Part shown: in pieces, positions 1 through 47,568 of the stretch | Position numbering within the stretch: position 1 is the first letter of the stretch | Layout of the letters: the number at the start of each line of letters is the position of its first letter | The notes under the pieces: model-generated | Seen by the model: only the letters and a program-made list of their open reading frames with translations | What the model was told of the DNA's origin: nothing | Database searches by the model: none | NCBI RefSeq assembly: GCF_000336385.2 | Contig: NZ_HG424447.1 | Coordinates: 1 to 47,568, forward strand | DNA length: 47,568 nt | Direction of reading: 5' to 3' | Source of the DNA: Lysobacter antibioticus HS124 | GTDB lineage: Bacteria > Pseudomonadota > Gammaproteobacteria > Xanthomonadales > Xanthomonadaceae | Program-made: the position numbers and the translations under genes

Positions 1-662
<662 letters not shown>

Positions 663-1712
663 ATGAATCGCGACGTGACGGTGCCGACGATGGCCCGTGA
701 GACCGACAATACGACTGCGACCGCGGCGCCGACGGATGCGGCGACGGCCGTCCTGACGCCCGGCGAATTCGAATTGTTCGCCGAGATCGGCCGGCCGCGC
801 CGGGTCGAAGCCGGCCAGGTCGTGTTCCGTCGCGGCGAACTGGGCACCACCATGTTCGTGATCGCCCGCGGCGCGGTGCTGCTCGACTTCGGCGACGACC
901 TGGTGACCAAGCGCCTGGGCGTGCGCGAATTCTTCGGCGAGCTCGGTCTGCTGATCGGCGACCACGCCCGCAGCGCCGACGCCATCGCCGCCACCGACGG
1001 CCTGCTGGTCGAACTGCGCCACGAGGAGTTCCAGCGCCTGGTCGACCGCGACCCGGCCCTGGTCTCGCATTTTCTGCGCCGCGCGATCATGCGCGTGGTG
1101 CTCAACGAACAAAGCCTGATCCGGCGCCTGCGCCGGCGCAATCAGGACCTGGAGGCCGCGCTCGACAGCCTCTACGCCACCACCCACCAGCTCAACCAGA
1201 CCGAAGAGCTGGTCCGCACCGACGATCTGACCGGCCTGTACAACCGCCGCGGCCTGACCCTGCACCTGCAGGAGAGCCGCGCCCTGGGCATGCCCGAAAC
1301 CATGGGCCTGATCCTGGTCGACTGCGACCGCTTCAAGCAGGTCAACGACGACCACGGACATCTGGCCGGCGACCGGGTGCTGCAGAGCGTGGCCAACATC
1401 CTGCGCTCGGTGGCCGGGCCGGAGGACATCGCCTGCCGTCTCGGCGGCGACGAGTTCTGCCTGCTGGTGGCCGCCTCGACCCGCCAGGACGTCATGCGTT
1501 TCGCCGAATTCATCGTCGCGACCGTGCACGGCCTGCTGGCGATCCCGCAGTCGCCGCCGACGATCTGCCCGGTCAGCGTCGGCGCCTGCCTGGTCAGCGC
1601 CAAGTACGATTGGAACGATTGGTATGCGCATGCCGACGGCGCGCTGTATCAGGCCAAGCGCCTGGGCGGCAATCGGGTGCACTGGCAGGATGCCGAACTG
1701 ACGCCGGCCTGA
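663..1712 (+). CDS. cNMP-binding domain / GGDEF diguanylate cyclase
   Basis: This 349-residue soluble protein joins an N-terminal cyclic-nucleotide-binding fold (about residues 35-150) to a C-terminal GGDEF domain (about 185-345) that would make c-di-GMP from two GTP. The binding cassette keeps the CAP-like phosphate-binding elements: GEL at 92-94 and Arg-Ser-Ala at 103-105. The active-site GGDEF is at 261-265 and looks intact. The inhibitory RxxD site expected just before it is absent, so product feedback is probably lost. A coiled stretch near 150-180 links the domains. The ATG at 663 follows GGGAGA; a GTG at 627 is possible but sits almost on the presumed transcription start. The gene lies 25 bases before the cyclase-TPR gene on the same strand, so co-transcription is likely. 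A ligand of cAMP or cGMP is inferred, not shown. Confidence 0.9.
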   Translation: MNRDVTVPTMARETDNTTATAAPTDAATAVLTPGEFELFAEIGRPRRVEAGQVVFRRGELGTTMFVIARGAVLLDFGDDLVTKRLGVREFFGELGLLIGDHARSADAIAATDGLLVELRHEEFQRLVDRDPALVSHFLRRAIMRVVLNEQSLIRRLRRRNQDLEAALDSLYATTHQLNQTEELVRTDDLTGLYNRRGLTLHLQESRALGMPETMGLILVDCDRFKQVNDDHGHLAGDRVLQSVANILRSVAGPEDIACRLGGDEFCLLVAASTRQDVMRFAEFIVATVHGLLAIPQSPPTICPVSVGACLVSAKYDWNDWYAHADGALYQAKRLGGNRVHWQDAELTPA

Positions 1713-1737
1713 GCCGTCGTCGACAAGGATGCCGTTG

Positions 1738-4287
1738 ATGAACGACGCCCATCGCCCGAACCCCGACGGGCCGCAACTGCGGACCCTGTTGCTGACCGAC
1801 CTGTGCGATTCGACCACTCTGGTCGAACGGCTCGGCGACGGCCCGGCGGCGGGTCTGTTCCGCGAGCACGATCGTCTGGTGCTGCAGCTGCAGCAGCGTT
1901 GGCGCGGGCGCTTGATCGACCGCTCCGACGGCCTGCTGCTGCTGTTCGAGCGCCCGATCGACGGCCTCGGCTTCGCCCTGGACTACGCCCGCGGCCTGCG
2001 CGAACTCGGCGCCAGCCGCAAGGTCGAGCTCAAGGCCCGCGCCGGCTTGCACGTCGGCGAAGTGCTGACCTGGCGCAACAGCGACGAGGCGGTGCGGGTC
2101 GGGGCCAAGCCGGTCGAGGTCGAGGGCCTGGCCAAGCCGATGGCGGGCCGGCTGATGGCGACCGCGCGGCCGGGCCAGATCCTGCTCTCGGCGGTGGCCG
2201 AGCCGCTGGCCCATCGCGCCGCGCGCGAGCTGGGCGAGCGCGGCCAGCAGCTGCTGTGGAAATCGCACGGCCGCTGGCGCTTCAAGGGCGTGCCCGAGCC
2301 CCAGGAAATCTACGAGGTCGGCGAGCCCGGCATCGCGCCGCTGCGCGCGCCGCCGAACGGGCCCAAGGCTTGGCGCGACATCCCGCTGTGGCGGCGCCCG
2401 GCGGCGCTGGCGGCCGAGATCGCGGTGCTGGCGGTGATCGGCACCGGCATCTGGTTCGCGACCCGGCCGCAGCCGGCGATCGCTTTCAACCAGCGCGACT
2501 GGGTGGTGGTCGGCGACTTGCGCAATCTGACCGGGCAGAGCGTGCTCGACGATTCGCTGGAGCAGGCGTTCCGGATCAGCCTGGAGCAGTCGCGCTACGT
2601 CAACGTGCTGTCCGATCTGAAGGCGCGCGACACCCTCGACCGCATGCATCGCAAGCCCGACACCGTGCTCGACCGCGCGATCGCCTCGGAGATCGCGCTG
2701 CGCGACGGCGCGCGCGCAGTGATCCTGCCGACCGTGGCCGAGGTCGGCGGGCGGGTGCGGGTCAGCGCCGAGGTCATCGATCCCCACACCCAGACCACGG
2801 TCTACGCCGAATCCGCCGACGGCGTCGGCGCGGCCTCGGCCCTGGCCTCGATCGACGAGGTCACCGGTGCGCTGCGCGGCAAGCTCGGCGAAGCGCTGAA
2901 GAACATCGAGAAGGACTCCGAACCGCTGCCCAAGGTCGCCACCGGCAACCTCGACGCGCTGCGCGCCTACGCCCTGGGCAGCAAGGCCTATGCGCACCGC
3001 CAGTTCGACGAGGCCCTGCAGTACTTCCAGCGCGCGGTGCAGATCGATTCGAATTTCGCGCTCGCCCATATGGGCGTGATGCGCGTTTACGTCAGCAACG
3101 CCGACACCGATGCGGCGCGGCCTTATCTGGAAAAGGCGCAGCAACTGCGCGACCACCTGACTCCGCGCGAAGCGCTGTACCTGGACGCCTGGGCGGCGGA
3201 GTTCGGCCCGCAGCCCTCGCTGCGCGCGCCGCCGAAGTGGAAGCTGCTGGCCGGGGTCTACCCGGACTACTTCGCCGGCCGCTACCAGTACGCCTGGTCG
3301 GAATTCCTCGCCAACCGTTTCGACAGCGCGCTGGCGGCGACCACCGCGGCGACCGCGCCGCAGGAACCGCTGCGCAACGTCGCCTTCGAACTGGCCGGCC
3401 GGGTGCATTTGTCGCAGGAGCGCTACGCCAAGGCGATCGAATCGTTCAAGCAGGCCGAGGCCAGCGGCCACTACCCGCCCAACCGTCGCCACGCTGCCGC
3501 GCTGGCGGCGATGCGCCGTTTCGACGAGGCCAACCGGATGCTCGACGCGCTCAGCGCCGACGGCGACATCGGCTCGGCCAACCTGACCGTGCAGTTCGAA
3601 CGCATCGCCGTGGCCCTGGACCAGGACGACCTGGCCCGCGCGCGCGAACTGTCGCGCAAGGCCGCCGAGGCGGCGCGCGACGCCGGGCTGCTGGTGCGGC
3701 ATCCGATGCGTTTCACCGATTTGCTGGTACGCAGCGTATCCGGGCAGAACCCGCCCAGCGCGAGCGAGATCGAACAGTTCGCCCAGGGCGTGCTCAACGA
3801 CGCGGTCAAGCCCGGCAGCGCCGACCAGGACGACTTGTCGGCGATCGCGTTGGCCGCGGTGCGGCTGGCGCAACGCCAGGGCGAGCGCGGCGTCGCCGAA
3901 CGTTTGCTGCCGCGCGTGGCCGGGCTGGTCGATGTCAGCGGCAACGGGCAATCGCGCAAGCTGCTGCGGATCGCCTATGCCGAGCAGGCGCGCCTGGGCG
4001 GCGATCCGCAACGCGCGGTGCGCGAACTGCGCGCTCTGCTCGACGGCAGCGAACCGTTCCAGGCCCGGGTCGCGTTGCGCGATGCGCTGCTGGCGGCCGG
4101 CCGGGCGGAAGAGGCGGCGAGCGAGAACCGCTGGATCGCCGACCACCGCGGCCGCGCTTACGCCGAGCCGATCGGCGGCCAGGTCTATCTGGCGATGAAC
4201 GTGGCCGATGCTGCGCGCGCCCGGCGCGAGGCGCCGCGCACGGCGGCCCTGATCCAGGTGCTCGCGCCGGTCGCCGCCGCGGGCTGA
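1738..4287 (+). CDS. Class III cyclase-like / TPR membrane protein (putative peptide modification system cyclase)
   Basis: An 849-residue protein with an N-terminal class III nucleotide cyclase-like domain (about 14-195), one membrane segment (about 220-242) and a large periplasmic or C-terminal TPR-rich helical region (about 390-840). Two candidate metal-binding aspartates are visible, D21 in TDLCDST and D64 in DRSDG. The lysine that normally selects ATP and the paired Asn and Arg of the second half are not recognisable, the latter region reading VEGLAKPMA, so cyclase activity is uncertain. The arrangement matches a family I recall as 'putative peptide modification system cyclase', found beside a small precursor and a SagB-like dehydrogenase, as here. 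AAGG at 1725-1728 favours the ATG at 1738 over the one at 1729. It is downstream of the GGDEF gene and convergent with the precursor gene. Confidence 0.85.
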   Translation: MNDAHRPNPDGPQLRTLLLTDLCDSTTLVERLGDGPAAGLFREHDRLVLQLQQRWRGRLIDRSDGLLLLFERPIDGLGFALDYARGLRELGASRKVELKARAGLHVGEVLTWRNSDEAVRVGAKPVEVEGLAKPMAGRLMATARPGQILLSAVAEPLAHRAARELGERGQQLLWKSHGRWRFKGVPEPQEIYEVGEPGIAPLRAPPNGPKAWRDIPLWRRPAALAAEIAVLAVIGTGIWFATRPQPAIAFNQRDWVVVGDLRNLTGQSVLDDSLEQAFRISLEQSRYVNVLSDLKARDTLDRMHRKPDTVLDRAIASEIALRDGARAVILPTVAEVGGRVRVSAEVIDPHTQTTVYAESADGVGAASALASIDEVTGALRGKLGEALKNIEKDSEPLPKVATGNLDALRAYALGSKAYAHRQFDEALQYFQRAVQIDSNFALAHMGVMRVYVSNADTDAARPYLEKAQQLRDHLTPREALYLDAWAAEFGPQPSLRAPPKWKLLAGVYPDYFAGRYQYAWSEFLANRFDSALAATTAATAPQEPLRNVAFELAGRVHLSQERYAKAIESFKQAEASGHYPPNRRHAAALAAMRRFDEANRMLDALSADGDIGSANLTVQFERIAVALDQDDLARARELSRKAAEAARDAGLLVRHPMRFTDLLVRSVSGQNPPSASEIEQFAQGVLNDAVKPGSADQDDLSAIALAAVRLAQRQGERGVAERLLPRVAGLVDVSGNGQSRKLLRIAYAEQARLGGDPQRAVRELRALLDGSEPFQARVALRDALLAAGRAEEAASENRWIADHRGRAYAEPIGGQVYLAMNVADAARARREAPRTAALIQVLAPVAAAG

Positions 4288-4476
4288 GGCGCCGCATCGG
4301 CTTCGACCGGGTGCCGGCGGCGGCGCTGCTCGAGCGTTCGCCGGACCGCAGCGCGATCCGGCGCGATCTGTGCCGCGATCGGACGGCGGCGAGGTCGATA
4401 CGACGGAGCGCGACGGGCGGTTCCGTCGCGGCGGCAGGCTCCCCGGCCCGGCGCCGCGCGGAATCGCCGATGCGGT

Positions 4477-4854
4477 TCAGCTCAGCGTGCCGCCGCCCGA
4501 ACCGATCGTGCCGCCGGGGCCGACGGCGCCGGCCGCGGTGGCCTGGACATGGCCGAACTCGAGCACGAACACCACCGTGTGGGTGCCGGCCGAAGTGAAG
4601 TAATCGCGCAGCACGTCGCGCGAGGCCTGCAGTTCCTCTTTGCTCGCCAGCAAGCTGACGTTGAGGCAGCTGCCGCCGGTCAGCGCGGCTTCGCTCTGCA
4701 GCGGCGCCAGGCCGACGCTCTGCAGCGCCCCTTCGGGGTTGCTGGCGAAGAGTTGGCGGAACTGGTCGTCCGAGCTGAGCAAGTCGAGCAACTTGTCGGC
4801 GATTTCGGGCGCCAACGGCGGATGCCCGCCCTGGCCGGTGTTTTCGATGGACAT
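4477..4854 (-). CDS. NHLP-like modified-peptide precursor (RiPP candidate)
   Basis: A 125-residue small protein whose first part (about 14-50) has the nitrile-hydratase-alpha-like leader pattern, with FRQLFASNPEGAL at 32-44. A Gly-Gly pair stands at 60-61 just before the only cysteine, C63. A second helical block covers 71-86, a hydrophobic strand 93-99, and the last 20 residues are almost wholly Gly, Ala, Thr and Ser. There is no Sec signal. The ATG is preceded by AAGGGG at good spacing; a longer upstream reading frame is not supported. It lies between a cyclase-like gene and a SagB-type dehydrogenase gene, which is the setting of the 'putative modified peptide' family I recall. The core, cleavage site and modification are unknown. 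No dedicated peptidase-ABC exporter is in the window. Confidence 0.85.
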   Translation of the reverse strand: MSIENTGQGGHPPLAPEIADKLLDLLSSDDQFRQLFASNPEGALQSVGLAPLQSEAALTGGSCLNVSLLASKEELQASRDVLRDYFTSAGTHTVVFVLEFGHVQATAAGAVGPGGTIGSGGGTLS

Positions 4855-4870
4855 CTGTTTCCCCTTGTGA

Positions 4871-4887
4871 AGATCCGTCTTGGATCT
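4871..4887 (-). promoter_or_regulatory. Stem-loop in the leader of the precursor mRNA
   Basis: AGATCC (4871-4876) and GGATCT (4882-4887) are perfect complements around a 5-base loop. In the precursor transcript this hairpin would sit immediately 5' of the AAGGGG ribosome binding site. It could affect translation or mRNA stability, which is inference. Confidence 0.4.
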
Positions 4888-4899
4888 GTCTGCGGCGGA

Positions 4900-4928
4900 A
4901 TTTATCCCTGATATGGAGCGACTCACAA
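4900..4928 (-). promoter_or_regulatory. Candidate sigma70 promoter of the peptide precursor
   Basis: Read on the minus strand, TTGTGA (4928-4923) and ATAAAT (4905-4900) are separated by exactly 17 bases and lie about 46 bases upstream of the precursor start codon. This AT-rich patch stands out in the GC-rich surroundings. No transcription data are available. Confidence 0.45.
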
Positions 4929-5103
4929 CCTTCGGGCTCCACAGAGCAGTCACGCGAAAGCGCAGAACGGTCGGCCAATGGCGATCCAATGAACGCGTTC
5001 AGCTAGCTGCCTGCGGCATCGCCCGGCATCATGGCGCCTGCCGGCGCGATTCGCGCGCCGCACGCGCCGCGCGGCGGCGGTCCTACCACCACTCGGGGCG
5101 TTC

Positions 5104-6282
5104 ATGCGTATCCGCCGTTGCAGCGTGCTGTTCCTGGAGCCGCGCGAAGACGTGGCGTTCGATCTGTCGTCGCTGTTGGCCGGCGGCGCCGGGTTGGCGC
5201 GGCAGCGCCGCTGGCTGGCGCTGGCCGCGCACCTGGACGGCGAGATCGAGATCGATGCGGCGCAGCGCGAATTGCTCGGCCGGATCAGTCCGGGCGAATG
5301 GAGCGAGGCGGCGGCTTTCGACGCCGACGCGGCGACCTTGGCGGGCCTGCTCGACGTGGGCCTGGTGCTGAGCGACGGCGACCCGCCCGCGCGGGCGGCG
5401 CTGCGCGAGCGCGACGAACGCCTGCGCGAGGCGCATTGGTGGCCGGCCGCGGCGATGATGCACCGGCTGGCGCGCTGGCAGGGCCTGGACAGCGTCGGCG
5501 CGATGGAGGCCAACCAACTGCACACCGCGCCGGACCTGCGGCGCAAGCTCGGCGCGCCGCCGGCGCATGCGCCCTCGCGCGCCGATGCCGGGCCGACGCT
5601 GGCCCTGCCGCGCGTCGGCGACACCAACTTCGACCGCCTGCTCGCGCAGCGCGCCACCTGCCGCAACTTCGATCCCGAGCGCGCGCTGAGCCGCGAGCTG
5701 TTCGCGCACATGCTGCAGCGCGTGTTCGCCGCGCAGTCGATGGTCGCCGTCGCCGACGATACCGTTTTCCTCAAGAAGCACTCGCCTTCCGGCGGCGGCC
5801 TGCACCCGACCGAGGCTTATCTGATCGTGCAGCGGGTCGACGGCATCGCCCCGGGGCTCTATCACTACCACCCGGTCGAGCACGCGCTGGAACCGCTGCC
5901 GGCGCCCGAAGGCGAGCTGCATGCGTTCGCGCTGCGCGCCCTGGCCGGCCAGCACTGGTTCGCCGACGCCGCGGCGATGGCGGTGTTGACGCCGCGCTAC
6001 GCGCGCAGCTTCTGGAAATACCGTTACCACGCCAAGGCCTATCGAGCCCTGGTGCTGGACAGCGGCCACCTGTCGCAGACCCTGTATCTCAGCGCGACCG
6101 AGCTGGGCCTGGGGGCGTTCGTCACCGCGGCGATCAACGAGGTCGATATCGAGCGCGCGTTCGGCCTGGACCCGCTGGTCGAAGGCCCCTTGGCGATCTG
6201 CGGCTTCGGCTGGCGCGGCGAACGCATGCGCAATACCGAGTTCGATCCCAGCGGCGCGATCTGGCCGCGAGCGCCGCAGTAG
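5104..6282 (+). CDS. SagB-type FMN dehydrogenase, putative peptide maturation
   Basis: A 392-residue protein with a winged N-terminal segment (about 1-110) and a nitroreductase/SagB-like FMN domain (about 170-390). FMN-contact features are visible: Arg187 in TCRNF, the SPSGGGLHP loop at 227-235, and a Tyr/Lys-rich segment at 306-315 (YRYHAKAYRA) where SagB and McbC proteins keep catalytic residues. Enzymes of this group oxidise azolines to azoles or otherwise dehydrogenate peptides. No cyclodehydratase (YcaO) gene is nearby, so azole formation is not assured. The gene diverges from the precursor gene across 249 bases and matches a family I recall as 'putative peptide maturation dehydrogenase'. 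No signal peptide or membrane segment is seen. Confidence 0.85.
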   Translation: MRIRRCSVLFLEPREDVAFDLSSLLAGGAGLARQRRWLALAAHLDGEIEIDAAQRELLGRISPGEWSEAAAFDADAATLAGLLDVGLVLSDGDPPARAALRERDERLREAHWWPAAAMMHRLARWQGLDSVGAMEANQLHTAPDLRRKLGAPPAHAPSRADAGPTLALPRVGDTNFDRLLAQRATCRNFDPERALSRELFAHMLQRVFAAQSMVAVADDTVFLKKHSPSGGGLHPTEAYLIVQRVDGIAPGLYHYHPVEHALEPLPAPEGELHAFALRALAGQHWFADAAAMAVLTPRYARSFWKYRYHAKAYRALVLDSGHLSQTLYLSATELGLGAFVTAAINEVDIERAFGLDPLVEGPLAICGFGWRGERMRNTEFDPSGAIWPRAPQ

Positions 6283-6367
6283 CGCGCAACGCTGCGTACC
6301 GGCCGCGGCGAGACGACGCACACGGGACGATGTCATGCTGTAGCTCCGTTGCGACAGGTGCGCGCGC

Positions 6368-7459
6368 ATGTGGCCCGACCGCCGTATCCAGGACTTGTTC
6401 GGCATCCCATTGCCGATCGTGCAGGCGCCGATGGCCGGGCCGAATCTGGCCGAGCTGGCGATCGGCGCCATGCAGGCCGGCGCGCTCGGCTCGCTGCCGT
6501 GCGCGATGCTCGGCGTCGAGCAGGCGTTGGCGCAGTGCCGGCAGGTGCGTGAGGCGACCGCGGCGCCGCTGAATCTCAATTTCTTCTGTCATCGGCCGCC
6601 CGAGCCGGACCCCGCGCGCGAGGCGGCCTGGCGCGATCGGCTGGCCGGCTACTACCGCGAATACGGCCTGGACCCGGCGATGCCGCTGACGCCGTCCGGC
6701 CGTGCGCCGTTCGACGAGGCCTATTGCGAGCTGGTCGAGCAGGTGCGGCCGCAGGTGGTCAGTTTCCATTTCGGCCTGCCGGCGGCGCCTTTGCTCGAAC
6801 GCGTGCGTGCGGCCGGAGCGCGGGTGATCTCCTCGGCGACCACGGTGGCCGAAGCGCGCTGGCTGGAGGCGAACGGCTGCGATGCGATCGTCGCCCAGGG
6901 GGCGGAGGCCGGCGGCCATCGCGGCGTGTTTCTCTACGACGGCCCGTTGCAAGACGGCGTCTCGACCCAGCTCGGCCTGTTCGCGCTGTTGCCGCAGGTG
7001 GTCGATGCGGTGCGGGTGCCGGTGATCGCCGCCGGCGGCATCGGCGATGCGCGCGGCATCGTCGCCGCGTTCGCGCTGGGCGCAGCCGCGGTGCAGCTGG
7101 GCACGGCGTATCTGTTCTGTCCCGAAGCGAAGTTGTCGCCTATGCACCGTCAAGCCCTGCGCGAGGCGCGCGACGACGGCACGGCGCTGACCAATCTGTT
7201 CACCGGCCGGCCGGCGCGCGGGATCGTCAACCGGCTGATGCGCGAACTCGGCCCGATGTCGCCGCTGGCCCCGGAATTCCCGCTCGCCGGCGGTGCCTTG
7301 GCGCCGTTGCGCGCGCAGGCCGAAGCCGCCGGAGGCGCCGATTTCACCCCGCTGTGGTCGGGGCAGGCGGCGCGGCTGGGGCGGGATCTGTCGGCGTACG
7401 CGCTGACGCGCAGTTTGGCCGAGGAGAGCCTGGCGATGCTGGCGCGCGCAGCGGGTTGA
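6368..7459 (+). CDS. Nitronate monooxygenase-family flavoenzyme
   Basis: A 363-residue FMN TIM-barrel protein of the 2-nitropropane dioxygenase / nitronate monooxygenase family. It keeps the N-terminal IVQAPMAG, the QGAEAGGHRG segment with His184, and the phosphate-binding IAAGGIGDARG. Class I enzymes oxidise alkyl nitronates to carbonyl compounds and nitrite; related barrels include enoyl reductases, so the true substrate is open. It follows the SagB-like gene by 85 bases on the same strand and might share its transcript; a role in peptide maturation is only a possibility from this position. It ends in front of a hairpin-rich convergent intergenic region. Start ATG 6368 follows a weak AGG ribosome binding site. 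Confidence 0.85.
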   Translation: MWPDRRIQDLFGIPLPIVQAPMAGPNLAELAIGAMQAGALGSLPCAMLGVEQALAQCRQVREATAAPLNLNFFCHRPPEPDPAREAAWRDRLAGYYREYGLDPAMPLTPSGRAPFDEAYCELVEQVRPQVVSFHFGLPAAPLLERVRAAGARVISSATTVAEARWLEANGCDAIVAQGAEAGGHRGVFLYDGPLQDGVSTQLGLFALLPQVVDAVRVPVIAAGGIGDARGIVAAFALGAAAVQLGTAYLFCPEAKLSPMHRQALREARDDGTALTNLFTGRPARGIVNRLMRELGPMSPLAPEFPLAGGALAPLRAQAEAAGGADFTPLWSGQAARLGRDLSAYALTRSLAEESLAMLARAAG

Positions 7460-7475
7460 GCGGGCCACGCAGGGC

Positions 7476-7605
7476 GCAGCGAAAGCGAATGACGACAACC
7501 CCTTTTTAAAAGGAGGAAGCCGCTCGAGTTGCGCGAACCCGTAGGCGCTTGTCATCCGCCGCCGGACGCCTTCCCCCAAAAAAAGGGGGAAGGACGATTC
7601 GCTGC
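7476..7605. repeat. REP-like hairpin element between convergent genes
   Basis: A perfect stem CCTTCCCCC (7569-7577) and GGGGGAAGG (7585-7593) encloses a 7-A loop. A second self-complementary sequence CCTTTTTAAAAGG lies at 7501-7513. Outer arms GCAGCGAA (7476-7483) and ATTCGCTGC (7597-7605) are also complementary. It sits between two converging genes, where it may stop transcription in both directions. Its form suggests an interspersed extragenic palindrome. Confidence 0.6.
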
Positions 7606-7635
7606 ACCGCAGCGCCGCGCTCGGCGCGCCACGCC

Positions 7636-10542
7636 TCAGGCCTTCGGCAACTCCGGCAGGCCGAGGTCGCGGATGACCGCATCCAGGTGGCCGATGGTGC
7701 TGATGTTCGCAGGCACCTTCACCGCCATGCCGTTGCCGCCGTGAATGAACTTCTCCGGCCGATAGACCGTGGTGTCGCCGCCGAACTTGCCGACGTCGCC
7801 GTCGATGTCGTCCAGGGCGTGGTGCATCTCGTCGCGCAGCCGCTCGAGCTTGCCGCTGTCCAGCCCCTTGATCCAGAGCGCGAACTTCTGCTGGTCGGCG
7901 GGGTCGTCGAGCTTGTAGCCCTTGTCGCTGGCATAGCGCGCGAGCAGCGTCACCGGGCTCCAGCCTTCGCCGCTCTGATCGACCAGCGCCGTGGAGGCGG
8001 CCTCGCCGAAACCGGCATGGCTCAGGAACTTGGCCGAGGTTTCGTTCATGTGCGCATTGGAGTGATCGACCCGATCCTTCATGGTCAGGCCGATGGTGCC
8101 GATCGCGACCAGAGCGATGCCGACCGGTCCCAGCCAGCTGCCGGCGCCGAGCGAAGCGGCGAGGCTGGTGCCCGACAGCGCGGCCATGGTGCCGCCGACG
8201 CCGCTGACCGCGTACAAGCCGGCGCGGACGTTGTCTCCTGCGGAGTAGCTGGTCGCCGCCGCCCAGTAATCGAGCCCGGCGCTGAGGTGGCCGAACACGC
8301 GGTCGGCGCGGGTCATCCGGCCCGGATCGAGGCTGGTGTTGTCGTTGGCGCGGTTGCCGGCGCCGAAGCGGCCCAGGGCCGAATTCTCGGCGACCATGCC
8401 CAGGCCGACCGCGAGCTCGGTGCCCTTCTGGCCCAGCGAGGCGGCGTCGACGATGGCCTTGATGTCGTTGCGGTTGGCCAGGGTGAACTGGCCGTCGTTG
8501 GCCTTGCCCTGCGAATTGAGGTAGCCGATGGTGGCGAAACCGACCCCGACCATCCGCAGCACCTGGCCGACCGGCTGGTTCTTCTCGAAGGTCGGGCGAT
8601 GGCCTTCGGCGGTGAACCGCTTGTCAACGTTGTCCATCGCCTCGGCGTGGGTCTTGAGCTTGTCGACGATCTGCTGGGTGCCGTCGCCGGCCGCCGGCAA
8701 GCTCTTCTTCAGCTCATCGACCAGCTTGACGTAGCTCTGGTACTTGCTGCTGTCGACGTCCATGCCCAGCGCCTTGACCAGGGTCGGGTTCTTGAGCCGC
8801 TCGATCGCCTGCTCGGCCTGCTGGATGCTGGCCGGGTTGCGCGGGTCGTAGTTCTGCGCCGCCGAGAGCACGTCGTTGCGGATGTAGGCGTTGGCCAGTT
8901 CCTTGGTCAGCTTCAGCCCCTGCTCGCCGAGCTTGGCGTCGTAGGCGTTCTTCTGCATCAGCCGCTTGCCGGCCTCGCTGTCGATGTATTCCGGATGCTT
9001 CTTGAGCGCCAGGCTGATCGCGTACGAGGACTTGCTGTCGCCGAGGATGCCCTCGATGGCCTTGTCGGCGGCGGCCTTCTGGTCCGGCGGCAGGTTGCTC
9101 AGGCTTTCGATCTGGTCGAGCAGGGTCTGGCCGCCCTGGGCGACCTTTTCCTCCATCGCCTGGATGTTCTTTTCCCAGTTCGGGTCTTTCTTGAGTTTGT
9201 CGGCGGTGTAGTCTTGGATCGCCTTGTTGAGCTGATCCGGCGTCATCGAGCCGCCGTGATTGCTGATCAGCCAGGTCAGCTCGTCGGTGGCCTTGGCCAG
9301 CTTGTCGACATCGCCGTTGAGGCTGCCGGCATAGGTCTTTACGCCTTCGATCGCGGTGGCGGTGATGCGGTCGCCGCCGCCGGCCTTGGCGATCGCGACC
9401 AGCAGGTCGGGACGCGCGCCGTCGGCCACGGCGAGATGGATCTGGCTGGCGTCGACCGGCAGGTCGGCCATGCGCTGGACCACCGCAAGGCCGTCCGCCG
9501 TGTTGCCGACGCGTCCGGCGATTTGCACCAGGGCGGTGGTGCCTTCGATGCCCAGACGAATGCTGTAGCCGTCCTTCTCGGCGCGCTGGAAGAAATCGTT
9601 CAGGGCATCGACGCCGCGTCCGGCCAGTTCGTTGGCGACGCGCGGATCGGCCTTCTCGACCAAGGCCTGCAACTGCAGCAGGCTTTCCTTCGGCGGTGCG
9701 CTCGCGCCGTTGCGCGCGTTCTCCCATGGCTCGCCCTGCAGCGGCTTGGTGAACGACGGCACGATCTTCTCGTCCATCAGCTTGTCGAAGCCCGGGCTGG
9801 ACAGCAACCGCGACTGCGCCTCCGGCGACAGCTTGGACAGATCGCGGCTCAGCGATTCGACCGCGCCCTTGGCGTCGCCCATGGCGTTGGCGGTCGACAG
9901 CGCGGTGTCGACTTCGTGCTGCACGCCGAAGTCCTTGACCGCGGCCTCGGCCGCGGCCTTGCCGGCCGGGTCGTTTTCGTAGCGCTTGATCACCGCCGCG
10001 CCGTACTGCTCGATCGCCTTGCTGTCGAAGATGTCGCCGGTCGGGCGCGAGTGCGCGGCGAATTCGGCCTTGATCTCGGCGCCGATCGCGTCGCGCAGTT
10101 CGGTGCGCGCGGTATCGGCCTGGCTGGCGTAGCCGCTGCGCAGCGGCTGATAGTCCGGGTCGTTGTGGTTGCGCTGGTAGCCGCTCTCGAATGCGGTCAG
10201 ATTGTCCTCGGCAGTGAGGTACTTGCTCATCGCCTGGTCGCTCTTGCCCTGCTCGGGCGTGGCGTTCGGCGCTGCCTTGGGTGCGGCGTGCTGCTTGATC
10301 GTCGGCACGATCAGACTCTGGCCCGGCTGCACGTCGCCGGCGTCGATCTGGTTGCGGTCCGCGATGTCCTGCGCGGTGACCGGCGCTTCCGGCGTGCTGT
10401 ACTTCTGCGCGATCGACTCCAAGCTCTCGCCGTTTTCGACGGTGTGGAATTGCTCTTGCGGTTGCGGCGGCGGCACCGTCTGCGCCGGCTGCTGGAAGTA
10501 CTGCGGGTAGTAGGAAACGCCGTCGAGAGTCGGGAAGCCCAT
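7636..10542 (-). CDS. Large LysM-domain protein, possible effector or cell-wall protein
   Basis: A 968-residue protein with a short proline/glutamine-rich N terminus (about 1-30), a LysM peptidoglycan-binding domain (about 31-80), a long mostly alpha-helical middle (about 100-700), a glycine/alanine-rich hydrophobic region that could form a membrane hairpin (about 775-821), and a C-terminal helical region ending in GLPELPKA. There is no Sec signal or lipobox even though LysM domains normally act outside the cytoplasm, so non-classical secretion (type III, IV or VI) is worth considering. I do not recognise a catalytic domain. The ribosome binding site is weak. It is transcribed alone, convergent with the nitronate monooxygenase gene and divergent from the TPR-PAS gene. 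The coding frame is clear despite a 1010-codon open antisense frame. Confidence 0.85.
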   Translation of the reverse strand: MGFPTLDGVSYYPQYFQQPAQTVPPPQPQEQFHTVENGESLESIAQKYSTPEAPVTAQDIADRNQIDAGDVQPGQSLIVPTIKQHAAPKAAPNATPEQGKSDQAMSKYLTAEDNLTAFESGYQRNHNDPDYQPLRSGYASQADTARTELRDAIGAEIKAEFAAHSRPTGDIFDSKAIEQYGAAVIKRYENDPAGKAAAEAAVKDFGVQHEVDTALSTANAMGDAKGAVESLSRDLSKLSPEAQSRLLSSPGFDKLMDEKIVPSFTKPLQGEPWENARNGASAPPKESLLQLQALVEKADPRVANELAGRGVDALNDFFQRAEKDGYSIRLGIEGTTALVQIAGRVGNTADGLAVVQRMADLPVDASQIHLAVADGARPDLLVAIAKAGGGDRITATAIEGVKTYAGSLNGDVDKLAKATDELTWLISNHGGSMTPDQLNKAIQDYTADKLKKDPNWEKNIQAMEEKVAQGGQTLLDQIESLSNLPPDQKAAADKAIEGILGDSKSSYAISLALKKHPEYIDSEAGKRLMQKNAYDAKLGEQGLKLTKELANAYIRNDVLSAAQNYDPRNPASIQQAEQAIERLKNPTLVKALGMDVDSSKYQSYVKLVDELKKSLPAAGDGTQQIVDKLKTHAEAMDNVDKRFTAEGHRPTFEKNQPVGQVLRMVGVGFATIGYLNSQGKANDGQFTLANRNDIKAIVDAASLGQKGTELAVGLGMVAENSALGRFGAGNRANDNTSLDPGRMTRADRVFGHLSAGLDYWAAATSYSAGDNVRAGLYAVSGVGGTMAALSGTSLAASLGAGSWLGPVGIALVAIGTIGLTMKDRVDHSNAHMNETSAKFLSHAGFGEAASTALVDQSGEGWSPVTLLARYASDKGYKLDDPADQQKFALWIKGLDSGKLERLRDEMHHALDDIDGDVGKFGGDTTVYRPEKFIHGGNGMAVKVPANISTIGHLDAVIRDLGLPELPKA

Positions 10543-11271
10543 GGGGCGATCGCCTGCGCTGAGGGGAGGTCGGCGGATTAGAACAACAAGCGAAGGGATC
10601 GACTAGCTAGGGAGATCACGGATACCGTTTGTCATCGAAACGACATGTTTTCGAGATGTTTCCGCACGATCGGATGTGTAGCGAATGCGTGCGTTCGCGA
10701 CTCGCGTCACGGACGCATCGACGCTCGCGGGCGTCGGCTTGTGTTCGAAGAGGCTCGCTGTGCAGGCGCTTCGTCGCGTGTCTTCGCGATGCCTGCCTCG
10801 CCACGGTCGAGCGCGCACGGCGCACCGGCCCGGCCTGCGCCGGCGGTGGATGGCGTGCCGGCGAAAGGCTCAGGCATCGGCAACGGAGCGCTGCCGTCGC
10901 CGGCACGTTCGGCGCCGTCGCGACGTCCGGTGCGGATCGGGCGCCGCGCACCGGCCGGCCGCGGCTCCCGGCTTGCCGCGCCGCGGTCGGGCCGGCTATC
11001 AGCGCTCCTGAGCGGGCTGCTAAGCTGGGCCCGACCCCGACAAGGACGAGGTGTTTCGCCCGGACGGACGCACTCCGCGCTGGGCCCATATCCGCATGAG
11101 GCAGGTGGCAGATGAGCAAGCTTGGGGTCGCGGACCGGCACAGCGTGCGGGTCTGCGGGCAGCGCGCCTGCGCCGGCGGACGCCGGCCCGCGCGACCGGA
11201 CGATGCGATCGCCCCCGACGGCCCGGGGCCGGCTGCCGGCATGCCGGCGGATAAGGACTAGGGGCGGCGCG
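10543..11271. other. Long divergent intergenic region, no supported gene
   Basis: This 729-base gap separates the start of the LysM gene from the start of the TPR-PAS gene. Several overlapping open frames exist on both strands, but all are arginine/alanine-rich shadows with no ribosome binding site. The part nearest the LysM gene (10565-10680) is less GC-rich and contains small inverted repeats such as TGTC/GACA around 10630-10645 and GCGAA/TTCGC at 10681-10698. It probably holds the LysM promoter, although no clear -35/-10 pair was found. Confidence 0.5.
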
Positions 11272-13503
11272 ATGCCTGGATGGGCCGAGGCGGTTCGTTG
11301 TCGTCCCCCGGTGCGGACTCGCGCGGCGGTGTGGCTGGGCGCCTGGATCGCCGTCGCCGTGTCGAGCGTCTGCGCGAGCGCGCAGGCCGCGGCCCAGTGC
11401 GACCCGCCGCGGGCCGCCCGGACCTTGCCGCAGCCGGCCTTGTGCCTGCAACGGGCCAAGATCGCGCCTACCGCCGCCGACGGCGGCGCCGCGGCGCTGT
11501 TCGCGCAGGCCAAGTCGCAACTCGAGGCGGGACGTCTCGACGAGGCCGAGCGCGCGCTGGATTGCGCCGAAGCGGTGATCGGCAACCCCGGCGACGCCGG
11601 CCTGCGTTACGAGCTGGTGCGCCGTCGCGGCATCCTCGACTTCCGTCGCGAAGCGGTTCCGCAGGCGCTGACGCGCTTCGAATGCGCGGCCGCCCTGTCG
11701 GCCGAACTCGGCGATCGCGCCGCGACCGCGCGCGACCTGAGCAACGTCGGCGCGGCCTTGCGCCGGCTCGGCGATTTCCGCGGCGCCCTGCGCAGCCTTA
11801 CCGCGAGCCTGGACATCCAGCGCGCGCGCGGCGAGGTCTCCGGCGCGGTGCTGAACAATCTCGCCGACGTCTATCGCGAACTCGGCGAAACCGAACCGGC
11901 GATGCGCTACTACCGCGATGCCCTGGCCGCGTACCGGGCCAAGGCCGAGCCGGTGGAAGCCGCGCATGTGCTGGAAACCATGGCCGAGGTCGCATTGGAC
12001 ACCGGCGATGCGCGCCAGGCCTCTGCCTGGTTGCAGGAGGCGCTGGCGGCCTATCGCGCCGACGGCAACCGGGTGTACGAATTGCGCGTGCACGACGGCC
12101 TGACCCGGGTCGCGCTGTCGCAGGGCGACATCGCCCAGGCGCAGCGCTGGAGCGCCGCCGCGTTGGCCCTGGCCGACGCCTGGAAGCTGCCATTGCCGCC
12201 GGCGCTGCAGCTGCAGATCGCGCGCACCGCGCAGTTGTCCGGAAACACGGCGGTGGCCGCGGCCCGATTGCGCGAAGCCTTGGCGGCGGTGCCTGAGGGC
12301 GATCCGATGCGGGTGGCCTTGCTCGAAGCGCTGGCCGCCGCTCAGGAAAGCGCCGGCGAGGCCGCCGCGGCCAACGCCACCCTGCGCGAAGCGCACGCCA
12401 AGGCGATCGCCCTGGCGCGCGCCCAGCACGACCGTCAGTTGGACTGGTTGCGGGTGCGTTTCGAATCCGCTGAGCAGCAACGCACCATCGCCGCGCTGGA
12501 GAGCGAAAACCGACTGCGCAGCGCGCAGTTCCAGCAGCGCACGCTGATGCTGTGGTTCGCCGGAGCGGCAGGGTTGGCGGCGGTGCTGGGCGTGTGGTTG
12601 CTGTTGCAGCGGCGGCGCCAGCGCGAGCGCTTGCGCGAGGAGGCGCGGCGCGTGCGCCACGAGGAGGAGCTGGCGCGCTATCGGCGCGAGGCCGACGCCC
12701 TGGCCGAAGACCGCAGCCTGCTGCAGGCCCTGCTCGACAGCCGCGACGACGCGTTGTGCCTGCTCGATGCGGAAGGCCAGGTGCTCGCGGTGAACCGCGC
12801 CGGCCGCTTGCGCCTCGGCGCCGGCGACGAGGAGGGCCTGGTCGGGCAGCCGCTGGCGGGGTTTTTCGACGAGGCCGGCGGCCATGCCCTGGCCTCGGCG
12901 CTGGAACGCATGGAAGACAGTGCGGCGCAGCGCCTGTCGCTGGCCACGCGTCAGGGCCGGCCGTTGATCGCGGCATTGGAACCCTGGTCGGGCGGCGACG
13001 GGCTGGTGGTGCTGGCGCTGCAACCGAGCGACGCCGCTACGACGGCCGGCGCGCCGATCGCCGCAACGGCCGCGACGGATGCGACGGATGCGACGGATGC
13101 GACCGGCGCGGAGCCCGGTGTCGTGGTCGGCGCGGCGTCCGTCGCGGCCGCCGACGGCGCCGCCGACGCGGCGATGCGCGACGGCTTCCGCCGCAGTCTG
13201 GTCGAACTGATGTTGGCCACGCTCGAAGCCTGGGAACGCGCCACCGGCACCGGTCGCCTGGAACTGGCGGAGAAGAGCCGGATCTGGCGGGTCAACATCG
13301 ACGACGGCCGCCTGCGCGCGCGGGCGCTGGAGCGTTATCTGGCCGTGTCCAAACTGCCGCGCAATCCGCGCTGGCGCGACGTGCTGCGCTCGGCCTACTA
13401 CGTACTGAGCCGTTGCGACGGGCTGCCGGCCGACAGCCGCGCCGCCTTGCAGCAACGCGTCGATGCGGTATTGGCCTATACCCGTCGCGACGCGATGGTG
13501 TGA
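11272..13503 (+). CDS. TPR-PAS membrane protein, probable signalling
   Basis: A 743-residue protein starting at ATG 11272, which follows AGGGGCGG. Residues about 15-42 form a Sec signal peptide or membrane anchor ending near SAQAAAQ. Then come TPR repeats (about 75-370), a coiled segment, a membrane helix (about 426-446) followed by a basic stop-transfer stretch and coiled coil, a PAS-like domain (about 485-580), a low-complexity Ala/Thr linker with Asp repeats, and a compact C-terminal domain (about 640-740) with ELAEKSRIWRV and LPRNPRWRDV motifs. The layout implies a periplasmic TPR sensor with cytoplasmic PAS and output domains. No histidine kinase, GGDEF or HTH signature is visible, so the output is unknown. 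Its first ATG in frame at 11122 would hide the signal peptide and is rejected. Confidence 0.85.
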   Translation: MPGWAEAVRCRPPVRTRAAVWLGAWIAVAVSSVCASAQAAAQCDPPRAARTLPQPALCLQRAKIAPTAADGGAAALFAQAKSQLEAGRLDEAERALDCAEAVIGNPGDAGLRYELVRRRGILDFRREAVPQALTRFECAAALSAELGDRAATARDLSNVGAALRRLGDFRGALRSLTASLDIQRARGEVSGAVLNNLADVYRELGETEPAMRYYRDALAAYRAKAEPVEAAHVLETMAEVALDTGDARQASAWLQEALAAYRADGNRVYELRVHDGLTRVALSQGDIAQAQRWSAAALALADAWKLPLPPALQLQIARTAQLSGNTAVAAARLREALAAVPEGDPMRVALLEALAAAQESAGEAAAANATLREAHAKAIALARAQHDRQLDWLRVRFESAEQQRTIAALESENRLRSAQFQQRTLMLWFAGAAGLAAVLGVWLLLQRRRQRERLREEARRVRHEEELARYRREADALAEDRSLLQALLDSRDDALCLLDAEGQVLAVNRAGRLRLGAGDEEGLVGQPLAGFFDEAGGHALASALERMEDSAAQRLSLATRQGRPLIAALEPWSGGDGLVVLALQPSDAATTAGAPIAATAATDATDATDATGAEPGVVVGAASVAAADGAADAAMRDGFRRSLVELMLATLEAWERATGTGRLELAEKSRIWRVNIDDGRLRARALERYLAVSKLPRNPRWRDVLRSAYYVLSRCDGLPADSRAALQQRVDAVLAYTRRDAMV
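13072..13098 (+). repeat. 9-bp tandem repeat inside the TPR-PAS gene
   Basis: Three perfect copies of GCGACGGAT occur in frame, followed by a partial fourth, encoding Ala-Thr-Asp repeats. They lie in the low-complexity linker between the PAS-like and C-terminal domains, so changes in copy number would alter linker length without breaking the frame. Confidence 0.85.
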
Positions 13504-13525
13504 GCGGCGTCCCTGCCGCATCGGT

Positions 13526-13912
13526 TCACTTGGCCGGCCGCGGCGGACACACCGCGCAAACGCCGGTGGCGCCGTCGTCGAGGCGATACTCGGCGTGGTG
13601 GCCTTCGCCGGCATAGCTGTCGGGGCCGAACACGAAGGGCACGGCGTCCTTCAGCGGCGTGACGATCTTGCAATAGGCGGCGAGCGTCGCGCTGGCGGTC
13701 AGCCAGTCGTCGTGCTCGACGATGCCGCACTTGTCGGCCACTTCGCGCAGCTCGTCGCCGTCGAACTCGAACTTGGCGACGATCTCGGCTTCGCGCTTGC
13801 TGTCCAGGCACCAGTCCGGCGGCAGGGTTTCGTGCGCCCGGGCGCTGGGGACGAAGGCGATGGCGGCGGCAACGGCGACGATCAGGGGAGGTAAAGCACG
13901 GATGCAAAACAT
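13526..13912 (-). CDS. Small exported protein, unknown function
   Basis: A 128-residue protein with a clear Sec signal peptide (about 1-27, ending near SARAHE) and a mature part of about 100 residues containing paired cysteines: one in PDWCLDS, one in DKCGI, one in AAYCKI and two in CAVC near the C terminus. The acidic, cysteine-bearing mature region suggests a folded periplasmic protein, possibly disulfide-bonded. ATG 13912 is preceded by AGGAAG; upstream in-frame starts would bury the signal peptide. It converges with the TPR-PAS gene, leaving a gap of only 22 bases. I do not recognise the family and assign no function. Confidence 0.8.
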   Translation of the reverse strand: MFCIRALPPLIVAVAAAIAFVPSARAHETLPPDWCLDSKREAEIVAKFEFDGDELREVADKCGIVEHDDWLTASATLAAYCKIVTPLKDAVPFVFGPDSYAGEGHHAEYRLDDGATGVCAVCPPRPAK

Positions 13913-14179
13913 GAGCACTTCCTGTGGCTGGGAGACCGGTCCAGGGTAGGTGGCCGCGGCGCGCCGAAGCCAGCGCAGCCGCGGGTATAAAACGGGAATA
14001 AAACGGCCTAAGGCTTTGTTTCTTATGGGGCGCACCGCAGTCGGCATGCTCGTCGCTTACCGCGCACGTTGTCGTCGTGGCCGCGCGCCGCGGCGGCGGC
14101 GACCGATGTCGCTGGTTCTGGGGCGCGTGGGGCGGGGTTGCCCGGATCGGGCATGCGACGGGCAGGCGCCGGTGAGGCG

Positions 14180-15568
14180 TTACGGCGGAGCGGCGATGGC
14201 GCGCGCCAGGACCTCGAACACCCGGCTGTCGGCGGATTGGGCGACGTTGAAGCGCAGGAAATCGCCGGCGCTCTGCGACTGGCTGAAGGCATTGCCCGGC
14301 GCCAGGACCACTCCGTCCTTCAGGCAGGTACGGGCGATGGCGGCGGCGTCGCTGCCGTCGGGCAGCCGGCACCAGGCGAACATGCCGGCCTGCGGCCGCA
14401 GCCAGGGCTCGATGCCGAGCGCCTGCAGCCGGCTCAGGGTTTTGTCCATCGCCTCGGCCAGGCGCAGCCGCACCGCCTCCATGTGCCGGCGATAGCCGGC
14501 GTCGGTCAGTGCGGTCAGCACCGCGTCGGCGGCCAGGCGTCCGCCGCCGAAACTGGTGGCGATCTTCAGGTCGGTCAGGCCCTCGATCCAACCGGCCGGC
14601 GCGGCGATGTAGCCGCAGCGCAGCGAGGCGGAGATGGTCTTGGAGAAGCTGCCGATATGCGCCACCCGCGCCAGACCGTCGAACGCGGCCAGGCGCGGCG
14701 CCGGCGCGAGCTCGAAGTCGGCGAAGATGTCGTCCTCGACGATCGCCAGCCCCGCCGCATCGGCGAGCTTGAGCACGCGATGGGCGACCACCGGCGACAG
14801 CGTCGCGCCGGTGGGATTGTGGATGCCGGAGTTGGTGATGTAGAGCCGCGGCGCATGCTCGCGCAGCGCAGTCTCGAAGCGCTCCAGGTCCGGGCCGTTG
14901 GCGGTGTAGGGCACGCCCACCACGTGCGCGCGATGCGCCTTGAGCAGGGCATGGAAGTTGAAATAGCACGGATCGTCGACCAGCACGGTATCGCCCGGTT
15001 CGAGCAGATAGCGGCAGATCAAGTCGATCGCCTGAGTGCCTGATTCGGTCAGCAGGAGCTGTTCGGGCGCGGCTTCGACCCCGGTGGCGGCCAGGCGCCG
15101 GCACAGGAAACGGCGCAGCGCCGGATGGCCCAGCGGCGTGGCGTAGTCGGTCAGCTCCAGCGTGTCCGCCCGCGCCAGCGCGCGCAGGGCGCGACGCATT
15201 CCCGCTTCGTACATCCACGACGCCGGCAGCCAGCCGCAGCCCGGCTTGAGCGATCCGGCACCGGTTTCCAGCGCCTGACGCGAGACCCATAACGGGTCGA
15301 TCGCACGGTCCAGCCGCGGGCCGATGTCGGTCAGCGCCAGGGGCGCGGCCGGACCGGCGACGTAGAAGCCCGAGCCCGGACGGGAGGCGACCGCGCCTTC
15401 GGCGGCCAGCCGCTCATACGCCTCGACCACGGTCGAGACCGACAGCCGCATCGCCCGCGCCTGGGCGCGCACCGAGGGCAGGCGCGTCCCCGGCAGATAG
15501 GCCCGGGCGGCGATCTTCGAACGGACGTCCGCCATCACCGCGGCGATGCGCGTGCCCTTGCGTTGCAT
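14180..15568 (-). CDS. MocR/GntR-type transcriptional regulator (PLP aminotransferase fold)
   Basis: A 462-residue PdxR/MocR-family regulator with an N-terminal GntR winged helix (about 1-75, including LPSVRAQARAMRLS) and a class I aminotransferase-like domain (about 100-460). The pyridoxal phosphate lysine lies in SFSKTIS, preceded by the NPTG and EDDIFADF cofactor motifs. Such proteins bind PLP and control neighbouring genes rather than acting as true transaminases. ATG 15568 follows GGAGAT. It is divergent from the EamA transporter gene with a 123-base intergenic region, a usual layout for MocR proteins and their target, so it most likely regulates the exporter. The effector is unknown. 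Confidence 0.92.
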   Translation of the reverse strand: MQRKGTRIAAVMADVRSKIAARAYLPGTRLPSVRAQARAMRLSVSTVVEAYERLAAEGAVASRPGSGFYVAGPAAPLALTDIGPRLDRAIDPLWVSRQALETGAGSLKPGCGWLPASWMYEAGMRRALRALARADTLELTDYATPLGHPALRRFLCRRLAATGVEAAPEQLLLTESGTQAIDLICRYLLEPGDTVLVDDPCYFNFHALLKAHRAHVVGVPYTANGPDLERFETALREHAPRLYITNSGIHNPTGATLSPVVAHRVLKLADAAGLAIVEDDIFADFELAPAPRLAAFDGLARVAHIGSFSKTISASLRCGYIAAPAGWIEGLTDLKIATSFGGGRLAADAVLTALTDAGYRRHMEAVRLRLAEAMDKTLSRLQALGIEPWLRPQAGMFAWCRLPDGSDAAAIARTCLKDGVVLAPGNAFSQSQSAGDFLRFNVAQSADSRVFEVLARAIAAPP

Positions 15569-15596
15569 CCGATCTCCTTCGACTGTGCTGGTTCTA

Positions 15597-15625
15597 TTGC
15601 CATAACAGTCACTTCGAATTGTATT
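15597..15625 (+). promoter_or_regulatory. Candidate promoter of the EamA transporter gene
   Basis: TTGCCA (15597-15602) and TGTATT (15620-15625) are 17 bases apart in the MocR/EamA intergenic region. Short direct repeats of ATTG-type sequence (15596-15602, 15618-15627, 15630-15634) overlap it and could be the direct-repeat operator expected for MocR regulators. Both points are inferred from pattern only. Confidence 0.4.
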
Positions 15626-15691
15626 GGGATTGTGCCTGTTCGAGCCGACCGCCGGGTGATTTGCTGGGCGCCGGCGATGAAGGAGTCTTCG

Positions 15692-16555
15692 GTGAAAACG
15701 AGCACCCGCGGCTGGATCAACGGTTTCATCGGCGTGGCCATCTTCGCCGGCTCGCTGCCGGCGACGCGGATCGCCGTCGCCGATTTCGATCCGACCTTCC
15801 TGACCTGCGCGCGGGCCACCATCGCCGCCGTGCTGGGCCTGGCCCTGCTGGTGCTGTTGCGGCAGCCGCGGCCGCAACTCGCGGACCTGCCGTCCATCGC
15901 CGTCACCGCCCTGGGCTGTGTGGTCGGGTTCCCCTTGCTGACCGCCCTGGCCTTGCAGCACGTGACCGCCGCGCATTCGATCGTGTTCGTCGGCCTGCTG
16001 CCGCTGTGCACGGCGGTGTTCGCGGTGCTGCGCGGCGGCGAGCGTCCGCGGCCGCCGTTCTGGCTGTTTTCGCTGCTCGGCAGCGCGTTCGTCGTCGGCT
16101 ATGCCGCCTGGGGCGGGATCGAAACCTCGCTGCGCGGCGACTTGCTGATGCTGGCCGCGATCGTGCTATGCGGCCTGGGCTACGCCGAAGGCGCACGGCT
16201 GTCGCGCACGCTGGGAGGCTGGCAGGTCATCAGTTGGGCGCTGGTGCTGGCGCTGCCGGCGATGCTCGCGATCACCGTATGGACCACGCCGGCCTCGTTG
16301 CGCCACGTCGGTGTACCGGCCTGGCTGGGGCTGGCCTATGTCTCGCTTTTCAGCATGCTGATCGGTTTCGTGTTCTGGTATCGCGGCCTGACCCAAGGCG
16401 GCATCGCCGCGGTCGGGCAATTGCAGTTGCTGCAGCCGTTCATGGGCCTGGGCCTGGCTGCGTTGCTGCTGCACGAAAACGTGAGCTGGACCATGCTGGC
16501 GGTGACGCTGGGCGCGGTGATCTGCGTCGGCGGGGCGAAGAGGTTCGCCCGATAG
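15692..16555 (+). CDS. EamA/DMT-family transporter
   Basis: A 287-residue inner-membrane protein with about ten hydrophobic helices forming the two EamA repeats of the drug/metabolite transporter superfamily. Members usually export amino acids or other small metabolites. The GTG at 15692 has an ideal AAGGAG at 15680-15685; the ATG at 15677 lacks one. The gene diverges from a MocR-type PLP regulator that probably controls it, hinting at an amino-acid-like or vitamin B6-related substrate, although the true cargo cannot be read from sequence. It converges with comM. Confidence 0.9.
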   Translation: MKTSTRGWINGFIGVAIFAGSLPATRIAVADFDPTFLTCARATIAAVLGLALLVLLRQPRPQLADLPSIAVTALGCVVGFPLLTALALQHVTAAHSIVFVGLLPLCTAVFAVLRGGERPRPPFWLFSLLGSAFVVGYAAWGGIETSLRGDLLMLAAIVLCGLGYAEGARLSRTLGGWQVISWALVLALPAMLAITVWTTPASLRHVGVPAWLGLAYVSLFSMLIGFVFWYRGLTQGGIAAVGQLQLLQPFMGLGLAALLLHENVSWTMLAVTLGAVICVGGAKRFAR

Positions 16556-16661
16556 CGGTCCGCAGCGTCGCAGCATCGCTGAGTGATGGACGATGCGCGT
16601 AGCCGGCGGGCCGCGATCGTCCGGCCGCAATCGTCCGGACCATGAGCGGGCACCGCTCGCG

Positions 16662-18194
16662 CTACGCGGCCTGTGGCGCATGGGCGCTGCCGCGTTCGCC
16701 GCGCCGGTAGCCGATCGCTTCGGTCAGGTGCGCGGTGGCGATGCTTTCGCTGCCGGCGAGGTCGGCGATGGTGCGGGCGACGCGCAGGATCCGGTGCAGC
16801 GACCGCGCCGACAATTGCAGCCCTTCGACCGCGCGCTCGAGCAGGGCCTGATCGCGCGCGGTCAGGCGGCAATGCGTTTCGGTCTGGGCTTGGTCGAGGC
16901 GGGCGTTGGGCTGGCCGGCGCGCGCGTGTTGGCGCTCGCGCGCGGCGAGCACGCGTTCGCGCACGCAGGCGCTGCTCTCGCCTTCGGGCTGGTCGGGGCG
17001 CAGTTGCGCCGGCGGCAGTCGCGGCACCTCCAGGTGCAGGTCGATGCGGTCGAGCAGCGGCCCGGAGATGCGCGCGCGGTAGCGGCGGATCGCTTCCTCG
17101 GCGCAGCGGCAACGGCCGCTGCTGTCGCCGGCCCAGCCGCAGGGGCAGGGATTCATCGCCGCGACCAATTGGAACCGCGCCGGAAACTCGGCGCTGCGCG
17201 CCGCGCGCGACACCGTCACCGTGCCCGATTCCAGCGGTTCGCGCAGCACTTCCAGCGCGCGCCGTTCCCATTCGGGCAATTCGTCGAGGAACAACACGCC
17301 ATGGTGGGCCAGCGAGACCTCGCCGGGACGCGGGTCGGCGCCGCCGCCGATCAACGCGACCGCGCTGGCGGTGTGGTGCGGGGCGCGGAACGGGCGCTCG
17401 CGCCAGCGCGCCGGGTCCAGGCCGCGACCGTCCGCGCGGCCGGCCACCGAAGCCACGGCGGCCGTTTCCAGGGCTTCGTCTTCGCTGGCTTCGGGCAACA
17501 GGCCGGGCAGGCGCGAGGCGAGCAGGGTCTTGCCGCAGCCGGGCGGACCGATCAGCAGCAGGTGATGCGCACCGGCTGCGGCGATCTCCAGCGCGCGCCG
17601 CGCCTGCGCCTGGCCGCGCACGTCGCGCAGGTCCGGTCCGGGTGCGTGCTGCAGCGGCACGGCCTGCGCCAGCGGCAGGGTTTGCCGGCCGGCGAGTTGG
17701 CCGCAGACTTCCAGCAGCGTGCGGCCGGTGCGCGCTTCGACCCGGCTGGCCAACGCGGCTTCGGCGCCGTTGCCTGCCGGCACGATCAAGCGCCTGCCAG
17801 CGGCCGCGGCGGCCAGCGCCGCCGGCAACACGCCGTCGACGGCGCGCAGTTCGCCGGTCAGGCCGAGTTCGCCGAGGAACTCGCATTCGCCCAACGCGTC
17901 GAGCGGAATCTGGCCGCTGGCGGCGAGGATGCCGAGCGCGATCGCCAGATCGTAACGGCCGCCGTCCTTGGGCAGGTCGGCCGGCGCCAGATTGACGGTG
18001 ATGCGCCGCTGCGGAAACTCGAAGCGCGCGCATTGGATCGCCGCGCGCACCCGGTCCTTGGCTTCGCGCACCGCGGCCTCCGGCAGGCCGACGATCGACA
18101 TCGACGGCAGCCCGCCGCCGAGGTGCACTTCGACCCGCACCGCGGGCGCGCGTACGCCGCTGCGCGCGCGGCTGTGGACGAGGGCGAGGTTCAT
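16662..18194 (-). CDS. comM: YifB/ComM-family Mg-chelatase-like AAA+ ATPase
   Basis: A 510-residue protein, the usual length for ComM. It has an N-terminal Lon-like domain (about 20-140), a central AAA+ module with Walker A GPPGCGKT (about 216-223) and a Walker B LFLDE, the NPCPCGW zinc-finger-like segment, and a C-terminal Mg-chelatase helical domain. ComM is a hexameric helicase that promotes branch migration and so aids integration of foreign DNA during natural transformation. ATG 18194 matches the family N terminus (MNLALVHSRA). It is followed upstream on the same strand, after a long gap, by ubiK, a neighbourhood common in Xanthomonadaceae. Confidence 0.95.
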   Translation of the reverse strand: MNLALVHSRARSGVRAPAVRVEVHLGGGLPSMSIVGLPEAAVREAKDRVRAAIQCARFEFPQRRITVNLAPADLPKDGGRYDLAIALGILAASGQIPLDALGECEFLGELGLTGELRAVDGVLPAALAAAAAGRRLIVPAGNGAEAALASRVEARTGRTLLEVCGQLAGRQTLPLAQAVPLQHAPGPDLRDVRGQAQARRALEIAAAGAHHLLLIGPPGCGKTLLASRLPGLLPEASEDEALETAAVASVAGRADGRGLDPARWRERPFRAPHHTASAVALIGGGADPRPGEVSLAHHGVLFLDELPEWERRALEVLREPLESGTVTVSRAARSAEFPARFQLVAAMNPCPCGWAGDSSGRCRCAEEAIRRYRARISGPLLDRIDLHLEVPRLPPAQLRPDQPEGESSACVRERVLAARERQHARAGQPNARLDQAQTETHCRLTARDQALLERAVEGLQLSARSLHRILRVARTIADLAGSESIATAHLTEAIGYRRGERGSAHAPQAA

Positions 18195-19720
<1,526 letters not shown>

Positions 19721-19969
19721 GTCGGCTGCGGCGTCGCCGTAGCGCGCCGTTTCGCTCTGGAGAAGGCGTCGATCGATCGGCGCTCGCGCCGGCGCATCGC
19801 AGGCTCGCGCGCGCAAAGATCGTTTCGAACGCCGTTGGCGCACGGGCGCGTGTGCGAGCGACAGTGTTTGCGCGGACGATTGTTTTCGTGTGCGGCGGCC
19901 GAGGAGGGCGGTCGCGGTTTGCGCCGCTCCTCGCCCGTGCTGCGCGGTGATCGGGGATCGCCGGAGCCT

Positions 19970-20884
19970 TCAATCCTCGCGGTCGGCGTCGAGGAAGGCT
20001 TGCAGGGCCGGCGCGCGCGGGCGGTTGACCAGTTCCAGCCGGTACAAAGGTCGGTTCAAGGCCCGGTCTTGGTCGCCGTCTCCGCCGTCGAAGCCGATCG
20101 TGCGTACCCGGCGCATGGTCGCCAGGTCGGCGATCACGGTTTCCGGAAGCAGCGCGATGCCGGCGCCGGCGGCGACCGCGCGCGCGATCGCCTCGTTGCT
20201 GCCGATCTCGATCACCCGCGCCGGGACGATGGCGTGTGCGGCGAACAGCGATTCGGCGACCTGGCGCGTGCCCGATCCGGGCTCGCGCAGCAGCCAGGTC
20301 TGCCGCGCCAATTCCTCCAGCGAGGGTCGGCGGCGTGCGCCGAGCGCGCTGCCGGAGGCGGCGATCAGGCGCAGCGGTTCGCTGCGCCACAGCGTCGACT
20401 CGATGCGCGGGTCTTCGACCCGGCCCTCGACGAAGCCCAGGTCGACCGCGCAATCGATCACCGCGCGGCTGACCTCCTCGGTGTTGCCGACCACCAGTTC
20501 GAAGGCCAGGCCCGGGTGGCGGCGCACGAACGGGCCGATCCGCTGCGGCAACCAGTAGCCGGCGATGGTGGTGCTGGCGCCGATGCGCAGCCGGCCCTGG
20601 CGCAGCTCGACCCGATCGCGCACGTCTTCGATCGCGATCCGTTCCAGGGCGAAGATCGCCCGCGCATGTTCGAACACCGCCCGGCCGTGTTCGGTCAGGC
20701 GCACCCCGCGCACCGCCTTGGCGTCGCCGCCGCTGCGTTCGATCAGCGGCAGGTCGAGCTGGTGTTCGAGTTCGCGCACAGCCTTGGACACCGCCGACTG
20801 GCTGACGAACAAGGCCTCGGCGGCGCGCGAGAAGCCTTGCTGCTCGACCACGGTCAGGAATACGCGCAGCAGGTGCAAGTTCAT
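19970..20884 (-). CDS. LysR-family regulator, YeiE-like
   Basis: A 304-residue LysR-type regulator with an N-terminal winged helix-turn-helix (about 2-62, FSRAAEALFVSQSAVSKAV) and a periplasmic-binding-like effector domain (about 92-295). ATG 20884 gives the family-typical N terminus MNLHLLRVFL; an alternative ATG at 20902 would run through a likely operator arm. It diverges from a YeiH-family exporter. In E. coli the LysR protein YeiE lies beside yeiH and related proteins respond to sulfite, so a role in sulfur oxyanion sensing is plausible but inferred. It likely also represses itself from the shared region. Confidence 0.9.
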   Translation of the reverse strand: MNLHLLRVFLTVVEQQGFSRAAEALFVSQSAVSKAVRELEHQLDLPLIERSGGDAKAVRGVRLTEHGRAVFEHARAIFALERIAIEDVRDRVELRQGRLRIGASTTIAGYWLPQRIGPFVRRHPGLAFELVVGNTEEVSRAVIDCAVDLGFVEGRVEDPRIESTLWRSEPLRLIAASGSALGARRRPSLEELARQTWLLREPGSGTRQVAESLFAAHAIVPARVIEIGSNEAIARAVAAGAGIALLPETVIADLATMRRVRTIGFDGGDGDQDRALNRPLYRLELVNRPRAPALQAFLDADRED

Positions 20885-20889
20885 TGCAT

Positions 20890-20940
20890 GAGTCCAGCTC
20901 ATGGATGCTTGAATTATATGTATTGGACTCCCTGAACGGG
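20890..20940. promoter_or_regulatory. Candidate LysR operator: GAGTCCA/TGGACTC inverted repeat
   Basis: GAGTCCA (20890-20896) and TGGACTC (20934-20940) are perfect 7-base inverted arms flanking an AT-rich core (about 20911-20933) that is unusual for this genome. It is centred between the LysR start and the yeiH start, as expected for a LysR-controlled divergent promoter. Confidence 0.5.
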
Positions 20941-20981
20941 CAGGCCTACCGTGGCGCCAGTTTCCGCCGGAGCCCGCCACC

Positions 20982-22040
20982 GTGTCCGCCCTGAATCCGA
21001 CCTCGTCCGCCCCCGCCGCCCCGCTCGGGGTTCACCGGCAGCACGGGTTCTGGCCGGGGCTGGCGCTGACCGGCGCGATCGCCGCCGCGGCGATGGGCCT
21101 GGCCACGTTGCCGGCGCTGCAGGGGCTGGGCTTGAGCGCGCTGACCCTGGCCATCGTGCTCGGCATCGCCGCCGGCAACACCTTCTTCCCGGCGCTGGCG
21201 CCGGCCACCGGCAGCGGTGTGGACTTCTGCAAGGCACGGCTGCTGCGGCTGGGCATCGTGCTGTACGGCTTCCGGGTCACCTTCCAGGAAATCGCCGGGG
21301 TGGGCTGGGCCGGGCTGGCGATCGATGCGGTGGTGGTGGCGAGCGTGTTCGGCCTGGCCACCTGGCTGGGCACGCGCTGGCTCAAGCTCGACCGCGAGAC
21401 GTCGATGCTGATCGGCGCCGGCAGCGCGATCTGCGGCGCGGCGGCGGTGATGGCGACCGAGCCGGTGGTGCGCGCGCAAGCGCACAAGGTGTCGGTGGCG
21501 GTGGCGACGGTGGTGGTGTTCGGCACCGTCGGCATGTTCGCGTACCCGTGGCTGTATCCGTATCTGGGCCTGAGCGAACACGCTTACGGCGTCTACGCCG
21601 GTTCGACCATCCACGAAGTCGCCCAGGTGGTGGTGGCCGGGCGCGCGGTCGGCGAGACCGCGGCCTCGGCGGCGGTGATCGAGAAGATGCTGCGGGTGAT
21701 GCTGCTGGCACCGTTCCTGTTGCTGCTGTCTTCGCGCGTCGGCGCGGCCGACGGCGCCGCGCGCGCGTCGAAGATCGTGGTCCCCTGGTTCGCGCTCGGC
21801 TTCGTCGCGGTCAGCGGACTGAACTCGCTGCATCTGCTGCCGGCGACGGCGAAGGCGGCGATCGTGCAGCTCGATACCGTGCTGCTGGCGATGGCGATGG
21901 CGGCGCTGGGGCTACGCACCCATGTCGGCGCGATCAAGCAGGCCGGCGCCAAGCCGATGCTGCTGGCGGCGATCCTGTTCGGCGTGCTGACGGTGGGCGG
22001 GTATGCGTTCAACGTCGGCGCGGCGAAGCTGTTCGGCTGA
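20982..22040 (+). CDS. yeiH: YeiH-family (UPF0324) putative sulfate exporter
   Basis: A 352-residue integral membrane protein with about ten helices. It has family-typical motifs: LGIAAGN near the N terminus, RLGIVLYGFRVTFQEI, the SAICGAAAV segment and STIHEVAQVV. Members are annotated as putative sulfate exporters; direct transport evidence is limited. The start is GTG 20982 with GGAG nine bases upstream. The divergent LysR regulator is probably its controller. It ends in a short gap before the convergent sodC gene. Confidence 0.9.
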   Translation: MSALNPTSSAPAAPLGVHRQHGFWPGLALTGAIAAAAMGLATLPALQGLGLSALTLAIVLGIAAGNTFFPALAPATGSGVDFCKARLLRLGIVLYGFRVTFQEIAGVGWAGLAIDAVVVASVFGLATWLGTRWLKLDRETSMLIGAGSAICGAAAVMATEPVVRAQAHKVSVAVATVVVFGTVGMFAYPWLYPYLGLSEHAYGVYAGSTIHEVAQVVVAGRAVGETAASAAVIEKMLRVMLLAPFLLLLSSRVGAADGAARASKIVVPWFALGFVAVSGLNSLHLLPATAKAAIVQLDTVLLAMAMAALGLRTHVGAIKQAGAKPMLLAAILFGVLTVGGYAFNVGAAKLFG

Positions 22041-22205
22041 GCGGCGAGGGCGCAGCGACGCCCGCCGGCCTGGCGGACACGGCGCATCGCCACCGGCGTG
22101 CACGCGCTGCCGGCATTGGCCGGCACGTGTTCGCAGCGCAGGCTGGCGCTCGTATCGTCGGCAAAGAGCGCCGTCGCAGCGATCCACGCGGATCGCTGCG
22201 ATCGC

Positions 22206-22745
22206 TCAGAGCGCGAGTTCGATGACGCCGCAGGCCTGGCGCGCGCCGGCATTGCCGGTCGGCTGGCTCTTGTAGTCGTCCGGCGCGGCGTGAACGATCA
22301 CCGCGCGGCCGGCGATGTCGTTGGCCGCGCCGCCGCCGAGCGCCACGCCGCTGGCGTAGGCTTCGACCTTGGCCACGCCCTTGGCATCGGCGACCAGATT
22401 GTTCATGTCGCCGGCGTGATGGGCGCCATGCTCGACCTGGCCGTGCGGTTGCCCGGCCGGATTGAAATGGCCGCCGGCGCTGCTGGCATCGGCGGCGCTG
22501 CAATCGCCTTTCTCATGGATGTGGATGGCATGGGTGCTGCCGGGTTCCAGTCCGGCGATCTCGCCGCTCACGTACATCCGGTCGCCCTTCGGACGCACGA
22601 CCAGCTTGCCGCTGACCCGGCTGCCGGAGGCCGGCATCATCTCCACCGTCGCGGACGGCGCAGGGGCGGGACGGCTGGCCTGGCCGCTGCAGGCGGCGAC
22701 CCCGAGCGCGGCGACGATCGAGGCGGAACGCAGAATCTGGGACAT
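22206..22745 (-). CDS. sodC: Cu/Zn superoxide dismutase, lipoprotein
   Basis: A 179-residue SodC. The signal peptide ends in a lipobox with Cys19, so it should be a lipoprotein of the periplasmic face or outer membrane. Copper ligands are His75, His77, His93 and His152; zinc ligands are His93, His101, His110 and Asp113; Cys82 and Cys172 form the usual disulfide. The enzyme dismutes superoxide outside the cytoplasm. ATG 22745 follows AGGAG. It converges with yeiH, and its upstream side faces a long non-coding region. Confidence 0.96.
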   Translation of the reverse strand: MSQILRSASIVAALGVAACSGQASRPAPAPSATVEMMPASGSRVSGKLVVRPKGDRMYVSGEIAGLEPGSTHAIHIHEKGDCSAADASSAGGHFNPAGQPHGQVEHGAHHAGDMNNLVADAKGVAKVEAYASGVALGGGAANDIAGRAVIVHAAPDDYKSQPTGNAGARQACGVIELAL

Positions 22746-22974
22746 ACATACTCCTGTCGGCTGTGACTCAAAGCGTGCGGGCGCATCGGTCGCCGTCGCC
22801 GCTCCATCCAACGTCGAGGCAGGCCGAAACAGCGGGGCGCTGCTCGGCAGGCGAGTCGCGCGCCTGCATCGGTGTGCGTGAGGAGATGCCGAATGCGAGT
22901 TCGGGCCGCCGATCGCCAGTGCGATGCGGCGGCTTCGTCGAGTGCCCGGTGTCTGCGGGCTACGATGCGGGGCG

Positions 22975-22992
22975 ATTTCCCATTTGGGAAAT
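22975..22992. promoter_or_regulatory. Perfect palindrome ATTTCCCA-TT-TGGGAAAT with nearby promoter-like sequence
   Basis: The two 8-base arms (22975-22982 and 22985-22992) are exact complements with a 2-base spacer. The palindrome overlaps TTGGGA (22984-22989), which is 18 bases upstream of TACATA (23008-23013), a possible plus-strand promoter. The AT-rich island of about 45 bases is conspicuous in this genome. The cognate regulator is not known. Confidence 0.5.
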
Positions 22993-23243
22993 AGATTGTT
23001 TCAACGGTACATATGCATGGGCTCTATCGGGCTCGCGCGCCTGAAGTCGCACAATCCAAGCGCCCGCACACCTCTCGCGAGCGGTGCGAGCGCAAAAGCG
23101 GTTCGCGCAGTTTGGCGACCGAGGCCGTCGAGCCGTTGGCGCGGTTGCGTGCGTGCGCGGCGGGCACGCAATACGTGCATTGCGTTGCGCAAGGCACGGT
23201 TTCGGGCGGCGCGGAGCCCGGCGCCTGCCGGACTCGAGTGCGT

Positions 23244-23270
23244 CGTCCGGCGCCGCATCGGCGCCGGACG
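23244..23270 (-). terminator. Strong hairpin downstream of speE
   Basis: A perfect 12-base stem (23244-23255 with 23259-23270) closed by a CAT triloop begins 15 bases after the speE stop codon. It has no T tract on either strand, so it may be an I-shaped terminator or a 3'-end stabiliser rather than a canonical intrinsic terminator. Confidence 0.5.
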
Positions 23271-23284
23271 GGCGGCTGCGGCGT

Positions 23285-24136
23285 TTACTCGCCCAGCGCT
23301 TCGGCGACGAAGGCCGGAGTCGACAGCGCGCCCTGGTGGATACCGGCGTTGTAGTACTGGGTCGCGAAGCCCTTGGCCTGTGCGTCGGCCTGGCGGAATT
23401 CGAAGCCGTCGCCTTTGCGCGCCAGGGTGCAGCTCCACCAGCCGGTCGGGTAGCACGGCTGCGGGAACGGCAGGGTCTTGAAGGTCCGGAAGCCGGCCTT
23501 GCCCATTTCGGTGCGCATTTCCTGGATCAGCTTGAGCAGCATCAGCGGCGACTCGGACTGCTGGACCAGGATGCCGTCCTCGCGCAGGGCGCGGAAGCAG
23601 CTGTCGTAGAAAGCCTTGTTGAACAGGCCTTCGGCCGGGCCGACCGGATCGGTGGAGTCGACGATGACGATGTCGACGCTGTTGGCCGGACGGTTGGCCA
23701 TGTAGGCGATGCCGTCGTCGAACAGCAGCTGCGCGCGCGGGTCGGCGTTGCGCTCGCACAGTTCCGGGAACCACTTCTCGGCCATGCGCGTGACCTGCTC
23801 GTCGATGTCGCACTGCACGGCCTCTTCGACACCGTCGTGCTTGAGCACTTCGCGCAGGGTGCCGCAGTCGCCGCCGCCGATGATGACCACGTTCTTGGGC
23901 GCGCGATGGGTGAACAGCGCCGGGTGCGACATCATCTCGTGATAGAGGAAGTTGTCGCGCGTGGTCAGCATGACCGCGCCGTCGATCAGCATCAGGTTGC
24001 CCCAGTCGGTCGTCTCGTAGATCTCGATCTTCTGGAACGGCGACTGCACCTCGTCGAGCTTGCGGGTGATCCGATAGCCGATCGACGAACCGGTCGGGTC
24101 GAAGTTTTCGTAATGCCAGGAGGTGTTGCTGCTCAT
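23285..24136 (-). CDS. speE: Spermidine synthase (polyamine aminopropyltransferase)
   Basis: A 283-residue enzyme that transfers an aminopropyl group from decarboxylated S-adenosylmethionine to putrescine. The N-terminal beta domain (about 1-70) and Rossmann domain are complete. Visible motifs are DGAVMLTTRDNFLYHEM, the nucleotide-binding GGGDCGTLREVLKH, and DSTDPVGPAEGLF with the catalytic aspartate. ATG 24136 fits the family start MSSNTSWHYE. It is divergent from the M48 protease gene and lies about 2 kb from speA, which makes agmatine for the putrescine supply, so the two genes belong to one pathway. Confidence 0.96.
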   Translation of the reverse strand: MSSNTSWHYENFDPTGSSIGYRITRKLDEVQSPFQKIEIYETTDWGNLMLIDGAVMLTTRDNFLYHEMMSHPALFTHRAPKNVVIIGGGDCGTLREVLKHDGVEEAVQCDIDEQVTRMAEKWFPELCERNADPRAQLLFDDGIAYMANRPANSVDIVIVDSTDPVGPAEGLFNKAFYDSCFRALREDGILVQQSESPLMLLKLIQEMRTEMGKAGFRTFKTLPFPQPCYPTGWWSCTLARKGDGFEFRQADAQAKGFATQYYNAGIHQGALSTPAFVAEALGE

Positions 24137-24301
24137 GCCGATGGATTCCGGTGACGGGACGCGCTTCCAGGGTAAGCCGCGCCGATGACGGTGGCGCGGC
24201 GGGAAGGCGAGGGGGCGATATTGTAAGGGACTGTAATGCAGGCGCCTGCGGCGGCGGGCCGGGTCTATGATGACCGCATTCAGGGAAAGGGGAGCGCCGG
24301 G

Positions 24302-26152
24302 ATGGCGACCATGGAGCGATACCGGCAATTGGTGGGTCGGCTGGAAGCGCAGGCGCAGCGGGCGCCGGGGACGTACAAGTTCAAGCTCGGCCTGCTGGCC
24401 GCACTGGGCTTTGCGGTGTTGGGCGGCAGCGTGCTGCTGGCGCTGGGCCTGTCGGTCGGGCTGGTGGCCGCGCTGGTCGCGATCAGTCCCTTGCTGCTGC
24501 TCAAGCTGATCAAGGTGGTGTGGATTCCGGTCGCCTTCGGCGGCTTCATGCTCAAGGCGCTGTGGGTGAAGTTCGAGCCGCCGGCCGGCCACGCGCTGCA
24601 GCCGGGCGAGGCACCGGCCCTGGAAGCCGAAATCGAGCGCCTGCGCCGCGAGGCCGGAGCGCCGCCGTTGCGCGCGATCCTGCTCGATTCCTCGCTCAAC
24701 GCCGGTGCGGCCAGCGTGCCGCGCGCGCTCGGCCTGCTCGGCCACGAGCACTATCTGGTGCTCGGCCTGCCGCTGATGCGACTGCTCGACCGCGACCAGC
24801 TCGCGGCGGTGATCGCGCACGAGTTCGGTCATTTCGGCGGCGGCCACAGCCGGTTTTCCGGCTGGATCTACCGCGTGCGCGCCGGCTGGTACCGGGTGCT
24901 GCACGGCCTGGCCGAGCGGCGCTCCTGGACGACCGCGGCGTTCGTGCGCTTCTTCGGCTGGTACGCGCCCTACTTCGACGCCTACAGCTTCGTGCTGGCC
25001 CGGGCACAGGAATACGATGCCGACGCCACCGCCGCGCGGGTGGTCGGCGCGGCGCCGCTGGCGCAGGCTCTGCAGCGGCTGGGCTTGAGCGACGCGCGCC
25101 TGGAGCGCGACTTCTGGCCGGCCGTGCAGGGCCGCGTGCCGGCCCAGCCCGAGCCGCCGGCGCTGTTGTTCCGCGACATGGCGGCCGACCTGGCCCAGCC
25201 GGACCCGCAGGCGCCGGCGCGGCTGCAGGAATTGCTGGGACGGGCGCCGGACCTGGACGACACCCATCCGACCCTGAGCCAGCGTCTGCAGGCCCTGGCG
25301 CAGACGCCCGCGCCGCCTGCGGCGCCGGCGGCCGATGCGGCGCAGGTCCTGCTCGGCCCGCTGGCCGACGCGCTGGAGCGGCAGTTCAGCCGGGAATGGC
25401 AGGAACAGGCCGGGCCGCAGTGGCGCGAAAGCCACCTGCGGCATGCCGACGATCAGGCCCGGCTGAGCGAACTCGACGCGCGCGCGGACGCGCTCAGCGG
25501 CGAGGAGCGTGCCGAGTACGCTTCGCTGGTCGAGCAGTTGCGGCCGGACAGCGATGTCGGCCCGCTCTATCGCGCCGCGCTGCAGGCCCTGCCGGAGCAC
25601 GCGCTCAGCCATGGCCGCTACGGCGCCTGGCTGCTGGCGCGCAACGACGTCGCCGGCGTCGACCATGTCGAGCGCGCCATCGCCCTGGACCCGCGCCTGC
25701 TCGAGTCCGGCCTGTCGGTGCTGGAGCGCCATTACCGCGAGATCGGCGACCGAGCCGGCCACCAGGCCGTGTGGCGTCGGATCGAAGCCTTGCAGCGCCA
25801 ACGCGCGCTGGCCTTGCAGGCGCGCGAGCAGATCGGCGCCAAGGACGAGTTCCTGCCGCATGCGCTGGCGCCGCAGGCGCTTGCCGTGGCCGTGACCGGG
25901 CTGCAACGCGCCGGCAACGTCGCCCGTGCCTGGATCGCGCGCAAGGCGATCCCGGGCGACGACAGCGGCGTGCCGCATTACGTGGTGCTGGTGAAAACCC
26001 GCGGCTGGCGCTGGAGCCAGTCGGGCGCGCTGCAGAAGGTGGTCGACGCGATCGAGCTGCCGGGCTCGTGCATCGTCCTGGACGCCGGCGCCGAACGGGC
26101 CGTGGCCAAGCGGATCCAGGCGTTGGGCGGGCCCGACTACGTCCGCGGCTGA
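24302..26152 (+). CDS. M48-family zinc metallopeptidase, membrane-bound
   Basis: A 616-residue protein with two N-terminal membrane helices (about 28-80), an M48 peptidase domain with the zinc motif HEFGH at 173-177 and the third ligand Glu237 in QEYDADA, and a long C-terminal extension (about 330-616) with helical, TPR-like character around 440-500. M48 enzymes such as HtpX and Ste24 degrade misfolded or processed membrane proteins. The extension is larger than in HtpX and its job is unknown. ATG 24302 follows AGGGGAG; a TATGAT at 24266-24271 may be the -10 element. It lies between the polyamine genes speE and speA, with no evident functional tie. Confidence 0.9.
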   Translation: MATMERYRQLVGRLEAQAQRAPGTYKFKLGLLAALGFAVLGGSVLLALGLSVGLVAALVAISPLLLLKLIKVVWIPVAFGGFMLKALWVKFEPPAGHALQPGEAPALEAEIERLRREAGAPPLRAILLDSSLNAGAASVPRALGLLGHEHYLVLGLPLMRLLDRDQLAAVIAHEFGHFGGGHSRFSGWIYRVRAGWYRVLHGLAERRSWTTAAFVRFFGWYAPYFDAYSFVLARAQEYDADATAARVVGAAPLAQALQRLGLSDARLERDFWPAVQGRVPAQPEPPALLFRDMAADLAQPDPQAPARLQELLGRAPDLDDTHPTLSQRLQALAQTPAPPAAPAADAAQVLLGPLADALERQFSREWQEQAGPQWRESHLRHADDQARLSELDARADALSGEERAEYASLVEQLRPDSDVGPLYRAALQALPEHALSHGRYGAWLLARNDVAGVDHVERAIALDPRLLESGLSVLERHYREIGDRAGHQAVWRRIEALQRQRALALQAREQIGAKDEFLPHALAPQALAVAVTGLQRAGNVARAWIARKAIPGDDSGVPHYVVLVKTRGWRWSQSGALQKVVDAIELPGSCIVLDAGAERAVAKRIQALGGPDYVRG

Positions 26153-26196
26153 GCGCGGACGCCCCCGCCGGGCGGGACCCGGGGGGCGGACGACGC

Positions 26197-26202
26197 TAGA
26201 AT
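26197..26202 (+). promoter_or_regulatory. Candidate -10 element for speA
   Basis: TAGAAT lies 33 bases upstream of the speA start, in the short gap after the M48 gene. No consensus -35 is visible at 17 bases, so this is a tentative call. A GC-rich inverted repeat precedes it (about 26160-26188). Confidence 0.35.
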
Positions 26203-26235
26203 GCCCGCTCCTCCCCGCACGCTGGTAGCACGCCG

Positions 26236-28125
26236 ATGTCCGACTGGTCGCTCGATCAGGCCCGCAAGACCTATTCGATTCCGCATTGGTCCGAGGGCTA
26301 TTTCGACATCGACGGCGCCGGCCGCATCGTGGTCAAGCCGCGCGGCGAGCGCGGCCCGACCGTGGTCCTGCCCGAGGTGGTCGATGCGGCACGCGCCGCC
26401 GGCGCCAAGCTGCCGGTGCTGGTGCGTTTCCCCGACATCCTCGGCGACCGCCTGGGCAAGCTGCAGGCCGCGTTCGCCCAGGCCATGCAGGACTGGGACT
26501 ACGCCGGCGGCTACACCGCGGTGTACCCGATCAAGGTCAACCAGCATCACGGCGTGGCCGGCACGCTGGCCTCGCACGCCGGCGACGGCTTCGGCCTGGA
26601 AGCGGGCAGCAAGCCCGAACTGATGGCGGTGCTGGCCTTGAGCCGGCCGGGCGGGCTGATCGTCTGCAACGGCTACAAGGACCGCGAGTACATCCGCCTG
26701 GCCCTGATCGGGCGCAAGCTGGGCATGGAGACCTTCATCGTGGTCGAAAAGCCGTCGGAGCTGGCGCTGGTGTTCGAGGAGGCCAAGGCCCTGGGCGTCA
26801 AGCCCGGCCTCGGCGTGCGCATGCGCCTGGCTTCGCTGGGCGCCGGCAAATGGCAGAACAGCGGCGGCGACAAGGCCAAGTTCGGCCTCAGCCCGCGCCA
26901 GGTGCTGGATCTGTGGAAGCAGTTGCGCGACAACGGCCTGCAGGACTGCCTGGGCCTGCTGCACTTCCACATGGGCTCGCAGATCTCCAACGTGCGCGAC
27001 ATCGCCAACGGCATGCGCGAGGCGACCCGCTACTTCGTCGAACTGTCCAAGCTCGGCGCCAAGGTGCGCTACATGGACGTCGGCGGCGGCTTGGGCATCG
27101 ACTACGAAGGCACCCGCTCGCGCAGCTATTGCTCGATCAACTACGGCGTCAACCAGTACGCCTCCAACATCGTCCAGCCGCTGGCCGAAGCCTGCCAGGA
27201 ATACGGCCTGGCGCCGCCGCGCCTGGTCACCGAATGCGGCCGCGCGATGACCGCGCATCACGCCGTGCTGGTCGCCAACGTCTCGGAGATCGAGGAGGCG
27301 CCGGAAGGCCGGGTACCGCCGGCGCACGAGGACGAGCCGGCGGTGATCCGCCATCTGCGCGAGATCCACGACGAACTCGACCAGCGCCCGGCGGTGGAAC
27401 TCTTCCACGAGGCCCAACATCATCACGGCGAGGGCCTGTCTTTGTACGCGCTGGGCCAGATCGACCTGACCCATCGCGCGCGCATCGACGACCTGTTCTA
27501 CGCCATCGCCCATGCGGTGCGCGCGCGCCTGGACGTGGGCGAGCGCAGCCATCGCGACCTGCTCGACGAGCTCAACGAGCGCCTGGTCGACAAGTACTTC
27601 GTCAATTTCAGCGTGTTCGAGTCGATGCCGGACGTGTGGGCGATCGACCAGGTGTTCCCGATCGCGCCGATCGAGCGCCTCGACGAGGCGCCGTCGCGGC
27701 GCGGCGTGATCGCCGACCTGACCTGCGACTCCGACGGCAAGATCGACACTTACGTCGAAACCGAGGGCCTGGACAGCTCGCTGCCGCTGCACACGCTCAA
27801 TCCGGGCCAGAGCTACCGGCTCGGCTTCTTCCTGGTCGGCGCGTACCAGGAAATTCTCGGCGACATCCATAACCTGTTCGGCGACACCGACGCGGTCGAA
27901 GTGCGCGTCGACGGCGACGGTTACCGGCTGGCGCAGCAGCGCCGCGGCGACACCACCGACGTCATGCTCGACTACGTCGGCTACAAGCTGGCCGACCTGC
28001 GCGCGACCTACCGCGCCAAGGTCGCGGCGGCGAACCTGCCGGCCGACGAGGCGCAGCGCCTGGACCAGGCGCTGGAGGCGGGGCTGACCGGCTATACCTA
28101 TCTCGACGACGCGCCGCTGGCCTGA
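26236..28125 (+). CDS. speA: Biosynthetic arginine decarboxylase
   Basis: A 629-residue fold-III PLP enzyme that converts arginine to agmatine, the first step of one route to putrescine. The cofactor lysine is K100 in YPIKVNQ, and the C-terminal catalytic cysteine is Cys497 in DLTCDSDG. Other family motifs are GFGLEAGSKPEL, MDVGGGLGIDYEG and VTECGRAMTAHHA. Length and domain order match E. coli SpeA. It is followed 10 bases later by a YciI-family gene, so they are probably co-transcribed. speE is nearby on the opposite strand. Confidence 0.97.
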   Translation: MSDWSLDQARKTYSIPHWSEGYFDIDGAGRIVVKPRGERGPTVVLPEVVDAARAAGAKLPVLVRFPDILGDRLGKLQAAFAQAMQDWDYAGGYTAVYPIKVNQHHGVAGTLASHAGDGFGLEAGSKPELMAVLALSRPGGLIVCNGYKDREYIRLALIGRKLGMETFIVVEKPSELALVFEEAKALGVKPGLGVRMRLASLGAGKWQNSGGDKAKFGLSPRQVLDLWKQLRDNGLQDCLGLLHFHMGSQISNVRDIANGMREATRYFVELSKLGAKVRYMDVGGGLGIDYEGTRSRSYCSINYGVNQYASNIVQPLAEACQEYGLAPPRLVTECGRAMTAHHAVLVANVSEIEEAPEGRVPPAHEDEPAVIRHLREIHDELDQRPAVELFHEAQHHHGEGLSLYALGQIDLTHRARIDDLFYAIAHAVRARLDVGERSHRDLLDELNERLVDKYFVNFSVFESMPDVWAIDQVFPIAPIERLDEAPSRRGVIADLTCDSDGKIDTYVETEGLDSSLPLHTLNPGQSYRLGFFLVGAYQEILGDIHNLFGDTDAVEVRVDGDGYRLAQQRRGDTTDVMLDYVGYKLADLRATYRAKVAAANLPADEAQRLDQALEAGLTGYTYLDDAPLA

Positions 28126-28135
28126 GGACGACACG

Positions 28136-28390
28136 ATGAACCGCTATCTGGTCATGGCCATGCGCCTGCCGCAGTTCGACACGGCGCAGATCGGTCCGCA
28201 CCGCGATTTCCTCGACGGCCTGCGCGATCGGGGCCGGCTGGAGCTGGCCGGCGGTTTTTCCGACAAGAGCGGCGGGGCCTACGTGCTGCGCGCCAGCGAC
28301 ATCGACGAGGCGCGGGTGCTGGCGTTCGGCGATCCGCTGCACCTGACCGGCTCGTCGCGGATCGACGTGTTCGAGTGGCAGGCGGCCTGA
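28136..28390 (+). CDS. YciI-family small protein
   Basis: An 84-residue single-domain protein with the YciI (DABB-like ferredoxin) pattern: an N-terminal strand MNRYLVMAMRL, HRDFLDGL with the conserved His, GAYVLRASDIDEAR, and a C-terminal strand IDVFEWQ. The family includes muconolactone-like isomerases and dehydrochlorinase relatives, but most members have no known substrate. It starts 10 bases after the speA stop codon and likely shares its transcript, which does not prove a role in polyamine metabolism. Confidence 0.88.
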   Translation: MNRYLVMAMRLPQFDTAQIGPHRDFLDGLRDRGRLELAGGFSDKSGGAYVLRASDIDEARVLAFGDPLHLTGSSRIDVFEWQAA

Positions 28391-28585
28391 GCGGCGTCGG
28401 ACCGGTTTCACCGAATCGGCGCTGAAGCGTTCACGTATCCGCACGGCTGCGGTCCGCGGACCCGGGCGCGCCGCCGCCGTCCATGAAAAGATCGGCGTGC
28501 GCGCCGGCCGTGTCCGGTCCGGTTTCGCGGTCGATGCTCCATTCAGTTTTTGCAACATAAGCGCCCGCACGGGCAGAAGGTCGAA

Positions 28586-29437
28586 ATGAAAGCAGGGGTG
28601 ATCGGTCTGGGAGCGATGGGCGCGCCGATGGCGCGGCACGTTCACGGCAAGGGCATGCTGACCGCGGTCGGCAATCGGACGCAGGCCAGGGCCGACGCTT
28701 TGGCGGCCGAGCTGGAGGTGCGCGCGGCCCGCTCCGCGGCCAACTTCGCCGACTGCGACGTGGTGATCTTGTGCGTGTCGCTCGACGCCGACGTGTTGGA
28801 GAACGTGACTGCGCTGGCCGAGGTGCTCAAGCCCGGGGCGATCGTGGTCGATCACTCGACCGTGTCGGTGGAAACCGCGCGCCGTGCGGCGGCGCTGCTG
28901 GCGGTGCACGACATCGGCTTCCTCGACGCGCCGGTGTCCGGCGGCGCCGAGGGCGCGCGCAACGGCAAGCTGTCGATCATGGTCGGCGGCGACGCCGCCC
29001 AGCTCGAGCGCGTGCGCGAGGTGATCGGCGCCTATGCCGCGCGCATCACCCACATGGGCGAGACCGGCGCGGGCCAGGCGACCAAGGCGGTCAACCAGGT
29101 GCTGGTGGCCGGGATCAACGAAGCGGTGTGCGAAGGCCTGGCCCTCGGCGAAAAGCTGGGCCTGGACGCGGAACGGCTGCTGCCGACGCTGATGGCCGGC
29201 GCGGCCGGCAACTGGTTCCTGGAAAAGCGCGGCGAGACCATGCTGCGCAGCGAATTCGCGCCGGGCTTCAAGTGCCTGCACATGCTCAAGGACCTGCGCA
29301 TCGTCCACGGCATGGCCCGCGACAGCGGCGTGCGCACCAACACCATCGAGCAGGCGCTGGCCGACTACGCCGAACTGATCGAGCGCGGCTACGGCGAAGC
29401 CGATACCTCCGCGCTGATCGCGCTCAAGCGAGGCTGA
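28586..29437 (+). CDS. NAD(P)-dependent beta-hydroxyacid dehydrogenase
   Basis: A 283-residue member of the 3-hydroxyisobutyrate / tartronate-semialdehyde reductase family. It has the N-terminal dinucleotide motif GLGAMGAPMA, the substrate-binding DAPVSGGAEGA segment, and the catalytic lysine region GAGQATKAVNQ. The family reversibly oxidises 3-hydroxyacids such as 3-hydroxyisobutyrate, glycerate or succinate semialdehyde equivalents. The exact substrate cannot be chosen from sequence and no pathway genes are adjacent. ATG 28586 is preceded by AGAAGG. A 195-base gap separates it from the YciI gene, so it probably has its own promoter. Confidence 0.93.
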   Translation: MKAGVIGLGAMGAPMARHVHGKGMLTAVGNRTQARADALAAELEVRAARSAANFADCDVVILCVSLDADVLENVTALAEVLKPGAIVVDHSTVSVETARRAAALLAVHDIGFLDAPVSGGAEGARNGKLSIMVGGDAAQLERVREVIGAYAARITHMGETGAGQATKAVNQVLVAGINEAVCEGLALGEKLGLDAERLLPTLMAGAAGNWFLEKRGETMLRSEFAPGFKCLHMLKDLRIVHGMARDSGVRTNTIEQALADYAELIERGYGEADTSALIALKRG

Positions 29438-29483
29438 GCCGCATCCGGGCGAAGGCTGCGGCGCGCGCGCCGCAGCGACCGGT

Positions 29484-29897
29484 TCAATGCGCCGGCGCGC
29501 CGAACCGGCCGCGGCCGAGGCGTTCGCCGAGCACCGCGCCGACGAACGCGGCCACCACGGTCAGCACGATCGCGATCGCGTTGTAGCGCAGGGCGCCGAA
29601 CATGCTGCGCATGGGCGGCGGGCTGTCGGGCAGGGCCATCGATACCACCGCGAACAGGGTCAGGGTCCACATCGCGACCATCAGCAACAGGGCGATCCAG
29701 CGGAATTGCGCATGGCGCGCGATCGCGCCGCCGACCCCCATCGCCACCAGGGCCGCGGCGATATCGAGCAACGGAATCGCGCCGGCACCGGTTTCGATCA
29801 TCTGCCGGGCGTCCAGGCCGGACAGCTTGGTGACCATCGCGAACAGCAACAACAGGCCTGCCGCACCGAGGCAGCCGTTCAATACGCGCTTGTTCAT
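29484..29897 (-). CDS. Small integral membrane protein, unknown
   Basis: A 137-residue protein with four predicted membrane helices (about 8-26, 42-62, 68-90 and 105-128) and a positively charged C terminus. ATG 29897 has GGGGAAG upstream; longer frames add a charged leader that is unlikely. It converges with the dehydrogenase gene. I do not recognise the family and assign no function. Confidence 0.75.
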   Translation of the reverse strand: MNKRVLNGCLGAAGLLLLFAMVTKLSGLDARQMIETGAGAIPLLDIAAALVAMGVGGAIARHAQFRWIALLLMVAMWTLTLFAVVSMALPDSPPPMRSMFGALRYNAIAIVLTVVAAFVGAVLGERLGRGRFGAPAH

Positions 29898-30076
29898 TAC
29901 TTCCCCAACGACGACTAGCCGGCGAAGTCTAATAGGCCGGAAGTGACGATCAGGGTGACCGACGTCGCGCTGTGACGGCACGCACTGCCGGAAGGCGTCA
30001 CTGCGCCGACGTGCGGCGTCACCTCGGCGGCGCCGGGCGCTGCCCGGCGGCCGATGTCGTCCGCGTGCGGTCGACG

Positions 30077-30108
30077 AAAAAACAAAGGCCGGGCGCTAGG
30101 CCCGGCCT
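30077..30108 (-). terminator. Rho-independent terminator after the SPOR gene
   Basis: On the minus strand the stem AGGCCGGGC (30108-30100) and GCCCGGCCT (30094-30086) closes a 5-base loop and is followed by a T-rich run (TTGTTTTTT, to 30077). It lies about 27 bases after the SPOR gene and should end the argS-SPOR transcript. Confidence 0.85.
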
Positions 30109-30134
30109 GTACGTCGTTCGCGATGCGGCGGCGC

Positions 30135-31106
30135 TTACTGCACCTTGATCGCCATCCCCGGCAGCCCGCCGTCGGCGAGCTTGCGCTTGGCCTCGGCCAG
30201 GTCGCCGGCGGTGCCGTAGGGCCCCATGCGCACGCGGTAGACGGTCTTGCCGCCGATCTGCGCCGACTCGACCCGGGCGCCGAGACCGAGCATGGCGATC
30301 TTGGCCTTCATCTCCTCGGCCTGGCCGGACGCCTGGAAGGCGCCGGCCTGCAGCAGGTAGCGGGTCTTGTCGTCGATCGCGGCCGCCGCGGCGGCCGGTT
30401 TGGCCGCCGCGCCCTGGCTGGCCGAGACGCTCGGCGGCTTGGGCGTCGCGCCGACGGGAGCGGACGCCGCGATCTGGGCGGCGGCGTTCGGCCGTGCCGG
30501 CGGCGGAGCGATGGTGTCGACCGGTTTGGGCAGGCTGGCCGTGGCCGGCGCGTTCTGCGCCGGTTGCGCGGCGGGCTGCGGATTGGACGCGACCGGCGCC
30601 GGCAACGGCCGGGCCGGTGTCGCCGCCGGCGCGGTCTGGCCGGACGAGCCGTTCGCCGCGATCTGGGTGGCGGCGGCCTGGTTGGCGCGGCGCTGCTGCG
30701 CGGCGCGGCGCTGCTCCTCGGCGGCCTCGGTCGCGGCGAGTTCGGCATCGCTCATCTCGACTTCCTTGCCCGGCAGCAGGGTGTAGAAGTCGTAGTCGGT
30801 GTCCTTGGCCTCGGCGGCCTTCGGCTCGGCCTTGGCGGCCTGCGCGCGCTCGCCGGCGGCCGCGCGCGCAGGCGTATCGCCTTCGGGCGCGACGGATTCC
30901 TCGTCGGCCGCCACCGCCGCCGGCTGGGCGTCGGGGTTGGGCTGCGGACGGAAGAAACCGTCGCCTTCGGACTTGAGGAACTTCGGCGCGACCAGGATCA
31001 AGACCACGCCCAGCAACAACCCGAGCACGCCCCAGGCCCAGCCGGGCAGGCTCTCGTTGCTCTGATGGTTGCGCTTGGCCTGGGACTTTCCGCGACGTGC
31101 AGCCAC
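30135..31106 (-). CDS. SPOR-domain membrane protein, FtsN-like
   Basis: A 323-residue protein with a basic N-terminal cytoplasmic tail, one membrane helix (about 22-42), a long Ala/Pro/Gln-rich periplasmic linker (about 55-245) and a C-terminal SPOR domain (about 248-322; LLQAGAF, VYRVRMGPY). SPOR domains bind denuded peptidoglycan at division septa, so this is a likely divisome protein of the FtsN type. The start is GTG 31106, placed directly after the argS stop codon with a strong GGAGGTGA inside the end of argS. The pair is thus translationally linked. A terminator follows. Confidence 0.9.
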   Translation of the reverse strand: MAARRGKSQAKRNHQSNESLPGWAWGVLGLLLGVVLILVAPKFLKSEGDGFFRPQPNPDAQPAAVAADEESVAPEGDTPARAAAGERAQAAKAEPKAAEAKDTDYDFYTLLPGKEVEMSDAELAATEAAEEQRRAAQQRRANQAAATQIAANGSSGQTAPAATPARPLPAPVASNPQPAAQPAQNAPATASLPKPVDTIAPPPARPNAAAQIAASAPVGATPKPPSVSASQGAAAKPAAAAAAIDDKTRYLLQAGAFQASGQAEEMKAKIAMLGLGARVESAQIGGKTVYRVRMGPYGTAGDLAEAKRKLADGGLPGMAIKVQ

Positions 31107-32795
31107 TTACATCACCTCCGGGGCCTGGACCCCCAATAGCTCGAGACCGTTCGCCAGGACTTGCTTGGTCGCCATCGCCAGGACCAGGCGCGCATGGCGT
31201 TGATGGGCGTCGTCGACCAGGAACTGGTGATCGTTGTAATACGTCTGGAAGGTCTGCGCCAATTCCAACAGATAAGCGGCGATCTGGTGCGGTTCCAGGT
31301 CGCGTCCGGCGGCCGCGACCACGTCGCGGTAGCGCAACAGGGTGACCACCAGCTCGTGCGCGGCGGCGTCGTTCAGGTCCAGCGGCTGGGCCAGGCCGTC
31401 GGCCTGATCGTAGCTGAGGCCGCGTTCGGCCAACTGACGCATCAGGCCGCACATGCGCGCATGCGAGACCTGGACGTAGTAGACCGGGTTGTCGAGCGAT
31501 TGCGAACGCGCCAGGTCGATGTCGAAAGTCAGCTGCGAATCGGGCTTGCGCGCGATCAGGAACCAGCGCACCGCGTCGCGGCCGGCTTCGTCGATCAGAT
31601 CGCGCAGGGTCAGGTAGCTACCGGCGCGCTTGGACAATTTCACTTCTTCGCCGCCGCGCATCACCGTGACCATCTGGTGCAGCACGTACTCGGGCCAGCC
31701 CGGCGGAATGCCCTGGTCGAGCGCCTGCAGGCCCGCGCGCACGCGCGCCAGGCTGCCGTGGTGGTCCGAGCCCAGTTCGGTGATCGCGCGCTCGTAGCCG
31801 CGCTGCCATTTGCTCAGGTGGTAGGCGACGTCCGGCACGAAGTAGGTGTAGGTGCCGTCGGACTTGCGCATCACCCGGTCTTTGTCGTCGCCGAAGTCGG
31901 TGCTGCGCAGCCAAAGCGCGCCGCCTTCCTCGTAGGTGTGGCCGTGCGCGACCAGCTCGCGCACGGTCTCCTCGACCTTGTTCTGCTCGTACAGCGAGCT
32001 TTCCAGGAAGTAGACGTCGAAGCCGACGCCGAACGCGGCCAGGTCCTCGTTCTGTTCGCGGCGCAGGTAGGCCACGGCGAACTGGCGGATCGCGTCGAGG
32101 TCGTCGATGTCGCCCTTGCCGGTGACGGCGTGGTTCTCAAATTCGACCGTGGCGCGGTCCAGATAGGCGCGGGCGACGTCGGCGATGTAGTCGCCGTTGT
32201 AGGCCGCTTCCGGCCAGCCTTCGTCGCCGGGCTTGAGGCCGCGCGCGCGCAGCTGAGTGGAGATCGCCAGGTTGTTGATCTGCACGCCGGCGTCGTTGTA
32301 GTAGAACTCGCGCGCCACGTCCCAGCCGTTGGCGGCGAGCACGCGGGCGATGCAGTCGCCGATCACGCCGGCGCGACCGTGGCCGACGTGCAGCGGACCG
32401 GTCGGATTGGCGGAGACGAACTCGACCCCGGCGCGGCGGCCGCCGCCGCTGGCGTTGCGGCCGTAGCCGGCGCCGTCGGCGAACACTTCGCCGAGCTGGC
32501 GGCGCCAGGCGGATTCGTCGACATGGAAATTGATGAAGCCCGGCCCGGCGATCTCGACCCGGGCGATGTCGGCGTTGGCCGGCAGCGCATCGACCAGCTT
32601 CTGCGCGATCTCGCGCGGATTGGCGCGCGCCGGCTTGGCCAGCAGCATCGCGGCGTTGGTCGAGAAGTCGCCCTGGGCGCGGGTCTTGGGACGCTCGATG
32701 ACGAAATCGGGCGCAGGCAGATCGGCCGGCAGGGTGCCGGCGGAGCGCAGGGCGTCAATGGCCTGCGCGACGAGCGCTTGAAGGGTGGCTTTCAC
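31107..32795 (-). CDS. argS: Arginyl-tRNA synthetase
   Basis: A class I synthetase that charges tRNA-Arg. Visible are the N-terminal tRNA-binding domain, the HIGH-type motif in [16 protein letters not shown], the KLSKRAGS segment and the C-terminal anticodon-binding helices. The chosen GTG at 32795 gives 562 residues and the family-typical opening [16 protein letters not shown]. An in-frame ATG at 32834 adds 13 residues and has the better ribosome binding site (GGAAGC), so the start is uncertain. The stop abuts the SPOR gene start. Confidence 0.93.
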
Positions 32796-33108
32796 GGGAA
32801 TGGGCGTGTTCGCGGGCGTTACGGAACCGGGCATTTTACTAGCTTCCGCCGCTGCCCGGGGCGGCGGCGACGGCGATAGAAGTGAGGACACAGGGGTGAG
32901 GAATGAGTGAAGACCGGCTCTTCCGACGCCGGCCCGCGATCGCTGCGCTGCCGGTCATGCCGAGAATGCGGTGCCCGACCCGGAGCGTACCCGCACCCTC
33001 GCCTTTGCCCGCTCGTCTCCCGTTGGCGTCGGCGCTCGCCCCGTCCGTCGTTCCTTCCGCCATGCCCCCGGCGACCCGCCCGCTACGGCCCTGCATTCGT
33101 TCGTCGCC

Positions 33109-33783
33109 TTACATCCAGCCGCGCTCGGCCATCGACACCGGCCGACCGTCGCCGACCACGAAGTGATCCAGCAGGCGCACATCGACCAGGGACAGGGCAT
33201 GGCGCAGCCGGGCGGTGACCTGGCGGTCGGCCTGGCTGGGCTCGGCATTGCCGCTGGGGTGGTTGTGACCCACGATGACCGCCGCGGCGTTGCGTTGCAG
33301 CGCGCGCCGCACCACCTCGCGCGGATGCACCTCGGCGCCGTCGACCGTGCCCTGGAACAGCTCCTCGAAGCCGATCACCCGGTGCCGCGCGTCCAGGAAC
33401 ATGGCCGCGAACACTTCGTGCTGCAGGCCGCGCAGGCGCTGGGCGAAATACAACCCGGCCGAGCCGGGGTCGGACAGGGCCGCGCCGCGTTCGAGCTCGG
33501 CGTGCAGGCTGCGCGAGGCCAGCTCCAGCGCGGCCTTGAGCGCGCAGGCGCGGGCGGCGCCGATTCCGCGCATGCGCATCAGCTGGGCCGGCGGCTGTTC
33601 GAGCAAGGCGCGCAGCGGGCCGTGGCGGCTGAGCAGGCTACGGGCGGTGCCGACCGCGTCCTGGCCGCGCAGGCCCGAGCCGAGGAAAATCGCCAGCAGC
33701 TCGGCGTCGGACAGCGCGCCGGCGCCGCGGGCCAGGAGTTTTTCGCGCGGCCGTTCCGCGCTGGGCCATTCGTGGATTCTCAT
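33109..33783 (-). CDS. radC: RadC-family JAMM-domain protein
   Basis: A 224-residue protein with a short N-terminal helix-hairpin-helix-like region (about 15-85) and a C-terminal MPN/JAMM metalloprotease-like domain with [14 protein letters not shown], which retains the metal-binding His, His and Asp. The family is historically named for DNA repair, but its true biochemical role is unsettled. ATG 33783 gives the usual MRIHEWP start. It is divergent from coaC, an arrangement common in gammaproteobacteria. Confidence 0.93.
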
Positions 33784-33958
33784 GCGCACAGCCTCCGCGG
33801 CGCCGGCCGGGGCGGCCATCGGGCGGATCCGGCGCATCGGGTAAGCTAGGTGCCCGGAGCAGGGTAGGGATCGGCCGACGCGAGTGCCGTCGCGACCGCA
33901 TCACGTTCCCCCGCTCAGTGTCCGTTGTCCGCACCGTATCGAAGAGCCCCTGCCGAAC

Positions 33959-34522
33959 ATGGCGCCAGATTCCCAACCCACGCTGCACGACCAGCGCATC
34001 CTGCTCTGCGTCTGCGGCGGCATCGCCGCCTACAAGGCCGCCGACCTGGTGCGCCGCCTGCAGGATGCCGGCGCTCAGGTGCGCGTGGCGATGACCGAGA
34101 ACGCGACCCGTTTCGTCGGCACCGCGACCTTCCAGGCCCTGTCCGGCCATCCGGTGCGCACCTCGCTGTGGGACGAGGCGGCGGAGCTGGCGATGGGCCA
34201 TATCGAACTGGCGCGCTGGGCGCAGCGGATCCTGATCGCGCCGGCCACCGCCGACATGATCGCCAAGCTCGCCCACGGCTTCGCCGACGACCTGATCAGC
34301 ACCCTGTGCCTGGCGTCCGAGGCGCCGGTGGCCATCGCGCCGGCCATGAATCATCGGATGTGGGGGCACCCGGCCACCCAGGCCAACGTCGCCACCCTGC
34401 GCAGCCGCGGAGTCCGCTTCTTCGGCCCCGGCGAAGGCCGCATGGCCGAACCCGAATCGGGGCCGGGCCGCTTGCTGGAACCGCACGAGCTGGTCGCTGC
34501 GCTGGCCGGAGCCGGCGCATGA
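33959..34522 (+). CDS. coaC: Phosphopantothenoylcysteine decarboxylase, separate CoaC
   Basis: A 187-residue flavoprotein equivalent to the N-terminal half of CoaBC; it decarboxylates 4'-phosphopantothenoyl-cysteine to 4'-phosphopantetheine. The catalytic His is in GHIELARWA and the PAMNHRMW motif with its Asn is intact. The loop that holds the catalytic Cys in E. coli (around ACGD/GPGRM) reads [13 protein letters not shown] here, with no cysteine. The frame ends at a TGA overlapping the ATG of coaB (ATGA at 34519-34522), where most bacteria have a continuous fusion. An ATG at 33959 is the natural family start. Confidence 0.9.
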
Positions 34523-35190
34523 GCGGCGGCGAACGCGACCTGCGCGACCTGGCCGGTCGCCGGCTGGTGGTCAGCGCCGGGCCGACCTTCGAGGACATCG
34601 ACCCGGTCCGCTTCATCGGCAACCGCAGCAGCGGCAAGATGGGTTTCGCCATCGCCGAGGCCGCCGCGCGCCGCGGCGCCCGGGTGACCCTGATCGCCGG
34701 CCCGGTGTCGCTGCCGACCCCGGCCGCCGTGGAGCGCATCGACGTGCGTTCGGCGCGGCAGATGCGCGAGGCCGTGATCGGCGCGCTGCCGGCCGACGCC
34801 TACATCGGCGCGGCGGCGGTCGCCGACTACGCGCCGGCCGAGGTCGCCCCGGGCAAGATCAAGAAGAAGGAAGAGCAGCTGACCCTGGCGCTGGTGCGTA
34901 CTCCGGACATCCTGGCCGAGGTCGCCGTGCACGCGCAGCGGCCGACCCTGGTGGTCGGTTTCGCCGCCGAGACCCACGATGTCGAGTTCTACGCCCGCGG
35001 CAAGCTGGAGAAGAAGCGCGTCGACCTGATCGCCGCCAACCGCGTCGGCGTCGCCGGCAGCGGCTTCGAAAGCGACGACAACGCCCTGACCGTGTACTGG
35101 ATCGATGGCGAACGCGCGCTGGGGCCGGCGCCGAAGACCGAGCTGGCCGACCGCCTGCTCGACCTGATCCTGGAACGCTGGCCGGCCTGA
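34519..35190 (+). CDS. coaB: Phosphopantothenate--cysteine ligase, separate CoaB
   Basis: A 223-residue protein equivalent to the C-terminal half of CoaBC; it joins cysteine to phosphopantothenate using CTP. Signature segments are [25 protein letters not shown], the KIKKKEE stretch with the key lysine, and [10 protein letters not shown]. It is read in a different frame from coaC and overlaps it by 4 bases. GGAG stands seven bases before its ATG, so independent or coupled re-initiation is credible. dut follows after about 95 bases. Confidence 0.9.
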
Positions 35191-35285
35191 CGCCGCGCCA
35201 GCCCGCTTTCCGCCGCCCGTGCGGCCCGGGGCCGGCGCCGCAGCGCGGGCCGGACCGACTCTTTTCTCTCAGCGGAACGCTTTCG

Positions 35286-35744
35286 ATGCACCACACCCTG
35301 GAAATCAAGATCCTCGACCCGCGCCACGGCGGCGAATGGCCGCTGCCGAGCTATGCCACCGCGGCCAGCGCCGGCCTGGACCTGCGCGCCGCGCTGGACC
35401 AATCGCTGGTCCTGCATCCCGGCGACACCGCCCTGGTGCCCTCGGGCCTGGCGATCCACCTCGGCGACCCTGGCCTGTGCGCGGTGATCCTGCCGCGCTC
35501 CGGGCTGGGCCATAAGCACGGCATCGTGCTCGGCAACGGCACCGGCCTGATCGACGCCGATTACCAGGGGCCGCTGCTGATCAGTGTGTGGAATCGCGGC
35601 CGCGAGGCTTTTACGATGCAGCCGGGGGACCGTATCGCCCAGCTGGTGGTGCTGCCGATCGTGCGCGCCAGCCTGCAGGTGGTGGAGGAGTTCGAAAGCA
35701 GCGAGCGCGGCGCCGGCGGCTTCGGCCATACCGGCGTGCGTTGA
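35286..35744 (+). CDS. dut: Deoxyuridine 5'-triphosphate nucleotidohydrolase
   Basis: A 152-residue trimeric dUTPase of normal length; it hydrolyses dUTP to dUMP, keeping uracil out of DNA and feeding thymidylate synthesis. The conserved motifs are present: [33 protein letters not shown] and the C-terminal [10 protein letters not shown]. It follows coaB in the familiar coaBC-dut arrangement and precedes the phosphomannomutase gene on the same strand. Confidence 0.97.
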
Positions 35745-35913
35745 GCGCAAGGCGGGCCGGCGCCGGGGGGCGATGGCACGCAACCTGCTAGGAATGTGCG
35801 GGGCGCGCGGCCTGCTAGCTCGGCGCGAGGCGTAGTCGACGGAATCGGTCGCCGCCTCCGGTGCACACTGAACGGGTCGTGCGCGTAGCACAGACAGGGG
35901 AAAGGATCTTGGA

Positions 35914-38226
35914 ATGGTCGATCTGAAGATGGAAAAACCGCAGATCAGCGCCGCGCAGCTCAAGCCGGCGTTGGTGCCGTTGGCGGCGGTCAGCCTGGTG
36001 CTGGCGCTGTGGTTGGGCTGGAGCGGCGTGCAGCAGCATGTCGACACCCAGCGCCGCGCCGACATCAGCCAGTTGCGCGACCAGGCGGTGGGCGAGGCGC
36101 ACAACGCGCTCGGAGTCGAGCACAAGCGCTTGCGCGAGCGCCTGGCCGCGGCGGACATGCAGGCCGCGCTGCAGGCCGGCGATTTCGCCGCCGCCTCGGC
36201 GCAGCTGACCCGCGGCTGGGCCGGGGCCAGCGAGGGCGAGGTGTTGGCTCAGGATCTGGCCCCCGATTACGCCCAGTTGCCGAAGGGCGGCTACGGCCGG
36301 CTGGCGGCGATGGAAGCGGCGATGGTCGCCGACAAGCCGATGGCCTCGATCGTGCGCGCCGGCGGCAAGCCCGTGCTGGCCCTGGCCGCGCCGGCCCGGG
36401 TCGGCGAGCAGTTGGTCGGCGTGGCGTATCTGCAGCTGCCTTTGCAGCGCATCAGCGCCGCGCTGGAGAACGCGCCGGTCGACGGCAGCAGTTACCTGGC
36501 CCTGCGCCAGGGCGGATTCAGCGTGATCGAGCGCGGCGACACCGCGCTCGGCAACGGCGCCGAAGCGCTCGCCGCCAAGATCCCCGGCAGCGACCTGCGC
36601 GTGGCGGCGGCGGTGCCCGACGTGGCCGGCGGGCCGTTCGGCCTGGGCGCGATTCCCTGCTTCATCGCCGCGGTGATTTTCGCCGTGCTCGGGTTCGTGC
36701 TGGCGCGCCTGCGTCAACGCTTCAACGCGCCGCCGCCGGCGGTGGACGAAGGTCCGGTTCAGACGCTGGCTGAGACCATATCGGCCTCTCCCCAGCCGGA
36801 CGCTCACGACATGACCCCATCCTCGCAAGCCGCCGCATCCGGTCCCTTGGCCGTCGATCCGGGCATCTTCCGCGCCTACGACATCCGCGGCGTGGTCGGA
36901 CGCAGCCTCGATGCGGGCGTCGCCGAGAAGATCGGCCACGCCATCGGCACGGTGATGCAGGAGCAGGGGCTCAGCGAGATCGTGGTCGGCCGCGACGGCC
37001 GCCTGTCCGGCCCGACGATGGTCGAAGGCCTGATCGCCGGCCTGCGCAAGGCCGGGCGCAACGTCGTCGACATCGGCATGGCGCCGACGCCGGTGGTGTA
37101 CTTCGGCGCCTATCACCTGCGCGCCGGCTCCTGCGTTTCGGTCACCGGCAGCCACAATCCGCCGGACTACAACGGCTTCAAGATCGTGGTCGGCGGCGAG
37201 ACCCTGTCCGGCGACGCCGTCACCGACCTCTACCGCCGCATCGTCGGCGGCCGCCTGCACACCGCGCAGGAGCCGGGCCAGCTGAGCCATCGCGACATTT
37301 CCGAGGATTACGTCCAGCGCATCGCCTCGGACATCCAGATCGACCGCCCGCTCAAGGTCGTGGTCGACGCCGGCAACGGCGTGGCCGGCGATGTCGGCCC
37401 GCGCGTGCTGGAGGCGATCGGCGCCGAGGTCACGCCGCTGTACTGCGAGATCGACGGCGAGTTCCCCAACCACCACCCCGATCCGAGCGAGCCGCACAAC
37501 CTCAACGACCTGATCAAGATGGTCGGCCGCCTCAATGCCGACTTCGGCATCGCCTTCGACGGCGACGGCGACCGTCTGGGCGTGGTCACCCGCGACGGCC
37601 AGAACATCTTCCCGGACCGCCTGCTGATGCTGTTCGCGGCCGACGTGCTGGAACGCAACCCCGGCGCGATGATCATCTACGACGTCAAGTGCACCGGCCG
37701 CTTGCCCGGCCATGTCCTGCGCCACGGCGGCAGCCCGCTGATGTGGAAGACCGGGCACTCGCTGATCAAGGCCAAGATGCGCGAGACCGATGCGGAGCTG
37801 GCCGGCGAAATGAGCGGCCACTTCTTCTTCAAGGAACGCTGGTACGGCTTCGACGACGGCATCTACGCCGCCGCGCGTCTGCTCGAGATCCTCGCCGCGC
37901 AGCCGCAGAGCCCGAGCGAGACCCTCAACGCCCTGCCCAACGGCATCTCGACCCCGGAGATCAAGGTCGATGCACCCAACGGCGACCCGCACAGCTTCGT
38001 CGAGCGCTTCCGCAACGAGGCCAGCTTCGACGGGGCGCGGCTGTCCACCATCGACGGCCTGCGGGTCGACTTCAGCGACGGTTGGGGCCTGGTGCGCGCG
38101 TCCAACACCACCCCGATCCTGGTCATGCGTTTCGACGCCGACAACGTCGAGGCGTTGAAGCGGATCCAGGACGCGTTCCGCGAGCAGTTGCTGGCGCTCA
38201 AGCCGGATTTGGCCTTGCCGTTCTGA
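35914..38226 (+). CDS. algC: Phosphomannomutase/phosphoglucomutase with membrane-anchored N-terminal domain
   Basis: A 770-residue protein: an N-terminal region with a membrane helix (about 22-40), a sensor-like extracytoplasmic domain (about 45-235) and a second helix (about 247-265), then a linker and a complete alpha-D-phosphohexomutase (about 310-770). The mutase keeps the phosphoserine loop TGSHNPP with Ser413, the metal site DGDGD at 549-553, the sugar-binding GEMSGH near 631-636 and the phosphate-binding SNTTP near 730. It interconverts mannose- and glucose-6- and -1-phosphates for exopolysaccharide and LPS sugars. Xanthomonas XanA, as I know it, lacks the front domain; a long form has been annotated for Pseudomonas algC. 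A start at ATG 36811 would give a soluble mutase. Confidence 0.93.
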   Translation: MVDLKMEKPQISAAQLKPALVPLAAVSLVLALWLGWSGVQQHVDTQRRADISQLRDQAVGEAHNALGVEHKRLRERLAAADMQAALQAGDFAAASAQLTRGWAGASEGEVLAQDLAPDYAQLPKGGYGRLAAMEAAMVADKPMASIVRAGGKPVLALAAPARVGEQLVGVAYLQLPLQRISAALENAPVDGSSYLALRQGGFSVIERGDTALGNGAEALAAKIPGSDLRVAAAVPDVAGGPFGLGAIPCFIAAVIFAVLGFVLARLRQRFNAPPPAVDEGPVQTLAETISASPQPDAHDMTPSSQAAASGPLAVDPGIFRAYDIRGVVGRSLDAGVAEKIGHAIGTVMQEQGLSEIVVGRDGRLSGPTMVEGLIAGLRKAGRNVVDIGMAPTPVVYFGAYHLRAGSCVSVTGSHNPPDYNGFKIVVGGETLSGDAVTDLYRRIVGGRLHTAQEPGQLSHRDISEDYVQRIASDIQIDRPLKVVVDAGNGVAGDVGPRVLEAIGAEVTPLYCEIDGEFPNHHPDPSEPHNLNDLIKMVGRLNADFGIAFDGDGDRLGVVTRDGQNIFPDRLLMLFAADVLERNPGAMIIYDVKCTGRLPGHVLRHGGSPLMWKTGHSLIKAKMRETDAELAGEMSGHFFFKERWYGFDDGIYAAARLLEILAAQPQSPSETLNALPNGISTPEIKVDAPNGDPHSFVERFRNEASFDGARLSTIDGLRVDFSDGWGLVRASNTTPILVMRFDADNVEALKRIQDAFREQLLALKPDLALPF

Positions 38227-38275
38227 GCGTCGTGCCTAAGGCGGCGCCACTGGCGCCGCCGGCGAGGAACCCAGC

Positions 38276-38304
38276 AAAACGCCGCGGCCTGGCCGCGGCG
38301 TTTT
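38276..38304. terminator. Bidirectional terminator after algC
   Basis: CGCCGCGGC (38280-38288) and GCCGCGGCG (38292-38300) form a perfect 9-base stem with a 3-base loop, flanked by AAAA on the left and TTTT on the right. It can therefore work for algC on the plus strand and for the convergent DUF4124-like gene on the minus strand. A further GC hairpin lies at about 38240-38260. Confidence 0.85.
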
Positions 38305-38356
38305 CGTTGGGACGACGGCGCCGGCGACGAAACCGTCCGGCCGCCGGCCGCTCGGC

Positions 38357-39007
38357 TCAGCCTTGGCCGGGACGCTTGCGCATCGACTGGTAGCGCAGCA
38401 GGGCGGTGGCCAGGTCTTCGTCGGCCAGGCTGCGTTCGACCAATTGCTGCTTGAGCAGATCCTGCTGGCGCAGCAGCTCGTCGTGCTGGTGGCGGATGTT
38501 GTCGGCCAGCGACTTGTCGACTGGCTTGTTGCCGAGCTCGGCTTCGCCGGCCTTGCGCAGCAGGCTCAGCAGGGTCTGGCGACGGCCCTCGATGCCGAGC
38601 CGTGAGGCCTTGACCGTCTCGTCGAGCAGGATGATCCGCTCCTGGAAGGAATTGCGCAGCTCTTCCTCGGTCGAATACGACTCGGCCATGGCGTGGTCGC
38701 GGCGCTTCTTCGCCTCTTCCGCCATCGCCGCGCTGCGCGCCGCGCGCGCGGCCTGATCGGCGGCGATGCGCTCTTCCGGGGTCAGGGCGCGCCCGACCTG
38801 GCCCACCGGCAGACCGCTGCGCGAGCTGATCTCGGTGCGCGCGCTGTCCACCGCCGTGGCCGGCAGGGCGTCGCCGCAGACTTTGCGGCCGCCCTCGTTC
38901 CAGCAGTACAGCTTCTTCTTCGCGGTCTGCTCTTGGGCGCCGGCGGCGAACGGCAAGGCCAGCGCCAGCAGCACGGCAGCCGCGGTCAGGGATGGGATTC
39001 GGTTCAT
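38357..39007 (-). CDS. Exported DUF4124-like coiled-coil protein
   Basis: A 216-residue protein with a Sec signal peptide (about 1-24, ending AAGAQ), a small DUF4124-like segment (about 32-52, KLYCWNEGGRKVCGD) and a long charged helical region (about 85-210) likely to form coiled coils. It should reside in the periplasm. Its function is not known. It converges with algC across a bidirectional terminator; pyrE lies upstream on the same strand after 138 bases. Confidence 0.82.
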   Translation of the reverse strand: MNRIPSLTAAAVLLALALPFAAGAQEQTAKKKLYCWNEGGRKVCGDALPATAVDSARTEISSRSGLPVGQVGRALTPEERIAADQAARAARSAAMAEEAKKRRDHAMAESYSTEEELRNSFQERIILLDETVKASRLGIEGRRQTLLSLLRKAGEAELGNKPVDKSLADNIRHQHDELLRQQDLLKQQLVERSLADEDLATALLRYQSMRKRPGQG

Positions 39008-39145
39008 AGCGCCCTCGTACCGTCGGAACCCGCGGTCATTCGAGCAAAACCAAGCAAGAGTCGGGCCATGGCATGCGCGCCGGTTGCGGCAGCGGTCACG
39101 GTTCGATCCCGCGGCGCCGGCGCGCCGGTCGCCGCGGAAGACCGT

Positions 39146-39808
39146 TCAGGCCGCGTCGCCGCGGCCGTAGGCGGCACGGTAGGCCAGCAAGCGTTCGCGC
39201 TGCGTGGAGAATTCCGCGCTTTCGCCGGTGAAGGCCAGCAGGTCGTCGAGACCGGCGATCGAGATCACGGGCAAGCCGTGTTCGATTGCGACAGTTTCTG
39301 CCGCCGAGCGTCGGGATTGTGCCGGGTCCACGGCTTCTTGCCGGTCCAGGGCGATGACTATCCCGGCGACTTCGCCGCCGGCCGCGCCGATCAGGCCCAG
39401 GGCCTCGCGGATCGCGGTGCCGGCGGTGATCACGTCGTCGACGATCAGCGCCCGGCGCCCGGCCAGCGGCGCGCCGATCAGGGTGCCGCCCTCGCCGTGG
39501 GTCTTGGCCTCCTTGCGATTGAACGCCAACGGCAGGTCGCGGCCGCGGCGCGCGTATTCGCAGCCGAGCGCGGTCGCCAGCGGAATCCCCTTGTAGGCCG
39601 GGCCGAACAGCAGGTCGAACTGCAGGCCGTGCTGCTCGATCGCGTCGGCGTAGCACGCCGCCAGGCCGGCCAGGCGGGCGCCGGAGTCGAAGCGGCCGGC
39701 GTTGAAGAAGTACGGGCTGACCCGGCCGGACTTCAGGGTGAATTCGCCGAAGCGCAGGGCCTCGGCCTGGAGGGCCAGTTGCAGGAAACGGGAGCGGTGG
39801 TCGGTCAT
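39146..39808 (-). CDS. pyrE: Orotate phosphoribosyltransferase
   Basis: A 220-residue enzyme of de novo pyrimidine synthesis that makes orotidine 5'-phosphate from orotate and PRPP. The PRPP-binding signature LIVDDVITAGTA is intact, as are FNRKEAKTHGEGG and FGPAYKGIPLA. Length is normal. Its ATG (39806-39808) overlaps the stop of the upstream acetyltransferase gene by 4 bases, implying translational coupling. It is divergent from xthA through that gene. Confidence 0.96.
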   Translation of the reverse strand: MTDHRSRFLQLALQAEALRFGEFTLKSGRVSPYFFNAGRFDSGARLAGLAACYADAIEQHGLQFDLLFGPAYKGIPLATALGCEYARRGRDLPLAFNRKEAKTHGEGGTLIGAPLAGRRALIVDDVITAGTAIREALGLIGAAGGEVAGIVIALDRQEAVDPAQSRRSAAETVAIEHGLPVISIAGLDDLLAFTGESAEFSTQRERLLAYRAAYGRGDAA

Positions 39809-40392
39809 GGGGCGTCGCGAACGGGATCGGGGGAAGAGGAATCGGCAGCCGACTGCAGGCGCAGCAGCATCAGGTGCTGCGGCCCGGCGCTGCCGCCGTG
39901 GTAGAGCTCGCCGGTGTCGGCGAAGCCGGCCTTGCGGTAGGCGGCGATGGCGGCGGCATTGCGGACGTTGACGGTCAGGGCCAACAAACGCCGCTGCGGA
40001 TGGCGTCGGCGCACGTCGTCGCGGCAGGCGGCGATGGCCGCGCGGCCGTAGCCGCGGCCTTGCGCATCGCGGTCGACGACGTAGGAGCGCAGACCGACGC
40101 TGGGTTCGGCGAAGGCGCGGCCGGCGATCGCGGCCGTCGCGAAATCCAGGCGGTAGAAACCGATCACCCGCTCGCCGGCAAGGATCGCCATCGCCTCGCT
40201 GGCCGGATCGGCCCAGGCCTGATCGAGGTTGGCGCTCGCGTCGCCGACGAAGGGCCATTGTTCGGGCGCGACCTGCAATGCGCGCACCGCCGGCGCCAGC
40301 GCGGCGTCGACCGCCACGACGCGCACAGGCGCATCGGCGGTCGCCGGCGGCGGGGCGGTCGGAAAGGCCGGGGGCGAGGACATGGCCGGCAT
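39805..40392 (-). CDS. GNAT-family N-acetyltransferase
   Basis: A 195-residue protein with a proline-rich start (about 1-20) and a GNAT fold (about 22-175). The acetyl-CoA-binding motif A is visible as RDAQGRGYGRAAI and the later VNVRNAAAIAAYRKAGF. The acceptor is unknown; the sequence is close to the Ala/spermidine-type GNAT group in form. It overlaps pyrE by 4 bases (ATGA-type junction). A start nine bases further in (40383) is as likely. It diverges from xthA, whose TATGAT -10-like sequence is at 40411-40416. Confidence 0.9.
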   Translation of the reverse strand: MPAMSSPPAFPTAPPPATADAPVRVVAVDAALAPAVRALQVAPEQWPFVGDASANLDQAWADPASEAMAILAGERVIGFYRLDFATAAIAGRAFAEPSVGLRSYVVDRDAQGRGYGRAAIAACRDDVRRRHPQRRLLALTVNVRNAAAIAAYRKAGFADTGELYHGGSAGPQHLMLLRLQSAADSSSPDPVRDAP

Positions 40393-40442
40393 GATACCCG
40401 TGCCCGTTGTTATGATCCCCGCACCCCTGACGTGGAGCGCGC

Positions 40443-41216
40443 ATGCGCATCATCAGCTTCAACGCCAACGGTCTGCGCTCGGCCGCGACCAAGGGCTTCT
40501 TCGATTGGTTCAAGACCCAGGACGCCGACGTGCTCTGCGTTCAGGAAACCAAGGCCCAGGAGCACCAGCTGGCCGGCCCGGCCTTCCTGCCCGACGGCTA
40601 CTGCGCTTTCTTCCGCGACGCGATCACCAAGAAGGGCTACAGCGGCGTGGCGATCTACTCCAAGCGCGAGCCGGACGAGGTCCGCACCGCGCTGGGCTGG
40701 GCCCCGTTCGACGACGAGGGCCGCTACATCGAGGCGCGCTACGGCAACCTCAGCGTGGTCTCGTTCTACATCCCGTCCGGTTCGTCCGGCGAGCTGCGCC
40801 AGGGCTTCAAGTTCGAAGTCATGGAATGGCTCAAGCCCATTCTCGACCAGTGGCTGGCCAGCGGCCGCGACTACGTGCTGTGCGGCGACTGGAACATCGT
40901 GCGCAGCCGCCTGGACATCAAGAACTGGACCAGCAACCAGAAGAACTCCGGCTGCCTGCCGCCCGAACGCGACTGGCTCAACGGCGTGTGCGCCGACGAC
41001 AGCGGCTGGGTCGACGCCTACCGCACGCTCAAGGCCGAGGGCCAGGACTACACCTGGTGGAGCAACCGCGGCGCGGCGCGCGCCAACGACGTGGGTTGGC
41101 GGATCGACTACCAGTTCGCCACTCCGAGCCTGCGCGATCGGCTGCGCGGCTGTTCGATCCTGAAGGAGCCGCGCTTCTCCGACCACGCCCCCTTCGTCGT
41201 CGACTATGACCTCTGA
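40443..41216 (+). CDS. xthA: Exodeoxyribonuclease III
   Basis: A 257-residue class II AP endonuclease and 3'-5' exonuclease of the exonuclease III family, used in base-excision repair. The motifs QETKAQ with the metal-binding Glu, GDWNI with catalytic Asp and Asn, and the C-terminal SDHAPFVVDY are intact. GGAG precedes ATG 40443. The gene overlaps the following ampG-like gene by 11 bases, so the two are probably co-transcribed. Confidence 0.96.
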   Translation: MRIISFNANGLRSAATKGFFDWFKTQDADVLCVQETKAQEHQLAGPAFLPDGYCAFFRDAITKKGYSGVAIYSKREPDEVRTALGWAPFDDEGRYIEARYGNLSVVSFYIPSGSSGELRQGFKFEVMEWLKPILDQWLASGRDYVLCGDWNIVRSRLDIKNWTSNQKNSGCLPPERDWLNGVCADDSGWVDAYRTLKAEGQDYTWWSNRGAARANDVGWRIDYQFATPSLRDRLRGCSILKEPRFSDHAPFVVDYDL

Positions 41217-42600
41217 GGCCGGCGCCGCGGGCGCGCGCGCGGCGGCGCCGGCGCGCAAGGGCTGGCGCCTGGTGCTGGCCAACCTGCGCGAGCCCAAGGT
41301 GCTGGTGATGCTGTTGCTCGGGTTCAGCTCGGGCATCCCGATCTACCTGGTCGGCAACACCCTCGGCTTCTGGATGCGCGAGAACGGCATCGAGCTGTCG
41401 ACGATCGGCTTCCTGTCCTGGGTCGGCCTGGCGTATTCGCTGAAGTTCCTGTGGGCGCCATTGGTCGACAAACTCGACGCCCCCGTGGTCGGCCGCTGGC
41501 TGGGCCGGCGTCGCGGCTGGATGCTGCTGACCCAGGTGGTCGCCGCCGTCGCCCTGATCGGCATGGCCCTGGTCGAGCCGCGCCAGGGCCAATTGCTGCT
41601 CGGCGGAGTGGCGCTGAATCAGTTGCTGGTGTTCGGCGCGCTGGCGCTGGTGGTGGCCTTCGCCTCGGCGACCCAGGACATCGTCATCGACGCCTGGCGC
41701 ATCGAGAGCGCTTCCAATCCCGAGCAGCAGGGCCTGCTGACTTCGACCTCGACCCTGGGCTACCGCGGCGCCCTGCTGGTGACCGACTCGCTGATCCTGA
41801 TCCTGGCCTCGCAGGCCGGCTGGTCGCTGTCCTACGGCGCGATGGCGGCGCTGATGGGCGTGGGCGTGCTGGCGACCCTGATCGCGCGCGAGCCGGCCGC
41901 GTCGCTGCAGGCCGCGGCCGTGCCGCATCCGGCGCTGTTCACGCTGCAGGGCCTGTTCGACGCCCTGGTCGGTCCGTTCGTGGCCTTCTTCCGTCAGCAC
42001 GGCCACTGGGCGCTGCTGATGCTGCTGACCATCAGCCTGTATCGCCTGCCGGACTTCCTGTTCGGGCCGATGGCCAATCCGTTCTACGCCGACCTTGGCG
42101 TGGCCAAGGAAACCGTCGGCGCGGTGCGCGGCTCGTTCGGCCTGGTCGCGACCATCGCCGGGGTCGCCGCCGCCGGCCTGACCGCGGTCCGCTTCGGCTT
42201 CATTCCGACCCTGCTCGCCGGCGCGGTGCTCGGCCCGGGTTCGAACCTGGCCTTCGCCTACCTGGCCATCCACGGCAACGACCCGGGCGTGTTCACCGCG
42301 GCGATGGTGATCGACAACTTCTGCAACGGCTACGCCGGCGTGGCCCTGGTCGGCTACATGTCGAGCCTGACCAACGTCGGCTACACCGCCACCCAGTACG
42401 CCCTGCTGAGTTCGTTCTACGCCCTGCTCGGCAAGCTGCTCAAGGGGCTGTCTGGGGTGGCGGTCGAGCACCTGGCGTTGGACCGCAGCCTGCTGGAAGC
42501 CTATTCGTTGTTCTTCGTCGGCACTGCGCTGATCGGCGTGCCGGCGCTGGTGCTGTGCATCGTGCTGGCCTTGCGCCGCCCGCCCGCGGCAGCCGGCTGA
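41206..42600 (+). CDS. ampG: AmpG-like muropeptide MFS permease
   Basis: A 464-residue major facilitator with 12 to 14 membrane helices. The AmpG-type opening LGFSSGIPIYLVGNTLGFWMREN, the ATQDIVIDAWRIE segment in helix 4 and the C-terminal LSSFYALLGKLLKG pattern match family members that import GlcNAc-anhydro-muropeptides for recycling. It overlaps xthA by 11 bases, so it has no evident ribosome binding site of its own. AnmK and an M23 endopeptidase are encoded nearby, in keeping with a cell-wall recycling theme. Confidence 0.92.
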   Translation: MTSEAGAAGARAAAPARKGWRLVLANLREPKVLVMLLLGFSSGIPIYLVGNTLGFWMRENGIELSTIGFLSWVGLAYSLKFLWAPLVDKLDAPVVGRWLGRRRGWMLLTQVVAAVALIGMALVEPRQGQLLLGGVALNQLLVFGALALVVAFASATQDIVIDAWRIESASNPEQQGLLTSTSTLGYRGALLVTDSLILILASQAGWSLSYGAMAALMGVGVLATLIAREPAASLQAAAVPHPALFTLQGLFDALVGPFVAFFRQHGHWALLMLLTISLYRLPDFLFGPMANPFYADLGVAKETVGAVRGSFGLVATIAGVAAAGLTAVRFGFIPTLLAGAVLGPGSNLAFAYLAIHGNDPGVFTAAMVIDNFCNGYAGVALVGYMSSLTNVGYTATQYALLSSFYALLGKLLKGLSGVAVEHLALDRSLLEAYSLFFVGTALIGVPALVLCIVLALRRPPAAAG

Positions 42601-42751
42601 AGACGGGGCGGCTGAACGGCGTTCCCGTCTCGCCGAAACGGCGGCACGGCGGTGCCGGATCGGCGCGGCGCCGGGGGCAGTCGAGTACCTGAACACGAAT
42701 CCGCCAACTTTGTGTTGCGGTCGTCAGTGTGCGGTGGCACCTTTCCCGGCA

Positions 42752-43081
42752 GTGACCGACATCATCCTGCACAACCTCGACGGCGTTTTGGCCGACCGCA
42801 TCCGTCGGGTCGCGGAAACGCGCGGCTGGAGTCTGCCGCGTACCGCGCTGTACCTGATCGAGAACGGCCTGTTCGCGGTCGAGGCCGAGATGGTCGGCCG
42901 CTTCGACGATTCCGACGCGATCGCCCTGCAGCAGGCCATCGCCGCGCTGGAGGGCATCCCCAGCGATCCGGGCTTCTCCAAGATCGGCCGCGCCGAGCCG
43001 GTCGCGCCCAAGCCCGTCGGGCCGGACCTGAGCGGCCTGGACCTGCTGGACGAGTACCGCCTCGACCGCGATCCGGCCTAA
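42752..43081 (+). CDS. Small RHH-like protein, unknown
   Basis: A 109-residue protein whose first 40 residues (TDIILHNLDGVLADRIRRVA and the helical RGWSLPRTALYLIENGL) resemble a ribbon-helix-helix domain, as in antitoxins and Arc-like repressors. The C-terminal half is acidic and proline-containing. The start is uncertain: GTG 42752 fits the RHH N terminus, whereas TTG 42710 and GTG 42734 are alternatives, none with a clear ribosome binding site. No toxin gene is adjacent; ampG lies upstream and anmK converges downstream. Its role is not known. Confidence 0.7.
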   Translation: MTDIILHNLDGVLADRIRRVAETRGWSLPRTALYLIENGLFAVEAEMVGRFDDSDAIALQQAIAALEGIPSDPGFSKIGRAEPVAPKPVGPDLSGLDLLDEYRLDRDPA

Positions 43082-43188
43082 GCCCGCGCCGCGCGCACCG
43101 CAACGTTCAGCATCGCAGCGCCCAGGGCGGTCGCCCCGTCCCGACAGGCGAATCCGCCTGCCCGGCCTGCGCCGCCGCCCGCAGCGGC

Positions 43189-44364
43189 TCAGGCCACCGG
43201 GTGCACGCAGCCGAGTACGCGCAGCCCGCGCGCGCCGGTGACGCTGGGCAGGTTGCCGGGCAGCCCGGCCAGGGTCTGCCGCGCCAGCCAGGCGAAGCCC
43301 ATCGCTTCGACGAAGTCCGGGTCCAGGCCATAAGCCGCGGTCGATTCCACCGTCACCCCGGGCAGGTGCGCCGCGATCCGCGCCAGCAAGGCGCCGTTGC
43401 GCACCCCGCCGCCGCAGGCCAGCACCCGTCGGGTCGCCGGCTGGTGCGCGCGCAGGGCGTCGGCGACGGTGATCGCGCTGAGTTCCAGCAAGGTCGCCTG
43501 CACGTCCTGCGGCGCCTCGCCGCCTCGCAACTGCGCCTCCAGCCAGGTCAGGTGGAACTGTTCGCGACCGGTGCTCTTCGGCGGCGGCAGGGCGAACCAG
43601 GGTTCGCCGCGCAGGCGCGCGAGCAGTCCGGCGTCGACCGCGCCGGACGCGGCGAAGCGGCCGTCGGCGTCGTAGGGCGTGCCCAGGTGGCGCAGCGCCC
43701 AGGCGTCGAGCAGGCAGTTGGCCGGCCCGGTATCGAAGCCGCGCACCTCGCCGCGCGCCGGCAGCAGGGTGAAGTTGGCGATGCCGCCGAGGTTGAGCGC
43801 TGCCCGATCCTCGCCGGGGTCGTGCAGCAGGGCGGCGTGGAAGGCCGGCATCAGCGGCGCGCCGTGGCCGCCGGCGGCGACGTCGCGGCGGCGGAAGTCG
43901 GCCACCGTGGTCATGCCGCTGCGCTCGGCGATCACCGCGCCGTCGCCGATCTGCCAGGTGAAGGGGTGGCGACCGTCGTAGCCGGCGCCGGCCGGGCGAT
44001 GGCGCACGGTCTGGCCGTGCGAGCCCAGTGCGGCAACCGCGTCCGCGGCGATCCCGGCTTCGCCGATCAGCGCGGTGGCGGCGTCGGCGAAGGCTTCGGC
44101 GACCTGCACGTCCAGCGTGCCCAGTTCTTCCAGCGCGCGCGCATCGCCGCCCTGGCCGAGTTCGACCAAGCGCTCGCGCAGCCGCGCTTCCCAGGCATAA
44201 GTGCGGCCCAGCACCAGTTCGCAACGGGTCGGCGTGCCGGCGGCGAAACGCACCAGCGCCGCATCGATCCCGTCGGCGCTGGTGCCGGAGATCAGTCCAA
44301 GATAAAGGCCGGAGGGCGGCAGGCCCGCGCCGGCGTCCGAGCGGGTCGAGGAGGTTTCAGCCAC
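43189..44364 (-). CDS. anmK: Anhydro-N-acetylmuramic acid kinase
   Basis: A 391-residue ASKHA-fold kinase that phosphorylates and opens 1,6-anhydro-MurNAc to MurNAc-6-phosphate in peptidoglycan recycling. The N-terminal [14 protein letters not shown] phosphate-binding motif, [20 protein letters not shown] and the C-terminal [10 protein letters not shown] are present. The start GTG 44364 follows GGGAG, giving a roughly 20-residue leader before the family domain. The first 20 codons lie in a 73-bp unit that is repeated just upstream, so a second, truncated copy of the N terminus precedes the gene. It lies downstream of the M23 peptidase gene on the same strand, past a terminator. Confidence 0.95.
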
Positions 44365-44450
44365 GACGAGGCTCCCAAAGGCCGGAGGGCGGCAGGCCCG
44401 CGCCGGCGTCCGAGCGGGTCGAAGAGGTTTCAGTCACGGCGCGGCTTCCC
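44304..44450. repeat. 73-bp imperfect tandem duplication over the anmK start
   Basis: The unit AAAGGCCGGAGGGCGG... occurs at 44304-44376 and again at 44377-44450, with about 90% identity or better and a one-base length difference near the right end. Each copy contains the anmK start codon region and first 20 or so codons. Copy 1 is inside the functional gene, copy 2 just upstream. Confidence 0.9.
44357..44437 (-). other. 26-codon mini-ORF, remnant copy of the anmK N terminus
   Basis: GTG 44437, in the upstream repeat copy, has AGGGAAG before it and opens a 26-residue frame ([20 protein letters not shown] then WEPRRG) ending at TGA 44359-44357. It overlaps the true anmK start by 8 bases, so ribosomes ending on it could restart at anmK. 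Whether it is translated is not known. Confidence 0.55.
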
Positions 44451-44483
44451 TGTGTCCCATCGTGGAAGGCTAACAACTGGCGC

Positions 44484-44511
44484 AAAAAAATAGAGCCTCC
44501 GAAGAGGCTCT
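44484..44511 (-). terminator. Rho-independent terminator after the M23 peptidase gene
   Basis: On the minus strand AGAGCCTC (44511-44504), loop TTCG, and GAGGCTCT (44499-44492) are followed by A then seven T (44490-44484). This is a textbook terminator with a UUCG tetraloop, placed 23 bases after the stop codon; it separates the M23 gene from anmK. Confidence 0.95.
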
Positions 44512-44534
44512 CGTTGCGTACCCGCGGCGGCCGC

Positions 44535-45998
44535 TCAGGCCCGCGTGGTCTTCTTCTTCGCCGTCGTCTTGGCCGCCGTCTTGGCCGGCGCGGCCGGGGC
44601 CGGGCCCGCATCGGCGTAGATGATGTTCTCGACCTGGCGAATGCGCGCCAGGGCGACGCTGGTCTGGGTGCGGAACTGCGCCAGCGCCATGCCGCTCAGC
44701 GGCTCCGGCGGCGGCATGGTGATCGACAGCGGATTGCGGTGCACGCCGTTGATGCGGAATTCGTAGTGCAGGTGCGGGCCGGTGGCCAGGCCGGAGCTGC
44801 CGACGTAGCCGATCACCGTGCCCTGGCCGATGCGCTGCCCTGGCTTGACCCGGCCGAAGTTGGACATGTGCCCGTACAGAGTGGTGTAGCCGCGGCCGTG
44901 ATCGAGGATCACCGCACGGCCGTAGCCGCCCTTCCAGCCGACGAACTGCACCCGCGCGTCGCCGGCGGCCATGATCGGGGTGCCGGTGCCGGCGGCGTAG
45001 TCGACGCCGGTGTGCATGCGGATCCGGCCCAGCACCGGGTGACGGCGCGAGCCGAAACCCGAGGTCAGGCGGGCGTAGGGGATCGGCATGCGGATGAAGC
45101 TCTTCTTCAGCGGACGGCCGTCGCCGGTGAAGTACTCGGCCTTGCCGCCGCGCTCGAAGCGGAAACCGGTGTGCAGCTTGCCGTCGCTGGTGAAGGTCGC
45201 CGCCAGCACCGGGCCGGTCTTGAGCAACTCGCCTTCGCGCCAGGTCTGTTCGACCACCACGCTGAAGCGGTCGTCGGCGCCGACGTCTTCGTTGAAGTCG
45301 ATGTCGTACTTGAAGATCTCGTCGGTCAGCGTGTTGATGTTGGCCGGAGTCAGGCCGACCTTGCGCGCCGAGCGGAACAGCGACTTGCCGACCTTGCCGC
45401 TGAGCACCACGGTGCGGGTCTCGGTCGGTCGGTTGATGACTTTCTGGGTGATCTTGTCGCCGGCGATGCTCAGCTCGATGCGGTGGCTGTCGTCGCGGTC
45501 GTAGCGGAAGGTGCGCAGGCTGCCGTCGACCGGCATGTCGAACGCGAGTTCGGTGCCGGGTTTCATCCGCGTCAGCGCATCTTTCGCGCCGGGCTGTTCG
45601 AGGATCTTGCTCAGGGTCGAGGCCGGGATCTCCAGATCCTCGAACACCGAGCCCAGGGTCTGGCCGCGGCCTACCCGGACCAACTGCCAACTGTCGCCGT
45701 TCTGGCCGCGCACCCGCGCCAGCGGCAGCGGCGGCAGAGCCAGCGCCAGCGACTGGCGCGGCTCATGGGCGCGCAGGGTCGGCGCGGGCTGGCTGAAGCC
45801 CGGCACGATCGCCGCGACCATCATGCCGAGGGTCGCGAACAGGCCGGCCTGCACCCACTGGCGGCCCGACCAGCGGCCGTTGAAACCATCGGAAATATGA
45901 CGCGCCAGCACGGGGCGTCGAAGCGCGGCCTCGCGCAGGGCTTTCAGGCGTTCGCGTCGTTCGGCGCCCACACTGGAAGCCTGCTCGGGTACTGTCAT
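44535..45998 (-). CDS. M23-family murein endopeptidase, MepM-like
   Basis: A 487-residue protein with a cytoplasmic basic tail, a membrane anchor (about 50-70), an OapA/LysM-like region (about 100-160), a linking domain (about 165-300) and a C-terminal M23 lysostaphin-type domain (about 318-420). Zinc-site motifs are visible: SRRHPVLGRIRMHTGVDYA with His and Asp, and GPHLHYEFR with HxH. It cuts peptidoglycan cross-links in the periplasm, like MepM. The tail ends in a Lys/Ala/Thr-rich stretch (about 465-487). ATG 45998 follows AGGGATC. A strong promoter lies upstream and a UUCG terminator downstream, so it is likely a monocistronic unit. It is divergent from tyrS. Confidence 0.93.
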   Translation of the reverse strand: MTVPEQASSVGAERRERLKALREAALRRPVLARHISDGFNGRWSGRQWVQAGLFATLGMMVAAIVPGFSQPAPTLRAHEPRQSLALALPPLPLARVRGQNGDSWQLVRVGRGQTLGSVFEDLEIPASTLSKILEQPGAKDALTRMKPGTELAFDMPVDGSLRTFRYDRDDSHRIELSIAGDKITQKVINRPTETRTVVLSGKVGKSLFRSARKVGLTPANINTLTDEIFKYDIDFNEDVGADDRFSVVVEQTWREGELLKTGPVLAATFTSDGKLHTGFRFERGGKAEYFTGDGRPLKKSFIRMPIPYARLTSGFGSRRHPVLGRIRMHTGVDYAAGTGTPIMAAGDARVQFVGWKGGYGRAVILDHGRGYTTLYGHMSNFGRVKPGQRIGQGTVIGYVGSSGLATGPHLHYEFRINGVHRNPLSITMPPPEPLSGMALAQFRTQTSVALARIRQVENIIYADAGPAPAAPAKTAAKTTAKKKTTRA

Positions 45999-46042
45999 GG
46001 ATCGATCCCTCGTTCGAGGTGTGAAGGCCGCGTTGCGGCGTT

Positions 46043-46071
46043 ACCATAGACACGCGAGTTGTACGCGTCAA
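46043..46071 (-). promoter_or_regulatory. Sigma70-type promoter of the M23 peptidase gene
   Basis: On the minus strand TTGACG (46071-46066) and TATGGT (46048-46043) are 17 bases apart, close to consensus and the best promoter seen in the window. The start codon lies 45 bases downstream. Confidence 0.65.
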
Positions 46072-46198
46072 ACCCTTGAGCTGAATGGGGTTTTCGCATC
46101 GAACGAGGCCGTTTTCGTTTAACTCCCAATTAACCTGAATCCGTGACCGATTGCGCAAAGCGCGGCCGCGGCCGACCCGACGAGTCCCAGAGTCCCCC

Positions 46199-47428
46199 GT
46201 GTCCACATCCGTACAAGAAACCCTCGACCTGATCGCCCGCGGCGCCGACGAAATCCTCAAGCTCGACGAGCTGGAGGCGCGGCTCGGCGCGTCCATGAAG
46301 GCCGGGGGCCGCCCGCTGCGCATCAAGGCCGGCTTCGACCCGACCGCGCCCGACCTGCACCTGGGCCATACCGTCCTGCTCAACAAGATGCGCCAGTTCC
46401 AGGACCTGGGGCATCAGGTGATCTTCCTGATCGGCGACTTCACCGGAATGATCGGCGACCCGACCGGCAAGAACGTCACCCGCAAGCCGCTGACCCGCGA
46501 GGACGTGCTGGCCAACGCCCAGACCTACGCCGACCAGGTGTTCAAAGTGCTGGACAAGGACCGCACCGAGGTCCGCTTCAATTCCGAGTGGTTCGGGCAG
46601 ATGGGCGCGGCCGACATGATCAAGCTGGCGGCCCAGCACACCGTGGCGCGCATGCTCGAGCGCGACGACTTCGCCAAGCGCTACGCCGCCCAGCAGCCCA
46701 TCGCGATCCACGAATTCCTCTACCCGCTGGTGCAGGGCTACGACTCGGTGGCGCTGCAGTGCGACGTCGAACTCGGCGGCACCGACCAGAAATTCAACCT
46801 GCTGATGGGCCGCGGCCTGCAGGAGCACCACGGCCAGCCGGCGCAGATCGTGCTGACCATGCCGCTGCTGGAAGGCCTGGACGGCGTCAACAAGATGTCC
46901 AAGTCGCTGGGCAACTACATCGGCATCAACGAGCCGGCGATCGATATCGTCACCAAGACGATGAGGATCGACGACGTGCTGATGTGGCGCTGGATCGACC
47001 TGCTCAGCTTCGAGATCGGCATCGCCGAGGCGGCGCGCCTGAAGGGCGAGATCGAGGCCGGCCAGCTCAACCCGCGCGACCTCAAGCTGCGCCTGGCGCG
47101 CGAACTGGCGGCGCGGTTCCACGGCGCCGCCGCGGCCGAGCAGGCGGTGGCCGGCTGGAACGCCGCGGTGCGCGGCGAGGGCGACACCGCCTTGTTGCCG
47201 CTGACCGACCTCAGCGTGCCCGCCGAGGGCCTGCGCATCGCCGCCCTGCTGACCGCGGCCGGCCTGACCCCGAGCAATTCCGAGGCCAACCGCAAGCTCA
47301 AGGAGCGCGCGGTGCGGATCGACGGCAACGTGATCGAAGACGCCCAGCAGTTGTTCGCCCCGGGCTTCGAGGGGGTGCTGGCCGTCGGCAAGCGCAATTT
47401 CGCCCGGGTGCGCCTGATCGCCGCCTGA
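46199..47428 (+). CDS. tyrS: Tyrosyl-tRNA synthetase
   Basis: A 409-residue class I synthetase of the TyrS type. The HIGH-type motif is HLGHT in [10 protein letters not shown], the tyrosine-binding [14 protein letters not shown] segment is present, KMSKS is intact as [10 protein letters not shown], and a C-terminal S4 RNA-binding domain (about 345-405) follows. GTG 46199 opens the family domain; an in-frame ATG at 46151 adds an arginine-rich leader that is unlikely. It diverges from the M23 peptidase gene and ends just before a strong terminator. Confidence 0.95.
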
Positions 47429-47474
47429 GGCGACCGCACGCCCGATCCGGGCGCGCCCATTCAAGCGCCCGATG

Positions 47475-47501
47475 GGCCCGCGCGACTGCGCGGGCCTTTT
47501 T
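47475..47501 (+). terminator. Rho-independent terminator after tyrS
   Basis: GGCCCGCGC (47475-47483), loop GACT, and GCGCGGGCC (47488-47496) form a perfect 9-base stem followed by five T (47497-47501). It lies 46 bases past the tyrS stop codon. The remaining 67 bases hold no recognised feature; in Xanthomonas I recall an rRNA operon following tyrS, which could begin beyond the window. Confidence 0.92.
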
Positions 47502-47568
47502 CGTTCATATGGTTTCCGGGCCTGGCGGTGAATTTGCGGACCGATCCGCTGCCGTCCTGCCAGTAGCG

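What the first reader, a model, noticed from the sequence alone, without database searches (positions are those of the whole stretch)
1738..6282. Compact RiPP-like cassette: precursor, cyclase-TPR and SagB dehydrogenase
A 125-residue precursor with a nitrile-hydratase-like leader lies between a cyclase-like TPR membrane protein and a SagB-type FMN dehydrogenase. The three match families I recall as one 'putative peptide modification system'. I know of no product, modification or export route for it, and no YcaO, LanM or peptidase-ABC gene is in the window. The precursor carries a single Cys next to a Gly-Gly pair and a Gly/Ser/Thr-rich tail.
Basis: partly seen in the sequence, partly recalled or inferred. 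Interest (0 to 1): 0.8.

Follow-up and report, generated by a model that had tools for sequence, protein, structure and literature searches.

The report
Likely peptide signal and receptor cassette
A small peptide gene, its likely modifying enzyme and a membrane enzyme that probably makes the messenger cyclic GMP sit together in Lysobacter, Xanthomonas and relatives, and the peptide's end and the membrane enzyme's outer half change together between close species, as a private bacterial signal and its receptor would.

Summary
The three genes match NCBIfam TIGR04509, TIGR04510 and TIGR04511 far above cut-off and are linked across the family. One part of the reading fails: the 'cyclase' is the ortholog of XC_0250, an experimentally shown guanylate cyclase. 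A fourth gene (663-1712), ortholog of its cGMP receptor XC_0249 (cNMP-GGDEF), lies upstream in 111 of 120 loci. The cyclase has one transmembrane helix; its TolB-TPR half should be periplasmic.

The main result comes from comparing loci. Of 39 same-genus pairs with catalytic domains at least 95% identical, 26 have divergent TPR ends (at most 50%) and peptide C-halves 6-52% identical; 13 keep the TPR end (at least 60%) and have C-halves 56-100% identical. In 23 Xanthomonas loci four alleles of tail and TPR agree perfectly (dehydrogenase too, 22 loci) and are scattered over the flank tree, as in pheromone-receptor cassettes.

Best reading: a SagB-type-modified peptide signal read by a receptor guanylate cyclase that feeds cGMP to c-di-GMP. 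Not shown: modification, export, binding. The genome has no YcaO, and C39 export is not required. Co-variation through mere linkage is only partly excluded.

The parts
   Evidence: Pfam cNMP_binding and GGDEF; upstream of the cyclase on the same strand in 111 of 120 loci with a cyclase and 79 of 80 named loci; cGMP contacts F73, E90, L91, H98, E146 of XC_0249 in 94 of 94 aligned proteins, GGDEF motif in 94 of 94
1738..4287 (+). receptor-like guanylate cyclase, 849 aa (start at 1729 also possible): class III cyclase domain, one TM helix, TolB-like domain, TPR solenoid
   Evidence: TIGR04510 1149.7 bits; XC_0250 active-site residues at matching positions; model pLDDT 85.7
1765..2382 (+). cyclase catalytic domain (about residues 10-215), conserved output half
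   Evidence: Asp D21 and D64, metal positions by alignment with solved cyclases, in 121 of 121 rows with a residue there, 122 rows; XC_0250 equivalents D34, D64, A143 in 94 of 94
2401..2463 (+). single transmembrane helix (about residues 222-242); one cluster of allele boundaries lies here
   Evidence: one hydrophobic segment in 79 of 79 cyclases over 780 aa, mean net charge +4.7 before and -0.9 after (75 measured); model helix 217-241; 9 of 82 change points in 220-245
2497..2901 (+). TolB-like domain (residues 254-388), expected periplasmic
   Evidence: alpha/beta region of the model; weak Pfam FlgO match 261-357, E 0.0058, under its cut-off; 'TolB-like' is my label, no fold search ran
2950..4281 (+). 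TPR solenoid (residues 405-848), variable sensor half; commonest change point at residue 414
   Evidence: Pfam TPR; helical model; 37 of 82 change points in 400-420
4477..4854 (-). precursor-like peptide, 125 aa; helical NHLP-like part (to about residue 88), disordered tail
   Evidence: TIGR04509 86.5 bits; model pLDDT 70, tail low; 3' end to 3' end with the cyclase in 117 of 119 loci that hold both
4480..4590 (-). C-terminal tail (residues 89-125), proposed mature signal
   Evidence: hypervariable and coupled to the TPR half; model pLDDT mostly 45-59
5104..6282 (+). SagB-type FMN dehydrogenase, 392 aa, type I
   Evidence: TIGR04511 579.7 bits and TIGR03605 121.1 bits; K305-Y306 in 85 of 85 type I and 9 of 9 type II, aligned with McbC K201-Y202

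Best explanation
A peptide signalling system with an allele-specific receptor. The precursor's folded leader guides the SagB-type FMN dehydrogenase, which oxidises the C-terminal part (inferred). The tail is released to the periplasm or outside by an unidentified route (inferred). The periplasmic TolB-TPR half of the membrane guanylate cyclase binds the cognate tail (inferred from co-variation) and controls the cytoplasmic cyclase domain, which makes cGMP (shown in print for the ortholog XC_0250). cGMP binds the neighbouring cNMP-GGDEF protein and raises c-di-GMP (shown in print for XC_0249), favouring biofilm. The 3'-to-3' layout of peptide and cyclase genes puts the tail-coding and sensor-coding ends side by side, so one exchange of DNA can swap ligand and sensor and leave the output half alone.
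For: Orthology: a Xanthomonas locus (L036) has D41, D71, L73, A150, L157, A161 of XC_0250 exactly at those numbers from its ATG, and is 886 aa like XC_0250. cGMP-contact residues of XC_0249 are conserved. Topology: one TM in 79 of 79, positive side at the cyclase end. Co-variation: over 94 loci, precursor C-half against TPR2 partial rank correlation 0.56 after control for cNMP, GGDEF and catalytic domain; against the catalytic domain, controlling cNMP and GGDEF, 0.03; genus bootstrap of the first 0.42-0.69. 39 same-genus pairs with catalytic domain >=95%: complete split by TPR class. Same-genus pairs with leader and dehydrogenase both >=75%: rho C-half to TPR2 0.94 over 25 pairs, which share loci; tail alone 0.94. 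DNA: L056/L154 97.2% over 7.0 kb, nothing detected in the middle, then 98.9% over 7.3 kb; L119/L120 divergence covers the TPR, the cyclase 3' end and only the 3' half of the precursor gene. Xanthomonas alleles: adjusted Rand 1.0 for tail-TPR (23 loci) and tail-dehydrogenase (22); 9 allele changes on the flank tree, shuffled mean 9.8.
Against: No binding, modification, export or signalling was observed. Genes swapped in one DNA block co-vary without contact; only part of the C-half to TPR2 link survives control for dehydrogenase, leader and TolB (0.28; 0.35 without type II loci), and its excess over the leader's own link is not firm (bootstrap of the difference -0.05 to 0.47). The C-half links more strongly to the dehydrogenase than to TPR2 in the whole set (partial 0.645). 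Along the TPR region many short windows follow peptide and dehydrogenase no better than cNMP. Three of 21 pairs with C-half >=70% have TPR2 <50% (L088/L089, L089/L134, L143/L147). No exporter was found: C39 is absent from cassette-bearing genomes rated at least 99% complete (G005, G008, G017, G018, G027, G033, G037). Some loci have up to 4 precursors, one genome 9, for one or two cyclases. 10 of 121 loci show no strong cNMP-GGDEF neighbour (L046 and L123 are cut by contig ends). No YcaO, so the dehydrogenase's substrate is unknown.
Confidence: 0.55

Rival explanations
1. Passive linkage: the 3' block of the locus is a recombination hot spot or fast-evolving island, and peptide, TPR half and dehydrogenase change together only because they are neighbours.
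For: The three pieces are contiguous; dehydrogenase and leader are swapped too in the Xanthomonas alleles; the fully controlled C-half to TPR2 partial is modest (0.28) and not firmly above the leader's.
Against: With leader and dehydrogenase conserved, C-half and TPR2 still move together (rho 0.94, 25 pairs that share loci; catalytic domain 0.63 in the same pairs). In L119/L120 the boundary lies inside the precursor gene and spares leader and dehydrogenase. Boundaries recur at the TM helix and at the first TPR helix. Alleles are shared across species.
Confidence: 0.17
2. Kin discrimination: the peptide is a bacteriocin and the periplasmic TPR half is its cognate immunity or danger sensor.
For: Allelic toxin-immunity pairs would show the same swapping (recalled); the related Pseudomonas NHLP-clan protein Os1348, with a SagB-type enzyme downstream, is tied to antibiotic activity (PMC7726476, passages).
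Against: The variable half is fused to a messenger-making enzyme with conserved active site; no exporter was found; in the parts read, XC_0250 and XC_0249 mutants are described with biofilm and virulence defects, not with self-killing.
Confidence: 0.15
3. Internal scaffold: the TPR half holds precursor and dehydrogenase during modification, and cGMP is a read-out of peptide maturation.
For: TPR domains often bind peptides (recalled); the tail co-varies with TPR and dehydrogenase.
Against: One TM helix with the positive side at the cyclase end puts the TPR half outside the cytoplasm, away from a GTP-using cyclase and an FMN enzyme.
Confidence: 0.1
4. The cyclase is part of the peptide chemistry (the wording of the NCBI family name).
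For: Name of TIGR04510.
Against: The ortholog's residues 1-220 make cGMP from GTP in vitro; class III similarity and key residues conserved.
Confidence: 0.02

Closest known systems
XC_0250 / XC_0249 cGMP to c-di-GMP pathway of Xanthomonas campestris (PMC3770947; read from abstract to the middle of the Discussion, the rest by term search)
   Same: Orthologous cyclase and cNMP-GGDEF pair, active-site and cGMP-contact residues, linkage
   Different: The paper calls the TPR region uncharacterised; its text has no word beginning with peptide, dehydrogenase, operon or periplasm. Its Figure 1 shows gene context, but figures are not held, so what neighbours it draws is unknown. Here peptide, dehydrogenase and allele swapping are added
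NCBIfam 'putative peptide modification system' TIGR04509/TIGR04510/TIGR04511
   Same: All three proteins are members above cut-off
   Different: The family names give no product or mechanism and call the cyclase a modification-system part; the cNMP-GGDEF partner has no family in this set
Pherotype peptide systems: ComQXPA of Bacillus, Agr of staphylococci (recalled; PMC4408185 and PMC5629823 seen as search listing with abstract starts only)
   Same: Peptide gene, modifying enzyme and sensor half of a membrane receptor change as a block, output half conserved, alleles scattered over the tree
   Different: Receptor is a guanylate cyclase instead of a histidine kinase; modifying enzyme is a SagB-type dehydrogenase; secretion and activity unproven
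Thiazole/oxazole-modified microcins (McbBCD, SagBCD)
   Same: FMN dehydrogenase of the McbC/SagB type with the Lys-Tyr pair
   Different: No YcaO in the genome, no conserved Cys core
Os1348 cluster of Pseudomonas sp. Os17 (PMC7726476, passages only)
   Same: NHLP-clan small protein with a SagB-type enzyme and no cyclodehydratase found
   Different: Acetyltransferase and peptidase-like genes, 'cyclase' not found in that text; similarity of our precursor to its family is weak (22.9 bits, cut-off 40)
Animal natriuretic-peptide receptor guanylate cyclases (recalled)
   Same: Single-TM receptor with outer peptide-binding part and inner guanylate cyclase
   Different: Unrelated outer domain and ligand; only an analogy

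Membership tests
TIGR04509/10/11 putative peptide modification system | all three proteins above curated cut-offs and adjacent | tested here: met
   linkage
XC_0250/XC_0249 cGMP pathway | catalytic residues D41, D71, L73, A150, L157, A161 | tested here: met
   all six in the window protein and in L036 and L115; family conservation 94, 94, 73, 94, 73, 90 of 94
XC_0250/XC_0249 cGMP pathway | linked cNMP-GGDEF protein with cGMP-contact residues | tested here: met
XC_0250/XC_0249 cGMP pathway | makes cGMP; effector raises c-di-GMP | not testable with these tools
   shown in print for the Xanthomonas proteins only
Pherotype peptide signalling (ComQXPA, Agr type) | sensor half varies with the peptide while output half is conserved | tested here: met
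Pherotype peptide signalling (ComQXPA, Agr type) | alleles exchanged across the species tree | tested here: met
   (23 Xanthomonas loci): 9 changes, shuffled mean 9.8, as low in 74 of 200
Pherotype peptide signalling (ComQXPA, Agr type) | secreted processed peptide that activates the cognate receptor | not testable with these tools
   no binding or secretion data; C39 export not required
Azole RiPPs (TOMM) | YcaO cyclodehydratase | tested here: not met
   0 matches in the genome, which is rated 100% complete
Azole RiPPs (TOMM) | SagB/McbC dehydrogenase with Lys-Tyr pair | tested here: met
   the role of the pair is recalled
NHLP peptides exported by C39 ABC transporters | Gly-Gly leader end and a C39 transporter linked or present | tested here: not met
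   Gly-Gly before the Cys only in some precursors; no C39 match on the window's contig; none at all in several cassette-bearing genomes

The most novel reading that the evidence does not exclude
The locus encodes a bacterial pheromone system of a new build: a dehydrogenase-modified NHLP-type peptide is the ligand of a membrane receptor guanylate cyclase, which would be, to my knowledge, the first bacterial peptide receptor of that type; its 3'-to-3' gene layout is a device by which ligand and sensor are exchanged together, giving private communication groups among Xanthomonas and Lysobacter species that share a cGMP to c-di-GMP output.
Probability: 0.45. Interest if true: 0.92.

Novelty: new variant of a known kind. 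Interest (0 to 1): 0.82.

Why it matters
It would join two lines of work that I found unconnected in the searches made: an orphan peptide system known from database family names, and a cGMP to c-di-GMP pathway that controls biofilm and plant infection but whose input is unknown. It names the likely input (the neighbouring peptide) and makes it testable with purified domains and synthetic tails. It would also add receptor guanylate cyclases to the ways bacteria read peptides, and a signal polymorphism to bacteria important as plant pathogens and as biocontrol agents.

Tried and rejected
Peptide-cyclising role of the 'cyclase': rejected, see above. Azole formation: no YcaO in the genome, so the usual partner is missing; the dehydrogenase's substrate is left open. 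Export by C39 ABC transporters: C39 matches exist in 128 of 198 genomes (three in the window's genome), but 12 of the 20 genomes named as without C39 carry the precursor (50 more without C39 are not named there), so this is not the general route. Nitronate monooxygenase downstream (6368-7459): found in only 6 of 121 loci, the window included, so left out. aceA/aceB and ComM neighbours: conserved chromosomal flanks, tried as controls; their distances correlate only weakly even with cNMP (0.34-0.45) and less with the precursor C-half (0.03-0.15), so they are poor clocks. PDB search with the precursor gave nothing below E 0.49. A pattern scan for promoters and terminators at 4200-5200 found none. 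A paper search for a Lys201/Tyr202 source found none, so that role is recalled. Fold searches could not be run.

Rows dropped before counts: of 121 loci, 94 entered the distance tests (exactly one precursor over 40 bits and all four genes over thresholds). Of 122 precursor-bearing genomes, three (G120, G136, G175) were not fetched; one fetched genome (G054) has no precursor. L172 (fragmented) was left out of the Xanthomonas set, and L178 from its dehydrogenase count. The structure alignments used 70 of 78 precursor and 62 of 79 cyclase references listed. Pairs share loci and are not independent.
Full report
What is in the window. The three genes of the finding are real and strong members of NCBIfam TIGR04510 (1738-4287, +), TIGR04509 (4477-4854, -) and TIGR04511 (5104-6282, +). 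A fourth gene at 663-1712 (+) encodes a cNMP-binding plus GGDEF protein.

How general it is. In 198 genomes of the family the precursor occurs in 122, the cyclase over cut-off in 121 and the dehydrogenase over cut-off in 119; precursor and dehydrogenase matches lie in 39 of 54 genera. I fetched 120 places from 119 of these genomes (118 of the 121 other precursor-bearing genomes and G054, which has none) and, with the window, examined 121 loci. The cNMP-GGDEF gene lies upstream of the cyclase on the same strand in 111 of 120 loci with a cyclase. The precursor is convergent with the cyclase in 117 of 119 loci with both, with a median of 3 nt between the open frames (5-95%: -52 to 179). A named set of 80 loci from GTDB genomes (the best 80 of 115 relatives: Xanthomonas, Lysobacter, Pseudoxanthomonas, Stenotrophomonas, Luteimonas, Thermomonas, some unnamed Lysobacteraceae, [Pseudomonas] boreopolis, and one record titled Bacillus) gives a GGDEF neighbour in 79, a dehydrogenase match in 79 and a precursor in 79 of 80; the exception each time is L210, a 3.6-kb contig. 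Outside the family the dehydrogenase over cut-off was met once in a survey of 369 genomes of the class, in a sister family of the order, and that locus holds all four genes. In 299 genomes of the order the precursor family is over cut-off in 82.

The 'cyclase' is a guanylate cyclase. An et al. 2013 (PMC3770947; read from the abstract to the middle of the Discussion, the rest by term search) report that residues 1-220 of XC_0250 make cGMP from GTP, that D41, D71, L73, A150, L157 and A161 matter for this, and that XC_0249, the linked cNMP-GGDEF protein, binds cGMP and then makes more c-di-GMP; mutants of either form less biofilm. The window protein has all six, shifted by 7. In 94 aligned loci D41, D71 and A150 are invariant, L73 is in 73, L157 in 73, A161 in 90. 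Of seven cGMP-contact residues of XC_0249, five are invariant in 94 of 94, V142 is in 79 and N145 in 78; the GGDEF motif is in 94 of 94. PDB chain 5h5o, which I recall as the XC_0249 domain, is the best match of the window's protein and is 96% identical to L036. X. campestris itself is not among the 80 named loci, so that its own locus carries peptide and dehydrogenase is inferred from its congeners.

Architecture. All 79 named cyclases over 780 aa have one hydrophobic segment, with mean net charge +4.7 in the 20 residues before it and -0.9 after it (75 measured), which places the catalytic half in the cytoplasm and the rest in the periplasm. The model of the window protein (pLDDT 85.7, pTM 0.68) shows the cyclase domain, a TM helix 217-241 (low confidence there), an alpha/beta domain 254-388 that I call TolB-like, and a helical solenoid 405-848. 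The precursor model (pLDDT 70) has helices from 16 to 87 and a low-confidence tail from about 90 on. No fold search could be run.

Two halves with different histories. For 94 loci with exactly one precursor and all four genes I compared pairwise distances of ten segments. The catalytic domain follows cNMP and GGDEF (rank correlation 0.85 and 0.78). The precursor C-half follows TPR2 (0.61) and the dehydrogenase (0.68) and hardly the catalytic domain (0.25). With cNMP, GGDEF and catalytic domain held constant the precursor C-half still correlates with TPR2 (0.56), TPR1 (0.45), TolB (0.33) and the dehydrogenase (0.645); with the catalytic domain, cNMP and GGDEF held constant, it is 0.03. In the five permutation tests made none of 500 permutations reached the observed value. 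A scan along the cyclase shows a change just after the TM helix: 40-residue windows up to residue 259 follow cNMP (0.67-0.79) more than dehydrogenase (0.37-0.48); later windows follow cNMP at 0.11-0.57, and dehydrogenase and peptide more strongly in some stretches (250-409, 460-559 and above all 760-829, where the C-half reaches 0.64 and the dehydrogenase 0.69) but no better than cNMP in others, such as 610-649 and 730-769. Without the nine loci with type II dehydrogenase the C-half to TPR2 correlation is 0.54 and C-half to catalytic domain 0.39; with dehydrogenase, leader and TolB also held constant the C-half to TPR2 partial is 0.28 (all) and 0.35 (type I). Genus-level bootstrap: 0.42-0.69 for the first partial; 0.13-0.42 for the fully controlled one; its excess over the leader's own link is not firm (-0.05 to 0.47).

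Allele exchange. Among 39 same-genus pairs whose catalytic domains are at least 95% identical, 26 have TPR2 at most 50% identical, with precursor C-half 6-52%; 13 have TPR2 at least 60%, with C-half 56-100%. In L056/L154 (Xanthomonas genus code) the DNA is 97.2% identical over 7.0 kb to just past the TM-coding region, has no detectable match through the rest of the cyclase, the precursor and the dehydrogenase, and is 98.9% identical over the next 7.3 kb. Change points along the cyclase in 82 same-genus pairs cluster at 220-245 (9, TM helix), 260-280 (8), 340-360 (11) and above all 400-420 (37, first TPR helix), with 6 at 511. In L119/L120 the DNA is 93-100% identical up to about 7000, 43-72% from about 7200 to 8800, which covers TPR, cyclase 3' end and the 3' half of the precursor gene, and 92-99% again over the leader; leader (97%) and dehydrogenase (94%) proteins are shared. 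Over the 25 same-genus pairs with leader and dehydrogenase both at least 75% identical, the precursor C-half tracks TPR2 with rho 0.94 (catalytic domain 0.63, dehydrogenase 0.45, leader 0.31); of its parts, tail 0.94, helix 0.86, linker 0.74. Exceptions: 3 of 21 pairs with C-half at least 70% have TPR2 under 50%; all 14 pairs with TPR2 at least 70% have C-half at least 70%.

Xanthomonas. In 23 named loci the catalytic half has median identity 93%, the TPR half 29%, the tail 37%, the dehydrogenase 46% (22 loci). Tail, TPR and dehydrogenase each fall into four clusters at 50% identity, and the clusters agree perfectly (adjusted Rand 1.0; 23 and 22 loci). On a tree of 2.5 kb of left-flank DNA the alleles need 9 changes, about as many as shuffled labels (mean 9.8, as low in 74 of 200); X. 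arboricola records carry three of the four. In six chosen pairs of species that share an allele, TPR DNA is 72-75% identical with flanks at 83-87%; in four chosen pairs with different alleles the flanks are 92-96% and TPR DNA 44-48%. The alleles thus look old and shared across species.

The dehydrogenase. It keeps the Lys-Tyr pair (K305-Y306, 85 of 85 type I and 9 of 9 type II), which aligns with K201-Y202 of McbC; that this pair is catalytic in azoline dehydrogenases is recalled. No YcaO exists in the genome, so azoline oxidation lacks its usual partner. Lower-scoring type II enzymes are mostly on the strand opposite to the cyclase (15 of 22 matches under 250 bits; several of the other 7 are cut or broken) and go with short precursors, many ending like GWIIFCR.

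Interpretation. Nucleotide chemistry and cascade are shown in print for the orthologs. Linkage, topology signals, split history and allele exchange are shown here by sequence. That the tail is modified, leaves the cytoplasm and binds the TPR half is inferred. The pattern is that of pheromone systems in which peptide, modifying enzyme and sensor half form a specificity cassette on a conserved output (ComQXPA, Agr; recalled, with abstract starts). The convergent layout gives a simple physical reason: the 3' end of the peptide gene and the 3' end of the receptor gene touch.

Literature. Searches for the family names, XC_0250/XC_0249, RiPP with cGMP or guanylate cyclase terms, NHLP/SagB/Lysobacter and neighbouring locus tags as I guessed them gave no listing whose title or abstract start joins the peptide system to the cGMP pathway. 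The library holds open-licence PMC papers only, and most listed papers were not opened, so this is not proof of absence.

Noticed in passing
window 6368-7459 (+): Nitronate monooxygenase-like protein (Pfam NMO) right after the dehydrogenase; homologs near the cassette in only 6 of 121 loci, the window included.
   Followed up: partly
window 180-224: Perfect hexamer array ACGGCA, 7.5 copies, upstream of the cNMP-GGDEF gene.
   Followed up: no
window 44304-44446: Two direct copies of a 73-bp unit, 94% matching.
   Followed up: no
L172, L178: In the X. phaseoli record the cyclase, precursor and dehydrogenase matches are weak or split, and in the X. vasicola record the dehydrogenase match is weak: possible decayed copies; described only.
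   Followed up: no
L228: Record titled Bacillus subtilis SK7B5 holds a typical locus of this family; probably a mislabelled record.
   Followed up: no
L136, L137: Two genomes of genus g22 have several precursors (9 matches in G022, 5 in G067), several dehydrogenases and, in L137, two cyclases, with no strong cNMP-GGDEF neighbour: an expanded version.
   Followed up: no
L097: Five near-identical precursor copies in tandem, about 400 nt apart, next to dehydrogenase and cyclase, no strong cNMP-GGDEF neighbour.
   Followed up: no
L112: A genome (G054) with cNMP-GGDEF and cyclase but neither precursor nor dehydrogenase match: receptor without its signal genes.
   Followed up: no
dehydrogenase residues 6 and 186: Two Cys conserved in type I enzymes (84 and 82 of 85) are replaced in the 9 type II (Arg; Thr or Ser).
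   Followed up: no
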